From contig CAJQHR010000056.1 of assembly GCA_905478225.1 (NCBI GenBank), positions 1-64,000 on the forward strand: a DNA stretch of 64,000 nt, given 5' to 3'. The position numbers and the translations under genes are program-made. Shown here piece after piece: positions 1 through 64,000 of the stretch. Position 1 is the first letter of the stretch; each line of letters opens with the position of its first letter. Under the pieces are notes generated by a model. That model saw only the letters and a program-made list of their open reading frames with translations, had not been told where the DNA came from and ran no database searches. The stretch comes from an uncultured Crocinitomix sp. (GTDB taxonomy: Bacteria > Bacteroidota > Bacteroidia > Flavobacteriales_D > Crocinitomicaceae).

Positions 1-870
1 TGCGCCTTGACCACCTCCAGCACCAACCAAGGTGTGAATTTCATCAATAAAGAGGATGATTTCTCCACTTGAATCTGTCACTTCTTTGATGACCGCTTTT
101 AGTCGTTCTTCAAACTCACCTTTGAATTTTGCACCTGCAACTAATGCAGACATATCCAATGAGTATACTTTACGCGATTTTAAATTCTCAGGTACATCAC
201 CGTTTACTGTTCTATGAGCGATACCTTCAGCAATGGCAGTTTTACCTACCCCTGCTTCCCCAATTAATATCGGGTTGTTTTTTCTTCTTCGTGTTAATAT
301 TTGTAAGACCCTTCTGATTTCCTCATCTCGACCAATTACTGGATCGAGTTTTCCAGCAATAGCCATTTCATTTAAGTTATGACCATATTTGTCCAGTGCT
401 TTATAAGTGTCTTCCTGCCCCTGAGAATTAACACTTTGTCTATTTCGTAATTCCATAATTGACTTTTTCAGTTCTTTTTTATTTATTCCTATGTCTTTTA
501 AATAATTCGCAATTGAATCATTACCACTCAATAAGCTATAGAAAAGAATTTCCATTGAAAGAAATTCATCTTTAAACGTTTTCATTTCATCAAACGCTTT
601 AGAAAATAGCTTGTTAGTGTTGTTAGACATATAGATTTGTTCTCCATCAACCTTTGGGTAGGTCGTAACAATACTCGTCACGGTTTTCTTCATAAGATCG
701 ATATCCTTCTTCAAATCTCCCATTAAAAATGGAAGCACATGATTGTCTAACTGGAACATGCCCATGAGCAAATGTCCTGGTTCTAGCACTTTATGCCCCA
801 TGCCTTTAGCAATCTCTTGCCCTTTTTGTATGACTTCTTGTGTTTTGGTTGTTAATTTATCAATGTCCAT
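1..870 (-). CDS. clpB: ATP-dependent chaperone ClpB, N-terminal 290 residues (cut by window edge)
   Basis: Hexameric AAA+ disaggregase that works with DnaK to pull proteins out of aggregates in the cytoplasm. The frame is open from the ATG at 870 to the window edge. Residues 1-150 match the Clp N domain in layout, followed by AAA+ domain 1 with Walker A GEAGVGKT (residues 204-211) and Walker B LFIDE (273-277), then the HTLVGAG segment typical of ClpB/ClpC. ClpB rather than ClpC is favoured by the N domain and the GAGGGQGA context, but the middle domain that separates them lies outside the window. It is divergent from hpt-adk, and the gap holds a long hairpin. Confidence 0.9.
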
Positions 871-934
871 TTTTTATTTCTCTTTGAACAATAGCGCTCA
901 AATTAAGAACCAAAGTGGTTTTGCAGCATAAAAT

Positions 935-980
935 CTGAAAATATGGCATGTTTAGGCTTTTTAAACTGCCATATTTTCAG
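935..980. promoter_or_regulatory. 46-bp hairpin/palindrome between clpB and hpt-adk
   Basis: Perfect 14-bp arms (CTGAAAATATGGCA at 935-948 and its reverse complement at 967-980). They continue, after a single bulged T at 949, with 5 more pairs (950-954 with 962-966) around the loop GGCTTTT. It lies between divergent genes, so it is not an ordinary intrinsic terminator. It could be an operator for one or both genes or a structured clpB leader. It does not match the CIRCE element. Confidence 0.6.
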
Positions 981-1039
981 TGCTTTCAGGCCATTTTACA
1001 ATTTCCGTCATATCGCAACAACTTAACCGAGTTAATTGG

Positions 1040-1047
1040 TATTTTTG
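1040..1047 (+). promoter_or_regulatory. Bacteroidota -7 box for hpt-adk
   Basis: TATTTTTG matches TAnnTTTG exactly. It ends 15 nt before the TTG at 1063 and covers the alternative in-frame TTG at 1045, so it supports the later start. No clear -33 TTG is seen at the usual spacing. Confidence 0.45.
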
Positions 1048-1062
1048 TATAAAATTACCGAC

Positions 1063-2178
1063 TTGATTAAAGTTCACGACAAAACATTTGTACCCTACAT
1101 TTCAGCAGAAGAAATCGACACGATTATTTCGGATATCGCCAATCGAATTAATGCTGATTACGCGAATAAGAAACCTCTAATTGTAGCGATCTTGAATGGA
1201 TCGTTCATGGTTGCATCTGATTTGGTTAAAAAAATTGATTTGCCTTGCGAACTGAGTTTTGTAAAATTCACATCCTATCAAGGAACGGAAAGTTCAGGAG
1301 AAATTAATGAGCTCATTGGGTTTGATCGTGATATAGCAGGAAAGGACCTCATAATTGTGGAAGATATTGTTGATACAGGACAAACGCTTGAAAAAGTTTT
1401 GAACATACTTGAATCAATGGGTGCGCGTAGTGTTAAGATCGCGACACTGCTTTTAAAACCTGCAATTTTTAATAAAAATTACCCTGTAGACTACGTCGGT
1501 AAAAATATTCCCAATAAGTTTGTAATAGGTTTTGGTCTCGATTATGATCAGTTGGGCAGGAACTATGGAGAGATTTATCAAATTCAAGAAGAAAAACAGC
1601 ATATGTTAAACATTGTATTATTTGGACCTCCCGGCGCAGGGAAAGGAACTCAAGCAGAGCGATTAGTTGAAAAATATCAACTTTTTCATTTATCAACAGG
1701 AGATGTATTTCGTTCTAACATAAAAGCAGAAACAGAATTAGGAGTATTGGCAAAAAGCTATATGGACAAAGGTCAATTGGTGCCTGATGAAGTTACCATT
1801 AAGCTTTTAATCTCAGAAGTGGACAAACACCCCGAAGCGAAAGGATTTATTTTTGATGGATTTCCGAGAACAACCCCGCAAGCTGAGGCTTTGGATAAAA
1901 TACTACCTGAACGAAATACGATCATCAGTATGATGTGTGGTTTAGATGTTGAGGAAGAAGAATTGAAAAAGCGTTTACTGAAACGTGCAGAAACAAGCGG
2001 ACGAGCAGATGATGCGGATCCTGCAGTTATTCAAAATAGAATTAATGTCTATAATATTGAAACTGCTCCAGTACAGGCATTTTATGAAGCACAAAATAAG
2101 TATGTCCGAATTGATGGGATGGGAGAAATGGATAGTGTGACGAGCCGTTTATTCGATTCTATTGAGCAGGTGATATAA
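1063..2178 (+). CDS. Fused hypoxanthine phosphoribosyltransferase - adenylate kinase
   Basis: A 371-residue two-domain enzyme. Residues 1-175 are a purine phosphoribosyltransferase (hypoxanthine/guanine + PRPP to IMP/GMP), with the PRPP-binding segment VEDIVDTGQT at 99-108. Residues 181-371 are adenylate kinase (ATP + AMP to 2 ADP), with P-loop GPPGAGKGT at 188-196 and the short lid form of the family near residue 308. The adenylate kinase part begins with Met181, so it looks like two whole proteins joined. I chose the TTG at 1063, giving the usual Hpt start (IKVHDK), because the upstream TTG codons at 1036 and 1045 lie in or before the -7 box. Such fusions occur in Flavobacteriales. Obg follows 28 bp downstream. 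Confidence 0.88.
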   Translation: MIKVHDKTFVPYISAEEIDTIISDIANRINADYANKKPLIVAILNGSFMVASDLVKKIDLPCELSFVKFTSYQGTESSGEINELIGFDRDIAGKDLIIVEDIVDTGQTLEKVLNILESMGARSVKIATLLLKPAIFNKNYPVDYVGKNIPNKFVIGFGLDYDQLGRNYGEIYQIQEEKQHMLNIVLFGPPGAGKGTQAERLVEKYQLFHLSTGDVFRSNIKAETELGVLAKSYMDKGQLVPDEVTIKLLISEVDKHPEAKGFIFDGFPRTTPQAEALDKILPERNTIISMMCGLDVEEEELKKRLLKRAETSGRADDADPAVIQNRINVYNIETAPVQAFYEAQNKYVRIDGMGEMDSVTSRLFDSIEQVI

Positions 2179-2206
2179 ACCTATTCATTAAACATATTAG
2201 GAACTA

Positions 2207-3187
2207 ATGTCCAATTTCATAGATTACGTAAAAATACACTGTCGTTCTGGTAAAGGAGGAGCAGGTTCGCGTTATATGCGCCGCGAAAAATATGTGGCTG
2301 CAGGTGGACCCGCTGGCGGTGATGGTGGTCGTGGCGGACATGTCATACTAAAAGGGAACGCTCAACTTTGGACTCTTTTGCATTTAAAATATAAAAAACA
2401 CATTAAGGCAGAGCATGGCGAACCTGGTGGTAAAAACCAGCAATTTGGTAGTGAGGGAGCTGATGTTTATTTAGAAGTTCCATTGGGTACAATTGTTAAA
2501 GATTCTGAGACAGGTGAATTTATAGCAGAAATAAAAGAAGATCAAGAAGAGATTATTTTATTGAATGGTGGAAAAGGCGGAAGAGGAAACGTACATTTTA
2601 AAACATCTACCAATCAAGCACCGTCATATGCACAACCGGGTATTCCTGAACAAGAAGGCTGGTATGTATTGGAGTTAAAAGTGTTGGCAGATGTTGGATT
2701 AGTTGGATTTCCAAATGTGGGAAAATCAACGCTTTTATCAGTGGTTTCAGCTGCCAAACCTGAAATTGCAAACTATCCTTTTACAACTTTAACGCCAAAC
2801 CTTGGAATTGTAGCCTATCGTGATCACCGTTCATTTGTGATGGCAGATATTCCCGGAATTATAGAAGGAGCGCACGAAGGAAAAGGGTTAGGGCTACGAT
2901 TTTTAAGACATATTGAGCGAAATTCCTTGCTTTTATTTATGGTGCCTGCTGATGCAGATGACATCCATAAGGAATATGATATTTTGGTCAACGAATTGAT
3001 TCAATACAACCCAGAGTTAGGAGATAAACCTCGGTTATTGGCAATTTCTAAGTCTGACATGTTGGATGAAGAGTTGAAGGATGAGATAAAAAAAGATCTA
3101 CCTGATTTGCCGTATCTATTCATTTCATCTGTTGCTCAAATTGGATTAATAGAGTTGAAAGATTTGATCTGGGAGAAGCTGAACTAA
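2207..3187 (+). CDS. obg: GTPase Obg/CgtA
   Basis: Conserved essential GTPase that binds the large ribosomal subunit late in assembly and is linked to the stringent response. Residues 1-158 form the glycine-rich Obg fold. The G domain has G1 GFPNVGKST from residue 167, a threonine-containing switch I segment ([12 protein letters not shown]) and G3 DIPG. The variable C-terminal domain of some Obg proteins is absent, as is usual at about 326-330 residues in this phylum. The ATG at 2207 gives the normal N-terminus ([15 protein letters not shown]). It follows hpt-adk by 28 bp in the same direction. Confidence 0.96.
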
Positions 3188-3224
3188 CTAAATTTTTATT
3201 TATTTTAGGAGTCTATTTATCACC

Positions 3225-4082
3225 GTGAAGTTGAAACAATTGACATATCTCATTTTTATTGGATTCATGCTGTCTTGCGGTGATGCAAACAGGCATGAAA
3301 CCGTTGGAGGTGGATTCGGAATTGGTGAGAAAGATGGAGAAGAGCGAAAAGGCGAATGGATTTTTTATCGCGCCGATGACAGTAAAGTTTCTGCAGGTAG
3401 TTTTGTCAATGATTTAGAAGAAGGGATTTGGCAATTTTGGTATCCGCATGGCACATTAGAAGAAGAAAGTGAGTGGAGCGCTGGAGAATTAAATGGCACC
3501 TATAAAACTTATCATGAAAATGGTCAACTTAAAGCGGTAGGTTTTTTCCGCGACAATTTGTTTGATGGTAAGTGGACTTGGTATGATACCAGCGGATTGG
3601 TTGAAACAAATGGAATCTATTCCAACAACTTGAGGACCGCTAAATGGGAATGGTATTATTCTAACGGAAAATTGAAAGAGTTTGTACATTATGAGGATAG
3701 CGTTTTTAATGGTCCCATTGCAAGTTGGTTTGATAATGGACAACAAAATTCCAAAGGGCAATATGTCAATGGGAATAGCGATGGAGAATGGACATTTTGG
3801 TATTATCAGGGTCATTTAAAGGACATCTCTATTTGGGATAATGGGAAATTGAACGGTAAGTCAACATCCTATCATAGAAATGGGGCAATAGATTATGAAG
3901 GGAATTATGTCAATGGACATGAGTCGGGCCTTTTTACTTGGTATTATGAACAAGGTGTAAAACGGATGGAAGGAACCTTCACTGATGGAAAAAAGAACGG
4001 AACATTTAATTATTATAATGATTTAGGAGAACTGCAAGTGACTGAGACGTATGAAAACGACGAAAAAGTTGAAGCAGATTGA
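3225..4082 (+). CDS. MORN/YwqK-type repeat lipoprotein
   Basis: A 285-residue predicted lipoprotein. The N-terminal hydrophobic segment ends in MLSC, so Cys18 is the likely lipidated residue. The rest is about 10 copies of a roughly 23-residue repeat with the pattern G-x-W-x-x-Y/F-x-x-x-G-x-L, as in the MORN_2 or YwqK antitoxin-like family. In other bacteria such repeats occur in proteins of unknown role, and annotation as a toxin-antitoxin component is not supported here because no toxin gene is adjacent. It starts with GTG, 37 bp after obg and 23 bp before bioB, so it may be cotranscribed. A longer relative lies at 23001-24341. Confidence 0.8.
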   Translation: MKLKQLTYLIFIGFMLSCGDANRHETVGGGFGIGEKDGEERKGEWIFYRADDSKVSAGSFVNDLEEGIWQFWYPHGTLEEESEWSAGELNGTYKTYHENGQLKAVGFFRDNLFDGKWTWYDTSGLVETNGIYSNNLRTAKWEWYYSNGKLKEFVHYEDSVFNGPIASWFDNGQQNSKGQYVNGNSDGEWTFWYYQGHLKDISIWDNGKLNGKSTSYHRNGAIDYEGNYVNGHESGLFTWYYEQGVKRMEGTFTDGKKNGTFNYYNDLGELQVTETYENDEKVEAD

Positions 4083-4105
4083 TATTAATACAGAATTGAA
4101 GAGAC

Positions 4106-5200
4106 ATGAAAATAAATCCGAAGTATACTACAAAAGAAGCCGCCTTAGAACTGTATAACAGCCCACTGATGGAGTTAATCTATCAAGCGGCAACGGTTCA
4201 CCGTGAGTTTCATAACCCGCTAGAAGTGCAAATGAGCACCTTGATTTCGATTAAAACAGGTGGCTGTCCAGAAGATTGTAGCTATTGTCCGCAATCTATG
4301 AAGTATAATACGCACTTAGAGGTGCAGGCCTTAATGCCAGTAAAGGAAGTGGTGGACTTGGCGAAAAATGCCAAAGTCAATGGCTCGTCGCGAGTGTGCA
4401 TGGGAGCAGCTTGGCGTAATGTACGAGATAACCGCGATTTTGACAAAGTAGTTGAAATGGTACAAGAGATTAATGGTATCGGAATGGAAGTATGTGCCAC
4501 ACTAGGTATGCTAGATGAAAAACAAGCCGAGCGATTGAAAAACGCAGGTCTATATGCCTATAATCACAATTTAGATTCGTCTCAAGAATTTTATAAGGAT
4601 ATTATTTCGACGCGCCAATATCAAGAGCGTATTGATACCATTGCAAATGCAAGAAACGCTGGTATTTCAGTTTGTTCAGGCGGTATTATTGGAATGGGCG
4701 AAACGTCAGAAGATCGCATTGGAATGTTGATGACGTACGTGCACATGGAACAACCACCTGAATCTATTCCAATTAACGCATTGGTAGCTGTGGAAGGAAC
4801 GCCGCTTGAAGAGCAAGATTCAGTTCCTGTTTGGGAAATGGTGAGTATGGTAGCCACGTCAAGAATTATGTTCCCACAATCTATTATTCGATTATCGGCT
4901 GGTAGAACTGAAATGTCGCAAGAAGGACAAGCGCTTTGCTTCATGGCAGGAGCTTCATCTATTTTTGCAGGTGATAAATTATTGACTACACCGAATCCCG
5001 AATTCAACGAGGATACTAGTTTATTTAAAATATTAGGTTTAACCACTAAATCACCATTTCAAGATGGTGAACAACCAGAAACTAAGGTGGATGACAAGGT
5101 GGAAGCGGCCAAAAAGATTCGTGTAGAAAAGGAAGCAAGAATTGCCAATGCAAAACCAAAGTCTGCCGATTTTGAACCGAGAAAGGTACGTGTTGAATGA
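4106..5200 (+). CDS. bioB: Biotin synthase BioB
   Basis: Radical SAM enzyme that inserts sulfur into dethiobiotin to form biotin, using one 4Fe-4S and one 2Fe-2S cluster. The radical SAM cysteines C54, C58 and C61 are present in GGCPEDCSYCPQS, matching the family spacing. Cluster-region residues (SRVCMGAAW, the NHNLD segment and the late SAGRTEMS segment) are also present. The 364-residue length includes a lysine- and glutamate-rich tail beyond the core. Its stop overlaps the next start in ATGA (5197-5200), which implies translational coupling to the unknown secreted protein. Confidence 0.97.
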   Translation: MKINPKYTTKEAALELYNSPLMELIYQAATVHREFHNPLEVQMSTLISIKTGGCPEDCSYCPQSMKYNTHLEVQALMPVKEVVDLAKNAKVNGSSRVCMGAAWRNVRDNRDFDKVVEMVQEINGIGMEVCATLGMLDEKQAERLKNAGLYAYNHNLDSSQEFYKDIISTRQYQERIDTIANARNAGISVCSGGIIGMGETSEDRIGMLMTYVHMEQPPESIPINALVAVEGTPLEEQDSVPVWEMVSMVATSRIMFPQSIIRLSAGRTEMSQEGQALCFMAGASSIFAGDKLLTTPNPEFNEDTSLFKILGLTTKSPFQDGEQPETKVDDKVEAAKKIRVEKEARIANAKPKSADFEPRKVRVE

Positions 5201-6084
5201 GACATTGTTTATTGACAATCGTTTTATTTTGCGGGCATTTAACTGTTTTCAGTCAACACATTGATCTTTGTAAAATAGATAAAACGAATGGAAACGTAGC
5301 ATCTGTCGGGATTTCCGAATGGAATGAAGATACAACAGGCATTGCTCGGTTTGTCAAAAGAACATTTTTCGATACTAACGGTCGAGCTGTTAGCGCTATT
5401 TACGAAAGACCAGATTCTTTTAAAAAGGAGGTCATAATTGCATATAACCAGAATGGTCTCATTTCAACGGAGAAGTATTTTTCCAATGATGATAAGGATA
5501 CAACTCTTAAAAGTTATTCTTATGATAGGGAGGGCAGACTTATTCGTAAGGCGACGCAACGTGAGTCAGAGTCTCAACCTCACTTTGTAATTGAATATAC
5601 CTATTCTGCTAAACGAATAATTGAAGAAAAATTCAATGCAGACCGAACTTTTTACGCTTTTGAAGTAAAATATTTGAATAGTGATGGAAAGGATTCTTTA
5701 GTTCTGAATAAGGATAAAAATGGTAACATTTCGAACCGTACCAATTATTACTATTCTGATGGAGGGCGACAAGAGTTGCGGAATTATGGGGTTGGGAAAA
5801 GTGAAAAAGTGGAGAGTTATTGCAAAACCTTTAATGAATCAGATACTGTTTTTATAGATAGCTGTTTTTCAGGTGACGGCATATTAAAAGACAATGTAAA
5901 GATGGTGTTTTACGAATTTGGAGAACTATATTATATGAAATTTGACGTTATGTTTGATGAGTTACATGACGAATCATTTTATGAGTACGTTTTTGATGAT
6001 CGTGGCAATTGGATTGAACAACTTGCTTACATGCATGGTAAATTTTGGTTTAAAAAAGAACGAGAAATAATATATTTCCATTGA
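5197..6084 (+). CDS. Secreted protein of unknown function inside the biotin operon
   Basis: A 295-residue protein with an N-terminal signal peptide (MRHCLLTIVLFCGHLTVFSQ, probable cleavage after SQ). The mature part holds repeated strands such as YNQNGLISTEKYF, YSYDREGRLIRKA and VFDDRGNWIEQ, reminiscent of RHS/YD-type repeats found in many Bacteroidota secreted proteins. No enzyme motif was recognised. It overlaps bioB by 4 bp and bioF by 4 bp, so it is read in the middle of the biotin operon. A biotin-related job is possible by position only. Confidence 0.75.
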   Translation: MRHCLLTIVLFCGHLTVFSQHIDLCKIDKTNGNVASVGISEWNEDTTGIARFVKRTFFDTNGRAVSAIYERPDSFKKEVIIAYNQNGLISTEKYFSNDDKDTTLKSYSYDREGRLIRKATQRESESQPHFVIEYTYSAKRIIEEKFNADRTFYAFEVKYLNSDGKDSLVLNKDKNGNISNRTNYYYSDGGRQELRNYGVGKSEKVESYCKTFNESDTVFIDSCFSGDGILKDNVKMVFYEFGELYYMKFDVMFDELHDESFYEYVFDDRGNWIEQLAYMHGKFWFKKEREIIYFH

Positions 6085-7175
6085 AAACACCAAAAGCAAT
6101 ATTAAAAAAACTAAATGAGCGAAAGGAAGCCGATTCTTTTCGCTCATTGTCTATTGCTTCTGATGGAATTGATTTTTATTCAAATGACTACTTAGGGATT
6201 GCAAAGTTGAAAAATGAAAGTTATCGGCTAGATGGATCAACTGGTTCGCGCTTAATTTCAGGCAATTCGGCTTTAGCTGAGCAAGTAGAAAAAGAGGCCG
6301 CCGAGTTTTTTAAATTTCCAAGTGCAACGCTTTTTAATTCTGGGTATGCTGCCAATACAGGTTTGCTTTCATGTTTGCCGCAGCGTGGAGACACGATCAT
6401 CTATGATGAATTATGTCATGCATCTATAAGAGATGGTGTTCAATTAAGTAAAGCAGATGCGTTCAAGTTTAGGCATAATGACTATGATCATTTGGAAGAA
6501 CGAATTCTTGCGGCAAAAGGAGAGGTTTACGTTATAGTAGAAGGCATTTATTCAATGGATGGCGATCAACCTAATTTGATGCTGCTAAATGTCATCTGTG
6601 ATAACCTTGGAGCTTTTTTAATTGTGGATGAGGCACATTCGGGCGGTGTTTTTGGAAATGATGGAGAAGGGTTGATTGAAGGATATGAAAAAAATCATTT
6701 ATTAAAAGGAGCTGCCTTTGCAAAAATTATAACATTTGGCAAAGCCTTTGGCAGCCATGGCGCAATAGTTTTGGGAAGTAGCGAATTAAAAGATTATTTG
6801 ATCAATTTTTCTCGCCCGTTAATTTATACTACTGCATTGCCGCCGAGTAGTTTAGCGCGCATAAAGTTTGCTATCCAAACGGTTGCTAAATCGAAAGATA
6901 GGCGATTAGAATTAAAGGAAAATATTATTTATTTCAGGCAGGAAGCCAGGGATCGAGGTTTGCATGTATTAGAAAGTACTTCAGCTATTCAAGGTATAAT
7001 CATTCCAACCAATGAAGCAGTTAAGGAAAAGGCGAATAGACTAAATGAAGAAGGGTTATTAGTAAAAGCAATTCTTTCCCCAACCGTCTCAAAAGGGCAG
7101 GAGCGAATTCGCATTTGTTTGCACAATTATAATACTAAACAAGAAATTAGAACATTGATAAAAGCGTTGTTATGA
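6081..7175 (+). CDS. bioF: 8-amino-7-oxononanoate synthase BioF
   Basis: PLP-dependent alpha-oxoamine synthase that condenses pimeloyl-ACP or pimeloyl-CoA with L-alanine to 8-amino-7-oxononanoate. Family marks are DGSTGSRLISGN, the cofactor-binding DEAHSGGVFG and the PLP lysine K221 in TFGKAFGSHG. The 364-residue length is slightly short for the family (about 380), but no domain is missing. The TTG start at 6081 overlaps the previous stop, and the frame leads directly into conserved sequence. The downstream overlap with bioD is again ATGA. Confidence 0.93.
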   Translation: MKTPKAILKKLNERKEADSFRSLSIASDGIDFYSNDYLGIAKLKNESYRLDGSTGSRLISGNSALAEQVEKEAAEFFKFPSATLFNSGYAANTGLLSCLPQRGDTIIYDELCHASIRDGVQLSKADAFKFRHNDYDHLEERILAAKGEVYVIVEGIYSMDGDQPNLMLLNVICDNLGAFLIVDEAHSGGVFGNDGEGLIEGYEKNHLLKGAAFAKIITFGKAFGSHGAIVLGSSELKDYLINFSRPLIYTTALPPSSLARIKFAIQTVAKSKDRRLELKENIIYFRQEARDRGLHVLESTSAIQGIIIPTNEAVKEKANRLNEEGLLVKAILSPTVSKGQERIRICLHNYNTKQEIRTLIKALL

Positions 7176-7783
7176 AACGAATATTTGTAACAGGAATAGG
7201 CACTGAGATTGGAAAAACATTTTGTTCTGCCATCATTGTGGAGGCTTTAAAAGCAGATTATTGGAAACCTGTGCAAGCCGGGGAACTCGATCAGCTTGAT
7301 TCGGACTTTGTGCGAAATGCCATCTCAAATAACCAAACTAAAATTCACCCGGAACAATATTTATTAACCGAACCCATGTCGCCTCACGCGGCGGCAAAAA
7401 TTGATGGAATTAGGTTGTTAGTAGAAAATTTTAAAGTTCCAGCAACTGAAAACGATCTAGTGATAGAGGGTGCAGGGGGATTAATGGTGCCACTCAATCA
7501 TGATGGAGATATGTTAGTCGATTTAATTCCGAAAGTGGCAGATGAAGTGATATTGATTTCCAAAAATTATTTGGGCAGTATCAATCATACATTGTTAAGC
7601 ATTGAATTATTGAAACAACGCAATATTCCAATTAAAGGAATAATATTCAACGGAGATTCCAATCCAGAAACAGAAGCTATTATTCTTTCAACAACCGGAA
7701 TAAGCTGTATCGGTAAAATTCCTATGATGGATCAGGAATTGAAGGGGTTTGTTAAAGAGTGGGCAGGGAAATTGTCGCTTTAA
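7172..7783 (+). CDS. bioD: Dethiobiotin synthetase BioD
   Basis: ATP-dependent carboxylase that closes the ureido ring of 7,8-diaminopelargonate to dethiobiotin. The P-loop variant GIGTEIGKT is at residues 8-16, followed by the substrate segment WKPVQAG and the GAGGLMVPL motif near residue 105. It overlaps bioF by 4 bp and ends the operon. bioA and a clear bioC/bioH are not in this window. The convergent neighbour at 7794 ends only 10 bp away. Confidence 0.94.
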   Translation: MKRIFVTGIGTEIGKTFCSAIIVEALKADYWKPVQAGELDQLDSDFVRNAISNNQTKIHPEQYLLTEPMSPHAAAKIDGIRLLVENFKVPATENDLVIEGAGGLMVPLNHDGDMLVDLIPKVADEVILISKNYLGSINHTLLSIELLKQRNIPIKGIIFNGDSNPETEAIILSTTGISCIGKIPMMDQELKGFVKEWAGKLSL

Positions 7784-7793
7784 GTTTCGGTGA

Positions 7794-8654
7794 TTACATA
7801 TTAAAAGCAACCGCTAATCCAATTCCGGTGCTATTCCAACTGTTCAGTAGAATACCTGCTTCGGAATCTTCAAAAGCATTGCTCAGCCTATAGTTTTTGA
7901 AAATGGTTGCTTCAACGCAAATAGATTTTTTATTATTAAATGTATAGGCATAGCCCGGTCCTAAAACAACGCCAAGAGTATTAAAAGCTTGTTGACGATA
8001 CCTTTGGGAATACTTGAGATTTCCGTCAAAATCTATGTATTCTGCTATGCTCATAAATTCATCTTTAAAATATTCATATTTCGCTTCAAGGGTAGCGTAC
8101 CACACGCGGTTATTCCGGTATCCATCAAATTGAAATTTATACTTTAGGGCAGGCGAAATATACTCATCTACTCCGCCCAAGGCATAATCCAATCGTAAAC
8201 CGACGTAATGTTTGTGCCCAAAATAGCGCCCACCTGCAATTCTGATATTATAGGGGATATACCAAGGAGAAGTTCCTAACGATACGTCATAATCTGAACC
8301 TGCGACACCATTCATTTCAAAAACACTGGTTGACAAACCAAAAGAGAACTCAAAATCATTCGTTTTTCTCGTATTGATAACGAGTGTATCTGAAAATTTC
8401 ACATTTAGTCTTTCATCTTCTATATAATACTCATATTCAATGCGTTTAATCTCAATTGTTTTGCCATTTTTGGAGGCAAAAATTATTTTACCGTCAGATT
8501 CATCAATCTTAACAATCTCTCCTTTCAAGACTCGTCCATCTTTCAAATAAATGACATCTCTTGTTCTAATATCTGGGTGATTTTGAGAAAAACCTGTAGC
8601 ACAAATTGAGAGAAAAAGAATGGAAAAGACGATCAGGTTCAATTTGAAACTCAT
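7794..8654 (-). CDS. Predicted outer-membrane or surface protein, unknown function
   Basis: A 286-residue protein from the ATG at 8654, which opens a standard signal peptide ending in ATGFSQ. An upstream in-frame ATG at 8684 is rejected because it abuts a -7-like sequence (TACCTTTA) and would put a charged tail before the signal. After the signal comes a small beta module (YLKDGRVLKGEIVKIDES, then IIFASKNGKTIEI), as in many Bacteroidota proteins that begin with a DUF4369-like or Hfq-like strand pair. A beta-rich C-terminal half follows and ends GIGLAVAFNM, consistent with a small beta-barrel. Specific function unknown. Confidence 0.75.
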   Translation of the reverse strand: MSFKLNLIVFSILFLSICATGFSQNHPDIRTRDVIYLKDGRVLKGEIVKIDESDGKIIFASKNGKTIEIKRIEYEYYIEDERLNVKFSDTLVINTRKTNDFEFSFGLSTSVFEMNGVAGSDYDVSLGTSPWYIPYNIRIAGGRYFGHKHYVGLRLDYALGGVDEYISPALKYKFQFDGYRNNRVWYATLEAKYEYFKDEFMSIAEYIDFDGNLKYSQRYRQQAFNTLGVVLGPGYAYTFNNKKSICVEATIFKNYRLSNAFEDSEAGILLNSWNSTGIGLAVAFNM

Positions 8655-8720
8655 ATTATTTCGTGTTTGCTGTCTAAAAGACATAAAGGTAATTATTTAT
8701 TAGGCAGAATTTAATTTGTG

Positions 8721-9173
8721 CTAGAAAACATCCTTCACTTCAATTTTCATCCCGTTAAATGATGTTTCGTCACCTTTTTTTAAACCGTTTAACACTTGCC
8801 CCATTGGTGATGTTGGAGAAATGGCGAAGTATAACTTATTGCCTAGTTCAATTTTACCTGCACTAATTGCAATATAAAAGTTGCCATTAGAAGCAATGAC
8901 TAAACTTCCTAAACCAACGGTGTCATGAACCGATTTTGGATCAATTAAGGTCAAAGCATGATTCAGTTTTTTTGCAGCCGCAAGATGCTTCGTATTTTGC
9001 TCGGCCGCCAGTTGCATCATTGCGCGTGCCGTGTCGTGCTTGTCTCCTGCCGTGCTCTTTGTTTCTGAATTAGCAGATGCTTGGGCATCCTCAACCGCAT
9101 GACTAGCAGTCTCAATCCTTTCCTGCACATAGGCCGCACAAGCATTATAAAGTTTATGTTTTATCTCTTGCAT
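8721..9173 (-). CDS. GreA/GreB C-terminal-like protein
   Basis: A 150-residue protein. The N-terminal 75 residues are helical (Ala-rich, with NSETKSTAGDKHDTARAMMQL). The C-terminal part (ISAGKIELGNKLYFAISPTSPMGQVLNGLKKGDETSFNG, given in two pieces here as IELGNKLYFAISPTSPMG and QVLNGLKKGDETSFNG) matches the FKBP-like GreA/GreB C-terminal domain that docks on RNA polymerase. The coiled-coil is shorter than in true GreA. Homologues are widespread in Bacteroidota and often mislabelled as 3-oxoacyl-ACP synthase; no ketosynthase motif is present. A role at RNA polymerase is inferred from the fold only. Confidence 0.8.
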   Translation of the reverse strand: MQEIKHKLYNACAAYVQERIETASHAVEDAQASANSETKSTAGDKHDTARAMMQLAAEQNTKHLAAAKKLNHALTLIDPKSVHDTVGLGSLVIASNGNFYIAISAGKIELGNKLYFAISPTSPMGQVLNGLKKGDETSFNGMKIEVKDVF

Positions 9174-9223
9174 GTTAATTGCAAACCTAATTCTTTTACT
9201 TAATTAAGAGCAAATTATTGCAT

Positions 9224-9620
9224 TTATTTTAAACCAACAGACCGATAATAGGTATCTAATCGGTCTTGTTCATCAGGATTATTGGCGTGCTCAATTTTAT
9301 TTATTTTTCCTGCAGCGTTAATGATTAGCTTTTGTTTACAACGGTTAATGTATTTCTCATTTTTAGTTTGAGATTATCTGCAAAATGAACAAAAAATTCA
9401 TGTTCTTATATGCGCGTAATTTTGCTCATAACCCATTCCAATTCATCCAATTTTTACGACCAGCAATCATGTTTTCTCCATAAGAATTACAAATTTCAGT
9501 CGGGCCATTTAACGGGGATGTCCCGATTTTATAAACCCATTTTTCACTTAAGACAGATGCTGTTAAATTGAAATCGTCTTGATCAAGTGAGGTTCCAAAA
9601 ACTTTTGCAATTGCAATCAT
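9224..9620 (-). pseudogene. Decayed SnoaL/NTF2-like gene (two 1-nt deletions and a stop)
   Basis: The 5' part (ATG at 9620) encodes a typical SnoaL-like start (FGTSLDQDDFNLTASVLSE) and then stops at 9426-9428. A second frame continues the protein as SKITRI, an in-frame TAA (9406-9408), then EHEFFVHFADNLKLK. A third frame follows from the A-run at 9360-9364 with NEKYINRCKQKLIINAAG and ends in DQDRLDTYYRSVGLK before a TAA at 9224. The total of 397 bp is two short of a 399-bp gene, as two single-base deletions predict. The remaining intergenic space (9621-9836) holds only the folE promoter. Confidence 0.7.
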
Positions 9621-9778
9621 AAGCTCAGTATTTTTAAGGTTGGATGGCTTTGGATAAATATAATCCTAGATAAAGTTAATTGTATGTTTGAACAAAGGAA
9701 TAGAATGATTGTTATAGAACATGTAATGTAAGCAAGGCACAATCTTTGCGTCTAACTTAACGGGAACAAAATAATACG

Positions 9779-9786
9779 TAAATTTG
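9779..9786 (+). promoter_or_regulatory. Bacteroidota -7 box for folE
   Basis: TAAATTTG matches TAnnTTTG exactly and lies 50 bp upstream of the folE ATG. The -33 element is not obvious. Confidence 0.45.
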
Positions 9787-9836
9787 CATCTAGTGATGAA
9801 GAGTAAACAAACAAATCACTACCAATAAAATAAATA

Positions 9837-10508
9837 ATGAAAAACGGTTTAGACATAATTGACGAGGTGGGGGACAATCATATCATGACCTCTATAGAGA
9901 CTCCAATGCGGAGTGACGCCTTTGAACTGTCCTACGAAGAAAAAATAGCTGAAATTGAATTGCATTTTGAAAAAATTATGCAAACACTCGGCTTAGATTT
10001 GACTGATGATAGCCTAAAAGGTACGCCCAAACGAGTGGCGAAAATGTATGTGAAAGAAATTTTTGGAGGGCTAGACCCTGACAAGGCGCCAGTGGCTTCC
10101 ACATTTGAAAACAAATATAACTACACAGAAATGTTGGTTGAAAAAGACATTACGGTCTACTCAACCTGTGAGCATCATTTCTTACCTATAGTAGGAAAAG
10201 CACATGTAGCTTATTTTTCAGAAGGGAAAGTGATTGGTTTATCAAAAATGAATCGCATTGTAGATTACTATGCACGACGTCCGCAAGTGCAGGAAAGATT
10301 AACGATTCAAGTGGTGAAGCATTTGCAAAAGTATTTAGGAACAGATGATGTTGCCTGTGTTATTGATGCGAAACATCTTTGCGTGAACTCTAGAGGAATT
10401 AGAGATATTCAAAGTAGTACTGTAACCAGTGAATTCGGTGGTAAATTTAAGGATCCAGAAACTAGAAAAGAGTTTTTGAATTATCTTCAAATGAAAGTGA
10501 GTTTGTAA
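9837..10508 (+). CDS. folE: GTP cyclohydrolase I FolE
   Basis: Converts GTP to 7,8-dihydroneopterin triphosphate, the first step of tetrahydrofolate (and queuosine) synthesis. Zinc ligands C111 and H114 are in STCEHHFLP and C182 is in KHLCVNSRG. The GTP-binding segment (YYARRPQVQERLT) and the KGTPKRVAKMY motif are present. The 223-residue length is normal, with a poorly conserved N-terminal 25 residues. The gene stands alone with its own promoter box and a strong downstream terminator. Confidence 0.96.
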   Translation: MKNGLDIIDEVGDNHIMTSIETPMRSDAFELSYEEKIAEIELHFEKIMQTLGLDLTDDSLKGTPKRVAKMYVKEIFGGLDPDKAPVASTFENKYNYTEMLVEKDITVYSTCEHHFLPIVGKAHVAYFSEGKVIGLSKMNRIVDYYARRPQVQERLTIQVVKHLQKYLGTDDVACVIDAKHLCVNSRGIRDIQSSTVTSEFGGKFKDPETRKEFLNYLQMKVSL

Positions 10509-10529
10509 GCAATTTCAAATTAGAATATT

Positions 10530-10558
10530 AAAGGGATTCCATTGGAATCCCTTTTTTT
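10530..10558 (+). terminator. Rho-independent terminator after folE
   Basis: Perfect 11-bp stem AAAGGGATTCC / GGAATCCCTTT with a 3-nt ATT loop, running into a T tract, 21 bp after the folE stop. Confidence 0.9.
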
Positions 10559-10604
10559 ATGAAATAGATTTATATTTCATTATTTTTAAAGGAAAAACGG
10601 ACCA

Positions 10605-11321
10605 ATGAAATATTTCCTTTACTCTTTTTTACTCCTTGCGATTTCTTGTCAAGAGCAGGGCGAAAATAGCTTAGAACCTTCAACTGATACCTCTGAAGAT
10701 GTGGTTGACCAGCCAGATGAATCTGAAATCGCGGACACCTCTATTCCAATGGATTTTGGTTTAAGGACAGTTGATGGCGTTGACATTCCGGATTTAGATT
10801 ATAGCGGCAACTTAACCGATTGTTGGAACTGGGATGATAAAAACGGAGCCAACTATCTTATTCGTACAATTGATGAACCGGAATTTAAATATCCTGAATC
10901 GGATGGAGATGAACTATACGATCAATATTTACATGTTTACCATTATGCGAAAGGTGATGATGGTGAGGTTCTTTTACTTCGCGACCTAACGGATTTTATC
11001 AAAGATTGTATGTTCGATTTAATTATGAATCATATTGATGCGGTTATGTTGAGTGATATTGACAATGATAATTACGGAGAAATTGTTTTTGGATATCGAT
11101 TAGCATGCACGAGTGATGTTAGCCCTAGTACTCAAAAAGTATTGCTCTTTGAAAATGGTGATAAGTATATTCTAAGGGGTGAAGCTGTGGCAATCGGTTA
11201 TGGAGGAGATTATGAACTAGGTAATGAATTTGAAACTGCTCCTGAAGGTTTTTTAGAACACGCAGAAGCTTATTGGGAAGCGAATAAGGTCGAATATGCA
11301 CTTGAGGATAATGAGTTTTAA
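10605..11321 (+). CDS. Lipoprotein of unknown function
   Basis: A 238-residue predicted lipoprotein: a hydrophobic signal ends in LAISC, giving a lipobox with Cys15. An acidic, Ser/Thr-rich linker (residues 20-48) follows. The mature domain carries an Asp/Asn-rich loop, DIDNDNYGEIVFGY, of the kind that binds calcium in FG-GAP-like repeats, followed by TQKVLLFENGDKYILRG. This arrangement occurs in Bacteroidota surface lipoproteins without known activity. It lies 46 bp after the folE terminator and so probably has its own promoter. Confidence 0.75.
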   Translation: MKYFLYSFLLLAISCQEQGENSLEPSTDTSEDVVDQPDESEIADTSIPMDFGLRTVDGVDIPDLDYSGNLTDCWNWDDKNGANYLIRTIDEPEFKYPESDGDELYDQYLHVYHYAKGDDGEVLLLRDLTDFIKDCMFDLIMNHIDAVMLSDIDNDNYGEIVFGYRLACTSDVSPSTQKVLLFENGDKYILRGEAVAIGYGGDYELGNEFETAPEGFLEHAEAYWEANKVEYALEDNEF

Positions 11322-11359
11322 ACAAGCGTCAAGACACGGCGTATGTTAGACAGAAGCCT

Positions 11360-11608
11360 ATGGAATTAGATGAAATACGAAAAGAGTTGATTAATAGAGG
11401 CTTGTATACTTATACTGATGGTTCTAAATTACGCGCAGGGAACTACCATGGAGAAGAGGATGGTATTATTACAATGCGCAACATATTTGCTCTACGTCAA
11501 ATTGGAAACGACATTCAGGTTGATTACCTTGAAGGTAACCGGCGTCTCGAAAAACGATTTGAAAAGGCAACAGCGTTATTTAATTTCATAGGTGAAAATT
11601 TAGAATGA
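11360..11608 (+). CDS. Small conserved-looking protein, unknown function
   Basis: An 82-residue protein without signal peptide or membrane segment, with many charged residues (KELINRGLYTYTDGSKLRAG, DYLEGNRRLEKRFEKATALF). Its stop overlaps the start of the broken DUF1572-like gene in ATGA (11605-11608), which indicates that both were once a coupled pair. I do not recognise the family. Confidence 0.5.
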   Translation: MELDEIRKELINRGLYTYTDGSKLRAGNYHGEEDGIITMRNIFALRQIGNDIQVDYLEGNRRLEKRFEKATALFNFIGENLE

Positions 11609-11964
11609 ATAGTTATTTAGCATCCATAAAAAAACAGTTTGAGTATTAAAAGTCCTTAGGCGATAAAACATTTACGCAATTAAGCGACGAGCAATTGTTT
11701 TGGCAGCCGAATGCTCAGAGTAATAGCGTAGCCATAGTTGTCAATCATATTGCTGGAAATATGCTTTCACGTTGGACCAATTTTTTAACTGAAGACGGTG
11801 AGAAAGATTGGCGCAAACGTGATCAGGAATTTGAAACCATTTTGAAAACCAGAGTTGAGTTAGAGGCCAAGTGGGAAGAGGGGTGGAAGTGTTTATTTAA
11901 TGCGATCAATACTTTAGACATTGAGGATCGTTTTGATTTATGGAATAAAATTAATGAAAAATAA
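11605..11964 (+). pseudogene. DUF1572-family (DinB-like) gene with early TAA and lost 3' part
   Basis: The frame starts MNSYLASIKKQFEY, hits TAA at 11647-11649 where the family has Tyr, and then continues in the same frame with KSLGDKTFTQLSDEQLFWQP, a clear DUF1572 match. NHIAGNMLSRWTNFLTEDGE and the WRKRDQEFE segment follow. It ends at about residue 119, while the family is about 150-165 residues, so the conserved C-terminal block with the INRQLAH-type motif is missing. DUF1572 proteins are DinB-like four-helix bundles of unknown substrate. An internal restart at the TTG 11695 would still lack the N-terminus. Confidence 0.75.
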
Positions 11965-12011
11965 CTTGAGTGAAGACTTTGTCTTCTCGAAATTATAAGT
12001 GACTTGGTCGC

Positions 12012-13253
12012 CTAGAAAATTCGACAACTCAAAATCGCCGTGTCATCTACATAATTGCAAGGGCCTCTCCAATCATCTAGTTTACTGAATACTATTTCGT
12101 TTAAATCCTCCATGGACAAAGGATAGAAGCTTTGAACAATTTTAGTCAAGCGATCCGTTTCGAATTGTTCTTCCGTTGTGTTTTCTAATTCAACGACTCC
12201 ATCTGTATACAGAATGAGCGTAGTATTGGTTGCAATTTCAACCTCTGCGCTTTCTAAGAATGGAATTTCGTCTAACATCCCTAATCCGATACAGCCTTTA
12301 TTAAGAAATTGCGATTCACGCCCTCTAATCAAAAGCGGCCAATTATGCCCGGCGTTGACATATTTTAGTTTACGCGTTTTAGAATTGTATTCGGCTATGA
12401 AAAAGGTGATGAATTTTTCTCCATTGGCGCTGGTATATACTTTTTCATTGAGCACAGTCACCAATTCCTCTAATTCTAATCGCTGGAAATTATAAAGTGT
12501 ACGAACCGTGGCTTGAAAATTTGCCATAAGCATTGCCGCCGAAATTCCTTTACCAGATACATCTGCTATACAAACTATAAACTCATCCTCGTTCAGCCGA
12601 ATATAGTCGTAGTAATCGCCACTTACTTTGTGATGCGATAAATACTTTGCAGAAATGTCTATGGTTCCATTAGAAGGCAAATCGGAAGGGAAGAGGAGGC
12701 GCTGCATTTCTGATGCCACTTCTAATTCTTGTTTGATGCGCTGTTGCTTCAAACTTTCATTTGCCAATCGTTTATTTTCAATGGCAACAACAATTATATT
12801 GGTTAAGGTTTGTATAAAGTTGAGGTTGCTAAATCGCTCTTTGTTTTCTGAGCTTTTGTCATTAATTCCGGCCAGAAAAAGATAGGCTAGAGGTTTCTCT
12901 TTATGAAAAACGGGAATAATGACGTCAAAATTATTGAGGGACTTTTTATAAGATGATTCAATAACTGTAATTTCCTTAAATTTCAGAATATCACGTTCAA
13001 TATTGATGTCTTTGATTTTACCTTTAATCCCTAGTTTTGTAATGACGTTCCAGTCAGTTTGGTGATTGTACAGCACAAACTTTCGAATGCCCAATTGTTC
13101 GCGCAGAATGAAACTGTAAATTTCCAAAAGTTCAGAAACAGGCGCATTAAAATTGATGGATTTTGTAATCTCTAACAATGAATTGAGCTTAAATTCATTT
13201 GTCAATAATTTATGCTCTAATTTTTCGACTCTATTTCCTAGTTTTGTGATCAT
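12012..13253 (-). CDS. GAF - SpoIIE/PP2C-type serine phosphatase
   Basis: A 413-residue cytoplasmic signalling phosphatase of the RsbU/SpoIIE type, which dephosphorylates STAS-type or SiaC-type regulators. Residues 1-25 are a coiled-coil, 30-165 a GAF-like sensor, and 190-413 the PPM/SpoIIE domain. Metal-binding Asp motifs are [26 protein letters not shown] and LYTDGVVE. No transmembrane segment is present. It overlaps lpxD by 4 bp (ATGA), so the two are coupled although their functions differ. Candidate substrates in this window are the STAS protein at 19803-20153 and SiaC at 47245-47628. Confidence 0.9.
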
Positions 13254-14176
13254 AAGTTTTCTATGATCGACGCTAATCTCTTAAATGCCGCCAATTCTTT
13301 AAATTTTGATCGCGCTTCACCACAAGGTGATCCAAAATATGTTTTTCCTTCTTTCAAATCCATGCCAACGCCAGATTGACCCAGAACGGTAACATTGCTA
13401 TTGATGGTAATATCACTCACAACACCCACTTGCCCCCATAAGGTGACATGGTCTTTAATAATAACACAACCCGCAATTCCAACATTAGCTGCAAATAGGC
13501 AGTTTTCGCCAACAACTGTATCATGCCCAACATGCACTTGGTTGTCAATTTTAGTTCCTTTGCCAATAATGGTATCACCAGTAACGCCTCTATCTATTGT
13601 ACTCAAGGCTCCAATCTCAACATGATCCTCAAGAATGGTTTTACCGCAAGTATGCATGCGGTTGTATCCGCCTGATTTCTTCTTATAATAAAATGCGTAG
13701 TGTCCAATAACTGAATTTGGTCCAACTACTACATGATCTCCAATAATCGTGTGGTCACCAATCACAGCTCCTGAATGAATGATGCAATTGCTTCCAATAC
13801 TTACATCATGTCCGATTGAAACATTTGGATAAATAGCCGTGTTTTCTCCAACTTTAAAATTGCTGCCACTTGGAGAAACCCAGGGGATATCTGGAGAAAA
13901 ATGTGTTGTAATTTGATTAAACGCGTCGAACGGTGCTTCACAAATAATGATTCCTTTACCAGCAGGAACATCCGCTTCTTGATCGATCAAAATGACATCC
14001 GCAGCGCTTTCAAAAGCCTTTTTATAGTATTTGGGATGATCCACGAATACTATTTCTCCATATTCAATTTTGTGAATTTCGTTTATTCCAGTCACCTCTA
14101 AGTTAGCGTCTCCTTTAAAAGGTGAGTTTAGCAGGTCTGCAATTTCTTTTAATGTATATGAGCGTTCAAATTTCAT
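13250..14176 (-). CDS. lpxD: UDP-3-O-acylglucosamine N-acyltransferase LpxD
   Basis: Adds the second 3-hydroxyacyl chain in lipid A synthesis at the inner membrane face. The N-terminal uridine-binding domain (residues 1-100) is followed by hexapeptide repeats of a left-handed beta-helix ([20 protein letters not shown] onward), with the catalytic His in [18 protein letters not shown] and a C-terminal helix. The upstream ATG codons at 14194 and 14182 would start in or next to the -7 box, so I place the start at 14176 ([16 protein letters not shown]). It overlaps the SpoIIE-type phosphatase by 4 bp. Confidence 0.9.
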
Positions 14177-14191
14177 TGGCATACAATTATC

Positions 14192-14199
14192 CAAAGATA
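14192..14199 (-). promoter_or_regulatory. Bacteroidota -7 box for lpxD
   Basis: On the minus strand TATCTTTG matches TAnnTTTG exactly, with about 15 bp between it and the ATG at 14176. The rest of 14200-14453 shows no open frame of coding quality. Confidence 0.5.
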
Positions 14200-14453
14200 A
14201 AATTACGCTATTCGGAGACGCAGTGCACAGTGTGCTTCAGGTACTTATTAATGGTGCTTTGTTAATGATTGCGGTTGTTAACGCTATTTGTGTTGGTTTG
14301 TTCTGAGTTTTAAAGTGAGAGTTGTCCGAAGCTGACTTAGGGTGTTTATAATCATGGAACAACAAACGAGTAGAATTTGTATAATTAGTGGAGATCGAAG
14401 ATTCGTTTAGATGTGATTGTTAATTAGAGATTAATTTCAAAAATATCTGCAAA

Positions 14454-14484
14454 AAAAATAGAGAGTGATGAGCTCCCTATTTTT
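14454..14484 (-). terminator. Terminator of the acidic lipoprotein gene
   Basis: Arms of 12 bp (14454-14465 and 14473-14484) pair with one mismatch around a 7-nt loop. On the minus strand the hairpin is followed by a run of eight T residues, 23 bp after the stop at 14507. Confidence 0.7.
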
Positions 14485-14506
14485 AATTGTTAATTTAAAT
14501 TAAGTT

Positions 14507-14980
14507 CTAAAGACCTGAAACAGAGTTTGCTAATTTTGTCTGAATTTCTGTCATTCTTGTCAATTGTTCAGTGCCAAATTCTGAAGATGATTCTGCCATT
14601 TTAGTAGTCCATTCAGTACCTTGTCCCATTAATTCCATTGATTCTGTCATTATAGACATATCAGAGGGATCATCTGCTTGTTTTTTTAGAATAGCAATAT
14701 AACTATCAACGTAATCTTCATAACCGTCTAAGATTTCATCCCATTCTGCATCACTTCCTCCTTCGTCCATTTCTTCAACTTCTTCACTTTCAACCTCGAT
14801 ATCCCCTCCCATGTCATCTTCGAGTTCATCCATCTCATCTTCTAATTCATCTATGGTATTTTCGTATTCCGTTAGAATGTCATCTAAAGTCTCAGGAGAT
14901 TCGTTTGTTTCTTCGCTCCCGCAGGATACTGCTAACGTCGCAAACATAATTGCGATCATAATAAAGTTTAATTTTTTCAT
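14507..14980 (-). CDS. Acidic lipoprotein, DUF6591-like
   Basis: A 157-residue predicted lipoprotein with signal and lipobox LAVSC (Cys20). Residues 25-75 are an extremely acidic helix (ENTIDELEDEMDELEDDMGG and EVESEEVEEMDEGG). The mature C-terminal part contains WDEILDGYEDYVDSYIAILK, a pattern shared with small Bacteroidota lipoproteins grouped as DUF6591; that family name is from memory and moderately certain. Probably periplasmic and helical, of unknown function. It is divergent from the 408-residue protein at 15055. Confidence 0.75.
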   Translation of the reverse strand: MKKLNFIMIAIMFATLAVSCGSEETNESPETLDDILTEYENTIDELEDEMDELEDDMGGDIEVESEEVEEMDEGGSDAEWDEILDGYEDYVDSYIAILKKQADDPSDMSIMTESMELMGQGTEWTTKMAESSSEFGTEQLTRMTEIQTKLANSVSGL

Positions 14981-15054
14981 ATTTGCTTTTATTTTTTATC
15001 AAAGTTATCGTTTCTCTGAAATAAGTTTGGTACATTAATGGTACAAATAAGTTT

Positions 15055-16281
15055 ATGGAGGAAAAATTAATTGATGCCGTACAAAAAAAATATGGTGTTA
15101 AAATATTAAACCGAGGAGATTGCGAAAAATTATCGGAAATAATTCTTGAACAAACGAATGAAAATGTAAACTACAACACCTTAAGACGAATTTATGGCTT
15201 GGCTCAGAAGGTGAAAACGCGTAGGGATACCTTAGATATTTTGAGTCGATTTATTGGTTATAAGTCCTACTATAATTACGTTAATGAGTTGCCACATGAA
15301 GTAAGTTGGGAGAGTCGTTTAAATTTATATGAACTAATTGATAAGAATGACACAAAGAATCTTCTTTTGTTTTTAGAGAATAAGGCGCAAAGCTCCGAAG
15401 ACATGGTACTACCGCTAATAAATTTGATACGAGAGTATTTATCGGCTAGAAAAATTAATGAATTGAATATCTTGTTCAATTCTGATTTACTAAAAAAAAA
15501 TATAATTACCTATAACCAAAAATTAATTGTAGGTAATTCGATAGGTATATTATTGCGGAGTATTCAACTAAATAAACACGAAATAACTGCACTGTCCAAA
15601 ACAATGTTCTATCGAACAACTATTTTTGAAATATTTGTAGACTATTCTTCACTCAACGGGTATTATTCGGAGTTTTCACACTTATTAATCAAAAAACGAG
15701 ATTACAAAAATAAATTATTCATTAGATGTCTACTAAACTTGAAGGCTTATCTAAACAATTCTAAAATAACCAGTATTCATATTAAAAATAGCGCGCTCAT
15801 AAATCTTCATCCGGTTCTTAGGGGGAGGTATTATTCCAATTTCCTTCTTGGTGATAAAAAAAGCGAATTACAATTTTTTAATATTAAATCACTTGTATCA
15901 AGTAATGATCTCTTTCAGTCTTATTACGAACCAATGGTAATATCTATTGTGACCATGAACACAGAAGTAAAATATTGGCTAATAACGCAAGTTGAAAAAG
16001 CATTTGAGCAGAAAATTTATAGCGAACCACATTACATAAATACTTACCAGTTAATGAAAACGCATTACTATGCGGAAATAGGAGAAACAAAAAAATCTAA
16101 AGATATATTTGAAGCCATAAATATTGACAATTTCATTTTATGTTATAAGTCATTTCTTCTATATTTCTACTATTCTTTAGGTTATGAACTTTATGAAACA
16201 ACAGAAATGAATGAACTTATGAAACAGTCTCTCAAAAACAATCCTTATAAACGACTTAAATACAACTATAAAAAGAACTAA
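15055..16281 (+). CDS. Large AT-rich protein with HTH-like N-terminal module, unknown function
   Basis: A 408-residue protein without signal peptide. Residues 18-75 (LSEIILEQTNENVNYNTLRRIYG, here LSEIILEQTNENVNYNTLRR, then ILSRFIGYKSYYNYV) look like a Bacteroidota-specific helix-turn-helix-like module in which a site-specific choice of starting frame is followed by FIGY/SY. The remaining 330 residues are helical, Leu/Ile/Asn/Lys/Tyr-rich and may form TPR-like repeats. The gene is clearly more AT-rich than its neighbours and uses many ATA and AAA codons, which may mean foreign origin or weak selection. A possible transcription regulator; not recognised with confidence. Confidence 0.7.
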   Translation: MEEKLIDAVQKKYGVKILNRGDCEKLSEIILEQTNENVNYNTLRRIYGLAQKVKTRRDTLDILSRFIGYKSYYNYVNELPHEVSWESRLNLYELIDKNDTKNLLLFLENKAQSSEDMVLPLINLIREYLSARKINELNILFNSDLLKKNIITYNQKLIVGNSIGILLRSIQLNKHEITALSKTMFYRTTIFEIFVDYSSLNGYYSEFSHLLIKKRDYKNKLFIRCLLNLKAYLNNSKITSIHIKNSALINLHPVLRGRYYSNFLLGDKKSELQFFNIKSLVSSNDLFQSYYEPMVISIVTMNTEVKYWLITQVEKAFEQKIYSEPHYINTYQLMKTHYYAEIGETKKSKDIFEAINIDNFILCYKSFLLYFYYSLGYELYETTEMNELMKQSLKNNPYKRLKYNYKKN

Positions 16282-16307
16282 TATCCTAATTGTAAAGAGT
16301 ACTTCAA

Positions 16308-16850
16308 TTAGACAGTTTCTGCCACCTTCTTATTGGCAATAATACCAATTAAAAAGGCAACGATTGTCGCAAGAACTGCACTATCAATGACGATAGAAAT
16401 TTCCGAATAGCGCCATAATACAACAAAGAACACAATCAAAAATAGGTTAGCGAGAATAACTATAAATGAACAAATTTTCGAAATTAAGCTGGGCGAGTTC
16501 CCCCATTGCATTAACTGTAATTGAACAAGTAAGATATAGGAAACGCCTATTGCGATTAGCCAATTGTAGGTAGTGAGCAACTCAATAATATTAAAGCTGA
16601 CTAATCCCGAAAAGACAACCAACACCGCACCGATTGCGCCAATTGCTGCTTTTATTTTAGGACTTGTTTGCGGGCTAAAAGCACTCAATAAATAGCTGCC
16701 CGCCATTACAATGGTAATTACGAAAACAAAAATGAGGATTTGAAAATTAACGGCTGAGAAAAATTCTCCTCCCATTGCAATAATGATCGCCATTAGGCAC
16801 AGCACTGCAATAGATGTGATTGCTCCAATGCCAATTAATTTTCCTTTCAT
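16308..16850 (-). CDS. Multi-pass membrane protein, unknown function
   Basis: A 180-residue integral membrane protein with about six hydrophobic segments: residues 7-27, 35-56, 67-84, 93-109, 124-146 and 154-172. Loops are short with few charges, and it ends NKKVAETV. No transporter or enzyme motif is visible. It lies 40 bp downstream of the OstA-like gene in the same direction and may be cotranscribed with it. Confidence 0.7.
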   Translation of the reverse strand: MKGKLIGIGAITSIAVLCLMAIIIAMGGEFFSAVNFQILIFVFVITIVMAGSYLLSAFSPQTSPKIKAAIGAIGAVLVVFSGLVSFNIIELLTTYNWLIAIGVSYILLVQLQLMQWGNSPSLISKICSFIVILANLFLIVFFVVLWRYSEISIVIDSAVLATIVAFLIGIIANKKVAETV

Positions 16851-16890
16851 TGTGATTGCTTATCGTTTTTATCGAAACCTAAAGATAAAA

Positions 16891-18429
16891 TTATTCTGGA
16901 AAAGGACTCTCTGGTTTTTGTTCAATTTTCCATAAAAATCCTTTAAAAAATAATTCCTTTGGTGGAATTTGATCGATCGGATAAAAGACGCTCGTTGGAT
17001 TATCGATAAACGATATTTTTTGAATTTCTCCATCTAAAAAACGAAATATTATTTCACTACATTCCTTTCGATCCATTCCTTTTAGCGTTTTAAATTCAAC
17101 GCCTGCAGAATCGGTTTTAGTCTCCTCCGGATAATACAAACTTTGTGCATTTTGTTCAATCCTAATTTGTTTGATTTTACTAGAGTCGAGTAGGGCAGTC
17201 ATAAACTTCCCTTTCATTTGGTCATAATGAACGGAATCATTTTCGCGTGCTGAAATAAGCATGGCATTTTGGTACATAAACATTTTGTGAAATTCCCCAT
17301 CATAATAAGTGGTGAATACCGAATCAGCAAAAAGCTGCATGTCTCCATTCCAAATAATTGGATTTTTGTGGAGTTTAAGAATAGAATCTGCTTCGCTAAA
17401 ATAAGCCGAATCGCAACGAATAAAATTATCGCCGTTGATAATGGCTACGTTATTTTCAATAATTGAAAGTTTTGTATTCGTAAGGGTGTCTTGTTGATAG
17501 GTGATCGTATCTCCCGATAAATAAAGCGTGTCTTTTTCAGAATATTGAAAAACGCGTGCATTGTCTTTTAAAATGAGTTCTTCATTCTGCGGTTTTTTTA
17601 ATAAATAGTCGGACATAAACTTTACTTGTTCCGTGGTGTCATACATCACCACATTACAAAATCCTTCACCTAAATCCGTTTTCTGATTAAAGAGTAAGCT
17701 ATCTGCGTAAAAACTACGCCCGGGTTCATTCAGCGTTGCACCGTTCCATAATTGAACCCGTTCTTCTTTTGAAAAATAAATCCCTCGATTACATTCTACA
17801 GTTGATGAGTCGAATAGGATAGTGGTGGGCCCATGAAAATGGGCACTCGAATTATTGGTTCTAAATTCTAGCGTGTCTGCAAAAAGTTCATATTTCGGAT
17901 CTTGAATATGGACACTATCTTTAAAATAAAAAGTTTTTGAAGTGGAATAATAATATCCTTTTACGGATGTTAATTTTAAGTCCGAATTTATGCTGGAAAT
18001 ATTGGCGTGATTCTTATAAGCTCCGATTGATTTATTCCCGTCATAATCCAACAAATCCGTTAACATGAAGTATTCGCTATCTCTGAAGCGAACATTGCTT
18101 AAAAGCTTTGATTTGTTTGTGTTTCCATTAAAGATTAATGAGTCACAAAATAGATTTACAGTATCGCCTTGGTTGATTTGAACATCCCCATAAGCATTTA
18201 CAATATTGGAATCTTGAAAATAGAGCGCAGAATCGCAAAATAAGCGCGTGTTTCCATGCTTAAACTCCACATGTCCCTTTGCCACAGTCGTGTTTTTATG
18301 CACGTCTGAATTGACAACATCCTCTGCAAAAACCAAACGAACATTTTCGTTTTGGCTCCAGTTAGTATGTGGAATAAAAACGGCGCTTATTAGAAGCGCC
18401 GTTATTAATATGTTTGTTTTTGTAAACAA
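16891..18429 (-). CDS. OstA/LptA-like LPS transport protein
   Basis: A 512-residue secreted protein with signal peptide (cleavage after HTNWSQ) and repeated OstA-type beta-jellyroll strands: VAKGHVEFKHGNTRLFCDSA, VNAYGDVQINQGDTVNLFCD, then further CDS/ADS repeats (LFADTLEF, RSFYADSLLF, LFADSVFTTYYDGEFH). In Gram-negative bacteria this fold bridges LPS across the periplasm (LptA) or forms part of LptD. Bacteroidota carry a long OstA_2-type version such as this one. It starts 2 bp after the purA stop and is probably in the same operon. Confidence 0.85.
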   Translation of the reverse strand: MFTKTNILITALLISAVFIPHTNWSQNENVRLVFAEDVVNSDVHKNTTVAKGHVEFKHGNTRLFCDSALYFQDSNIVNAYGDVQINQGDTVNLFCDSLIFNGNTNKSKLLSNVRFRDSEYFMLTDLLDYDGNKSIGAYKNHANISSINSDLKLTSVKGYYYSTSKTFYFKDSVHIQDPKYELFADTLEFRTNNSSAHFHGPTTILFDSSTVECNRGIYFSKEERVQLWNGATLNEPGRSFYADSLLFNQKTDLGEGFCNVVMYDTTEQVKFMSDYLLKKPQNEELILKDNARVFQYSEKDTLYLSGDTITYQQDTLTNTKLSIIENNVAIINGDNFIRCDSAYFSEADSILKLHKNPIIWNGDMQLFADSVFTTYYDGEFHKMFMYQNAMLISARENDSVHYDQMKGKFMTALLDSSKIKQIRIEQNAQSLYYPEETKTDSAGVEFKTLKGMDRKECSEIIFRFLDGEIQKISFIDNPTSVFYPIDQIPPKELFFKGFLWKIEQKPESPFPE

Positions 18430-18430
18430 G

Positions 18431-19702
18431 TTACTTTCTAATAATCGTTTGCTCTCTATCTGGTCCTACAGACACAATTGTTATAGGTGTTTGCAATTCT
18501 CGTTCCAAATAGGTGATATAGTCCAAAAACTCTTGTGGCGCATCTTTCATATCGCGCATTCCAGTTAAGTCTTTATTCCACCCTTTTACACTTTCATAAA
18601 CAGGTTTAACGTTTAAAGAGTTAATATCGTATGGAAAGTAGTCTAATTTTTCACCATCAATATCATAATGCGTGCACACTTGTATTTCTTCAAAGCTATC
18701 TAATACATCCGCTTTCATCATAGAAAGTTGCGTAGCTCCATTTACCATAATCGCATATTTCAACGCTGGTAAATCAATCCAGCCGCATCTTCTGTCTCGT
18801 CCAGTTGTTGCGCCATACTCATGTCCAATTTTGCGAATATTTTCACCGACTTCATTGTCCAACTCAGAAGGGAATGGTCCACTTCCAACTCGTGTGCAAT
18901 ATGCTTTAAAAATTCCAATCACTTCACCAATTCTATTCGGTGCAACGCCAAGTCCTGTGCACGTTCCAGCAGTAATTGTATTAGAGGATGTCACAAATGG
19001 ATAGGTTCCAAAGTCAACATCTAACATAGTACCTTGAGCGCCTTCAGCTAATACGGATTTCCCATCATTCATAGCGTTATTAATATAATGTTCGCTATCA
19101 ATCAATGTAAATTTAGACATGAACTCCATGGCTTCAAACCATTTTGCTTCTAATTCGGCTAATAATTCAGCATAATCATAATCACCTAAGATTGTTTTAT
19201 GCTTTTCTTGTAAGGCAGAATATTTTTCTTTGAAATTGGGCGACAAAGAATCTCCCATTCTTAAACCGTTTCTTCCGGTTTTATCCATGTAAGTTGGCCC
19301 AATACCTTTCAATGTAGAGCCAATTTTGTTGATTCCTTTTTGCTCTTCAGAATACTTATCTAAAATTTTATGCGTTGGAACAATAAGGTGCGCTTTTTTG
19401 GAGATTAACAATTTTGACGTGACGTCAATGCCAATTGCTTCCAGTTTATCAATTTCATCTTTAATGATGATGGGGTCGATTACAACACCGTTACCAATTA
19501 CATTTATGGTTTTGTCTCTAAAAATTCCAGATGGAATGGTATGCAAAACATACTTTTTGTCATCAAAAATTAAGGTGTGACCAGCGTTAGGCCCGCCCTG
19601 AAATCTTGCGATTATATCGTAGTCAGGTGTAACAACGTCAACAATTTTTCCTTTGCCCTCGTCACCCCACTGTAATCCCAATAAAACATCCACTTTATTC
19701 AT
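18431..19702 (-). CDS. purA: Adenylosuccinate synthetase PurA
   Basis: GTP-dependent ligation of IMP and aspartate to adenylosuccinate, the first committed AMP step. The N-terminal GTP/IMP loop WGDEGKGK is at residues 12-19 with catalytic Asp14, and catalytic His42 lies in GGPNAGHTL. The TTGRDRRCGWIDL segment and the C-terminal GPDREQTI block are present. The 423-residue length is standard. purB, the next enzyme, is at 40600. Confidence 0.97.
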   Translation of the reverse strand: MNKVDVLLGLQWGDEGKGKIVDVVTPDYDIIARFQGGPNAGHTLIFDDKKYVLHTIPSGIFRDKTINVIGNGVVIDPIIIKDEIDKLEAIGIDVTSKLLISKKAHLIVPTHKILDKYSEEQKGINKIGSTLKGIGPTYMDKTGRNGLRMGDSLSPNFKEKYSALQEKHKTILGDYDYAELLAELEAKWFEAMEFMSKFTLIDSEHYINNAMNDGKSVLAEGAQGTMLDVDFGTYPFVTSSNTITAGTCTGLGVAPNRIGEVIGIFKAYCTRVGSGPFPSELDNEVGENIRKIGHEYGATTGRDRRCGWIDLPALKYAIMVNGATQLSMMKADVLDSFEEIQVCTHYDIDGEKLDYFPYDINSLNVKPVYESVKGWNKDLTGMRDMKDAPQEFLDYITYLERELQTPITIVSVGPDREQTIIRK

Positions 19703-19802
19703 TTGTCTTTCTTTATTAGCTATTTAAGAAATAAAAAAAAAACACCGTCTCGTTTGGAGGATCCAAATTGAAACGGAAGTCTCTCAGTTTTTGAAATTTC
19801 TT

Positions 19803-20153
19803 TTAGATCAAATTAAAATTTTCTTCTGCCTCAGCAGTTGAGTTCGCAATATTAAGAACTGTATTTAACTTAGTAAGCAAAAGTACTTGATTAATTTTCT
19901 CAGAGATATTAACAATGTACATATCGCCCCCGCTATTTCTACATTTTGTAAAAATTTTTATCAGTGCATTTATACCTAAACTATTCAATATTCTCACCTT
20001 TTCTAGGTTTAAGATCAAATTTGGTTGTGTGTTATTAATTTCTGCCTCTACAACAGCATGTATTTCTTCAAAATCAACTTCGGATAGTCCAGAACCCTCA
20101 ACCAGAATTTCACTGCAGTTTTTGTGGGCTGTTTGTGATAAGGTTAAACTCAT
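19803..20153 (-). CDS. STAS-domain anti-anti-sigma-like regulator
   Basis: A 116-residue single STAS domain. The conserved segment LEKVRILNSLGINALIKI carries the Ser that is phosphorylated by partner kinases in the SpoIIAA/RsbV family (Ser in NSLG). Partner-switching systems need a kinase and a SpoIIE-type phosphatase; a suitable phosphatase is at 12012. It lies 2 bp after fur in the same direction. Whether it controls a sigma factor or another target cannot be read from the sequence. Confidence 0.85.
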   Translation of the reverse strand: MSLTLSQTAHKNCSEILVEGSGLSEVDFEEIHAVVEAEINNTQPNLILNLEKVRILNSLGINALIKIFTKCRNSGGDMYIVNISEKINQVLLLTKLNTVLNIANSTAEAEENFNLI

Positions 20154-20155
20154 AT

Positions 20156-20608
20156 TTACTTTTTACTCTTATTATCAATTCTTTCACCGTAAAAGTAGAG
20201 AGAATGATGATGTACTTTAACGTTGAACAATTCTTCAACAGTAGCTTTAATTTTTTCAATCCGAGGATCGCAAAATTCAATTACATCTCCTGTATCCGTG
20301 CAAATGATATGATCGTGCTGTTGAAAACCGTGCGATTTTTCAAATTGGGCAATATTATTTCCGAATTGATGCTTGCGCACTAAATCAGAACTCAGTAATA
20401 ATTCAATTGTATTGTAAAGTGTTGCGCGACTTACACGATAATTTTTGTTTTTCATTTTGACATAGAGCGATTCAATGTCGAAGTGACCTTTTTGCGCGTA
20501 TATTTCGGCCAGAATAGCAAACCTTTCAGGGGTTTTTCTATGGCCTTTTTGCTCTAAGAAATCGCAAAAAATGTCTTTAATTTTTTCTTGTAACTGCTCT
20601 TTTTCCAT
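20156..20608 (-). CDS. Fur-family metal-responsive transcription regulator
   Basis: A 150-residue Fur-family repressor. The winged helix spans residues 15-85 ([20 protein letters not shown] and the recognition helix region [13 protein letters not shown]). The C-terminal metal-binding domain holds [19 protein letters not shown] and [11 protein letters not shown], the classical His/Asp/Glu metal ligands. The CxxC structural zinc pairs are reduced (single Cys residues). Likely Fur or a close relative (Zur/PerR cannot be excluded). Probably translated with the STAS gene. Confidence 0.9.
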
Positions 20609-20780
20609 GTCGGAATATTAGGATGTTTAAAGTTAACTAATTTTCCCCACTTATCTAATTAGTCGTTCCTTAAAAACAAGTTTACTCATTCTCTAATGGA
20701 GAATCGATTGAAGTCGAAAGGCAAATGTTGGAAGTTAAAAGACTTTGCTTCATTCGTTAATTGAATTCAACTGTATAATT

Positions 20781-22994
20781 CTATACGCGTTCAACTGCCT
20801 TAATGCCGTCAATTTGTTCAAATTTCAATATTAATTGATCCAAATGCTCCGTATCGTAAACGTAGAGCATGATTCGTCCTTCAAAAATCCCGTCATTACT
20901 TTCAAAGCCAATCGATTTCATGTTTACTTCATGCTGCGCAGAGATGATATTTGTGATTTTATTTACGATTCCAATATCGTCAATTCCAGTGATCACCAAT
21001 CCGCACAAACGTTCGCTTAATTGATCACTTTTCCAGTTTGCTTTAAGCACTCTATACGCATATTGTGACATTAATTGAGTCGCATTAGGACAATTCGTTC
21101 TATGAATTTTAATTCCTTCAGAAACCGTCACAAATCCAAAGACACGATCGCCGGGTATTGGATTGCAGCAATTGGCTAATTTATATTCGATTTCCTTAAA
21201 GTCGTCTCCAATAACAACCGTATCTTTTTTGGTGTTAATCTTAGAAATAATTGTTTCAAGATTGGCGCCAGAAGGTTCTTTTCGTGTGACTTTAGGTGCA
21301 ACAAAATTCTTGTTTTCAATTTTGATTCCACGTAATTTTGAGAGGTTGATTTTTCCTTTCGCAATTTGATAATAGAGTTCCATTGCGCCACCACCTATTC
21401 CCAAATGTTTTTCAACGATATGTACGTTTTCTCCTAAAAAATTTACCTTCAACTGGTTGAACTTTCGTTTTAGAATTTCTTTTCCGTCTGCGGCAATCCT
21501 TTTCTGCTCTTCTTTTAAGGCAGATTTGATTTTGGTTTTTGCACGTGCTGTTGCCACAAATTTTAGCCAGCCTTCTTTCGGTTTTTGTTTTTTAGAGCGC
21601 AAAATTTCAACCTGGTCACCACTTTTAAGAATGTGACTGAGTGGCATTAATTTTCCATTTACTTTGGCGCCAATGCAGGACATTCCAATGTCTGTATGAA
21701 TATCGAAAGCAAAATCTAACGTGGTTGAATTGGTGGGAAGTACGCGCAAGTCACCTTTTGGTGTAAAAATGTAAATTTCATCACTAAACAAGTTTAGTTT
21801 AAACTCGTTAATAAATTCCTCAGCGTCTGTATTTGGATTTTCTAAGAGGTCACGAATTTCGCCTACCCAGCGGTCGAAAGTACTAACGGTGCTGCTATTT
21901 TCTTTGTATTTCCAATGTGCTGCGTAACCTTTTTCGGCTACTTCATCCATTCGTTTCGAGCGGATTTGAACCTCCACCCATTTCCCTGTCGGGCTCATCA
22001 CCGTGGTATGTAAAGACTCATATCCGTTTGCCTTTGGAATAGAAATCCAATCTCTTAATCGATCAGGGTTGGGTTGATAAAAATCGGTAACAATACTGTA
22101 AATTTTCCACGCCTCAGCCTTTACATTCTCAAGAGACGTATCAATAATTATTCGAATGGCAAAAATGTCGTAAATCTCATCAAAAGTGACATTCTTGGTA
22201 TGAATTTTTTTAAAGATGGATGGAATACTTTTCGTTCGTGCTTTAATACTGAATTCGTAATCCTGCGCCTCCATAGCTTCCTTAATCGGATTCGTAAATT
22301 GACGAATGAAACGATTACGAACGGCTGCCGTTTTCTCTAATTTCTTTTCGAGTTGACTATAAATAGCAGGCTCTTTATATTTGAAAATGATATCCTCAAA
22401 TTCCGTTTTAATGGCGTTAAAACCAAGGCGGTGGGCTAGCGGCGCATAAAGGAATTCAGTTTCAGAAGCAATTTTTAATTGCTTATCTGGTCGCATAGAA
22501 TCCAGCGTACGCATGTTATGCAAACGATCGGCTATTTTAATAAAAGCCACGCGCAAATCATCCGAAATGGTAAGGATAAGCTTTCTAAAATTCTCGGCTT
22601 GAATAGAAATGTTATCGTCAAATACTTCTGGGATTTTGGTTAAGCCATTAATAATTGATCGGGCTTTTAAACCAAAAATATCTTCGATATCCTGCAAGGT
22701 GATGTTGGTGTCCTCAACTGTGTCATGTAGCAATGCGCAAACAATGGAAGTAGTGCCTAGCCCCATTTCCTCGACGCATATACGCGCCACGGCAATTGGA
22801 TGAAAAATATAAGGTTCGCCAGATTTTCGGCGCATGCCGCTATGTGCCTCAACGGCGACATTAAACGCCTTACGGATTAGTTTTGTATCCTCCTTATCAC
22901 GCATGGATTTACTTGCGCGTAATAATCCAGCATAGGCGTTCAGGATTTCAACCCGTTCCTTTTCTAAATCAATTTCTTTGTTCTCACTACCCAT
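20781..22994 (-). CDS. Bifunctional (p)ppGpp synthetase/hydrolase RelA/SpoT
   Basis: A 737-residue stringent response enzyme. It has an HD hydrolase domain (residues 50-200, including HPIAVARI, LLHDTVEDT and RLHNMRTL), a synthetase domain (240-360, with RTKSIPSIFKK and GYESLHTTVM), TGS (400-465), the zinc-finger-like region NCCNPIPGDRV (near 630) and a C-terminal ACT domain (from 660). Both catalytic domains keep their HD and RelA signature motifs, so it is predicted to be a Rel/SpoT-type bifunctional enzyme. The 737-residue length is normal for Bacteroidota. Confidence 0.95.
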   Translation of the reverse strand: MGSENKEIDLEKERVEILNAYAGLLRASKSMRDKEDTKLIRKAFNVAVEAHSGMRRKSGEPYIFHPIAVARICVEEMGLGTTSIVCALLHDTVEDTNITLQDIEDIFGLKARSIINGLTKIPEVFDDNISIQAENFRKLILTISDDLRVAFIKIADRLHNMRTLDSMRPDKQLKIASETEFLYAPLAHRLGFNAIKTEFEDIIFKYKEPAIYSQLEKKLEKTAAVRNRFIRQFTNPIKEAMEAQDYEFSIKARTKSIPSIFKKIHTKNVTFDEIYDIFAIRIIIDTSLENVKAEAWKIYSIVTDFYQPNPDRLRDWISIPKANGYESLHTTVMSPTGKWVEVQIRSKRMDEVAEKGYAAHWKYKENSSTVSTFDRWVGEIRDLLENPNTDAEEFINEFKLNLFSDEIYIFTPKGDLRVLPTNSTTLDFAFDIHTDIGMSCIGAKVNGKLMPLSHILKSGDQVEILRSKKQKPKEGWLKFVATARAKTKIKSALKEEQKRIAADGKEILKRKFNQLKVNFLGENVHIVEKHLGIGGGAMELYYQIAKGKINLSKLRGIKIENKNFVAPKVTRKEPSGANLETIISKINTKKDTVVIGDDFKEIEYKLANCCNPIPGDRVFGFVTVSEGIKIHRTNCPNATQLMSQYAYRVLKANWKSDQLSERLCGLVITGIDDIGIVNKITNIISAQHEVNMKSIGFESNDGIFEGRIMLYVYDTEHLDQLILKFEQIDGIKAVERV

Positions 22995-23000
22995 TAAACT

Positions 23001-24341
23001 CTAATAATATTTCGATTCAGTGTATATTCCGCTTAGATTAAACTCTTTCCATTCACCATAACGGTCGCTGTTTCTGAATTTTCCTTCGCGTTGTTTTTTT
23101 CCGTTTTCATGATAAAAAATCCATTTTCCGTCTTGCTTTCCGTCTTTCCAGAAACCATGTTCCATTAATTTACCATTGGCGTAATAATACATCCATTCTC
23201 CCGACTGAACGCCCATTTCCCAATTACCTTGATTTTTTAGTTTCCCGCTGTCGTAGTAATAAAGCCATACGCCATTTTGATTTCCGTCTTTCCAATACCC
23301 TTCTTCTACAAATGTTCCTTTTTCGTTGTAATACTTCCACCTGCCGTTCTGTTTTCCTGCAATCCACTCGCCTTCTTGCGCCAAATTTCCGTTTTCATGA
23401 TATTTTTTCCAAACGCCTGTTTCAACACCATTTGAACTAAAGTTCACCTCTTCTTTTTTGTTCCCATTTTGATGGTAATAGGTCCACAAACCAATCTCAT
23501 GTCCGTTAGCCCGTTCTCCAGTTTTTTGAATGTTACCATTTTCGTAATAATAACTCCATATGTCGACATTAAAACCATCAGTCCAGTTTCCCCTCATTTT
23601 TACGAAGCCATTTCCATAATAGTAGGTCCATTCTCCTGTTTGTGTTCCGCTTTGCCATCTGCCTGCCTCTTTTAACTTTCCAGCAGGAAAATAGTATTCC
23701 CACAATCCCTCAGCCTTGCCGTTTTTCCATTCTCCACGTTCTTCTAAATTTCCTAATGCATTATAATATGACCACACGCCTTCTTGAATTCCTAAATTCC
23801 AACTTCCGGTTTTTTTCAAAATTCCATCTTCGTAATAAAATTTCCAAACGCCGTGATTTTTATTTTCTTTCCATAGGCCCGTTTCTTTCATTTGCCCATT
23901 TTCATAATAATAGCTCCAAACACCTACTTGAGCGCCTTCATCAAATTGTCCTTCACTTTTCAATATTCCTAAACGATAATAATAACGCCAGACTCCAGTC
24001 TCTTCTCCTAACAGGAAAGCACCCTGAGACATTACTTTTCCATTATCATGGTAAGAAATCCACTCACCGTCTTTTTTGCCTTCCACAAAATTTCCAGTTT
24101 CCATTAGCGTTTTGGTTTCATGGTAATAGTTCCAAATCCCCACCTTTTCGCCATTCTTGTATTTTCCTTCTGCTAATACTTCACCGTTTTGATAGTAGAA
24201 TAGCCATTTGCCTACTGGTTTCTCTTCTTTGTATTTACCCGCTTCTTTTAAAGTTCCATCCGCATAATATTCCTTGTGCTTTTGGCTATAAGCAGCATTT
24301 ATTGTGCCCGCAAATAATATTAAAAATAGTATGCTTTTCAT
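23001..24341 (-). CDS. Long MORN/YwqK-repeat secreted protein
   Basis: A 446-residue protein from the ATG at 24341, chosen because it opens a signal peptide (MKSILFLILFAGTINAAYSQ). The upstream ATG at 24362 adds seven residues before it. After the signal the whole protein is about 18 copies of a 23-residue unit with the pattern G-x-W-x-Y-Y-x-x-G-x-L/K-x-E-x-G-x-W-x-x-G-x-x-x-G. This is the MORN_2 type also found in the lipoprotein at 3225. Probably an extended beta-solenoid on the cell surface or in the periplasm; function unknown. It lies 6 bp upstream of relA/spoT. Confidence 0.8.
   Translation of the reverse strand: MKSILFLILFAGTINAAYSQKHKEYYADGTLKEAGKYKEEKPVGKWLFYYQNGEVLAEGKYKNGEKVGIWNYYHETKTLMETGNFVEGKKDGEWISYHDNGKVMSQGAFLLGEETGVWRYYYRLGILKSEGQFDEGAQVGVWSYYYENGQMKETGLWKENKNHGVWKFYYEDGILKKTGSWNLGIQEGVWSYYNALGNLEERGEWKNGKAEGLWEYYFPAGKLKEAGRWQSGTQTGEWTYYYGNGFVKMRGNWTDGFNVDIWSYYYENGNIQKTGERANGHEIGLWTYYHQNGNKKEEVNFSSNGVETGVWKKYHENGNLAQEGEWIAGKQNGRWKYYNEKGTFVEEGYWKDGNQNGVWLYYYDSGKLKNQGNWEMGVQSGEWMYYYANGKLMEHGFWKDGKQDGKWIFYHENGKKQREGKFRNSDRYGEWKEFNLSGIYTESKYY
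23030..24290 (-). repeat. Tandem ~69-bp coding repeats in the MORN-type gene
   Basis: About 18 diverged in-frame units of 23 codons. Conserved parts are WxYYxxNG and GxWxxGxxxG. Divergence between units is high, so recent expansion is unlikely. Confidence 0.7.
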
Positions 24342-24461
24342 TGAAATCAGATTTACTGTCATTTAAAGACCAGATTATACTCGAAAGTATTTAAAATATG
24401 CGGAAAATAAACGCATTAATATGCTTATTTTTAACAAAATGAAAGTTAATAAACATCTGTT

Positions 24462-25034
24462 TTGAAGGAAACAACTAATAAAATATGGATTGGTTGGCTT
24501 GCTTTTTTGTTCATTGTTGTGCATTTCAGTTTTATTATCATTTATGCATTTCCAGCAACTATTTCTCATCCAAAATTAAAGGCTTTTGCAACTCCTTATG
24601 TTGAACCTATTTTCGCACAGACCTGGGGCATGTTTGCGCCTTGTCCAACTGTAAATTCAACTATTGAAATTAAGTTTTATTTTGAGAATGATTCAACTGA
24701 ATGGGATAACCCGGTAACGGATGCGGCCAATAGGCATAGCTATTTAAGAGGTTCACATCATGGAGAGATTGTTTTAGCAGCGTCTAATCTTTATTATTGG
24801 TTGAGTCTTGATTTAAACATGCTTAATGTTACTATTGGAGACGATTTTCCAACAGATAGAATGACAGAATTTTATGATGGGTATAGTTATTATAAAATTC
24901 AAAATTTCATTAGAGGCAACGGCTGGTATCTTTATAATTCTAAAGTTGAATCGGCCTTAATTCGTTTTTATTTAGAAGATGTTGTCTCAGGTGAGGAAGG
25001 AATGATAACGCTCCCTAAATTTTATTTGAACTGA
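24462..25034 (+). CDS. DUF5819-family membrane protein
   Basis: A 190-residue protein with one N-terminal transmembrane segment (residues 9-32, WIGWLAFLFIVVHFSFIIIY). An extracytoplasmic part follows with the typical FAQTWGMFAPCPTVNSTIEI segment and a C-terminal RFYLEDV. This matches the DUF5819 family as I know it. The TTG at 24462 is the only start that keeps the membrane anchor. The stop overlaps the next ATG by 1 bp (TGATG), so it is coupled to the HTTM-like protein, a pairing seen in other Bacteroidota. Confidence 0.8.
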   Translation: MKETTNKIWIGWLAFLFIVVHFSFIIIYAFPATISHPKLKAFATPYVEPIFAQTWGMFAPCPTVNSTIEIKFYFENDSTEWDNPVTDAANRHSYLRGSHHGEIVLAASNLYYWLSLDLNMLNVTIGDDFPTDRMTEFYDGYSYYKIQNFIRGNGWYLYNSKVESALIRFYLEDVVSGEEGMITLPKFYLN

Positions 25035-25939
25035 TGTTGAAAAGAATTCCCGAAATATTTTTGCGGCCTTTTCCATATTGGGAAAAAATTGAGTTTTTCA
25101 GAAAAATTTTATACGTTTTTTTGCTCTTCAATGCAATAACGCTACTGCCAATTGCGCATGAGTTGTTTAGTTATAACGGAATTGTTGGTTCCGTCGGCTG
25201 GAATACGAATTACCCTTGGTATGAGCAGGGGAGTAGGGCTTTATTAAATGTTTTAAATCATCCGGTCAATTCTAACCATCCATGGATTGCGTATTGCTTT
25301 GTATATGGTCAAATTGCATTATTAATTAGTGGTTTGTTGAACTTTTTACCACGACTCACAGCGGTGCTACTGTATTTTGTTACGGCAAATTTATTCGTTA
25401 AAGGCTATTTGATGTTTACTGGAGGAGAAGCATTGATTAGTATTTTATTATTTTACCTTATTTTCATTCAGCAGGCCAGTGGAAAGCAATTGAAAAACGG
25501 TGCTCCTCAGTTCTCAGTTCTTCAAAATGTGTTAAATAATACTTTTTATTGGGTAGTAATCATTCAGATTTGTGTCCTTTATTTCTTCTCAACGCTGTAT
25601 AAATTAATTGATCCATATTGGGTGAATGGAGAAGCTTTAATGCATATTTCTAAGGTGGATACCTTTTCTAGTTCCGCCATGTATGTGTTGTTTGCGGATC
25701 ATCCTTTGCTTTCAATGATTGGAACTTATGCGGTGCTGCTGTATCAAGGGGTATTTCCAATATTGGTTTGGTTCAAACGAATTAAAATTCCGTTTTTAAT
25801 GATAGGAGTTATTTTCCATTTATCCATAGCTTTTGGAATGGGAATATTCACATTTGGTGTGATAATGATCCTAACCTATGTGTTGTTTTTGGATCAACAC
25901 CATATTCACTGGATCAAAAAAAGAATTTTAAGAAAATAG
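25034..25939 (+). CDS. HTTM-like multi-pass membrane protein
   Basis: A 301-residue integral membrane protein with about 7-8 transmembrane segments. The pattern (NLFVKGYLMFTGGEALISIL in the middle, FFSTLYKLIDPYWVNGEAL later) resembles HTTM domain proteins, bacterial relatives of vitamin K-dependent gamma-carboxylase. The catalytic carboxylase lysine region is not evident, so a carboxylase activity should not be assumed. Cotranscribed with DUF5819. It converges with the FKBP lipoprotein gene at 25941. Confidence 0.75.
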   Translation: MLKRIPEIFLRPFPYWEKIEFFRKILYVFLLFNAITLLPIAHELFSYNGIVGSVGWNTNYPWYEQGSRALLNVLNHPVNSNHPWIAYCFVYGQIALLISGLLNFLPRLTAVLLYFVTANLFVKGYLMFTGGEALISILLFYLIFIQQASGKQLKNGAPQFSVLQNVLNNTFYWVVIIQICVLYFFSTLYKLIDPYWVNGEALMHISKVDTFSSSAMYVLFADHPLLSMIGTYAVLLYQGVFPILVWFKRIKIPFLMIGVIFHLSIAFGMGIFTFGVIMILTYVLFLDQHHIHWIKKRILRK

Positions 25940-25940
25940 A

Positions 25941-26870
25941 TTAAGGGTTAAACTTTCGAACCTCTAATAGTTCAAAATCGTAAACCAATGTAGAAAAAGG
26001 TTCAACCGGACCACTTCCCGTTTCGCCATAAGCAAGCTCATATGGAATGAAAAAACGTGAGCTTCCGCCCTCCTTCATCATCAAAAGTGCTTCTTTCCAT
26101 CCTGGTATCACACCAAGTGGAGTAAATTCAGCCGGAACACCAGACTGCGCCGTGGTTTCAAAAACTCTTCCATCAATGAAACGTCCGGTATAATTGACAA
26201 CACATGTGTCCGTAATATTTGGTGAAGCTCCAATACCAGGCTCAAAAACTTCATATTGTAAGCCACTTTCGGTAACCAAAACATTTTCATTTTCAAGGTT
26301 ATTGTCAAGGAAAATTTGGCCCATGACCAAATTCATTTCGTTGTAATATTTTGAAACTTCAATTCGAATTTCGGCCAAACTAAGTGTGTTCTGACGGTTA
26401 TGCATTCCATCCTGAATGCCTTTTAATAAAAACTCTATGTCCATTGATTGATCGATACCTCGACCAACCAATGAACTTACTAAAGTTTGTGCTTCAACTA
26501 AACCTATGGCATAACTGGCGTCAGTTTTAGAAACTTGTCTTTCGTCTACTTGACCTTCTTCACCTAAATACAGGTTGAGAATACTGTCAATGCTGAAAAT
26601 ACCAATTCTTAACTCGCCGTCTCCTAAATAATCGACTAAGCCCTCTTCAATATCATTTAAATAGAATTTGCCAGCAGTATTCTGTCCATTATAGACTTGG
26701 TTGATTGTAAAGCCATTGTCAAAACCAATGCAATAGCTTATTTTCGACTCAAAACTTTGAAAAACTTGTTTTGGAGCCGGAATTGGTTCATCAATTATAT
26801 CTACCTCAGGATCGCTGCTACAAGCAAAGAGAAAGAGAGCGAAAAAAAGGAGGAGTAGGGGTGAACGCAT
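25941..26870 (-). CDS. FKBP-type peptidyl-prolyl isomerase lipoprotein
   Basis: A 309-residue lipoprotein (lipobox FACSS, Cys17) with two FkpA/Mip-like N-terminal dimerisation segments (SYCIGFDNGF and SYAIGLVEAQ). A C-terminal FKBP domain (residues 205-305) contains VVNYTGRFIDGRVFETT, VIPGWKEALLMMKEGG and FIPYELAYGE. It probably assists folding of outer-membrane or periplasmic proteins. It sits 4 bp after the next FKBP gene on the minus strand, and the pair looks like an operon from a duplication. Confidence 0.88.
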   Translation of the reverse strand: MRSPLLLLFFALFLFACSSDPEVDIIDEPIPAPKQVFQSFESKISYCIGFDNGFTINQVYNGQNTAGKFYLNDIEEGLVDYLGDGELRIGIFSIDSILNLYLGEEGQVDERQVSKTDASYAIGLVEAQTLVSSLVGRGIDQSMDIEFLLKGIQDGMHNRQNTLSLAEIRIEVSKYYNEMNLVMGQIFLDNNLENENVLVTESGLQYEVFEPGIGASPNITDTCVVNYTGRFIDGRVFETTAQSGVPAEFTPLGVIPGWKEALLMMKEGGSSRFFIPYELAYGETGSGPVEPFSTLVYDFELLEVRKFNP

Positions 26871-26874
26871 GAAA

Positions 26875-27474
26875 TTAATTTATTGAAATCAGTTCAACGT
26901 CAAAAATCAAAGCCATATATGGTTTAATTGGACCACCTGGATGCGGATTAGCACCGTAAGCTAGGTTTTCAGGTATATAAAGTTTCCATTTAGATCCTGC
27001 TGGCATTAATTGCAAAGCTTCGGTCCAACCTTTGATAACTTGGTTTACACCAAATGTGGCAGGTTCACCGCGGCTTACGCTACTATCAAACACAGTTCCA
27101 TCAGGTAAAGTTCCGTGGTAATGCACAGTTACTTGAGATTCTGGACTTGGTTTTTCTCCGCTTCCTTCTGTAACTATTTCGTATTGTAATCCAGATTCTA
27201 ATGTAGTTACGCCTTCTTTAGTGCCATTGGCAGCTAAAAATTCAGCTCCAGCTGTTTTGTTTGACGCAAATCGCGATTTATTTACTGCTTCGAGATAAGT
27301 TCCAATTTTAGTATTAGCTTCTTCAGGCGTCCATTTTAAGGTCTCCCCTTTAAAAATAGCTTGGATTCCTTCAACAAATGCTTCCAAATCAATTTGATCC
27401 AAATTTTGTCCTTGTAAACTTTGTCCAATGCTCATTCCAACACTATAGCTGGCGTCTTTTCTTACTTGCTCCAT
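26875..27474 (-). CDS. FKBP-type peptidyl-prolyl isomerase (FkpA/Mip-like)
   Basis: A 199-residue isomerase with an N-terminal helical dimerisation part (DASYSVGMSIGQSLQGQNLD) and an FKBP domain from residue 95 (VTVHYHGTLPDGTVFDSS, VIKGWTEALQLMPAGSKW, YIPENLAYG). No signal peptide is present, so it is probably cytoplasmic. I use the ATG at 27474; an upstream TTG at 27492 adds six lysine/glutamine-rich residues not expected in the family. The lipoprotein FKBP follows 4 bp later. Confidence 0.9.
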   Translation of the reverse strand: MEQVRKDASYSVGMSIGQSLQGQNLDQIDLEAFVEGIQAIFKGETLKWTPEEANTKIGTYLEAVNKSRFASNKTAGAEFLAANGTKEGVTTLESGLQYEIVTEGSGEKPSPESQVTVHYHGTLPDGTVFDSSVSRGEPATFGVNQVIKGWTEALQLMPAGSKWKLYIPENLAYGANPHPGGPIKPYMALIFDVELISIN

Positions 27475-27533
27475 CAGTTTTTTTTGAGGCAAAGATAAAT
27501 AAAAGTGCTTGGCTTATCAGAATTATTAGGGGA

Positions 27534-27767
27534 TTATTTTTGCTCTAATACAAAGAATGCCGTACGTCTATTTCGTTGATGGGCTTCCTCACGTGCATCT
27601 TTCGATTTTAAACTTGCAATATAAGCAATGGTCATGGTCTCCGTATTACCTTCCTCATCCGTAATTTCTGCCGGCTTGGTTTCTCCATATCCTTTAGGAA
27701 TTAGGCGCTCCATTGGAATGTCATGAGCAATCAAATAATCAACCACATCAACAAAGCGCCCTAACAC
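27534..27767 (-). pseudogene. OmpA C-terminal domain stub
   Basis: About 75 residues matching only the last part of an OmpA-like peptidoglycan-binding domain: VVDYLIAHDIPMERLIPKGY, GETKPAEI and the closing AHQRNRRTAFFVLEQK. The whole N-terminal part of any OmpA family protein is missing. The first codon follows the TAG of the S9 peptidase directly and in the same frame, so the junction looks like the end of a deletion. It could be translated only by read-through or from the GTG at 27767. Confidence 0.65.
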
Positions 27768-30110
27768 CTAATTAGCGAGTAGCTCCTCATCAAACATCTT
27801 CAAGATTCGCCCGTATTCATCAATCCAACTTGTTGTTTCTTTAAAACCGTGCGGTTCAATCGGGTATCCAACTAAATCCCAATCTGTTTTGCCGAGTTCA
27901 ATAAAACGCTGTGCTAATCGAGCAACATCTTGGTATTGTACGTTATTGTCTACCATACCGTGCACCATTAATAGCCTGTCTTCTAATTTGTCTGCGAAAT
28001 AAATAGGCGAACTTTTTTCGAATGCTTTTGGATCTTCTAACGGTGTGTTTAATATGTTTGAGGTGTAGGCGTGATTATAATGCGCCCAATCAGTAACCGA
28101 TCGCACAGCAGCGCCGCACTTAAATTTACCAGGTTCGGTAAGTAAGGCCATTATTGTTAAAAATCCACCATAAGAGCCGCCGTACATTCCAATTCGATTC
28201 GGATCAATGTCGTAATCTTCGATTAAAAGTTCTCGGGCGTCTACATAATCGCTCAAATCTTTCCCTCCCATATGTCGATAAATGTCTGTTCTAAAATCGC
28301 GACCATAGCCCTTACTCGCTCTAAAATCAATATCCATTACTGTATATCCTTTATCACAAAGCAGGTTGTTAAACATGTATTCGCGATAATAACCACTCCA
28401 CCAATTATGGGCATTTTGTATATAGCCAGCACCATGCACAAAAAATACTGCGGCCCCATTTTTTTTGTCAGCCGTTGGTTCATAAATTCGGGCGTGTATT
28501 TCTTCACCGTCGGCCGCGTTATAAGTGATAATTGGTGGTGTTCGCCATTTGTAGTTTTGAAAAGCGTCACTTGGAGATTTCGTAATTTGTTTTAAAGATG
28601 TCTCCTTTGTGTTTTCAGCTAAATACAAATCCCAAGGTTTGTTTTTAAAGGAGTAATTCACCAAGAGCCATTTTTCATTGGGCGAAACAAGTACTTCGTG
28701 GTTGCCATCTTCATTTAAAATTGGACTTAGTTTTTTCGATTTAATGTCTAAATGGTAGAATTCTCTATTTCCTGGATGGTTTTTATTGGCGCTAATAAAA
28801 AATTTGGCTTTATCGTCTGAAAGGATTGCTTCGTGAATTTCAAATTTGCCTTCTGTTAATGCTTTTGTTTCATTTGATTTAGTATTGGTCATGTAAAGGT
28901 GCGAATATCCTGTTTTTTCCGATTGAAAATAATAAGAATTGTCATCCATCCAGCCTACATTTCCTTTCGCCATGTTCCAACTCGAAATTCCTGGTCCACC
29001 AATCCATGCGGCATCATATTGGTGGTTTGTCTCTTTCAACTCACCTGAAGCTACATCATAATAGCATAACCAGCGGTCTTTGTTGTCGTAGGATTTTATT
29101 TCAATTAAACATTTGTCACCTGAGTTATTGAAGCCATGGAGATGGTAGATCAGTTCTTTTTCATAATTTTCTGTTTCTCTTTCGAGATAATCAGTATAGT
29201 ATTCAGGAGCATTATTTACACCTGATAAATTCGAAAAGTCAATTTGAATCGTGGTGTCTTGATCGAGGTGCCAAATGAATAGTTCGTGTTTTGGGTTTTC
29301 GGCACCAACTTTACTCCGCGCCTTTTTCGCAGCTGAATAACCATCAGTTGATACATAGGCCATGTATTGCGTTTTTGTGTTTTTAGGATTCCTACTTTTA
29401 CTAATCGCTGCGGTGTTTAATTCGTGATTAATTACTATGTTATTGAGTGACCATCCTTCCAAATAAAATGGTTTTATAAATTGAGGACTTGTGAGTTTTT
29501 GATAATCACGTTCAGCTTTTAATTTTGCTTTTTTTACTCGAACCGTTTCAAAGAGGGTTTCTTGTTGTTCTTCTAAATAGTTTAATTCTGCGTCAGGTGC
29601 AGGCGTATTTCCGGGTTGCACATTCGTTAATTGCATTAGTGTTCCTTTTGCAGTGTGCAGGGCGTACAGGTTGCTTTCGCGCAAAAGAACCACCTGATCT
29701 TCAATGATTGAATGGATTTGAAAGTCGCTTGCATCCGAATAAATTAGCTCGATTTTTTCGCCTTTGTCTATGCTGTAAAGAGATATGCCCGATTTAAAAT
29801 AGGCTTTTCCATTTCCTTTATCTGACCCACCAATTGGAAGGGCTTGACCGTTAAAATTTATTTTATTGTAAAACCCTTCTTGAATTGAATACACATAATA
29901 AGGTGCTACCAATTCGTTGTCTTTATTCCACCTGAAATAGATATGCGCGCTATTTGGTCCCCAATTAAAATCAAAAGGTTGGTGTCCAATGAATTCATTT
30001 CCCTTCATGATCTCGTCCATTTTTAGTTCGGAATTTTGTCCGGAAACAGCGACTGAAATAATTAGAAATAAGAGCGTAAGCTTGGATTTTGTTAATTGAA
30101 AAATTCGCAT
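27768..30110 (-). CDS. S9-family prolyl oligopeptidase/dipeptidyl peptidase IV-like
   Basis: A 780-residue secreted serine peptidase with a signal peptide ending ISVAVSGQ. Residues 30-500 are a beta-propeller, followed by an alpha/beta hydrolase domain. The catalytic triad is visible: Ser646 in GGSYGGF, Asp721 in MVDNNV and His754 in EPHGFKE. Likely cleaves short proline-containing peptides in the periplasm. Divergent from marR, whose upstream region holds a palindrome that could affect both. Confidence 0.92.
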   Translation of the reverse strand: MRIFQLTKSKLTLLFLIISVAVSGQNSELKMDEIMKGNEFIGHQPFDFNWGPNSAHIYFRWNKDNELVAPYYVYSIQEGFYNKINFNGQALPIGGSDKGNGKAYFKSGISLYSIDKGEKIELIYSDASDFQIHSIIEDQVVLLRESNLYALHTAKGTLMQLTNVQPGNTPAPDAELNYLEEQQETLFETVRVKKAKLKAERDYQKLTSPQFIKPFYLEGWSLNNIVINHELNTAAISKSRNPKNTKTQYMAYVSTDGYSAAKKARSKVGAENPKHELFIWHLDQDTTIQIDFSNLSGVNNAPEYYTDYLERETENYEKELIYHLHGFNNSGDKCLIEIKSYDNKDRWLCYYDVASGELKETNHQYDAAWIGGPGISSWNMAKGNVGWMDDNSYYFQSEKTGYSHLYMTNTKSNETKALTEGKFEIHEAILSDDKAKFFISANKNHPGNREFYHLDIKSKKLSPILNEDGNHEVLVSPNEKWLLVNYSFKNKPWDLYLAENTKETSLKQITKSPSDAFQNYKWRTPPIITYNAADGEEIHARIYEPTADKKNGAAVFFVHGAGYIQNAHNWWSGYYREYMFNNLLCDKGYTVMDIDFRASKGYGRDFRTDIYRHMGGKDLSDYVDARELLIEDYDIDPNRIGMYGGSYGGFLTIMALLTEPGKFKCGAAVRSVTDWAHYNHAYTSNILNTPLEDPKAFEKSSPIYFADKLEDRLLMVHGMVDNNVQYQDVARLAQRFIELGKTDWDLVGYPIEPHGFKETTSWIDEYGRILKMFDEELLAN

Positions 30111-30162
30111 ATGACAATTGAAAAATGGATAGCACGGGGAAGAAATAAAAAAAACGATAAAA

Positions 30163-30176
30163 CTATGCGTGCATAG
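30163..30176. promoter_or_regulatory. Probable MarR operator
   Basis: CTATGC-GT-GCATAG, a perfect 6-bp inverted repeat with 2-bp spacer. It ends 12 bp before the -7 box of marR and lies between marR and the divergent S9 peptidase gene, a usual place for a MarR autoregulatory site. Confidence 0.45.
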
Positions 30177-30188
30177 GAATAATATTAT

Positions 30189-30196
30189 TATATTTG
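30189..30196 (+). promoter_or_regulatory. Bacteroidota -7 box for marR and the beta-oxidation operon
   Basis: TATATTTG matches TAnnTTTG exactly, about 30 bp before the marR ATG. No TTG is at the expected -33 position; the palindrome occupies it. Confidence 0.45.
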
Positions 30197-30226
30197 GTAC
30201 CCTTTAAAGATAATAAATAATATTGA

Positions 30227-30694
30227 ATGAATAAAGAACAATTATTTGAATTTCATGTTAGAAATAACTGGTTCAAGATTTCCCGCTATTATAATCAAGT
30301 GGCTGCTCAATATGATATGTCCTTCTCGTGGGGATTTATATTGCTGAACATTGAGAAAGAAGGCACCCCTAGTACTGCATTAGGACCAAAAATGGGGATG
30401 GAACCTACAAGTCTATCTCGTACGCTTAAAAACATGGAAGAAAAAGGACTCATTCGACGTCAAGCTGATGCAGTTGATAAACGAAAGTCTCTTGTGTTTT
30501 TAACAAATGAAGGTGTATTAAAAAGAAAAATGGCAAGAGATGTTGTACTCGGTTTTAATGAAAAAGTTTACGAAAGTCTGCCCAAAACCAAAGTCAAAGC
30601 ATTTTTTGAAGTGATGGAGAAGGTTGATGTTTTATTGACAGATTTATTGGAAGACAATAAAGTATTTGAAAAAAATGGTTTAAAAGTAAAGTAA
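30227..30694 (+). CDS. MarR-family transcription regulator of the beta-oxidation operon
   Basis: A 155-residue winged-helix protein with the MarR pattern MEPTSLSRTLKNMEEKGLIR (recognition helix) and RKSLVFLTNEGVLKRK (wing), flanked by dimerisation helices. It heads the operon fadJ-S23-fadA-GNAT-acyl-CoA dehydrogenase. Regulators at this position usually sense acyl-CoA or fatty acids; this is inferred from context. A palindrome upstream suggests autoregulation. Confidence 0.9.
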   Translation: MNKEQLFEFHVRNNWFKISRYYNQVAAQYDMSFSWGFILLNIEKEGTPSTALGPKMGMEPTSLSRTLKNMEEKGLIRRQADAVDKRKSLVFLTNEGVLKRKMARDVVLGFNEKVYESLPKTKVKAFFEVMEKVDVLLTDLLEDNKVFEKNGLKVK

Positions 30695-30724
30695 GTTCTT
30701 GCTTACATCCAAAACAAATAAAAT

Positions 30725-33127
30725 ATGAATAGAAAAATTAGAAAGGTAGCGGTTTTAGGATCAGGAGTAATGGGGTCCGCAATAGCTTGCCACTTTGCAA
30801 ATATTGGTTGCAATGTTCTTTTATTAGACATGGTTCCAAGAGAATTAAATGCTGCTGAGCAAAAGAAAGGACTTACATTAGAAGATAAGGCCGTTCGAAA
30901 TCGGTTAGTGAATGATTTTTTGAAAGCATCACTTAAGTCAAATCCTTCCCCAATTTATAAAAAGTCATTTGCGGATCGCATTGAAACTGGAAATTTTGAT
31001 GATGATTTTGAGGAGATAAACAGTTGCGATTGGGTGATTGAAGTAGTCGTGGAACGGCTGGATATTAAGAAAATCATCTTTGATAAGGTTGATAAATACA
31101 GAAAACCAGGCACATTAGTTTCTTCGAATACATCTGGTATTCCAATTCACATGATGCTAGAAGGGCGAAGTGAAGATTTCCAAAAATATTTTTGTGGGAC
31201 TCACTTCTTTAACCCGCCGCGTTATTTAAAATTGCTAGAGATTATTCCAACACCAAAAACAGATCCAGCTATTGTGGATTTTTTCATGCATTACGGCGCT
31301 CGTTTTTTAGGAAAGAAAACAGTATTATGCAAAGATACCCCGGCGTTTATTGCGAATAGAGTTGGGGTATATTCTATTATGTCATTGTTTCATTTAGTAG
31401 ATGAAATGGGATTGACGGTGGAAGAGGTTGATAAATTAACGGGACCAGTTTTGGGTAGACCAAAATCGGCAACTTTCAGAACATGTGATGTAGTTGGTTT
31501 GGATACATTGGTTCATGTTGCCAATGGTGTTCATGAAAACTGCCCTAATGATGAAGAGAATGCCCAATTCCAATTGCCAGATTATATCGGGCAAATGGTT
31601 GAAAAAGGTTGGTTAGGATCAAAGTCTAAGCAAGGGTTTTATAAAAAAGAGGTTGTTGATGGTGAAAAAGCAATTTTATCACTTAATCTTAAAACATTAG
31701 AATATGAAGGAAAATCGAAAGTGAACTTCCCAATATTCGCGCAAACCAAAACAGTTGACGATTTAGCCACGCGAACTAAAATGTTGTTCGGAGATAAAGG
31801 CAGAGCAGGTGAGTTTTATCGCAAGGCTTTTTCTGGCTTATTCGCTTACGTTTCGAATAGAATACCAGAAATTTCTGACGAATTACACAAAATTGATGAC
31901 GCATTAAGAGCTGGTTTCGGTTGGGAATTAGGACCGTTCGAAACTTGGGATATCGTTGGTGTTGAGAAATTCATGGAAGTGATTAAGGCACACGGCAAAA
32001 CCGTTTCACCTTGGATTCAACAAATGTTAGACGCTGGAATCAAATCGTTTTACAAAGTAGAGAACGGTGTCAAAATGTATTATGACATTGCTGCAGGTGA
32101 TTATAAAGTCATTCCTGGAACAGAAAACTTATTGTTTATTGAGAACCTTAGATCAGGCAATACTGTTTGGGAGAATAACGATTGTCATTTAATGGACATA
32201 GGAGATGGAATTTTGAACCTAGAATTCCATACCAAAATGAATACAATTGGTGGCGGAGTGCTGCAAGGAATAAATAAAGGAATCGATTTAGCTGAAACAG
32301 AATATAAAGGATTAGTCATTTCTAATAACGGTCAAAACTTCTCTGCTGGTGCAAATGTTGGATTGATTTTTATGATGGCTGTGGAGCAAGAATATGACGA
32401 GTTAAATTTTGCAATCAAGCAATTTCAAGATACCATGATGCGTATTCGCTATTCATCATGTCCGGTAATTGTTGCACCGCACAATATGGCGTTAGGCGGA
32501 GGTTGTGAAATGTCCATGCACGCAGATAAGGTAATCGCTCATGCTGAATTATACATGGGACTAGTTGAATTCGGCGTTGGTTTAATCCCAGGCGGTGGAG
32601 GAACTAAAGAGTTTGCCAAACGTTTTTCTGATAACATGAAGCCTGGAGATGTCCGCATCAATAGATTCAGAGATAGCTTCTTGACAATTGGTCAAGCACA
32701 AGTATCTACCTCAGCTTATGAAGCATTTGATTTAGGCTATTTACGTGTAGGAATTGATGAAGTAGTCGTTGATCGCGATTATCAATTAACGAGAGCGAAA
32801 GAAGCATGTTTGTCATTACACAACGGTGGATATACGCAACCAGTAAAAGCAAAAGACATTACAGTCCTCGGCCAAGAAGGTTTAGGAATTGTATATGTTG
32901 GTGCAGACACAATGGCGCATGGAAATTATATCTCGGAACACGATAAATACATTTCCGAAAAATTAGGCTTTGTATTAGCGGGTGGCGATTTATCTGATTT
33001 AACGAAAGTGGATGAACAATACTTGCTGGATTTAGAGCGCAAGGCGTTTTTGGATCTCTGTGCGAAGAAGAAGACATTAGAAAGGATACAGTCGATTGTA
33101 ACGAAGGGTAAGGTATTAAGAAATTAA
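30725..33127 (+). CDS. 3-hydroxyacyl-CoA dehydrogenase/enoyl-CoA hydratase (FadB/FadJ-like, reversed domain order)
   Basis: An 800-residue bifunctional beta-oxidation enzyme. The N-terminal NAD-binding domain has GSGVMGSAIACHFANIG, the HFFNPPRYLKLLEIIP motif and a C-terminal dehydrogenase domain (to about residue 440). The enoyl-CoA hydratase part follows (residues 490-720) with NNGQNFSAGAN, the oxyanion residues ALGGGCEMS and the glutamate segment GLVEFGVGLIPGGGG. This order (dehydrogenase first) is opposite to E. coli FadB/FadJ and is usual in Bacteroidota. The thiolase gene follows after a small S23 gene. Confidence 0.93.
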   Translation: MNRKIRKVAVLGSGVMGSAIACHFANIGCNVLLLDMVPRELNAAEQKKGLTLEDKAVRNRLVNDFLKASLKSNPSPIYKKSFADRIETGNFDDDFEEINSCDWVIEVVVERLDIKKIIFDKVDKYRKPGTLVSSNTSGIPIHMMLEGRSEDFQKYFCGTHFFNPPRYLKLLEIIPTPKTDPAIVDFFMHYGARFLGKKTVLCKDTPAFIANRVGVYSIMSLFHLVDEMGLTVEEVDKLTGPVLGRPKSATFRTCDVVGLDTLVHVANGVHENCPNDEENAQFQLPDYIGQMVEKGWLGSKSKQGFYKKEVVDGEKAILSLNLKTLEYEGKSKVNFPIFAQTKTVDDLATRTKMLFGDKGRAGEFYRKAFSGLFAYVSNRIPEISDELHKIDDALRAGFGWELGPFETWDIVGVEKFMEVIKAHGKTVSPWIQQMLDAGIKSFYKVENGVKMYYDIAAGDYKVIPGTENLLFIENLRSGNTVWENNDCHLMDIGDGILNLEFHTKMNTIGGGVLQGINKGIDLAETEYKGLVISNNGQNFSAGANVGLIFMMAVEQEYDELNFAIKQFQDTMMRIRYSSCPVIVAPHNMALGGGCEMSMHADKVIAHAELYMGLVEFGVGLIPGGGGTKEFAKRFSDNMKPGDVRINRFRDSFLTIGQAQVSTSAYEAFDLGYLRVGIDEVVVDRDYQLTRAKEACLSLHNGGYTQPVKAKDITVLGQEGLGIVYVGADTMAHGNYISEHDKYISEKLGFVLAGGDLSDLTKVDEQYLLDLERKAFLDLCAKKKTLERIQSIVTKGKVLRN

Positions 33128-33132
33128 TTCCA

Positions 33133-33163
33133 AGATGTTAGAGGTTAGATTTTAGAAGTTAGA
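33133..33163 (+). repeat. Left inverted repeat of the S23 cassette
   Basis: A 31-bp GATGTTAGA/TTAGATTTTAGA-type sequence. It matches the reverse complement of 33514-33547 at most positions, and the S23 gene starts inside its end. Confidence 0.55.
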
Positions 33164-33165
33164 CA

Positions 33166-33519
33166 ATGCATAATTTTAGAGAGTTAGATATTTGGAAAAA
33201 ATCTATTGAGTTTTCAAAGAAAACAATTTTGATTACCAAAGATTTTCCATTTTCTGAGTTGTATGGATTAGTAAGTCAAATGAATCGTGCTTCAATCTCT
33301 ATTCCCTCTAGTATTCCAGAAGGAGCAAGTCGCGATTCGAACAAGGATTTTAATCGCTTTTTGCAAATAGCAATAGGATCAGCCTTTGAATTAGAGACTC
33401 AAATTATTTTGGGAGCGGAATTTAGCTTCATCCCACAAGTAAAGGCAAATGAATTAATAAATGAACTATACGAAATACAAAGAATGATGAACGGATTCAG
33501 ATTGAAATTAAAAATCTAA
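33166..33519 (+). CDS. S23/four-helix-bundle protein
   Basis: A 117-residue four-helix-bundle protein of the S23 ribosomal-intervening-sequence family. Signature segments are FRELDIWKKSIEFSKK, the SQMNRASISIPSSIPEGASR motif and FLQIAIGSAFELETQI. The family is related to Avd of diversity-generating retroelements and to proteins coded in 23S rRNA insertions; its function is unclear. It interrupts an otherwise tight fad operon and is bounded by imperfect inverted repeats, suggesting a mobile cassette. Confidence 0.9.
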   Translation: MHNFRELDIWKKSIEFSKKTILITKDFPFSELYGLVSQMNRASISIPSSIPEGASRDSNKDFNRFLQIAIGSAFELETQIILGAEFSFIPQVKANELINELYEIQRMMNGFRLKLKI

Positions 33520-33547
33520 GATCCAACATCTAAAATCTAACATCTAG
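33514..33547 (-). repeat. Right inverted repeat of the S23 cassette
   Basis: An inverted copy of the 33133-33163 repeat. It contains the S23 stop codon and ends 5 bp before the thiolase ATG. Confidence 0.55.
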
Positions 33548-33552
33548 TAAAA

Positions 33553-34731
33553 ATGACAACAGCATATATAGTAAAAGCATATAGAACAGCAGTAGGAAAA
33601 GCAAATAAAGGTGGATTCAGATTTTCTCGCCCAGATGACTTAGCCGCTGATGTGATTAAACACATTCTATCAGAAGTTCCTCAATTGGATCATGAGTTAA
33701 TTGATGATGTTATTGTAGGGAACGCAATGCCGGAAGCCGAGCAGGGGTTAAACGTGGGAAGATTTATCTCTTTAATGGGGTTAGATACCAACAAAGTGCC
33801 GGGGATGACTGTGAATCGATATTGTTCTTCTGGAATTGAAACCATGGCTATCGCAAAGGCTAAAATTGAAGCAGGTATTGCAGATGTAATTATTGCAGGT
33901 GGAACGGAATCAATGTCTGCCATAGCAATGGGAGGTTGGCGCGTTGTTCCTAATGCCAAAATTTCTAAAGACCATGCCGATTGGTATTGGGGAATGGGAA
34001 ATACAGCAGAGGAAGTTGCAAAACAATTTGATATCTCTAGAGAGGCGCAGGATGAATTTGCATTCAATTCGCATATGAAGGCTTTGAAAGCTATTCAGGA
34101 TGGAAAGTTTACGGACGAGATCGTTCCAATTAATGTGAATGAAGTTTATCTTGATGCCAACGGTAAAAGAGCCGAACGCGTAAACACAATTCGTGTTGAT
34201 GAAGGCCCTCGTTTGCGAACAACGGTTGAAGCGTTAGCAAGATTAAGACCAGTATTTGCGGCAAACGGATCGGTGACTGCAGGTAATGCTTCTCAAATGT
34301 CGGATGGCGCTGCATTTTGCCTAATGATGTCTGAGGAAATGGTTAAAAAATTGAATTTAGAACCTATTGCACGCCTCGTATCTTACAAAGTTGTTGGCGT
34401 ACCACCACGAATTATGGGGATTGGACCTGTTGAGGCCATTCCTGGTGCTGTGAAAATGGCTGGTTTGCAAATGAATGATATCGATTTATTTGAATTGAAC
34501 GAGGCATTTGCGTCACAGTCGTTAGCGGTTATTAAAGAAACGGGAGTGAATCCTGATATTGTAAATGTAAACGGTGGAGCAATTGCTTTAGGGCATCCAC
34601 TAGGTTGCACAGGCGCAAAATTATCTGTTCAAGTAATGAGTGAATTAAAACGCCGTAACGGTAAATATGGTGTTGTTACTATGTGTATTGGAACAGGACA
34701 AGGAGCGGCAGGTGTAATTGAAATGATGTAA
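33553..34731 (+). CDS. Acetyl-CoA C-acyltransferase (3-ketoacyl-CoA thiolase, FadA-like)
   Basis: A 392-residue thiolase that cleaves 3-ketoacyl-CoA with CoA in the last step of beta-oxidation. The nucleophilic Cys91 is in NRYCSSG, His in NEAFASQS context and GHPLGCTGAK, and the second Cys in CIGTGQG. It pairs functionally with the FadJ-like protein upstream. GNAT starts 2 bp after its stop. Confidence 0.95.
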   Translation: MTTAYIVKAYRTAVGKANKGGFRFSRPDDLAADVIKHILSEVPQLDHELIDDVIVGNAMPEAEQGLNVGRFISLMGLDTNKVPGMTVNRYCSSGIETMAIAKAKIEAGIADVIIAGGTESMSAIAMGGWRVVPNAKISKDHADWYWGMGNTAEEVAKQFDISREAQDEFAFNSHMKALKAIQDGKFTDEIVPINVNEVYLDANGKRAERVNTIRVDEGPRLRTTVEALARLRPVFAANGSVTAGNASQMSDGAAFCLMMSEEMVKKLNLEPIARLVSYKVVGVPPRIMGIGPVEAIPGAVKMAGLQMNDIDLFELNEAFASQSLAVIKETGVNPDIVNVNGGAIALGHPLGCTGAKLSVQVMSELKRRNGKYGVVTMCIGTGQGAAGVIEMM

Positions 34732-34733
34732 GC

Positions 34734-35183
34734 TTGAGAAATATTGTCGACATAAAGAAAGTAGATGCTAGCCAAATTCGTGATTTGCGTTATAAAGTGC
34801 TCTGGCCTCATTTAGAGGGTCCTGATGCTTGTCAAATTGCACCGGATTCTGCTGACTCAACTTTTCACATGGCGGCTATAGCAGATGGTAAAGTAGTGGG
34901 AACTGCCACTTTAATTGTGGATATTAACCCTCGTTTTACTGAAAAAAATCAATACCGACTAAGAGCAATGGCGACCGATCCCGAGATGAGGGGATATGGT
35001 GTTGGCGCCCAATTAGTCGTGAAAGCTATTGAAGAATTAAAGAAAAAGAATGTAAAGCTCTTGTGGTGTGATGCCCGGTTAATAGCAACTGGATTTTACG
35101 AAAAACAAGACTTTAAAATAAAAGGTCGGGTCTACCAAGTGCCCAAAATAGGACCGCATAAATTAATGTATAAAGCGTTGTAA
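34734..35183 (+). CDS. GNAT-family N-acetyltransferase
   Basis: A 149-residue acetyltransferase with the acetyl-CoA loop RAMATDPEMRGYGVGAQLV (motif A) and motif B-like LLWCDARLIATGFYEKQDF. The substrate is unknown. It starts with TTG 2 bp after the thiolase stop and sits between beta-oxidation genes, so it is probably translated with them. Confidence 0.88.
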   Translation: MRNIVDIKKVDASQIRDLRYKVLWPHLEGPDACQIAPDSADSTFHMAAIADGKVVGTATLIVDINPRFTEKNQYRLRAMATDPEMRGYGVGAQLVVKAIEELKKKNVKLLWCDARLIATGFYEKQDFKIKGRVYQVPKIGPHKLMYKAL

Positions 35184-35194
35184 TAAAACAAGAA

Positions 35195-36997
35195 ATGGAA
35201 GAAAAACAGCCCATCAAAGGAGGAGAATTCATAATTAGAGAAACAAATTGTGATTCAATTTTCACTCCTGAAGATTATAGTGAAGAACAAAGAATGATTG
35301 CCTCAACTTGTTTGGAGTTTATTCGACAAGAAATAGACCCAAATCTCGATAGAATTGATGCAATGGAAGAAGGTTTATTGCCTTCGTTAGTTGAAAAAGC
35401 AGGAGAGTTAGGAATGTTAGGCATGTCTGTCCCAATGGACTTAAGTGGTATGGGAGCTGATTTCCCTACATCTATTTTAGCGACTGAATATTTGGGAAGA
35501 GGACATTCGTTCTCAGTAGCTTATGGAGCACATACTGGAATTGGGACTTTGCCAATTTTGTATTATGGAACTGAGGCGCAAAAACAAAAATACATTCCAA
35601 ATTTAGCAACTGGCGTATGGAAAGCTGCTTATTGTTTAACTGAACCGAGTTCAGGTTCTGACGCGAATTCTGGAAAAACAACGGCCAAATTAACAGATGA
35701 CGGTAAAAGTTATGTGATTAATGGTCAAAAAATGTGGATTACAAATGCCGGGTTTGCAAATGTGTTTACTGTTTTTGCTAAAATTGATGATGACGATAAT
35801 TTAACGGGATTTATTGTTGATGCAGATGCGGAAGGAATCACTTTAAATGCGGAAGAAAAAAAGATGGGAATTAAAGGATCATCTACACGCCAAGTGTTCT
35901 TCAATAATGTAACTATTCCAGCGGAAAATTTATTGGGCGATCGTAATCAAGGATTCAAGATTGCTTTGAACATCCTTAACATTGGGCGAATCAAGTTAGC
36001 AGCTGGTGTATTGGGTGGAGCGAAAGAAGTAATCAATCACTCGATTAGATATGCGAATGAAAGAGAACAATTTGGCAGATCCATTTCCAAATACGGAGCG
36101 ATCAGACATAAGATTGCAGAGCAAGCTATTGGAACTTTTGCTTTAGAATCGGCAGTTTACCGTTTGGCAGCTGATATTGATCAGGCTATTGCAGCAAATG
36201 TTACTGCAGGAATGGATAAGCAAAAAGCAACTTTAAAAGGAATTGAAGAATTTGCAGCAGAATGTGCTATGTTGAAAGTAGTAGGTTCTGAAGTGTTGGA
36301 TTATTGTGTTGATGAAGCCGTGCAAATATTTGGCGGAATGGGCTTTTCAGCTGAATCAACTGTTGAAAGAGCTTATCGCGATTCTCGAATTAACCGAATC
36401 TTTGAAGGAACCAACGAAATCAATCGCTTATTAACAGTGGATATGATTTTGAAGAAAGCCATGAAAGGTGAATTGGATTTAATGGGACCTGCTATGGCAG
36501 TTGCGAACGAATTAATGAGCATACCTGATTTTGAGGATCCTTCTGATGAATTTTTTGCAGAAGAGAAAAAATACATTGCCAACTTTAAGAAAACCTTAAT
36601 GATGGTGGCAGGTACAGCAGCGCAAAAATTGATGATGCAGCTTTCAAAAGAGCAAGAGGTTTTAATGAATATCGCTGACATTGCAAATAATGTATATGTT
36701 GCTGAATCGTTGCTGCTGCGTGTGGAAAAAATGGTGAAAGCAAGAGGGGCAGACGCTTGCGCTGAATATATCGCGATTGTAAACACCTATTTGTTTGATG
36801 CGGCTGACCGTATTAATAAGTCTGGTAAAGACGCTTTAATGGCATTTGTAGAGGGAGATGAAATGAGAATGATGTTGATGGGCTTAAAACGATTCACGAA
36901 AGTGGCGCCGTACAACACGAAAAATGCACGTCAAGTTATTGCAACAAAATTGATAGAAAAAGGGGAGTACTGCCTTTCAGATGCTGTGAATTTATAA
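35195..36997 (+). CDS. Acyl-CoA dehydrogenase (very-long-chain type)
   Basis: A 600-residue FAD enzyme of the first beta-oxidation step. The core (residues 20-415) has YCLTEPSSGSDANSG (FAD/substrate binding), KMWITNAGFA, GIKGSSTRQVFFNNVTIP and FGGMGFSAESTVERAYRDSR. The catalytic Glu lies in IFEGTNEINRLL. A further C-terminal extension (residues 430-600) is as in the VLCAD/ACAD9 type. It closes the operon and is followed by a strong terminator. Confidence 0.94.
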   Translation: MEEKQPIKGGEFIIRETNCDSIFTPEDYSEEQRMIASTCLEFIRQEIDPNLDRIDAMEEGLLPSLVEKAGELGMLGMSVPMDLSGMGADFPTSILATEYLGRGHSFSVAYGAHTGIGTLPILYYGTEAQKQKYIPNLATGVWKAAYCLTEPSSGSDANSGKTTAKLTDDGKSYVINGQKMWITNAGFANVFTVFAKIDDDDNLTGFIVDADAEGITLNAEEKKMGIKGSSTRQVFFNNVTIPAENLLGDRNQGFKIALNILNIGRIKLAAGVLGGAKEVINHSIRYANEREQFGRSISKYGAIRHKIAEQAIGTFALESAVYRLAADIDQAIAANVTAGMDKQKATLKGIEEFAAECAMLKVVGSEVLDYCVDEAVQIFGGMGFSAESTVERAYRDSRINRIFEGTNEINRLLTVDMILKKAMKGELDLMGPAMAVANELMSIPDFEDPSDEFFAEEKKYIANFKKTLMMVAGTAAQKLMMQLSKEQEVLMNIADIANNVYVAESLLLRVEKMVKARGADACAEYIAIVNTYLFDAADRINKSGKDALMAFVEGDEMRMMLMGLKRFTKVAPYNTKNARQVIATKLIEKGEYCLSDAVNL

Positions 36998-37020
36998 GAT
37001 TAACAAATCTCAATTAACAT

Positions 37021-37060
37021 AAAAAGAGCGCTCCTAGTTTATAGGGCGCTCTTTTTTTAT
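37021..37060. terminator. Terminator between convergent genes
   Basis: Stem AAAAAGAGCGC / GCGCTCTTTTT with a 14-nt loop and a T tract on both strands. It ends both the beta-oxidation operon and the minus-strand gene at 37103. Confidence 0.9.
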
Positions 37061-37102
37061 TTTTGAATTCAATAGTTAGTTCAACTCATTGCGCACTGTT
37101 CG

Positions 37103-38725
37103 CTACCCAATAGTAATTCGTGTAGCTCTCATTTTCTTTCCTTTTCTACCAAAAATGATAGCGGAATTGTCAGAATACTGAACATAAGACATTGGCATTA
37201 AAGGCATTTTAACTCCTTCGCTAGCGTCTTTAGATTTGAATAAAACTTCACCGTAAGTACTTCCATCAGGTTTGAATGTATTTAACATTGTAACTGAATT
37301 TCTTTGTCTTACAGATTTAGGGTTTTTACCGTCTTTAACACGTTGCTCATTTTTCGGGTTTTCATTATACATGATGTAAATATTATTGTCATTTTCAATA
37401 ATAGAGATTCCATAATATGGTAGTTCATTTACACCAGGATATAATCCAAAGCCCAATTGTTGAAGAAGGCTCGCACCACCATTTTTAGCAGTACAATATT
37501 GCTTTTTCTTAATGACAGAAGCCGTTTCCATTTTGCCGTCAGGACTCATGTACATCACTACAACATTACCAAACAACCAAGTTTCAGTTGTTTGTTGTTG
37601 TCCGCTTGAAGAAGTTGTTGTATTCTGCGTATAAACATAGTGCTCTGCAACTACAGCATATCCACCATTGTCTAAAGGAATTGATTTACGAACCACATAT
37701 GGAGGGAATTTTCCTTTTTTCGCTTTACGCTTTCCTGCTAATTCTTCAATTAATTCTTCGCTAAAAGGAGAAACGTTTGAAGCAACAACTTCTTTTGTTC
37801 TTGGATCAATTTTGATGAAGAAAAATCCTTTGTAATTATCAATTAATTGGATTTTTTTATCGCTATAGAATCCCATTCCAATCAATTCGTCTTGATCATT
37901 TACATCCAAATCAATTGAACGAATAATGTATTCAGTGAATCCAATTTCGTATTGCTTTAATTCACCTGTTTCGTGGAAATAAGAATAAACATTCGTGTAG
38001 TATCTTGATTTTGAATCTTTCTCTTTTTTCTCTTCACGCGACATTCTTAAAGTGGCAATCATGTGAATATTACCAGATCTATCGATTTCAACATCTGTTA
38101 ATCTAAAATCTTTATCTGCTTCTCCGAACTCAATATCTTTTGCCCAAACTGTAGACATGTCAGGGTTAACTACTTTTAAACCATATCTTACGTTCTCATT
38201 TCTTTTCGTAGGATAAGTTGTTAAGATCAACATTTTAGTTGAATCAATACTCGTGAAAGTAGAGAAAGGATTTCTGAATGCTCCAAATTTATCGTCAGTT
38301 ACTTTACATGCTTCAAAATTCTTTACAAATTTGCCTGTGTTCGGATCTAATTGAGAAGCAAACAACGTATACGAATCTGCTTTACGATCGAAATAACGCG
38401 AAAAGAAGAAAGTAGATGGGCCGAATTTTTCAGAACCAATATACTTCACTTTCTTATTATCAATTTTAGGCGTTTCAATATCAAATTTGCTCTTAATATC
38501 TAAGTTGCCATCTAAGTTTAATACTCTAAATTTCTTTCCTAATAAACCAGCACTTGTTAAAAATGATGATTGATCATCTTGAACGTCAATTATAGTTCTA
38601 ATTTGCTCTAAGCTCGTTACTTTAAATTGACTCCCATTCTCAATTTTAACATCTTGGGAGAATGATGAATTTGTGGTAGCCAAAACCATTATAAGTAGGC
38701 ATAATGACGTGATTTGCTTTTTCAT
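37103..38725 (-). CDS. Secreted beta-propeller-like protein, unknown function
   Basis: A 540-residue protein with a signal peptide (cleavage after SSFSQ). The mature part is beta-rich, with repeated blade-like segments (IHMIATLRM, ELIGMGFYSDKK, GGYAVVAEHYVY, NIYIMYNENPKNEQRV). No catalytic motif was recognised. Its extended length without Cys-rich or T9SS tail suggests a periplasmic or outer-membrane-associated protein. It is divergent from the barrel protein at 38823. Confidence 0.75.
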   Translation of the reverse strand: MKKQITSLCLLIMVLATTNSSFSQDVKIENGSQFKVTSLEQIRTIIDVQDDQSSFLTSAGLLGKKFRVLNLDGNLDIKSKFDIETPKIDNKKVKYIGSEKFGPSTFFFSRYFDRKADSYTLFASQLDPNTGKFVKNFEACKVTDDKFGAFRNPFSTFTSIDSTKMLILTTYPTKRNENVRYGLKVVNPDMSTVWAKDIEFGEADKDFRLTDVEIDRSGNIHMIATLRMSREEKKEKDSKSRYYTNVYSYFHETGELKQYEIGFTEYIIRSIDLDVNDQDELIGMGFYSDKKIQLIDNYKGFFFIKIDPRTKEVVASNVSPFSEELIEELAGKRKAKKGKFPPYVVRKSIPLDNGGYAVVAEHYVYTQNTTTSSSGQQQTTETWLFGNVVVMYMSPDGKMETASVIKKKQYCTAKNGGASLLQQLGFGLYPGVNELPYYGISIIENDNNIYIMYNENPKNEQRVKDGKNPKSVRQRNSVTMLNTFKPDGSTYGEVLFKSKDASEGVKMPLMPMSYVQYSDNSAIIFGRKGKKMRATRITIG

Positions 38726-38794
38726 AGTTTTATTTTTACATTAAAATTTTGCCTAAAGATGCGATTTAATATCGTTAATAATAAAATTTAACCG

Positions 38795-38802
38795 TAATTT
38801 TG
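38795..38802 (+). promoter_or_regulatory. Bacteroidota -7 box for 38823 gene
   Basis: TAATTTTG matches TAnnTTTG exactly, 20 bp upstream of the ATG. No clear -33 TTG. Confidence 0.4.
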
Positions 38803-38822
38803 AATTTAAATTAACTTACAAA

Positions 38823-39497
38823 ATGAAGAATTTATTAATTATTACACTCATTTCTTTCTACGGATTGAACCTTTATAGTCAAGACGAACCTAAGGTAGTT
38901 GTTTTCAACTCCCCAAAAACAGAACGTCAACCATCTGATGTAACAAGCCTTTTGAAGTTTGGTATGTTAGAACCTTTTTCGGGCACGTTTTCGGTTTATT
39001 ATGAGCGTGTTTTAACAGATAAAATATCGGCTGAAGTTGGTTTAGGTTTAACAATTGATGATTATTTAAACATTGCGATAAATGATTTAGATGATTTGTT
39101 TAATGAAGGCCCTAGACAGCCAAAAATTGGGCAAGCATTTAGCTTAGGAGTGCGTTATTACCCAGGAATTGTTCCTGAAGAATTTTATGTTGCACCAGAG
39201 TTTAGGTTTAAAAGGTATGTGAATACGTTTACGTATGAAGATGCTACTGGCTTACCCGTTGTTGAAAACGAGTCAAGGTCGATTTCAATTGGACGCTTAT
39301 CATTTGGATATCATTACCTCGTTCAGGATAATATATTCTGGGATTTTTACGGTGGTTTTGGTATAGGACAAGAGAAAGGTCAACGCTACGAACAATTTTA
39401 TAATGATGTGACAGAAGAATTTGAATACCAAAATATAGTTGAGACTGGTTTAACGCCAAGATTGCACATTGGTATTAAATTAGGGATAGGATTCTAA
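38823..39497 (+). CDS. Outer-membrane beta-barrel protein
   Basis: A 224-residue protein with signal peptide ending GLNLYSQ. The mature part alternates amphipathic strands (TFSVYYERVLTDKISAEVGL, AFSLGVRYYPG, RLSFGYHYLVQDNIFWDFYG) and ends RLHIGIKLGIGF, a typical terminal aromatic strand. Resembles small OmpW/PorT-like barrels of Bacteroidota. Role unknown. Confidence 0.8.
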   Translation: MKNLLIITLISFYGLNLYSQDEPKVVVFNSPKTERQPSDVTSLLKFGMLEPFSGTFSVYYERVLTDKISAEVGLGLTIDDYLNIAINDLDDLFNEGPRQPKIGQAFSLGVRYYPGIVPEEFYVAPEFRFKRYVNTFTYEDATGLPVVENESRSISIGRLSFGYHYLVQDNIFWDFYGGFGIGQEKGQRYEQFYNDVTEEFEYQNIVETGLTPRLHIGIKLGIGF

Positions 39498-39599
39498 GAA
39501 TAGAATTACATCTTTGCCTTACAATAGTTCTTTAAAATTCATTTGAAATTTAATCCAAATCGCGATTTCATTCGTAAATATGTTATAGCTTTATAACTA

Positions 39600-40154
39600 A
39601 TGGAAAAATTGACGAATATAGATACCTCCCAATGGGTAGACGAATACGCAGATATGCTGTATAATTTTGCAGTGGTTCGTGTAAGTGATTCAGATTTAGC
39701 CAAAGACCTTGTTCAAGACACTTTCGTTTCTGCTTTAAAGGGAATTGATAAGTTTCAAGGGAAAAGTACTGTGAAAACATGGATATTTTCAATACTTAAG
39801 CGAAAAATTATCGATCATTGGCGCAAGCAAGAATCACGCAAAACTAAACCCATGTCTTTCTTTACAACCGAAGGAATGATGAAAGGGAAGTTTTTGGAAA
39901 CCTATTCGCCAAAAGGACGTTTATCTGAGGTTGAGGAGAAAATGGAGAACTCAGAATTACGCGAATTAATCATAGAATGTATCGGCGCTCTTCCACCAAA
40001 ATGGCAAGGAATTGTCGTTGATAAAATGGTGGATGAAAAAGAAAGTGAAGAAGTTTGTAATAATCATGACATTACTCCGTCCAACCTGTGGGTAATTGTA
40101 CATAGAGCAAAATTACAATTGCGAGATTGCCTTGAAAAAAAGTGGTTTGTATAG
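39600..40154 (+). CDS. ECF-type RNA polymerase sigma factor
   Basis: A 184-residue extracytoplasmic-function sigma factor. Region 2 (YADMLYNFAVVRVSDSDLAK, then DLVQDTFVSAL, TVKTWIFSILKRKIIDHWRK) and region 4 (ALPPKWQGIVVDKMVDEK, then NLWVIVHRAKLQLRDCLEKK) are both present. Its stop overlaps the next gene's GTG by 1 bp, so it is paired with a ZAS-type anti-sigma factor that probably controls it. Confidence 0.93.
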   Translation: MEKLTNIDTSQWVDEYADMLYNFAVVRVSDSDLAKDLVQDTFVSALKGIDKFQGKSTVKTWIFSILKRKIIDHWRKQESRKTKPMSFFTTEGMMKGKFLETYSPKGRLSEVEEKMENSELRELIIECIGALPPKWQGIVVDKMVDEKESEEVCNNHDITPSNLWVIVHRAKLQLRDCLEKKWFV

Positions 40155-40396
40155 TGAATTGTGAAAAGATAACATATTATATAGAGAAAGGTTTTTTGAC
40201 AGACTTAAAAATCTCGGAAAAGCTTCAAGTTAAGTTGCACAAACTGTATTGCCAGTGTTGCAAAAATTACGCCCCAGATTCAGATTTCATCAATCAGATT
40301 TTAGTATTACTCTGTGAAGAGGACACGTCTGAATCTCTCACAGACGCGGAAAAACAAAAGCTAAAAGATGCCCTACAAAAATTAGGCGACTCTTGA
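40154..40396 (+). CDS. Short zinc-binding anti-sigma factor (ZAS-like)
   Basis: An 80-residue protein from the GTG at 40154 (overlap TAGTG with the sigma gene). It has the anti-sigma zinc motif HxxxCxxC as HKLYCQCC (residues 31-38), followed by a helical tail (ESLTDAEKQKLKDALQKL). It has no transmembrane segment, so it is probably a soluble anti-sigma factor that binds the upstream sigma factor. The upstream GTG at 40142 is less likely because it would overlap further into the sigma gene. Confidence 0.8.
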   Translation: MNCEKITYYIEKGFLTDLKISEKLQVKLHKLYCQCCKNYAPDSDFINQILVLLCEEDTSESLTDAEKQKLKDALQKLGDS

Positions 40397-40599
40397 TTCT
40401 AATTCACTTTGAATTTTTGGTGATTGGATAATTTCTTTTTTGAATAAATCAGAAATTAATCTATCGAGTTGTCAAGTAATCAAAGAGAGTTCTTGTGTTC
40501 TTCACAGTGTCAATGTTCTAGTTTTAACTAAGATTCAAACATTCAAACATAAACCCACACGCACCACCTCAAGACTCACACTCAAAACTCAATCCCCAC

Positions 40600-41949
40600 C
40601 TAATGCACCATATTAATTCCCGTAAAGTTCTGCGGATTAATTTCTTTCAATTCAGCTTTAATGGCATCTGAAACCTCAAGCGTATTAATAAATTCTGCAA
40701 TACTTTCAGCTGTAATTGCTGCATTTGTTCGCGTTAAACCTTTCAACGCTTCATAAGGTTTTGGATAACCTTCGCGTCTTAAAACAGTCTGAATTGCTTC
40801 AGCAACTACCGCCCAATTGTCTTCTAAGTCTGAGTTTAATTTTGAACGGTTTAAAAGCAATTTATTAATTCCCTTTAAGGTGGAGTTCAAAGCGATTATT
40901 GTGTGGCCAATTGGTACGCCAACATTGCGTAGCACAGTTGAATCAGTTAAGTCACGTTGCAATCTCGAAACTGGTAATTTTGCAGCCAAGTGTTCAAAAA
41001 TCGCATTTGCAATTCCAATATTACCTTCTGAATTTTCAAAGTCAATTGGATTGACTTTATGTGGCATTGCTGATGAACCAATTTCACCTTCTTTAATTTT
41101 TTGTTTGAAATAATCCATTGAGATATAGGTCCACATATCGCGGTCTAAATCTAGAATAATGGAATTGATTCGTTTCATGGCGTCGAATAGTGCCGCGGCG
41201 TTATCGTAATGTTCAATTTGTGTGGTAGTTTGGCTTCGTTCAATACGTAAAGTATTGTTCACAAAATCGTTTGCAAACGCCACCCAATCCGTTTCAGGGA
41301 ATGCTACAAAATGTGCATTCATATTTCCTGTTGCTCCACCAAATTTAGCAGAAAATGGTACAGCCAATAATTGTCTTTTTTGAATGTCAAGACGCTCTAC
41401 AAAAACGAAAATTTCTTTTCCTAAACGAGTAGGAGATGCCGGTTGACCATGTGTTCTAGCCAACATTGGAATTTCTTTCCACTCCTGGCTTAAATCATTC
41501 AATGTGTGAATAAGTTCATCTAACATTGGAATGTATTCTTGGTGAATAGCATCTCTTAATGAAAGCGGAACGGCCGTATTATTAATATCTTGTGATGTTA
41601 ATCCAAAATGAATGAATTCTTCAAATTGACTTAAATTCAATTCAGTCAATTTTTCTTTAAGGAAATATTCAACCGCTTTTACATCATGATTCGTAACTTT
41701 TTCAATGTCTTTGATTTTAGACGCATCTTCTTCCGTAAAGTCCGTGTAGATTTTACGCAAGTTTTCTTCTTGGTCAGCAGGGAAATCAGCAAGCGCCGGA
41801 ATATTATTTTCCGTTAATGCAATAAAGTATTCAATTTCCACTAGTACGCGGTATTTGATTAATGCATATTCTGAAAAATAATCAGCTAAGTTTTCTACTT
41901 TTCCTCTGTATCTTCCGTCAATGGGTGAAATTGCTGTTAAGGCGTTCAT
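40600..41949 (-). CDS. purB: Adenylosuccinate lyase PurB
   Basis: Cleaves adenylosuccinate to AMP and SAICAR to AICAR. Fumarase/aspartase superfamily signature GSSAMPHKVNPIDFEN carries the catalytic Ser. The TSQDINNTA and ARTHGQPASPTRLGKE segments are present. The 449-residue length and start SPIDGRYRG are typical of the E. coli-like PurB subgroup. A -7 box (TATCTTTG, minus strand) lies 24 bp upstream of its ATG. Confidence 0.97.
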   Translation of the reverse strand: MNALTAISPIDGRYRGKVENLADYFSEYALIKYRVLVEIEYFIALTENNIPALADFPADQEENLRKIYTDFTEEDASKIKDIEKVTNHDVKAVEYFLKEKLTELNLSQFEEFIHFGLTSQDINNTAVPLSLRDAIHQEYIPMLDELIHTLNDLSQEWKEIPMLARTHGQPASPTRLGKEIFVFVERLDIQKRQLLAVPFSAKFGGATGNMNAHFVAFPETDWVAFANDFVNNTLRIERSQTTTQIEHYDNAAALFDAMKRINSIILDLDRDMWTYISMDYFKQKIKEGEIGSSAMPHKVNPIDFENSEGNIGIANAIFEHLAAKLPVSRLQRDLTDSTVLRNVGVPIGHTIIALNSTLKGINKLLLNRSKLNSDLEDNWAVVAEAIQTVLRREGYPKPYEALKGLTRTNAAITAESIAEFINTLEVSDAIKAELKEINPQNFTGINMVH

Positions 41950-41972
41950 GTGTCAATTGGTTTTATAAAACG

Positions 41973-41980
41973 CAAAGATA
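41973..41980 (-). promoter_or_regulatory. Bacteroidota -7 box for purB
   Basis: On the minus strand TATCTTTG matches TAnnTTTG exactly, 24 bp before the purB ATG. Confidence 0.5.
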
Positions 41981-42050
41981 GGTAAAATCCATTGAATGGA
42001 GAGTGGAATAGTGAGGTGATACAGGTACAGTTTTAAAAAGTTATCAGCAC

Positions 42051-42452
42051 TTAATTATCCAATATTTCAAGATTCGGTTTAATGGGGTTTGGTGAAAGTT
42101 TCTTTTTCATTCGGACACCATGTACCAATAAACTAACCCCAATTATTAGCCATCCTATGATCCAGATATTGATAGTGCCAAAATACGACAAGGAAAATAA
42201 AGTTAGCGCCAAGCTCAGAACTGTTGAAACTGCGCCAAGAATCAAAAACAGGAGGGTTTCTCGCTTTTGTTTTTGATTCTTGTAGTTTTTATCAGAGATG
42301 AGACCAAGCACTTCGTCATAATCAGGACAATTCTCACTTGTAGTAAATAAGCGCTGCTCAGTAGTGAGGGAACAAATTATGCCAACTCTCTTGTCAAACC
42401 CGCGATTTTTGCATGTTTTTCAATACTCCAAGCTGTCAAATTTAGTCGGCAT
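42051..42452 (-). pseudogene. Four-cysteine small membrane protein with TGA at codon 11
   Basis: From the ATG at 42452: MPTKFDSLEY, then TGA (42420-42422), then KTCKNRGFDKRVGIICSLT in the same frame, SENCPDYDEVLGLI and two transmembrane segments (residues 76-97 and 103-120). In Flavobacteriales small proteins of this type begin CxxCxNRxFD, so the TGA replaces the first Cys of a C-x2-C-x13-C-x14-C zinc-type motif. The downstream frame alone (from GTG 42311) keeps only the membrane part. Nonsense mutation is the simple reading; UxxC recoding is discussed under findings. Confidence 0.6.
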
Positions 42453-42458
42453 TCTGTT

Positions 42459-42671
42459 TTAAATTAATTCATCCAGATTATCATCAACAACCGTAGCGCG
42501 TTCATACTGTCGAATAGCTTTTCTATTGATCTCTATAGTCCCGACATTCGTCGGTATGGTAATTGGCGTAAACGTTAGAAAGATAAAAAATAAGGCCTTA
42601 CTACGATCAAATTTACTGTTTAAGCGAGTTTGACAGATGGGGCTAAATGTTCTTAGGTAGTTTTGACTCCG
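42459..42671 (-). other. Open segment after moxR, possible gene remnant
   Basis: Seventy codons without stop on the minus strand, directly after and in frame with the moxR stop. It encodes SKFDRSKALFFIFLTFTPIT, then IPTNVGTIEINRKAIRQYER and ATVVDDNLDELI before a TAA at 42459. There is no ATG/GTG/TTG start. The composition is protein-like (a hydrophobic segment, an acidic tail), but coding is not proven; I do not recognise a family. Confidence 0.25.
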
Positions 42672-43643
42672 CTAGGCATCTTGCATCAACGTCGTAATAA
42701 TTTTCTCCATGGTATAACCTTCAGCTTCAGCACGGTAATTTCGCACAATTCGGTGACGTAATATAGCAAAGGCTACTGCTTTTACATCCTCAATATCTGG
42801 AGAGTATTTGCCGTTAATTGCCGCATGACACTTAGCACCGATAATTAAATATTGTGAGGCTCTTGGACCTGCTCCCCAATCCAAATACTTGTCGGTAAGC
42901 TCGTGGGTATATTCTGTATTTTTTCTTGTTTTCGCCACCAATTTAACGGCATATTTATATACACTTTCTGGCACGGGAATGCGTCTTACCAAATTTTGGA
43001 AATACATAATTTCTTCACCGTTTAGAATCGGGTTTAAGGTTGTTGATACATCCGTAGTTGTGTTTTTTACAATAGAAATTTCTTCTTCGTATGTAGGGTA
43101 GTCCACCCAAATGTTAAACATGAAACGGTCTAATTGTGCTTCTGGTAAAGGATACGTTCCTTCCTGTTCAATCGGGTTTTGGGTCGCCAATACAAAGAAA
43201 GGTTTATCCAATTCGTAACGAGTACCTGCTGCAGTCACGGTTTTTTCTTGCATGGCTTCAAGCAATGCCGCTTGCGTTTTTGGAGGTGTTCGGTTAATCT
43301 CATCCGCCAAAACAATATTCGCAAATATGGGGCCTTTAATAAATTTAAAGGTTCTGTTTTCATCCAAAATTTCTGATCCAACAATATCTGAAGGCATTAA
43401 ATCTGGTGTAAATTGAATTCGCTTAAATGAAAGTCCGAGTGAATCAGAGATGGTTTGAATCAAGAGTGTTTTAGCTAATCCGGGTACACCAACCAAAAGG
43501 CTGTGTCCTCGACTAAAAATTGACATAATAACTTGGTTCACGACTTCGTCTTGCCCCACAATTACCTTATGCATCTCAGCTTTTAGCTCCTTATACTTGT
43601 TTGCCAATAAATCAATCCCCTCTTTATCCGATAGTTGCTGCAT
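42672..43643 (-). CDS. MoxR-family AAA+ ATPase
   Basis: A 323-residue cytoplasmic AAA+ ATPase of the MoxR type. Walker A is GVPGLAKT, Walker B VLADEINR, sensor 1 is in LATQNPIEQEGTYPLPEAQL and the C-terminal lid has WGAGPRASQYLI. In this phylum moxR is usually followed by DUF58 and von Willebrand (Bat) genes that it chaperones; here none follows, only remnant-like sequence. Possibly an orphan copy. Confidence 0.93.
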   Translation of the reverse strand: MQQLSDKEGIDLLANKYKELKAEMHKVIVGQDEVVNQVIMSIFSRGHSLLVGVPGLAKTLLIQTISDSLGLSFKRIQFTPDLMPSDIVGSEILDENRTFKFIKGPIFANIVLADEINRTPPKTQAALLEAMQEKTVTAAGTRYELDKPFFVLATQNPIEQEGTYPLPEAQLDRFMFNIWVDYPTYEEEISIVKNTTTDVSTTLNPILNGEEIMYFQNLVRRIPVPESVYKYAVKLVAKTRKNTEYTHELTDKYLDWGAGPRASQYLIIGAKCHAAINGKYSPDIEDVKAVAFAILRHRIVRNYRAEAEGYTMEKIITTLMQDA

Positions 43644-43781
43644 ATAAAATATTTAAGTCCTAAAAATACTAAATTGAACCGATTTTAGGAGTCGTAAAAT
43701 GTTAATTCTTATTGGAATTTTAAGGAATCCAAATTTACGGTGTACAATTGAATTTTGAAGGGACTCCAAATGGCTTGTTTT

Positions 43782-44375
43782 CTAGAGATCATTCAGGACA
43801 CTAGGTGGCGTCTTTTTTGTTTTAACCGCCGTGCTTTTATTCATCATAAATCCAAAGGCAGCGCCAACAACTCCTCCAACAATATGGGTGGTGTGTGATA
43901 TATTATCATCTGCAAATGTTCCCATTACCTCTTTGCCTATGTAAACCAATACAATCAATAAAAATGTGAGTGGAATTTTTCCTTGCTTAAAGTTCACTAA
44001 TGAGGCAAGTAGAATGAGCATAAATACAATGCCACTAGCGCCGAGTACACTATTGCTCGAGTACGTTAAATGAATAAGCGAACAAACGATTGCAGTGCTA
44101 AATAGCATAATTGCCGTGTTCTTCGCGCCGTACTTCTCTTCAATAATTGGACCGAGGAGTAGAATAAACGCTAGATTGCCCATAAGATGGTCGCTATTAG
44201 CGTGACCAAGGGCATTCGAGAATAAACGAAAATACCATTTGCCGCTTGTAAAATCCCATTCCGGCATCAATCTAAAAAGATCCTCTGCTAAACCAAACGG
44301 GTGGTTCAGTAAATAGACCCCCGCACATAAAAAAGAAAACGTTAATATTACAGGAGAATTAAAGGTAATCTTCAT
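43782..44375 (-). CDS. Rhomboid-family intramembrane serine protease
   Basis: A 197-residue protein with six transmembrane segments. Family marks are HANSDHLMGNLAFIL (conserved His/Asn of TM2), the catalytic Ser in LGASGIVFM and the catalytic His in SHTTHIVGGVVGAAFG. All catalytic residues are present, so it is probably active. A short tail ends KKTPPSVLNDL. Divergent from the barrel protein at 44410. Confidence 0.9.
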   Translation of the reverse strand: MKITFNSPVILTFSFLCAGVYLLNHPFGLAEDLFRLMPEWDFTSGKWYFRLFSNALGHANSDHLMGNLAFILLLGPIIEEKYGAKNTAIMLFSTAIVCSLIHLTYSSNSVLGASGIVFMLILLASLVNFKQGKIPLTFLLIVLVYIGKEVMGTFADDNISHTTHIVGGVVGAAFGFMMNKSTAVKTKKTPPSVLNDL

Positions 44376-44409
44376 AAGTATAAGTTTATTCTTTCATTAA
44401 TTTTACAAT

Positions 44410-45201
44410 ATGAAAATCAAATATAGTTTAAATCATACGCTAATCAGTCAAATTTTGATTGCTTTTCTAATGTGTTGTGGGATAAATGGCTACGGGCAAA
44501 TATCCGGTGGTGACGTAAAACCGGACAAAGAAAAAAAAGAGAAGCAGGATAAAACCGTTCGCGAAAGACCGGCTTTTGAAAAGGACAGTTTAACTGGTAC
44601 AACTTATTATTTAACTGGAATGGTGCAGCGTTCTTATCGCCTCTTTGAGGATCAATCGGTTTATAATGTTCATGCTGCTTTGAATGATGAAGTTCCTATG
44701 ATTACTGGCGGAACAACACTTGGTATAGTCATTCCATTGGGTGGTAATTTTGCGCTAGATGCGGGGGTTACTTATTTTGGACATGGTGAAGGTTATAATT
44801 ATAGCGATCCAAATACTGATTCAATAAATAATTATAAGCATGTGTTCATGCAGGTCGGAATTCCGCTAAAGTTGAGGTATACTTATGGTGAGGATTTGCA
44901 GGTTTTTGGTTATGCTGGTATTGCACCGCTCAATATTTTAAATATTCGAAATACATACGAATATGCAGACAGCTTGGGAACACGAGTAAATGGTTTAAAT
45001 TTAATTAAAGAGGGGTTTACCACCTTTAATTTCATGGCATCTGGCGGAATTGGAATGAACTATTTTATCAATCATTTTGGATTTACGGTAACAGCCGAAT
45101 ATCGCCGTCATTTAGGGAATACTTTCTCTGAAGATACTTTTAAACGTGTACACAAAATGTATGGAATCGGGATTAACGTTGGAATCCAAGTTCGGCTTTA
45201 G
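44410..45201 (+). CDS. Outer-membrane beta-barrel protein
   Basis: A 263-residue protein with signal peptide (cleavage after GINGYGQ) and a charged linker (KPDKEKKEKQDKTVRERP). A barrel domain follows with strands such as GNFALDAGVTYFGHGEG, VFMQVGIPLKLRYTYG and MNYFINHFGFTVTAEYRR, ending YGIGINVGIQVRL. Similar to PorT-type barrels of Bacteroidota. Its stop overlaps the stop of the nnr pseudogene by 3 bp in convergent arrangement. Confidence 0.8.
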   Translation: MKIKYSLNHTLISQILIAFLMCCGINGYGQISGGDVKPDKEKKEKQDKTVRERPAFEKDSLTGTTYYLTGMVQRSYRLFEDQSVYNVHAALNDEVPMITGGTTLGIVIPLGGNFALDAGVTYFGHGEGYNYSDPNTDSINNYKHVFMQVGIPLKLRYTYGEDLQVFGYAGIAPLNILNIRNTYEYADSLGTRVNGLNLIKEGFTTFNFMASGGIGMNYFINHFGFTVTAEYRRHLGNTFSEDTFKRVHKMYGIGINVGIQVRL

Positions 45202-46657
45202 AGACTGTTTAAAACTTCAGGTAAAGCTGCAATAATATCAGAAGTCAATAATCCGATTTCACCTTTTCGGGTTGCGGCATTATCTCCAGCAAGTCCATGA
45301 TAATAAATGCCGTTTATGGCAGCTTCCAATGGTGAGTAGCCTTGCGCTAAAAACGAGCCAATAATTCCTGTAAGGGCGTCTCCCATTCCAGCTGTCGCCA
45401 TTCCAGCGTTCCCAGTTGAATTAATGTATAATTTGCCACTTGGTGCTGTCAGTTTTGAATAAGGGCCTTTTTGAATAATGAATACGCCGTGCTTCTTTGA
45501 AAATGCCTTTTGTTTTTCGAGTAATTCTTCTGGTCGATTTGCTGCACCTATAAGGCGTTTTAATTCACCCAAATGTGGCGTTAAATACTGCCCTTAGGTA
45601 ATTGATGCAATAAATCGCTGTGTCCTGCTATTAGATTTAATCCATCTGCATCAACGACAATATGTCCTTTAAATTTAAAGGCGAGTTCTAATAATTTTTT
45701 ACTGTTTTCGCTTTTCCCAAGCCCTGGGCCAATTGCTACGGCTTTAGTTTTTACGGGAATTTTTTTTGGGTGATCTCCAATATATATTGCTTCGGGTAAT
45801 TTAGTTGCTAAAGGAATTATGGCATTTTGATGACTGATCAATCCTACATAGCCACATCCAGTTTTAAAAGCTGCATGTGCACACAATAGCGCTGCTCCAA
45901 TCATGTTCTCGCTTCCAGCAATTACAGTTAAATATCCTTTGGTTCCTTTAAAAGCAAAGGCTGAAATTGGGTGAAGTTGAGCTTCTGTTCGCTCAATGTA
46001 TGTTGCGATTTCTGGTGCTTTAAAATCACCTAAAAGTCCAATTGGTAGAGTTGAAAAGTGTCCGCAATAAAACGCGTATTCCTCAAAGAAAAAGGGTAGT
46101 TTGGGAATTTGAAAACTCAATGTCGCATCCGCTTTAATAATAGTGGACAAATCATTTTCTGCATTGCTGCCAATATAAAGTCCACTTGGTAAATCAATGG
46201 ATACAATCGGAATGTTACTTCCATTCATTTTTAAAACAATATCCGCTAACCAGTTTTTTATTGGACGATCAAGTCCTGCACAAAAAATGCAATCCACAAG
46301 CAAATCACCTTCCGGAATAAAATCACCTGCATTTGATAAAGAGTGACACATCACCTGCTCTGGTAGTCGTGCTAAATTCGAAGCAAAGTCGTTACTTGCT
46401 TGGTTTGTATATTCGCAAGCGTATACCGCGACGTGATATCCTCGTTCAGCAAGAATTCGAGCAATGGCCAATCCCTCCCCCGCATTATTGCCTTTACCGC
46501 ATACAATTGAAACGGATTCAAAAACAAATGATCCAATTATTTTTTTTCAGCAGGCTATGGCTGCACGCTCCATTAAATCGAGAGACGATATGGGAGTATT
46601 TTCTATGGTGTATGCGTCCCAAGCTTTCACCTGTTCGGCTCCGTAAATTGCGCTCAT
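45198..46657 (-). pseudogene. nnr: Bifunctional NAD(P)H-hydrate epimerase/dehydratase, broken twice
   Basis: Repairs NAD(P)HX. The ATG at 46657 overlaps coaE (ATGA). The epimerase domain (CGKGNNAGEGLAIARILA) is interrupted by TGA at codon 37 (46547-46549), where the family has an ordinary residue (probably Trp: IAC[W]KKI). The dehydratase domain (AIGPGLGKS, VVDADGLNLIAG) is broken at 45583-45586, where ATTTAACG needs one more T to join SI to LTPHLGELKRLI. The last frame carries GMATAGMGDALTG. Total length 1460 bp is one short of 1461 (486 codons plus stop). The two parts remain open separately (46471-45581 and 45572-45198). Confidence 0.8.
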
Positions 46658-47241
46658 GAGTTTAATTTAGCAATTAAATCATTGACTTGAGGAATCAATA
46701 GGGTAGAATTGTCGTTTATGAGAACATGATCCGCCAAGTTTTCTTTTTCCGCATCAGGCCACTGCTTATTAATCCGTTTGTGAACCGCTTCCGCAGAAAT
46801 ATGGTCACGTTTCATTACCCGTTCAATTCGAATTGCTTCTGGCGCAGTTACTAAAACAGTTGCATCATACAACTTATAAGCACCTGTTTCAAATAAAATG
46901 GCTGCCTCGTTAAAAACAAGTGTGGTAGTCTGCTTCTCTGCCCAGTTGGTGAATGATTGACGAACGGCAGGATGTACAACGTTGTTAATTGCAGTCAATA
47001 AATTTTGATCAGTAAAAATTTTTTGGGCTATAAATGGGAGGTTTAATTCCTCATTTTTATAAGCCTCAACACCGAATATTTCTCGAATCTTTGTCTTTAC
47101 ATCCTCATTGGAATTTAGAATTTCTTTGGCGGCTTTGTCTGAATAAAAAACGGGATAACCCGTGGCATGGATGATACTGCAAATAATTGATTTTCCAGCA
47201 CCGATACCACCGGTTATCCCGATCAGTTTTTTATTACTCAA
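46654..47241 (-). CDS. coaE: Dephospho-CoA kinase CoaE
   Basis: Phosphorylates dephospho-CoA in the last step of CoA synthesis. P-loop GGIGAGKS is at residues 11-18, followed by the substrate segment FYSDKAAKEIL, HPAVRQSF and the lid-region RIERVMKRDH. The 195-residue length is normal. It overlaps the nnr pseudogene downstream and follows siaC by 3 bp. Confidence 0.95.
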   Translation of the reverse strand: MSNKKLIGITGGIGAGKSIICSIIHATGYPVFYSDKAAKEILNSNEDVKTKIREIFGVEAYKNEELNLPFIAQKIFTDQNLLTAINNVVHPAVRQSFTNWAEKQTTTLVFNEAAILFETGAYKLYDATVLVTAPEAIRIERVMKRDHISAEAVHKRINKQWPDAEKENLADHVLINDNSTLLIPQVNDLIAKLNS

Positions 47242-47244
47242 GAC

Positions 47245-47628
47245 CTATATTTCTTCTACTTCAATCATTTTGAAGGGTAAAGATATTATGGCATCATAAT
47301 CTTCACCTGCTTCAGCCATATCTTCATCATCTTCCTCATAATACCAGTTCACATTCACCTCAGTTTCGCCATTGTTAAGTGATTCTAACTGCTTGAATAA
47401 ATCAAGGATGCACTTAGATGAGGACGTATTAAAATACTCCATTTTCACATCTACAATTGTTGAGGGTTTTGGATTTGCTCCATACGCGTCAATCCAATCA
47501 TTAAGAGGTTTATAAAACTCAATTGAATTTTCAGGTATTGATCTTCCTGTTAATTCAAGGGTTCCATCAGCTGAATTAAAATTCACCGTAGGTGTTTTTG
47601 CTGATCCTTCCAAATTTAAATTTTCCAT
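47245..47628 (-). CDS. SiaC-family regulatory phosphoprotein (DUF1987)
   Basis: A 127-residue protein of the SiaC/DUF1987 family, the phosphorylatable partner in Sia systems of Pseudomonas. There, SiaB kinase phosphorylates SiaC, SiaA phosphatase reverses this, and free SiaC binds the diguanylate cyclase SiaD. The motif MEYFNTSSSKCILDLFKQLE holds the Thr/Ser cluster around the phosphosite, and a C-terminal acidic region precedes LPFKMIEV. SiaB lies just upstream (11 bp). No diguanylate cyclase is seen in the window. Confidence 0.85.
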   Translation of the reverse strand: MENLNLEGSAKTPTVNFNSADGTLELTGRSIPENSIEFYKPLNDWIDAYGANPKPSTIVDVKMEYFNTSSSKCILDLFKQLESLNNGETEVNVNWYYEEDDEDMAEAGEDYDAIISLPFKMIEVEEI

Positions 47629-47639
47629 ACTAATTTATA

Positions 47640-48191
47640 TTACTCTTCAATTTTAACTGACAAGCCATAAAAGGTTAAATTATCATTAATGGGAGAAAAA
47701 TCGTAATTCAATTTTTTTCCCGATTTTCTTGCAATGTCTATCATTCCCAAACCAGCCGTTCCTTTTTCTGACATTGTACCTTCGTTTAAAACTTGTTTGT
47801 AATAAGCTTTTAACTCTTCTTTGCTCATCCCGTTAATCAAGTCTAATTTCCCTCTCAAGCTTTCAACTTCATTAGGTTTAATGTAATTGCCCGTGGTTAT
47901 CGTATAGGTTGAGACAGTTTTTGCAATCATGAATAGGGAATTCAATTCATTTTGGTCGGTATCAAGATCATCAATATCTTCGTCAATGTGGTGGTAAAGG
48001 TTCTGTAAACATTCTACAAGTACATTAAATACTTTCTTCTTGATCTTGGGACGTTCATCAAAACGTTCCATTTTAGATTCTATGATTTGAAGAATCGTAG
48101 TCAGCAACTCCGAAGTCATTATTCCTTTAAAGGACAGAATTACATTCCGCTCTTCTAGTTGCTTATATATGTCATAAATCTTTGTCACCAA
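47640..48191 (-). CDS. SiaB-family protein kinase (DUF6272)
   Basis: A 183-residue GHKL-like kinase of the SiaB family. The segments VLVECLQNLYHHIDED (N-box-like) and TAGLGMIDIARKSGKKLNYD (G-box-like) match a compact HATPase fold. It probably phosphorylates the adjacent SiaC. The 5' neighbour at 48412 is divergent, and the 220-bp gap holds the promoter of that methyltransferase gene. Confidence 0.85.
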   Translation of the reverse strand: MVTKIYDIYKQLEERNVILSFKGIMTSELLTTILQIIESKMERFDERPKIKKKVFNVLVECLQNLYHHIDEDIDDLDTDQNELNSLFMIAKTVSTYTITTGNYIKPNEVESLRGKLDLINGMSKEELKAYYKQVLNEGTMSEKGTAGLGMIDIARKSGKKLNYDFSPINDNLTFYGLSVKIEE

Positions 48192-48362
48192 ATTCGGCTG
48201 ATAGGAGCAAATATATAAAAATAATAGTCGTAAAAAAGGATATCTTAATATATTTTAGCAAGTTACGTAAACCAAGTTGTTAATTATGCTAAATATCAAG
48301 CAGCACAGCCAAATATTGATCGACATATTTAAACTTTGACTTCGTTTCAAACGGGGTTCACT

Positions 48363-48392
48363 TTGTAATGCAATAAAACTGTTGTACTTTTG
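48363..48392 (+). promoter_or_regulatory. Full Bacteroidota promoter for 48412 methyltransferase
   Basis: TTG at 48363-48365, 19-bp spacer, then TACTTTTG at 48385-48392, matching TTG-N19-TAnnTTTG. Predicted transcription start is near 48399, 13 nt before the ATG at 48412. Confidence 0.75.
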
Positions 48393-48411
48393 CCTCAAAA
48401 AATCAACATTA

Positions 48412-49143
48412 ATGAAGGAATGGTTCGAGTCGTGGTTTGATACACGTTACTATCATATTCTTTACAAGAATCGCGATCATTCAGAAGCGGAATTGTTCAT
48501 CCGAAATCTTTTTGGTGAATTAGATGTTTCTCAATCGTCAAAGGTTTTAGATTTAGCCTGTGGTAAAGGTCGTCATTCGATTTTTGTCAATTCATTGGGG
48601 TATAACACTACAGGGGTTGATTTGTCTGCAGAAAGTATTGAAACCGCGAAGTTAAATGAATCAGATAGTCTCCATTTTTTTCAGCACGATATGCGTTTGC
48701 CTATTGAGGGAGCGAGTTTTGACTTGGTTTTGAATTTATTTACAAGTTTCGGTTATTTCCAAGACACTGCGCAAAATGAAAAAATGCTTTCATCCATTCA
48801 TAATTACTTGTCTGATGAAGGAAGGTTGGTCATTGATTTTTTTAATGCAGAAACCGTATTACGAGATTTAGTGCAAACTGAAACGAAATTAATTGATGGA
48901 ATTGCTTTTAATATTTCAAAAACCATTGAAAATGGGTCCATTGTAAAGGATATAAATTTTCAGGACCGCGGAGACGATTATAATTTTCAAGAGCGAGTTC
49001 AAGCCTTGAAATTATCCGATTTTGAAAATATGTTAGCGCATACAGACTTTGAGCTTGATGCAATCTATGGTAATTATCAGTTAGAAAGGTTTGATTCAAA
49101 CTCGGAACGATTGATTATTGTAGCAAAAAAGATAAAAAAATGA
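48412..49143 (+). CDS. Class I SAM-dependent methyltransferase
   Basis: A 243-residue cytoplasmic methyltransferase. SAM-binding motif I VLDLACGKGRHS is near residue 45, motif II is in TTGVDLSAESI and motif IV in FDLVLNLFTSFGYF. The substrate is unknown. The ATG at 48412 is chosen because an upstream in-frame TTG (48382) lies inside the promoter. It overlaps the ZIP transporter gene by 4 bp. Confidence 0.88.
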   Translation: MKEWFESWFDTRYYHILYKNRDHSEAELFIRNLFGELDVSQSSKVLDLACGKGRHSIFVNSLGYNTTGVDLSAESIETAKLNESDSLHFFQHDMRLPIEGASFDLVLNLFTSFGYFQDTAQNEKMLSSIHNYLSDEGRLVIDFFNAETVLRDLVQTETKLIDGIAFNISKTIENGSIVKDINFQDRGDDYNFQERVQALKLSDFENMLAHTDFELDAIYGNYQLERFDSNSERLIIVAKKIKK

Positions 49144-49847
49144 GTATAACTCTTCAATTGGTGCTTTTTCTTTTCTCAGTATTAATGGGGGGATTGCTGG
49201 TTGAATTTTTGAAAAAAACAGCAAGTATTAAGATGTTGCTTTCCTTTAGTGGCGGATTTTTACTCACGATCATTTTTACCCACATCTTGCCTGAATCATA
49301 TGAGCAGATTCAACATATGGGCATTTTTATTTTAGTGGGATTCTTTCTGCAATTGGTATTGGAGTATTTTTCGCAAGGCGCCGAGCACGGTCATACGCAT
49401 GTGCATAAAAATGTAGTGAGTCATTTCCCAATTGCCATTTTCTTAAGTTTAAGTTTACACGCTTTTATTGAAGCTATTCCTTTGAACCATGGATTGCAAC
49501 ATGATCATGCGCACGGTATGAATGATTTGTACTGGGGTGTATTCATACATAAAATTCCGGTAGCCATAGCTTTGAAAACAATTTTAGATGCTTCGGGTGT
49601 TTCAAAACGAAGCTCATGGATTTATTTAATCATATTCGGTTTAACGGCGCCGTTAGGGTTGATTTTTGGAGAGTTTGTTATGGCCAATTTCGAGGTTTCA
49701 CTCTCGTGGTTATTAGCAATCGCAATCGGTATGTTTTTTCACGTGTCAACTACAATTATTTTCGAATCTTCAGAAGGACACAAGATTAATATTCTCAAAT
49801 TAATAGCGATACTAGCAGGTTTCGGTGTGGGAATCGCAATTGGCTAA
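49140..49847 (+). CDS. ZIP-family metal transporter
   Basis: A 235-residue inner-membrane transporter with about eight hydrophobic segments and metal-binding histidines: EHGHTHVHKN in the cytoplasmic loop, LHAFIEAIPLNHG (TM4), FIHKIPVAIAL (TM5) and FFHVSTTIIFE. Probably imports zinc or another divalent metal. It is coupled to the methyltransferase by ATGA. Confidence 0.9.
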   Translation: MSITLQLVLFLFSVLMGGLLVEFLKKTASIKMLLSFSGGFLLTIIFTHILPESYEQIQHMGIFILVGFFLQLVLEYFSQGAEHGHTHVHKNVVSHFPIAIFLSLSLHAFIEAIPLNHGLQHDHAHGMNDLYWGVFIHKIPVAIALKTILDASGVSKRSSWIYLIIFGLTAPLGLIFGEFVMANFEVSLSWLLAIAIGMFFHVSTTIIFESSEGHKINILKLIAILAGFGVGIAIG

Positions 49848-49922
49848 TTTAGAACAAAATTCTATTGCTCATTTTGGTCTGAAATAGGCAGTTATTTTCT
49901 TAAATTCTATGTAAATTCTATG

Positions 49923-49930
49923 TAAATTTG
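49923..49930 (+). promoter_or_regulatory. Bacteroidota -7 box for peroxiredoxin
   Basis: TAAATTTG matches TAnnTTTG exactly, 38 bp upstream of the ATG. It is preceded by two copies of the direct repeat AAATTCTATGT. Confidence 0.45.
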
Positions 49931-49968
49931 TATCGAAATTTGAATTTTAATTATAAAACAATAAAATA

Positions 49969-50601
49969 ATGGGAGTATTAGTAGGTAAAAAAGCACCAGT
50001 TTTTTCTGCACCAGCAGTGGTAAACGGTGGCGAAGTTGTAAATGACTTTTCATTGGAGCAATTTTTAGGTAAAAATGAAGTGATTTTATTCTTTTATCCA
50101 AAAGATTTTACGTTTGTATGCCCAAGTGAATTGCACGCGTTTCAATCAAAATTAGGTGAGTTTGAGAATAGAGGAGTGAAAATCGTTGCATGTTCAACAG
50201 ATACTGAAGAGTCTCACTGGGGATGGTTGCAAATGTCAAAGAATGATGGAGGAATTAAAGGTGTGACATATCCAATAATTGCAGATACAAATAAGACAAT
50301 TTCAGACGCTTATGACGTGTTATTAGGCGAGTATGATTATGATTTAGAAGGAAGATTGATTGCTTCTGATACAATGATCGCTTACCGTGGATTATTCTTG
50401 ATTGACAAAAATGGCATAGTGCGTCATCAAATTGTCAATGACTTGCCATTGGGTAGAAACGTTGATGAAGCAATTCGTATGGTAGACGCATTACAATTTA
50501 CAGAGGAGCATGGAGAAGTTTGTCCAGCAAACTGGAACAGTGGAGATGCAGCAATGACGGCAACGCATGAAGGTGTTGCTGATTACTTAGCAAAAAACTA
50601 A
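49969..50601 (+). CDS. Peroxiredoxin (typical 2-Cys, AhpC-type)
   Basis: A 210-residue thiol peroxidase that reduces H2O2, alkyl peroxides and peroxynitrite. The peroxidatic Cys51 is in FTFVCPSE and the resolving Cys185 in GEVCPANW. The FYPKDFTF and RGLFLIDKNG segments match AhpC/Prx1. It stands alone with its own -7 box. No AhpF is nearby. Confidence 0.95.
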   Translation: MGVLVGKKAPVFSAPAVVNGGEVVNDFSLEQFLGKNEVILFFYPKDFTFVCPSELHAFQSKLGEFENRGVKIVACSTDTEESHWGWLQMSKNDGGIKGVTYPIIADTNKTISDAYDVLLGEYDYDLEGRLIASDTMIAYRGLFLIDKNGIVRHQIVNDLPLGRNVDEAIRMVDALQFTEEHGEVCPANWNSGDAAMTATHEGVADYLAKN

Positions 50602-50784
50602 AAGCGCAATTACAATTTTGTTTATTAATTCTAAGATTTTAATTTTGAATTAATAAACAAGAAAATAGTATAAACAAGCCATTTACTTTTGTGTAAATAG
50701 CTTGTTTCGTTTTAGTTATAATTTTCAATTCCTGATAAAAATCAGATAGAATTCTGAACAATTAAGTTTTTTTTAACACGGGTT

Positions 50785-51564
50785 TTAGTCTAAAGTCTGT
50801 ATTATCTCTTCAGTTGAAATAGCCATCTCCGTTTTTTTCTTGTCTAACTTGTCGTAAAACATTTTAGTGGCTGTAACGGTAAGTATATGCGGTAAAACTG
50901 CAATCGCAGCCGCGTAAGGTATGATAAGCCCATGTTTTTGGGGAAGATAAATTCCTAAATTAAATACAAGCCCAAGTACAATGCAAGCCAACCAATTTTT
51001 ACGTGCATACTTCCAACTATTTTTCGCACTAATTTCTTCTAATTCTAGTCCAAAATCAAAGAATGAAAACCCAACGAAAAAGGCAATATTCATAATTGCC
51101 GCAATCTCATAAAAAAGGTCTCCAAAAATAAATGAGAGTAACCAAAACACTATGGTTACCCCTATTTGCATTAAAAATGCAATGATGAGTATGGCCAGCA
51201 TTCTTCGAAATGAACGTAGAAAAATGCCGAGTGAAAATCCAAGTGTCTCTCCTGTTAAATCCTCTCTAGTTTTTTCAGCAATAAATGCATTGATAGGGGA
51301 CAAAAGCACCAGTACGAAAAACTCAAAAATCATGAAAGAAATGAAGCCAAATAAGGATTTTAAGTTTGACACTAACCAGCCAATTAGCCACCAATCTTCC
51401 ATGAACGAAACGCCGCTTCCCAAAGAGCTTCCACCTGAAAATAGAAAATAAAAGAGTAAGGCTAGAATAATCGCCGGAACAAAATAACCGTACAAACTTT
51501 TCTTGTGTACGAGTGTTAAAGCATAACTAAAACCGTTAATATCCTGTTGAAAACTCAATGTCAT
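50785..51564 (-). CDS. EI24-domain membrane protein (CysZ-like)
   Basis: A 259-residue integral membrane protein of the EI24 family, with the opening FSYALTLVHKKSLYGYFVPA and about six transmembrane segments. LSPINAFIAEKTREDLTGE and KMFYDKLDKKK follow. I take the ATG at 51564: upstream codons overlap the 5' end of dnaE and are shadow sequence. CysZ relatives transport sulfate, but that role is not supported by any neighbour. Confidence 0.8.
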   Translation of the reverse strand: MTLSFQQDINGFSYALTLVHKKSLYGYFVPAIILALLFYFLFSGGSSLGSGVSFMEDWWLIGWLVSNLKSLFGFISFMIFEFFVLVLLSPINAFIAEKTREDLTGETLGFSLGIFLRSFRRMLAILIIAFLMQIGVTIVFWLLSFIFGDLFYEIAAIMNIAFFVGFSFFDFGLELEEISAKNSWKYARKNWLACIVLGLVFNLGIYLPQKHGLIIPYAAAIAVLPHILTVTATKMFYDKLDKKKTEMAISTEEIIQTLD

Positions 51565-51625
51565 ATCCGTGAAATTAATGGCTACCTTAGATAGCTCATA
51601 TTTGACAAGAATAATTCCCCCGAGA

Positions 51626-54600
51626 ATGTACATTATATTTGATACTGAAACAACTGGTTTACCTAAGAATTGGAAAGCGCCGTACACCGATACGGACAAC
51701 TGGCCAAGATGTATCCAAATTGCATGGCAACTGCATGATGAACTAGGGGAACTGATTGAAAACAAAGACTATCTCGTAAAACCAGACGGTTTCAATATTC
51801 CTTATGATGCAGAGCGAATTCATGGTATTTCTACTGAATTAGCAGAAGAGCAAGGTGTTCCATTGAGTCAAGTTTTAGAAGAGTTTAATGAGGCCTTAGG
51901 AAAAGCGAAATTTGTCGTGGGTCAAAACGTGGGTTTTGATAACAACGTAATGGGTTGTGAGTTTCACCGAATGAGCGTTGAAACGGAACTCAATAACATG
52001 TCCGTTTTGGATACCTGTACTGAAAAAACAGCACAGCTCTGCCAAATTCCAGGAGGGCGAGGTGGTAAGTTTAAATTACCGACATTAACTGAATTACACG
52101 AATTTTTATTCAACGTTCCATTTTCTGAAGCGCACAATGCCACCGCAGATGTTGAGGCAACTGCGCGTTGCTTCTTTAAACTCCTAAGAACAGGGAATTA
52201 CACAGGTCAAGAATTAGATGCCACAGATGATTATTTGCGGGCATTTATTGAAAAGAATAGAGGTCAAGTTAAGCCTTACGGATTAACGCATGTAAACCTC
52301 AAGGAAGAAAGTGAGAAGATTAAGGCGCTGCTAGCCGAAGAGGCTCCAGATGATCAAATTATTGATCTTTCTGGAAACAAAGCCAAGTTAAAAGGAGTCG
52401 CTTTTTCACACCTTCATAATCATTCACAATTCTCCATACTTCAATCTACCATTCAAATTAAAGAATTGGTAAAAAAGGCTGCTGAACTAGGAAGTCCATC
52501 AGTCGCGTTGACGGATACGGGTAATATGATGGCGGCCTTTCACTTTGTGCGTGAGGTTTTAAACTATAATAAAGATGTTGCTAAAAAAGCAGCTGAATCC
52601 GCGGAAAAAGGGGAAGCTTTTCATGGCAAACCAATGGTGCCAATAGTGGGTTGTGAATTTAACGTTTGTAAAGATCATACCGATAAAAGTCAGAAAGACA
52701 ATGGCTATCGAGTAGTGCTTTTGGCTAAGAATATGAGCGGATATTTAAATCTTGCCAAAATGTCTTCAGCGGCATTTACGGATGGGTTTTATTATGTACC
52801 GCGAATTGATAAAACACTCATTGAAACCTATAAGGAAGATGTGATGTGTTTAACGGGCAATATGAATGGAGAAGTTCCTGGTAAGATTTTAAACCTTGGA
52901 GAAAAACAGGCAGAAGAAGCATTGCTTTGGTATAAAGAGCAGTTTGGAGATGATCTCTATATTGAAATCATGCGCCACGGAATTGAGGAGGAAGATCGGG
53001 TCAATAAAACCTTAATTGAATTTCATAAAAAGCACGATATAAAGTTGGTGGCAACCAACGACACTTACTACGCCGAAAAAACGGATGCACCGGCACACGA
53101 CATATTGCTATGTGTTAAAGATGGTGAATTGCGTTCAACTCCGAAAGGCAGAGGACGAGGTTTTCGCTTCGGGCTAGAGAATGAAGAGTATTACTTCAAA
53201 TCCACCGAAGAAATGAAGCAACTGTTCATTGATTTGCCGGATGCAATTATCAATACAAATGAAATTGCCGCGAAATGCGAGCCTTATGATTTGGCCCGAG
53301 ATATTCTTTTGCCCGCTTTCGATATACCTGAAGAATATACTGATGCTGAAGACGATAAAGATGGTGGTAAACGTGGTGAGAATAATTATTTGAGGCACTT
53401 GACGTATGAGGGTGCCAAAGAGCGTTATAGCGAAATCACTCCAGAAATAAGTGAGCGATTAGATTTTGAATTAGAAACTGTTGCAAATACGGGTTATCCA
53501 GGATATTTCTTAATTGTATGGGATTTCTTGGTGGCAGCGCGTGAAATGGGCGTTTCTGTTGGGCCAGGTAGGGGATCTGCGGCGGGTTCTGTTGTGGCTT
53601 ATGCGCTGAAAATTACAAATATTGATCCGCTAAAGTATGATTTGCTATTTGAGAGGTTCTTGAATCCTGAAAGGGTTTCCATGCCCGATATTGATATTGA
53701 TTTTGATGATGAAGGTCGTCAAAGTGTTATTGATTGGGTAATTAATAAGTATGGATCGAGTCAAGTAGCGCAAATTATTACTTACGGAACAATGGCTGCA
53801 AAGTCTTCTATCCGAGATACATCAAGGGTATTGGACTTGCCATTGCACGAAGCAGATCGGCTCGCGAAACTTGTTCCAGACATTAAGTTGAATAAGATTT
53901 TTGGTTTAGATGATGTTGCTTTAGCGGATAATTTGAATGACAATCAAGACGATATTGCCCGTGCGAATGAACTGAAAGAAATTTCGAAAGGCAATGATTT
54001 ACAAGCCGAAGTGGTTCGGATGGCGCTGAAGTTGGAAGGATCAATGCGGAACACAGGGATTCATGCGTGTGGCGTTATCATTACGCCAGATGACATTACC
54101 AATTTCGTTCCGGTTGCATTGGCCAAAGATTCTGACATGTACTGTACCCAATTCGACAACTCAGTTGCAGAGGATGCGGGATTATTGAAAATGGATTTCT
54201 TGGGTCTGAAAACATTGACCCTAATTAAGGATGCTGTCAAAATTGTAAAGCATAGACATGATGTTGATTTGTATCCGGATGACTTTCCTATTGATGATGA
54301 AAAGACATATGAACTTTTCCAACGAGGTGAAACGGTAGGAATTTTTCAATATGAATCTGCAGGGATGCAGAAGTATTTGCGCGAATTGAAGCCAACGGTT
54401 TTTGCCGATCTGATTGCAATGAATGCTCTATACAGACCTGGACCTTTGGAATACATTCCTTCGTTCATTCGCAGAAAACACGGAACAGAAGAAATTGTTT
54501 ATGACATTGACGCCACGAAGGAATATTTGGAGGAAACCTACGGAATTACAGTATACCAAGAGCAAGTAATGCTTTTGTCGCAAAGTTTGGCAGGATTCTC

Positions 54601-55996
54601 AAAAGGTGAAGCAGATACATTGCGTAAAGCAATGGGGAAAAAGAAATTTGACCTCTTGGCAAAAATGAAACCCAAGTTTTTAGAGCAGGGACATGAACGC
54701 GGTCACGACAAAAAGAAATTAGAGAAAATTTGGGTGGATTGGGAAGCTTTTGCGGCATACGCGTTTAACAAATCTCACTCCACTTGTTATGCTTGGGTGG
54801 CTTATCAAACGGCCTATTTAAAAGCGCATTACCCACCAGAGTATATGGCTTCGGTACTGAGTAATAATATGAATGATATTAAGTCGGTTTCATTTTTTAT
54901 GGAAGAATGTAAACGGGCTGGAATTCCTGTTTTAGGTCCGGATATTAATGAATCGCAATATAAATTTACTGTAAATAGTGAAGGAGCTATTCGTTTCGGC
55001 CTTGGAGCAATCAAAGGCGTGGGAAGTAAACCCGTTGAAGCTATTTTGAACGAACGCACCGAAAATGGAATTTTTATTTCTGTATTTGATGTAACATCTC
55101 GCGTGAGTTTGCGTGCCTGCAATAAGCGGGTATTTGAAAGTTTAGTATTGGCAGGTGGATTTGATTCATTTGGACGAATAAAACGATCACAGTTTTTCAT
55201 GGAAGACACAAACGGTCATTTGTTTTTAGAAAACGTGATGAAGTTTGGTGGGCGTGTACAAGAGAATAAAGACTCTACGCAAGTTTCAATGTTTGGAGGA
55301 GGTGATTCAGAAGAATTGGCAGAACCCCAGGCACCAAGAGCAGATGCATGGCCAACATTGACGAAGCTCAGTAAAGAAAAAGAAGTTGTTGGCATTTATA
55401 TTTCTGGTCATCCATTAGACGATTTTAAATTGGAAATTGATAGCTTTTGCAAAGGTTCGGTATCCGACTTAACTAAATTAGAGGAGAATGCAAATCAAGA
55501 ATTACGAATTGCCGGAATTATAACAGATGCCCAACATAGGACCACAAAACACGGGAATCCTTTCGGAACATTTGACATAGAAGATTACGGTGATAGTAAC
55601 CGTTTATTCGTGTTTGGGGAAGATTATATGCGTTTTAAGCATCTAATTGCGCTCGGAACATTTGTATACATATCAGGAAGAGTTTCACCCCGTAAATATG
55701 GAGATGGGCTTGAATTTAAGATTAATACCATGGACTTGTTGACTGAATTAAGAGACAAGCGCGCTAAGGTTTTAAAGCTCGAAGTTGAGTGCTCGGATGT
55801 GACGGATCAAGTCATTGATAAGCTCTATAATGTTGTGATGGATCACGCTGGAACCTGTCAACTAAAGTTTATTATTAAGGATCACAAAACCAATTCAACC
55901 ATTAAAATGCCTTCAAAAACTATGAAGGTAACAGTTGATAATGAGTTTATTAAAAAGGTAAAAGAACTAGACGTTTTTGAATATACACTTGAATAA
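51626..55996 (+). CDS. dnaE: DNA polymerase III subunit alpha with fused proofreading exonuclease
   Basis: A 1456-residue replicative polymerase. Residues 1-185 are a DEDDh exonuclease (FDTETTG, GQNVGFDNN and HNATADVEATARC), followed by a PHP domain (HLHNHSQFSILQS) and the polymerase core with SVGPGRGSAAGSVVAYAL, MPDIDIDFDD and RNTGIHACGVIITP. The helix-hairpin-helix and OB parts are in FRIKRSQFF/FGEDYMRF regions. The fused exonuclease replaces a separate epsilon subunit in Bacteroidota. The ATG at 51626 places the exonuclease motif normally; an upstream open frame from 51569 is not conserved. Confidence 0.95.
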   Translation: MYIIFDTETTGLPKNWKAPYTDTDNWPRCIQIAWQLHDELGELIENKDYLVKPDGFNIPYDAERIHGISTELAEEQGVPLSQVLEEFNEALGKAKFVVGQNVGFDNNVMGCEFHRMSVETELNNMSVLDTCTEKTAQLCQIPGGRGGKFKLPTLTELHEFLFNVPFSEAHNATADVEATARCFFKLLRTGNYTGQELDATDDYLRAFIEKNRGQVKPYGLTHVNLKEESEKIKALLAEEAPDDQIIDLSGNKAKLKGVAFSHLHNHSQFSILQSTIQIKELVKKAAELGSPSVALTDTGNMMAAFHFVREVLNYNKDVAKKAAESAEKGEAFHGKPMVPIVGCEFNVCKDHTDKSQKDNGYRVVLLAKNMSGYLNLAKMSSAAFTDGFYYVPRIDKTLIETYKEDVMCLTGNMNGEVPGKILNLGEKQAEEALLWYKEQFGDDLYIEIMRHGIEEEDRVNKTLIEFHKKHDIKLVATNDTYYAEKTDAPAHDILLCVKDGELRSTPKGRGRGFRFGLENEEYYFKSTEEMKQLFIDLPDAIINTNEIAAKCEPYDLARDILLPAFDIPEEYTDAEDDKDGGKRGENNYLRHLTYEGAKERYSEITPEISERLDFELETVANTGYPGYFLIVWDFLVAAREMGVSVGPGRGSAAGSVVAYALKITNIDPLKYDLLFERFLNPERVSMPDIDIDFDDEGRQSVIDWVINKYGSSQVAQIITYGTMAAKSSIRDTSRVLDLPLHEADRLAKLVPDIKLNKIFGLDDVALADNLNDNQDDIARANELKEISKGNDLQAEVVRMALKLEGSMRNTGIHACGVIITPDDITNFVPVALAKDSDMYCTQFDNSVAEDAGLLKMDFLGLKTLTLIKDAVKIVKHRHDVDLYPDDFPIDDEKTYELFQRGETVGIFQYESAGMQKYLRELKPTVFADLIAMNALYRPGPLEYIPSFIRRKHGTEEIVYDIDATKEYLEETYGITVYQEQVMLLSQSLAGFSKGEADTLRKAMGKKKFDLLAKMKPKFLEQGHERGHDKKKLEKIWVDWEAFAAYAFNKSHSTCYAWVAYQTAYLKAHYPPEYMASVLSNNMNDIKSVSFFMEECKRAGIPVLGPDINESQYKFTVNSEGAIRFGLGAIKGVGSKPVEAILNERTENGIFISVFDVTSRVSLRACNKRVFESLVLAGGFDSFGRIKRSQFFMEDTNGHLFLENVMKFGGRVQENKDSTQVSMFGGGDSEELAEPQAPRADAWPTLTKLSKEKEVVGIYISGHPLDDFKLEIDSFCKGSVSDLTKLEENANQELRIAGIITDAQHRTTKHGNPFGTFDIEDYGDSNRLFVFGEDYMRFKHLIALGTFVYISGRVSPRKYGDGLEFKINTMDLLTELRDKRAKVLKLEVECSDVTDQVIDKLYNVVMDHAGTCQLKFIIKDHKTNSTIKMPSKTMKVTVDNEFIKKVKELDVFEYTLE

Positions 55997-56042
55997 TTTT
56001 AGAAATAATTCCTGTAAAATGCTGAAAATCAAAATTTGGCGT

Positions 56043-56050
56043 TATATTTG
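56043..56050 (+). promoter_or_regulatory. -7 box of first cold-shock gene
   Basis: TATATTTG matches TAnnTTTG; CTG (one mismatch to TTG) lies 18 bp upstream of it. The second copy at 56433-56440 has the same layout. Confidence 0.5.
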
Positions 56051-56083
56051 AATCCACTTAATTAATTAATAATAACATTTAGT

Positions 56084-56275
56084 ATGAATAAAGGAACAGT
56101 AAAGTTCTTCAATGACGCCAAAGGATTTGGGTTCATTGTTGAAGAAGGTTCAAACCAAGAACACTTCGTGCACGTATCAGGTTTAATCGACGAAATTCGT
56201 GAAAACGATACAGTTGAATTTGAATTGCAAGAAGGTAAAAAAGGATTAAACGCAGTAAACGTAAAAGTTGTCTAG
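56084..56275 (+). CDS. Cold-shock protein, first copy
   Basis: A 63-residue single cold-shock domain that binds single-stranded RNA/DNA. RNP1 KGFGFI is at residues 13-18 and RNP2-like HFVHVSGL at 28-35. It differs from the second copy mainly at residues 19-26 and 34. Probably an RNA chaperone. It ends just before a terminator and is part of a tandem duplication. Confidence 0.93.
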   Translation: MNKGTVKFFNDAKGFGFIVEEGSNQEHFVHVSGLIDEIRENDTVEFELQEGKKGLNAVNVKVV

Positions 56276-56296
56276 AAAATAATTTATTTTTTATTG

Positions 56297-56333
56297 GCCC
56301 CGTATTTCCATTTGGCGTTACGGGGCTTTTTTT
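56297..56333 (+). terminator. Terminator of first cold-shock gene
   Basis: Stem GCCCCGTA / TACGGGGC (56297-56304 and 56319-56326) followed by seven T residues. Confidence 0.9.
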
Positions 56334-56432
56334 ACCCAAATTTCTCAAATCTAGCTGATAGAACATACAGATCATAATTCTATAAAACTCAAAATAAATT
56401 CACCTAAAATACTGATAATCAAAATTTGGCAT

Positions 56433-56440
56433 TATATTTG
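56433..56440 (+). promoter_or_regulatory. -7 box of second cold-shock gene
   Basis: TATATTTG at the same relative place as in the first copy, inside a duplicated leader. Confidence 0.5.
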
Positions 56441-56473
56441 GAAACATTTAACTAATTAATAACAATATTTAAT

Positions 56474-56665
56474 ATGAATAAAGGAACAGTAAAGTTCTTC
56501 AATGATGCCAAAGGATTTGGTTTCATAAAAGAAGAAGGTTCAGAAACAGAACACTTCGTGCATGTAACAGGATTAATCGACGAAATTCGTGAAAACGACA
56601 CGGTTGAATTTGAATTGCAAGAAGGTAAAAAAGGGTTAAACGCAGTAAACGTAAAAGTTATCTAG
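56474..56665 (+). CDS. Cold-shock protein, second copy
   Basis: A 63-residue cold-shock domain protein, about 90 percent identical to the first copy, 390 bp downstream of it. It keeps KGFGFI and HFVHVTGL. The duplication includes promoter, leader, coding region and terminator, so each copy is expected to be transcribed separately. Confidence 0.93.
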   Translation: MNKGTVKFFNDAKGFGFIKEEGSETEHFVHVTGLIDEIRENDTVEFELQEGKKGLNAVNVKVI

Positions 56666-56686
56666 AATATAATTGATTTTTTATTG

Positions 56687-56725
56687 GCCCCGTATCCGTC
56701 TTTGACGATACGGGGCTTTTTTTTT
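56687..56725. terminator. Terminator of second cold-shock gene
   Basis: Stem GCCCCGTAT / ATACGGGGC extended by CGTC/GACG after one bulge, followed by nine T residues. It is also placed to end the minus-strand gene at 56733. Confidence 0.9.
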
Positions 56726-56732
56726 ATTGATT

Positions 56733-57242
56733 TCAAGCTTCAATTGTTTTTTCAATCAGCTTATTTTCACACACGCTCCGCAACCAAATAAAGAAAATCG
56801 CCATACCAGCGCCAATTGTTGGCGTTATAAAATCACCCCAATAAAAAAACTTGAGCATTAATGTAAAGACCAGCATCAATCCCGAGACCCATTTATAGAC
56901 CTTATTCTCAGTTGTCCTTAGCGTGTACAAAAGAAAAAGTACATGACCAGAATGGAAAAGCCATCCCAAAATCCGAATTGCTGCTAATCCAACAACAACT
57001 GCATCAATTAAAACGAGTTGATGTTCAAAAATGCGATCCTCACCCAACCTGTATCTTAACCATAAAAAGAATATGAAAACCATTGGAATCGAGTAAACGA
57101 TTGTTTCCTTTTTCTCTTCCCAACTATAGAAATAAAGATCCTTTATGAGGAGAAGGCAAGTCAAGCCAATTCCTGCTAAAATCAGTAGCCATTTTAGTAA
57201 CCTTAAATAAGGATTCAGTTTATGTTGCTGGATGAGTTGCAT
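56733..57242 (-). CDS. Small membrane protein, unknown function
   Basis: A 169-residue protein with about five transmembrane segments (residues 16-38, 48-63, 75-95, 100-109 and 118-135, approximately) and a short C-terminal tail. It contains an RYRLGEDRIFEHQLVL loop. No family was recognised. It faces the cold-shock terminator. Confidence 0.65.
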   Translation of the reverse strand: MQLIQQHKLNPYLRLLKWLLILAGIGLTCLLLIKDLYFYSWEEKKETIVYSIPMVFIFFLWLRYRLGEDRIFEHQLVLIDAVVVGLAAIRILGWLFHSGHVLFLLYTLRTTENKVYKWVSGLMLVFTLMLKFFYWGDFITPTIGAGMAIFFIWLRSVCENKLIEKTIEA

Positions 57243-57287
57243 TCCTAATCCCTTAAACGCCGAGCTCTCTTTTTTATTTAATAAAAA

Positions 57288-57533
57288 TCAGTTTCGCACA
57301 TGTAAACTTTCAACAATAGCATCAAATTGATCAAGTTTACTAGCAGAATTTTTCCCGAAACAATTAAATTTCATCTCCATAGAAGTAGAATCTTGAATGA
57401 ACAATGCACTTTTGCGAAGACCGATCAATCCGTTAGAAAAAGTATCAATAAAAGTGAAATACATATAGGAGAAGCTACCAATTTGACATATTTCTGATTT
57501 TAATTGTTCTGTATTTGCTGCTTTATGAACCAA
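57288..57533 (-). CDS. Hypothetical protein, possibly a 5'-truncated fragment
   Basis: An 81-residue frame starting with TTG, with a TAG two codons upstream. The segment YMYFTFIDTFSNGLIGLRKSA, written as FTFIDTFSNGLIGLRKSA, followed by FNCFGKNSASKLDQFDAIVE, looks like the C-terminal end of a larger beta/alpha protein rather than a complete protein. Its putative 5' part is absent, because the 57575 gene occupies that side in the other direction. Confidence 0.35.
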   Translation of the reverse strand: MVHKAANTEQLKSEICQIGSFSYMYFTFIDTFSNGLIGLRKSALFIQDSTSMEMKFNCFGKNSASKLDQFDAIVESLHVRN

Positions 57534-57598
57534 ATTCTATTTGTCTGAGGTGTACCATTTAAAAATTATTAAATTTGACAGCAATCAAATCTACTAGC

Positions 57599-58069
57599 AT
57601 GAGAAGTCTACTTGTTTTAATCACAATATTAACACTTCTATTTTCCTCAATTGGTTATGGCCAAGCCACCGTTTATATGACGGCGGATGATTTTGGAAAA
57701 GAAGATGCAGAAATTTATAAAGAGACCATTTTGCTGAAAAAATCGCTTGCATTGACGAGCGAAGATGGAAGTGCGAAGGTATTTAATCTTAAAAAAGACA
57801 AAATTTGGGGCTACCGAAATAATTTTGGCGAAGATTATAGAATTAAAAAATCCGGAAGTGCGCTGCGGATTATTGAATATGGTGAAATCTGTATTTATTC
57901 AAATTTAGACGAGCCGGCATCAACTTTAAATCCATCTATAGATTCGAGATGGGAAAACAGTCCGAATGCACTTTCAAAAACCCATAGTTTTTCAATTGGT
58001 GCAACGGGTAAAATTATTAAATTTTCAAACGGACGATTTCTGAAAGCCTTGAAAGGTAATGCCGCTTAG
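57599..58069 (+). CDS. Secreted protein, unknown function, probably shortened by amber codon
   Basis: A 156-residue product from the ATG at 57599, which opens a signal peptide ending SIGYGQ; an earlier ATG (57575) adds eight residues before it. Mature segments KDKIWGYRNNFGEDYRIKK and RIIEYGEICIYS are typical of small Bacteroidota secreted proteins. After TAG at 58067-58069 the same frame runs 26 codons further (DKFLKLINSGSRELLLKVVE, then HNASVN) to TAG at 58150. The family's natural end is probably there. Confidence 0.65.
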   Translation: MRSLLVLITILTLLFSSIGYGQATVYMTADDFGKEDAEIYKETILLKKSLALTSEDGSAKVFNLKKDKIWGYRNNFGEDYRIKKSGSALRIIEYGEICIYSNLDEPASTLNPSIDSRWENSPNALSKTHSFSIGATGKIIKFSNGRFLKALKGNAA

Positions 58070-58168
58070 GATAAATTTCTAAAATTGATCAATTCGGGCA
58101 GTCGTGAATTATTATTGAAAGTAGTAGAACACAACGCTTCAGTCAATTAGATCAAACGCTTAGTTTGA

Positions 58169-59416
58169 TTAAATTCCTTTAAAAATCACAATAGCATTGT
58201 GACCCCCAAACCCAAATGCATTGCTCATGGCAACGTTTACGTTGGTTTCCATTGCCGAATTTTTTGCAATGCGCATTTTTTGTGGAATCCGTTCATCCAC
58301 TTTATCCACATTAATCGTTGGCGGAATGATGTTGTTGTTTATGGCTTTAATGGAGAGAATGGCCTCAATCGCTCCAGCCGCTCCGAGTAAATGTCCCGTC
58401 ATAGATTTTGTAGCACTCAACACTAAATTAGTTGGTTCATTGCCAAAAACGTTTTGTACGGCTTTAATTTCACTTACATCTCCAACAGGTGTTGAGGTAG
58501 CATGGCAATTTAAATGATCCACATCTTCAGGATTTAACCCCGCCTCATTTAGCGCAATTTCCATGGCTTTTGTCGCGCCCAAACCTTCTGGGTGACTGGC
58601 GGTCATATGATAAGCATCCGCCGTCATAGAAGCCCCTACAATTTCAGCGTAAATATGAGCACCACGTGCAAGGGCGTAATCGTAATCTTCGACAATCAAT
58701 GCTCCAGCTCCTTCACCCATCACAAAGCCATCTCGGTCACAATCAAATGGGCGAGAGGCAAGGGTGGGTTCATCATTTCTGGTCGACATAGCGCGCAAGG
58801 CATTAAATCCACCGATAGAGGCTTCAGAAATTGGCGATTCAGAACCACCAGTAACAAAAACTTTTCCTTTGCCCAGGCGGATATAATTAAACGCATCCAT
58901 TAATGCCGTATTTGACGTGGCGCATGCGCTAATTGTATTGTAGTTAATCCCCATTAATCCGAATTTCAACGAGATCATTCCAGACGCCATGTTCGTAATG
59001 ATTTTAGGAATAAAGAATGGTGAAAAACGCGGTGTGCGGTCATTTTCATGATACGTTTTCATTTCCTCCTCAAAAGTTGTCATTCCGCCTTGTCCAGATC
59101 CCCAAATAACGCCAATGTCAAAAGGATTCATTTTGCTAACATCCAACCCACTATCTGCCATAGCTTCTGAGGCGGCATGAAGGGCATATTTTGTAAATAA
59201 ATCGGTGCGTTTAATCTCATTCCGATCCAAGTAAATTGTTGGGTCAAAATCTTGAATTTCACAGGCGAATTTTGTTCTAAATTTTGCGGTGTCAAATTTC
59301 GTAATGTCTTTTGCACCGCTCACGCCATTTACGGCATTTTCCCAAAAGGTATCGATATTCGTGCCAATTGGAGTAATAGCTCCTAATCCTGTTATTACAA
59401 CTCTTTTATTAAACAT
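58169..59416 (-). CDS. fabF: Beta-ketoacyl-ACP synthase II FabF
   Basis: Elongates acyl-ACP by condensation with malonyl-ACP in fatty acid synthesis. The catalytic Cys is in SACATSNTA, the His residues are in NCHATSTPVGD and MTGHLLGAAGA, and Lys is in SATKSMTGH. The 415-residue length is standard. It lies directly after the TetR gene (no gap), away from any acpP or fab cluster in this window, so it may be a second FabF copy under TetR control. Confidence 0.94.
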   Translation of the reverse strand: MFNKRVVITGLGAITPIGTNIDTFWENAVNGVSGAKDITKFDTAKFRTKFACEIQDFDPTIYLDRNEIKRTDLFTKYALHAASEAMADSGLDVSKMNPFDIGVIWGSGQGGMTTFEEEMKTYHENDRTPRFSPFFIPKIITNMASGMISLKFGLMGINYNTISACATSNTALMDAFNYIRLGKGKVFVTGGSESPISEASIGGFNALRAMSTRNDEPTLASRPFDCDRDGFVMGEGAGALIVEDYDYALARGAHIYAEIVGASMTADAYHMTASHPEGLGATKAMEIALNEAGLNPEDVDHLNCHATSTPVGDVSEIKAVQNVFGNEPTNLVLSATKSMTGHLLGAAGAIEAILSIKAINNNIIPPTINVDKVDERIPQKMRIAKNSAMETNVNVAMSNAFGFGGHNAIVIFKGI

Positions 59417-59977
59417 TTAGTTCTTTTTTTCAATTTCTGTTAATAGTGTTTTCTTAACGTTTTCTAAAACGGCATTTTTTGAAACGCGATCTAGAATCAA
59501 TGATGCCAGCATTCCTGAAGTGATGAGGTCTGACATTTCCTCGGCGGTCATGGCAAAATCTATTTCAAGATTAATTTTACCTTCTTTCAATGTATTAATT
59601 AGCCAAACTGTAATTTCATCATGCGCATCTGATAATTCTTGCTGCATTTCTTCAGGTAAAGTGTTGAATGAGGAACCCAAAGCCCCCATAAAGCAGATGC
59701 AATTGTTTTTGCTGTTATTGCTATACATATCAATAAATAAAGCCACCTGCTCATAAGATGAATAGCGACTCCAAAGGGTTGTATTCTTCATGAATTTTTC
59801 TCGAGAAGCTGAAATAACCGCCTTCCCTAAAACGGCTTTAGATTGAAAATGATAATGAATTGCTGCATTTTTAATATTGAGCTTGGACGCAATATCTGCA
59901 TAGCTGAAGGCATTATAGCCTTTGTTTCGAATCAATTGATCCGCAATAACAACAATTTTTTTTCGCGTAGGAAGCAT
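59417..59977 (-). CDS. TetR-family transcription repressor
   Basis: A 186-residue TetR regulator. The N-terminal helix-turn-helix (FSYADIASKLNIKNAAIHYH, here residues 25-44) is followed by a ligand domain of about 130 residues. Its stop abuts the fabF start. A 22-bp palindrome 13 bp upstream of its ATG is the likely operator, so it probably represses itself and fabF. The ligand is unknown; regulators of this kind next to fabF often respond to acyl-CoA or fatty acids. Confidence 0.9.
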   Translation of the reverse strand: MLPTRKKIVVIADQLIRNKGYNAFSYADIASKLNIKNAAIHYHFQSKAVLGKAVISASREKFMKNTTLWSRYSSYEQVALFIDMYSNNSKNNCICFMGALGSSFNTLPEEMQQELSDAHDEITVWLINTLKEGKINLEIDFAMTAEEMSDLITSGMLASLILDRVSKNAVLENVKKTLLTEIEKKN

Positions 59978-59989
59978 TGTTGTAAATAT

Positions 59990-60011
59990 ACTTACTTATT
60001 AGTAAGTAAGT
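59990..60011. promoter_or_regulatory. TetR operator, 22-bp palindrome
   Basis: ACTTACTTA-TTAG-TAAGTAAGT: perfect 9-bp inverted arms with 4-bp spacer, between the tetR ATG (59977) and the next gene. The minus-strand -7-like box TATATTTA (59982-59989) sits immediately beside it, so bound repressor would block transcription. Confidence 0.75.
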
Positions 60012-60073
60012 GCTAAAAAATAACAAAAAAATAACCGCAGGTTCATGCGGCTATTTCGTAAATTATTTTTTGA

Positions 60074-60694
60074 CTAGAGAAATTCTACTTTACCTGAATC
60101 TAGGTTGTAGTATGCTGACCAAATTTCCAATTCTTTACCGGCAACGGCATTTGATATAATTGAAGAACGATCGTTTAATTCAATCGCGTTTAATTTGGCA
60201 TTGGATTTTACAATGTCATTTTTAGTATCACCATCTTTCGCCGCAAATAAAGCTGGCGTAATGTGTGCTAACAAATGATTTAAATTATGTCCGTTATTTC
60301 CGCCGTCAATGGCAGCACCAACTGCACCACAACTTTCGTGTCCCATCACAACAATCACTCTCGTTTTTAAATGTGCAACGGCATATTCAATACTTGCAAT
60401 AGTTGATGTATTCGCAACATTTCCAGCTACTCTCAGTACAAATAATTCACCTAAACCTGTATCAAACGCAAGTTCAGGTACTACGCGGCTATCAGCGCAA
60501 CTTAGTATCACAGCAAATGGGCTTTGCCCACCGGTTAAATGATCTCTTCGTGCACTATCTTGAAGTTGTCCATCCAACTTATCAGCAATAAATCGGGTAT
60601 TTCCTTCTTCTAATCTTGCCCGTGCAGCTTTAATTTCAACTTGAATATCTGCTAATCTTTTCTTTTCTTTTTCTTCTTCTGTTAAATCGATCAT
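60074..60694 (-). CDS. Beta-class carbonic anhydrase
   Basis: A 206-residue cytoplasmic zinc enzyme that interconverts CO2 and bicarbonate. Zinc ligands are in CADSRVVPELAF (Cys and the Asp-Arg pair) and GHESCGAV (His and Cys). The N-terminal 30 residues are a charged helix. It probably supplies bicarbonate for carboxylases in a CO2-poor niche. Confidence 0.93.
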   Translation of the reverse strand: MIDLTEEEKEKKRLADIQVEIKAARARLEEGNTRFIADKLDGQLQDSARRDHLTGGQSPFAVILSCADSRVVPELAFDTGLGELFVLRVAGNVANTSTIASIEYAVAHLKTRVIVVMGHESCGAVGAAIDGGNNGHNLNHLLAHITPALFAAKDGDTKNDIVKSNAKLNAIELNDRSSIISNAVAGKELEIWSAYYNLDSGKVEFL

Positions 60695-60762
60695 AATTTT
60701 TCATTTGGATGTGTTAAATTAAAAAATCATTTTATAAATCAGGGTCTAACACGAGCATTTTT

Positions 60763-61399
60763 TTAAATTGCAGCAATTACTTTGTTGATGTTTTCGGCTT
60801 TTTGATATCCATTCGCAACTAAGGTAAATTTTCCATCCTTTTTTATGATTATGGAAGGAAAACCTTTAACACCCATTTGCTGAGATAATTGAAAATCGCC
60901 TTTTGTATGTTTTTTAGACTCGGTCGATTCGAACAGTTCCTGATACTTTTCACGATCCAATCCAAATTCATCAGCCAACGGCAAATAAGTTTCAATTTTA
61001 TTGGTATTTAAATTATCGCGATAAAATGCCATTTGCACAGCCTTGAAAAAATCAAACTCAATTTCAGGATTCATCATTCTTGCTACAACTACTGCTCTTG
61101 AAGCTGGTTCTGTGTCATAAACAAAATCAGGGTCTTTCAGGATGTCATGTGAAAAAGGTTGGCCGGTTCTTTCTTCAATTTCCACCCAGTGCGACTTTAA
61201 AAAGTCCGCCATCTCAATTGCTTTTTTCAGTATTATGCGGTCTTAATCCACCCATAACTAATTTGAAAATCAGTTCACGATGATCGCTTCTTAATTGATC
61301 TAATCTAGGAGCAATGCCATGGCACCATGAGCACATAGCATCACCTACGTAAATGAGTGTATTTTCAGTATCTTTAAGCCAATCGTAGTTCATGAGCAT
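60763..61399 (-). pseudogene. DsbA/FrnE-like disulfide oxidoreductase, frameshifted
   Basis: The ATG at 61399 opens MLMNYDWLKD, then YVGDAMCSWCHGIAP with the CxxC active site, and the frame stops after PHNTEKSN at 61214. The rest (AIEMADFLKSHW, LPLADEFGLDRE, GVKGFPSIIIKKDG) continues in another frame from an A-run at 61222-61227, where one A too many is present. The length of 637 bp is one more than 636 (211 codons plus stop), fitting a +1 insertion. The family (DsbA_FrnE-like, thioredoxin fold) is usually about 210 residues. A sequencing error in the A-run is the main alternative. Confidence 0.75.
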
Positions 61400-61420
61400 T
61401 TTAGTTAAAACATGTTCGAA

Positions 61421-61428
61421 CAAATTTA
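61421..61428 (-). promoter_or_regulatory. Bacteroidota -7 box for the DsbA-like gene
   Basis: On the minus strand TAAATTTG matches TAnnTTTG exactly and lies upstream of the ATG at 61399. This rules out the earlier TTG at 61423 as start. Confidence 0.45.
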
Positions 61429-61463
61429 AAACAAAATTGTTATAGTACTGAAAAAAAGATTTT

Positions 61464-63902
61464 ATGAAAAAAGTGTTATTGTTTCTGACCTTAGTGATGT
61501 CATTGACTTCGTTTTCTCAAACTAACGGAACTATTCTAGGAACAGTAATCGACAAAAATACTGAGGCGCCTTTACCTTTCGTGAAAGTGTTTGTAGAGGG
61601 CACAAATTACGGAACATCAACAGATTTTGACGGCAGCTATAAATTAGAAATCCCAACAGGAACTTATACTTTACGCGCTTCTTTCAGTGGGTATGACATT
61701 GTTTTTAAATATAATGTTGAACTCAATTCAGGAAACGCGCAAACCATCAATTTTGAGATGTCGCAAGGCAATACAGATTTGGATGTTGTTGAGGTGACTT
61801 TTAATGATGATGCTGTTGCTATTACAACGGATATGGTTACTCCATTGTCTGTTCAAAAATTAACCTCAGAAGAGATTAAATCAAATCCAGGAGGAAATTT
61901 TGATGTTTCAAAAGTTGTTCAAACTTTGCCTGGTGTTGGGGGTTCAACGGGAGGAGCGGCTAGAAATGATATTATTATTAGAGGTGGAGCTCCTAACGAA
62001 AATGTGTATTATTTAGACGGAATTGAAATTCCGGTTTTAAATCATTTTCAAACACAGGGTTCATCTGGAGGAGCGCAGGGCATTTTAAACGTTTCATTTA
62101 TTGAAGACTTGAAGTTAAGTTCATCAGCTTTTGATGCACGTTATGACAATGCCTTGGCATCTACTTTCGTCATTAAGCAACGCCAAGGAAACCGAGAAAA
62201 GTTTTCAGGTAATATTCGCGCCAGTTTTACAGAAAGTTCGTTGACATTTGAAGGCCCTTTAGGGAAAAATAAGAAAACAGATTATTTAATCTCAGCAAGG
62301 GCTTCATACCTCGATTTTTTATTCACATTGATTGATTTACCCATCCGTCCCAACTTTACAGATTATCAATATAAAGTAACCCACAGATTTGATGATAAAA
62401 CTACGCTAACGGCAATTGGGTTGGGAGCCGTGGATCGTTTTAGCTTTGCTGAAACGAAAAATGCAACGCCAGAGAGTGAGTTTTTTAGAAGATCATTGCC
62501 ATTTATTACCCAGTGGAATTATACGGTTGGTCTATCGTTAAAAAGAAGAATTGAGAATGGTTTTTATACCATAGCCGTCAGTCGAAATATGTTTGACAAT
62601 CAGTTAGACCAATATGAGGATGCGCAATATGAAAACGAGGCTTTTAGGAACCTAGGTCTTAATTCACAAGAAATTGAAAACAAATTCCGTTTTGACTACA
62701 ATAAGTATTTAAACGGGTGGAAATTTTCAGCTGGAATAATGGGTCAGTATGTCAAATACAATACAAATATTTTTAATAGACTCTCCTCAGCCGTAAAAGA
62801 TATTGATGGTAATGTCATTGTGCCAGAAGTGGTGATCAACTTTGGAAGCGAAATCGACTTTTTTAGATACGGTGCTTTTACACAAGTCTCAAAGAATTTT
62901 TTGAAGGATAAATTACTAGTTTCAGCCGGTTTAAGAACGGATATGAACTCCTTTACAGACAAAGGCAATAATCCGCTAGAGACTATTTCACCGCGTCTTT
63001 CATTCGCTTATCATTTAACCGAGAAAGTTGACTTAACTGCGTCAATCGGTTCTTATTATAAAATTCCAACCTACACGGCTTTGGGATATAGAAATGAATC
63101 GGACCAATTGGTCAATCAATCCATGGATTATATTCAAGCGGATCATTATGTGTTGGGCGCACAATTTTTACCAAACAAAGGAATGCGTGTTACGGTTGAG
63201 GGATTCTATAAAGACTATAAAAACTATCCTGTATCTGTTGCTAATGGTTCTTCCTTAGCGAATCAAGGATCACAATTTGGATCAATTGGCAGTGAGGAAT
63301 TATTGTCTATTGGAAGAGGACAGACGTATGGGTTTGAAGTATTTGTACAGCAAAAGTTAGTAAAAAATCTGTTTTATGTGGTGAGCTATACATACGTTCG
63401 TAGCTTATATTCTGGATTAGATGGCGAACTGATTCCTTCCGCTTGGGACAATCAACATTTACTTTCATCAACTTTGGGATGGAAATTTGGAAAAGGCTGG
63501 AAATTGGGATTAAAATATAGGTTAGCTGGTGGAGTTCCATATACACCATATAATTTACCTGCCTCACAAGCCAATTTTGCAACACTTGGGAATGGGATTT
63601 TAGATTTCAGTCAATTGAACACCGAACGATTGAATACATTTAACCAACTTGATTTTAGATTGGATAAGATTGTCAATTACAAAAACGTGAGTTTTGATTT
63701 TTATGTTGATCTACAAAACGTGCTGTTCTCAAGACAACAAGCACCACCGACTTACACCTTTAAAAGATTGGCGGATAATTCAGGCTTTGAAACCACAGAC
63801 GGTTTGCCTTTACAGTCAGATGGATCCAATGCAATACCAGATTTATTGCAAGACGATTCGTCGTTAATTACACCAACAATCGGAATTATATTTGAGTTTT
63901 AG
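61464..63902 (+). CDS. TonB-dependent outer-membrane receptor with N-terminal carboxypeptidase-like domain
   Basis: An 812-residue outer-membrane receptor. It has a signal peptide (MKKVLLFLTLVMSLTSFSQ), a CarboxypepD_reg-like domain (residues 23-112, GTVIDKNTEAPLPFVKVFVE), a plug domain (130-240 with TDMVTPLSVQKLTSEEI and RGGAPNENVYYLDGIEIP) and a long 22-strand barrel to the last residue (TPTIGIIFEF). The type is used for uptake of siderophores, vitamins or oligosaccharides; the substrate is unknown and no SusD partner is next to it in the window. Confidence 0.93.
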   Translation: MKKVLLFLTLVMSLTSFSQTNGTILGTVIDKNTEAPLPFVKVFVEGTNYGTSTDFDGSYKLEIPTGTYTLRASFSGYDIVFKYNVELNSGNAQTINFEMSQGNTDLDVVEVTFNDDAVAITTDMVTPLSVQKLTSEEIKSNPGGNFDVSKVVQTLPGVGGSTGGAARNDIIIRGGAPNENVYYLDGIEIPVLNHFQTQGSSGGAQGILNVSFIEDLKLSSSAFDARYDNALASTFVIKQRQGNREKFSGNIRASFTESSLTFEGPLGKNKKTDYLISARASYLDFLFTLIDLPIRPNFTDYQYKVTHRFDDKTTLTAIGLGAVDRFSFAETKNATPESEFFRRSLPFITQWNYTVGLSLKRRIENGFYTIAVSRNMFDNQLDQYEDAQYENEAFRNLGLNSQEIENKFRFDYNKYLNGWKFSAGIMGQYVKYNTNIFNRLSSAVKDIDGNVIVPEVVINFGSEIDFFRYGAFTQVSKNFLKDKLLVSAGLRTDMNSFTDKGNNPLETISPRLSFAYHLTEKVDLTASIGSYYKIPTYTALGYRNESDQLVNQSMDYIQADHYVLGAQFLPNKGMRVTVEGFYKDYKNYPVSVANGSSLANQGSQFGSIGSEELLSIGRGQTYGFEVFVQQKLVKNLFYVVSYTYVRSLYSGLDGELIPSAWDNQHLLSSTLGWKFGKGWKLGLKYRLAGGVPYTPYNLPASQANFATLGNGILDFSQLNTERLNTFNQLDFRLDKIVNYKNVSFDFYVDLQNVLFSRQQAPPTYTFKRLADNSGFETTDGLPLQSDGSNAIPDLLQDDSSLITPTIGIIFEF

Positions 63903-63912
63903 TCCCCTAGAG

Positions 63913-63940
63913 CCGGACTAGTTTAGTGGTAAAATGCCTT
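63913..63940 (+). other. tRNA-like D-arm remnant (low confidence)
   Basis: The segment ends in CTAGTTTAGTGGTAAAAT, which closely resembles the D-arm of Bacteroidota tRNA-Gly (TAGTTTAGTGGTAAAAC). No anticodon arm with a 7-nt loop, T-arm (GTTCGA) or closed acceptor stem is present. It may be a remnant or chance. Confidence 0.2.
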
Positions 63941-63966
63941 GATTTAAATGGTAGCAAGGCGTTTTG
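63931..63966 (+). terminator. Probable terminator after the TonB receptor
   Basis: Stem AAAATGCCTTG / CAAGGCGTTTT (63931-63941 and 63955-63965, one G-T pair) with a 13-nt loop. It overlaps the tRNA-like segment. Confidence 0.6.
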
Positions 63967-64000
63967 ATTTTGTGGCGGGGCGGCTGGAACTTATTTGCGA

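What the first reader, a model, noticed from the sequence alone, without database searches (positions are those of the whole stretch)
33133..33547. S23 gene as a mobile cassette with inverted repeats
The S23/four-helix-bundle gene interrupts fadJ-fadA, which are otherwise adjacent in beta-oxidation operons. It is bracketed by about 31-bp imperfect inverted repeats of GATGTTAGATTTTAGA type. The left repeat precedes its ATG and the right contains its stop, so the repeats define a compact unit of about 415 bp. Mobility of S23 genes by such repeats is, to my knowledge, not well described.
Basis: partly seen in the sequence, partly recalled or inferred. Interest (0 to 1): 0.6.

Follow-up and report, generated by a model that had tools for sequence, protein, structure and literature searches.

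The report
Heptad-armed S23 cassette between fatty-acid genes
A small gene of unknown function (S23) sits between two fat-burning genes inside a cassette with matching seven-base-repeat ends; cassettes of the same build are gained, lost and swapped at such gene junctions in many bacteria and look like the long-known inserts inside bacterial ribosomal RNA genes, which gives a puzzling gene family a testable common anatomy.

Summary
The S23 gene (PF05635) at 33166-33519 lies between fadJ and fadA inside imperfect inverted arms (33128-33163 / 33515-33550). (1) The arms are degenerate tandem heptads. Across 98 non-redundant S23 units in several phyla, each unit's arms match each other (z 29 against re-paired arms), although the motif differs between units. 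Period-7 arrays are about 14 times denser beside S23 genes than in random non-coding DNA. (2) The anatomy equals that of S23-bearing intervening sequences of 23S rRNA (Azospirillum here, Coxiella published). (3) The fadJ-fadA junction is a turnover site: of 67 junctions, 26 hold S23, 18 are empty, 17 have a short insert, 6 another ORF (five IS200-like/RAYT). In Chryseobacterium/Kaistella, three S23 lineages, 39-56% identical, occupy the site between genes 90-99% identical. sdhA-sdhB is a second such site. 'Mobile cassette' is supported as a unit of gain, loss and replacement. The mechanism is unknown: no mobilising enzyme, no target-site duplication recognised, no G-U excess that would show RNA-level selection. 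S23 is under purifying selection. I call it an IVS-like element outside rRNA.

The parts
30725..33127 (+). fadJ-like gene (3-hydroxyacyl-CoA dehydrogenase/enoyl-CoA hydratase), upstream neighbour
33128..33163 (+). left arm: degenerate heptad array (core 33139-33163), inverted relative to the right arm
   Evidence: the repeat finder I1/I2; heptad periodicity of S23 flanks
33166..33519 (+). S23 / 23S rRNA-intervening-sequence-protein gene, 117 aa
   Evidence: PF05635 full length, E 6e-35; nearest solved chain 2gsc
33515..33550 (+). right arm: inverted heptad array; contains the S23 stop codon
   Evidence: the repeat finder I1/I2; terminal stem in the fold of 33120-33560, z -2.4
33553..34731 (+). 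fadA-like gene (acetyl-CoA acyltransferase), downstream neighbour
   Evidence: ORF list; synteny in relatives

Best explanation
The 415-423 bp stretch is an S23 cassette: an S23 gene carried inside two arms of degenerate tandem heptads that are reverse complements of each other. It has the anatomy of the S23-bearing intervening sequences (IVSs) of bacterial 23S rRNA, but lies at an operon junction instead of an rRNA helix. Shown here: the shared anatomy; gain, loss and replacement of whole units (gene plus its own arms) at fadJ-fadA; recurrence of such units at sdhA-sdhB; sense orientation in tight operons; purifying selection on the protein. Inferred: S23 is read from the host operon's transcript, the arms fold into a long stem with the ORF in the loop, and a double-strand ribonuclease such as RNase III (as for rRNA IVSs) cuts it out without harm to the neighbouring messages, so that operon junctions, like rRNA helix tips, are permissive sites. 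Also inferred: spread is by rare DNA-level insertion through unidentified machinery, plus swapping of junction alleles by recombination in the conserved flanking genes.
For: Arms of 98 non-redundant units match their own partner far better than re-paired ones, 17.3 vs 10.1, z 29. S23 genes vs 632 control ORFs: inverted-repeat score >=15 in 61% vs 3.6%, p 2e-19. Period-7 arrays 1.75 vs 0.13 per kb. Same arms around an S23 ORF inside the Azospirillum 23S rRNA gene; Coxiella IVS has S23, a 28-bp stem and GACAGAT heptamers (PMC4990558). Junction classes in 67 fadJ-fadA junctions. Three S23 lineages at 39-56% identity between near-identical neighbours. Relic junction in G034. Second junction sdhA-sdhB. 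Homology of units in different contexts ends near the arms. dN/dS 0.04-0.17.
Against: No excess of G-U over A-C mismatches in the arms (96 vs 89), so RNA-level selection on the stem is not shown. AU tests do not reject a single origin for the junction S23s. No target-site duplication and no mobilising enzyme found. No processing or movement was observed; both are by analogy. About 39% of S23 genes in the control set score under 15, so some lack clear arms.
Confidence: 0.7

Rival explanations
1. S23 is an ordinary, inherited operon gene that helps regulate beta-oxidation; the arms are its own regulatory hairpin, and patchiness reflects loss plus fast evolution rather than movement.
For: S23 recurs in the same operon over an order, always in sense. 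The copy downstream of fadA in Chryseobacterium is conserved with its arms in about 20 species. Purifying selection. One junction (G034) looks like loss. AU tests do not reject one origin.
Against: Sister species with fadJ 99% and fadA 98% identical hold S23s only 40% identical with different arms, whereas within a lineage S23 keeps pace with the other S23 copy. The same kind of unit sits at sdhA-sdhB, on plasmids and inside rRNA, which a beta-oxidation role would not predict.
Confidence: 0.17
2. It is a conventional small transposon (MITE-like) with terminal inverted repeats, moved in trans by a transposase encoded elsewhere.
For: Inverted ends, compact size, filled and empty sites, an IS200-like/RAYT cassette at the same junction in Chryseobacterium.
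Against: Ends differ between units and are internally repetitive, unlike transposase-recognised termini. The genome-wide search with the left end gave only short partial hits. No target-site duplication recognised. Insertion is strongly sense-oriented in tight operons, unlike most transposons.
Confidence: 0.08
3. Heptad arrays are a general intergenic repeat of these genomes and merely happen to flank S23 genes.
For: Solo heptad arrays exist, e.g. (CTCTAAC)n at G000 C41:17071-17118 and related tracts at C4 and C40, and heptamer repeats are published for cyanobacteria, Bacteroidetes and Beggiatoaceae (PMC4679880).
Against: About 14-fold enrichment beside S23, essentially only at periods 7-8. 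Both arms of a unit share one motif in inverted order. Related cassettes in different contexts keep their arms. The same arms occur at an S23 gene inside rRNA.
Confidence: 0.05

Closest known systems
Intervening sequences (IVS) of bacterial 23S rRNA that carry an S23 ORF (Coxiella, Leptospira; Azospirillum here)
   Same: S23 ORF in sense orientation between complementary terminal arms, heptad repeats in the arm, 415-470 nt, patchy distribution, fixed permissive sites
   Different: Lies between protein genes, not in rRNA; RNase III cutting not tested; S23 under purifying selection, whereas the Coxiella ORF is reported as decaying and probably not expressed (PMC4990558)
REP/RAYT elements (IS200-like transposase with flanking hairpins)
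   Same: Small gene bracketed by inverted sequences at the same fadJ-fadA junction in Chryseobacterium; solo repeats elsewhere
   Different: No Y1 transposase domain in S23; arms are locus-specific heptad arrays rather than one genome-wide REP motif
Intergenic heptamer repeats of cyanobacteria, Bacteroidetes and Beggiatoaceae (TAACTGA repeats, PMC4679880)
   Same: Seven-base tandem units, intergenic, patchy over the same groups, suspected horizontal spread
   Different: Described as direct repeats of one motif without any S23 link (the terms S23, 23S rRNA and four-helix do not occur in that paper's main text)
Avd proteins of diversity-generating retroelements (from own knowledge: structural relatives of S23)
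   Same: Four-helix-bundle pentamer fold expected for the family
   Different: No reverse transcriptase or variable repeat was recognised near the window gene, though no dedicated search was made

Membership tests
PF05635 23S_rRNA_IVP / S23 protein family | full-length match over the curated cut-off | tested here: met
   120 bits against a cut-off of 33.8, profile 1-106 of 106
23S rRNA intervening sequence (IVS) | located inside an rRNA gene | tested here: not met
   lies between fadJ and fadA; therefore called IVS-like, not an IVS
23S rRNA intervening sequence (IVS) | complementary termini able to form a long stem around the ORF | tested here: met
   arms 36 nt at 78%, core 25 nt at 88%; terminal stem in the fold, z -2.4
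23S rRNA intervening sequence (IVS) | S23 ORF and heptad repeats in the arm (ORF-bearing class) | tested here: met
   S23 ORF; heptads here and in Azospirillum IVS, Coxiella (PMC4990558)
23S rRNA intervening sequence (IVS) | excision from the transcript by RNase III | not testable with these tools
   needs transcript mapping
DNA transposon / MITE | terminal inverted repeats shared by copies of one family | tested here: not met
   inverted ends exist but the motif differs between units; the left end gave only short partial hits in the genome
DNA transposon / MITE | target-site duplication | tested here: inconclusive
   none recognised; the left border often falls at the fadJ stop codon and no strain-level filled/empty pair was available
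REP/RAYT element | Y1 (IS200-like) transposase gene | tested here: not met
   the window protein hits only PF05635
Diversity-generating retroelement (Avd-type S23 relative) | linked reverse transcriptase and template/variable repeats | not tested
   the ORF list of the neighbourhood was read only by eye; no dedicated search was made

The most novel reading that the evidence does not exclude
S23 proteins are the active partner of a previously unrecognised, pan-bacterial class of mobile hairpin element whose ends are self-matching heptad arrays; rRNA IVSs are the copies that landed in rRNA, and the scattered solo heptamer arrays of cyanobacteria and Bacteroidetes are its footprints, much as REPs are footprints of RAYTs.
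Probability: 0.25. Interest if true: 0.87.

Novelty: new variant of a known kind. Interest (0 to 1): 0.68.

Why it matters
rRNA intervening sequences and their S23 ORFs have long been called selfish elements of unclear origin, and intergenic heptamer repeats have been reported without a known source. Showing that S23 genes outside rRNA carry the same heptad arms and turn over as units at fixed operon junctions (fadJ-fadA, sdhA-sdhB) joins the two puzzles. It supplies many natural filled/empty pairs, among them culturable Chryseobacterium species, in which mobility, processing and effect on operon expression can be measured directly.

Tried and rejected
One fixed repeat family: rejected, because the genome-wide search with the left end gave only short partial hits and solo heptad tracts. 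Single-origin test for junction S23s: not rejected by AU, so multiple origins rest on the identity contrast and on species incongruence, not on the tree alone. RNA-level selection by G-U versus A-C mismatches: negative. Heptad arrays as a feature of S23-carrying genomes in general: solo arrays were found in 100-kb samples of two of four S23-rich genomes and in none of four S23-free ones, too few to decide. No relative of the window protein in the phage collection. Literature searches for S23 units outside rRNA found none in the open library; most subscription papers were not searchable. No structure prediction was run, because the fold of the family is already solved (2gsc).

Full report
CHECK OF THE OBSERVATION. 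In the window, a fadJ-like gene ends at 33127, an S23 gene occupies 33166-33519 and a fadA-like gene begins at 33553, all on the + strand. The protein is a full-length match to Pfam 23S_rRNA_IVP (E 6e-35); its nearest solved relative is 2gsc, Xanthomonas XCC0516. Inverted arms lie at 33128-33163 and 33515-33550 (36 nt, 78%; core 25 nt, 88%). The left arm stops just before the ATG and the right arm includes the stop codon. The left arm can be read as heptads with one shorter unit: GATGTTA GAGGTTA GATTTTA GAAGTTA GA. The unit folds with a terminal stem, z -2.4 against shuffles.

NOT CHANCE, AND NOT ONLY HERE. In 20-kb regions of related genomes, 41 S23 genes had inverted-repeat scores between their flanks with median 16, against 10 for 632 other ORFs of the same regions (>=15 in 61% vs 3.6%; p 2e-19). 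Several of the highest controls are immediate neighbours of S23 genes and share an array with them. Pairing each unit's left arm with its own right arm gives 17.3 on average, against 10.1 after re-pairing arms among 98 non-redundant units (z 29). For 22 non-redundant fadJ-fadA units alone the values are 17.5 and 11.1, with no permutation of 10,000 as high. The self-match of the flanks peaks at lag 7 (and 14, less at 8). Period-7 arrays occur at 1.75 per kb beside S23 against 0.13 per kb in random non-coding DNA, while periods 5, 6 and 9 are practically absent in both. So the arms of S23 units are inverted heptad arrays, alike within a unit and different between units.

THE SAME ANATOMY IN OTHER PHYLA AND IN rRNA. 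The plasmid collection's S23 relatives are nearly all cyanobacterial, and several carry inverted heptamers: GGGAGTA in Nostoc edaphicum, GGGAACA in Nostoc sp. C052, GGGAAGA in Geminocystis. A Desulfobacterota unit (L216) and Gemmatirosa (L222) have strong arms too; in Gemmatirosa the arms read as octads. In Azospirillum lipoferum plasmid AZO_p2 the S23 ORF lies inside the 23S rRNA gene (LSU at 2286-5484 of L221), between 36-nt arms 86% complementary, made of heptads such as GAGGACG GATGACA GAGGACG. The published Coxiella intervening sequence is 428 nt, has an S23 ORF, a 28-bp terminal stem and tandem GACAGAT heptamers before the start codon, and is cut by RNase III (PMC4990558). The window unit thus has the anatomy of an S23-bearing rRNA IVS, at an operon junction.

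THE fadJ-fadA JUNCTION TURNS OVER. Of 67 junctions read in relatives and in Chryseobacterium/Kaistella, 26 hold an S23 unit (gap 419-658 bp), 18 are empty (1-41 bp), 17 have a short insert (65-181 bp) and 6 another ORF. S23 is in sense orientation throughout. Five of the six other ORFs are an IS200-like/RAYT gene bracketed by GAGCTCCGTAGGAGCGA-type hairpins (one tested, PF01797 E 2e-27). In G034 the junction lacks S23 but keeps a right-hand array clearly related to that of its congener G014, which reads as a relic of loss. Within Chryseobacterium/Kaistella three S23 lineages occur, each with its own arm motif. Between lineages the junction S23s are 39-56% identical, while fadJ is 90-99%, fadA 94-99% and the second S23, downstream of fadA, 70-98% identical; within lineages the junction S23s are 56-88% identical. 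L195 and L198 are the clearest case: junction S23 40%, fadJ 99%, fadA 98%. L198 and L203 agree at 88%. The window's own genus shows the same contrast (S23 45-58% with fadA 87-97% for most pairs, but 95% for the pair G004/G006). The AU test does not reject one origin for the junction S23s of either group (p 0.28, 0.15), so independent arrival is likely but not proven by the tree.

BORDERS. In 16 of 26 filled junctions the fadJ stop is TAG, against 4 of 41 others (Fisher p 1.5e-5; the junctions are not phylogenetically independent). In several filled junctions the heptad array starts at the G of that stop (e.g. TTA GACTTGA GACTTAAA GACTCGA in L198). The left border is thus at or inside the stop codon in several lineages, which would hide a short target-site duplication. 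None was recognised.

A SECOND JUNCTION AND OTHER CONTEXTS. S23 units also sit between sdhA and sdhB in nine of the relatives by coordinates. Four of the junctions read in full (G013, G057, G042, G037) have gaps of 447-495 bp with heptad arms close to the sdhA stop, against 6-121 bp in unfilled ones; the window's own genome is unfilled there (21 bp). Another unit lies between genes that I read as carA and enolase in G012. Pairs of related units are alike from about one arm to the other and little beyond: Nostoc C052 vs Geminocystis plasmids, Stanieria vs Nostoc HK-01, two sites in genome G034, Trichormus vs Aulosira. The annotated neighbours of the first two pairs differ.

FUNCTION AND MECHANISM. 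S23 is under purifying selection in junction and downstream copies (dN/dS 0.04-0.17; a few pairs have saturated dS), so the protein matters to the element or the host. In tight gene contexts S23 nearly always points the way of its neighbours, which fits expression from the host transcript. Left arms are purine-rich in 49 of 60 units (p 8e-7), perhaps because they double as the leader of the S23 start. The RNA hairpin and its cutting by RNase III are inferred by analogy with rRNA IVSs; mismatches in the arms show no excess of G-U over A-C (96 vs 89), so selection for RNA pairing is not demonstrated. How the unit moves, and how its two arms stay matched while the motif changes, is not known; arm-to-arm templating at a DNA hairpin plus heptad slippage is my conjecture.

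VERDICT. Movement by means of the repeats is unproven. I class it as an IVS-like S23 element outside rRNA, a new variant of a known kind, not as an IVS (location not met), a transposon (no shared ends or enzyme found) or a RAYT (no Y1 domain). I found no paper that describes it in the open library, which leaves out most subscription journals.

Noticed in passing
L189, L191, L193, L197, L205: between fadJ and fadA: An IS200-like/RAYT gene (PF01797, one copy tested) bracketed by GAGCTCCGTAGGAGCGA-type hairpins occupies the junction that S23 units occupy in sister Chryseobacterium species; others (L186, L192) hold short REP-like hairpins alone.
   Followed up: partly
L184-L205, L211: about 40 bp after fadA: A second S23 gene downstream of fadA, with conserved AAAGAATAAAGAG-type arms, is inherited stably across about 20 Chryseobacterium/Kaistella species, unlike the junction copies.
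   Followed up: partly
L263, L268, L287, L139: between sdhA and sdhB: A second core-metabolism junction with S23 units in some relatives and short gaps in others.
   Followed up: yes
L005 about 1500-1550 (G000 C41:17071-17118); L008 and L011 near 1500: Solo heptad tracts without S23 in the window's own genome, e.g. (CTCTAAC)n, some interleaved with a GATCACTGCG-like word.
   Followed up: partly
L173 1501-1860 (Pseudanabaena galeata plasmid pPg_01): An S23 gene lies between cas6 and cas4 in a CRISPR locus; a published CRISPR survey lists 23S rRNA IVP among domains in a figure legend (PMC10910872).
   Followed up: no
L126 (G044) between fadJ and fadA, gap 679 bp: A different, unidentified 132-aa ORF plus a further short coding-looking stretch occupies the junction.
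   Followed up: no
S23 units with clear arms, several phyla: The left arm is purine-rich relative to the S23 strand in 49 of 60 units, so the two arms have a fixed polarity towards the gene.
   Followed up: partly
fadJ stop codon at 26 filled junctions (L082-L132, L190-L204): The stop is TAG in 16 of 26 filled against 4 of 41 other junctions, and its G is sometimes the first base of the heptad array.
   Followed up: partly
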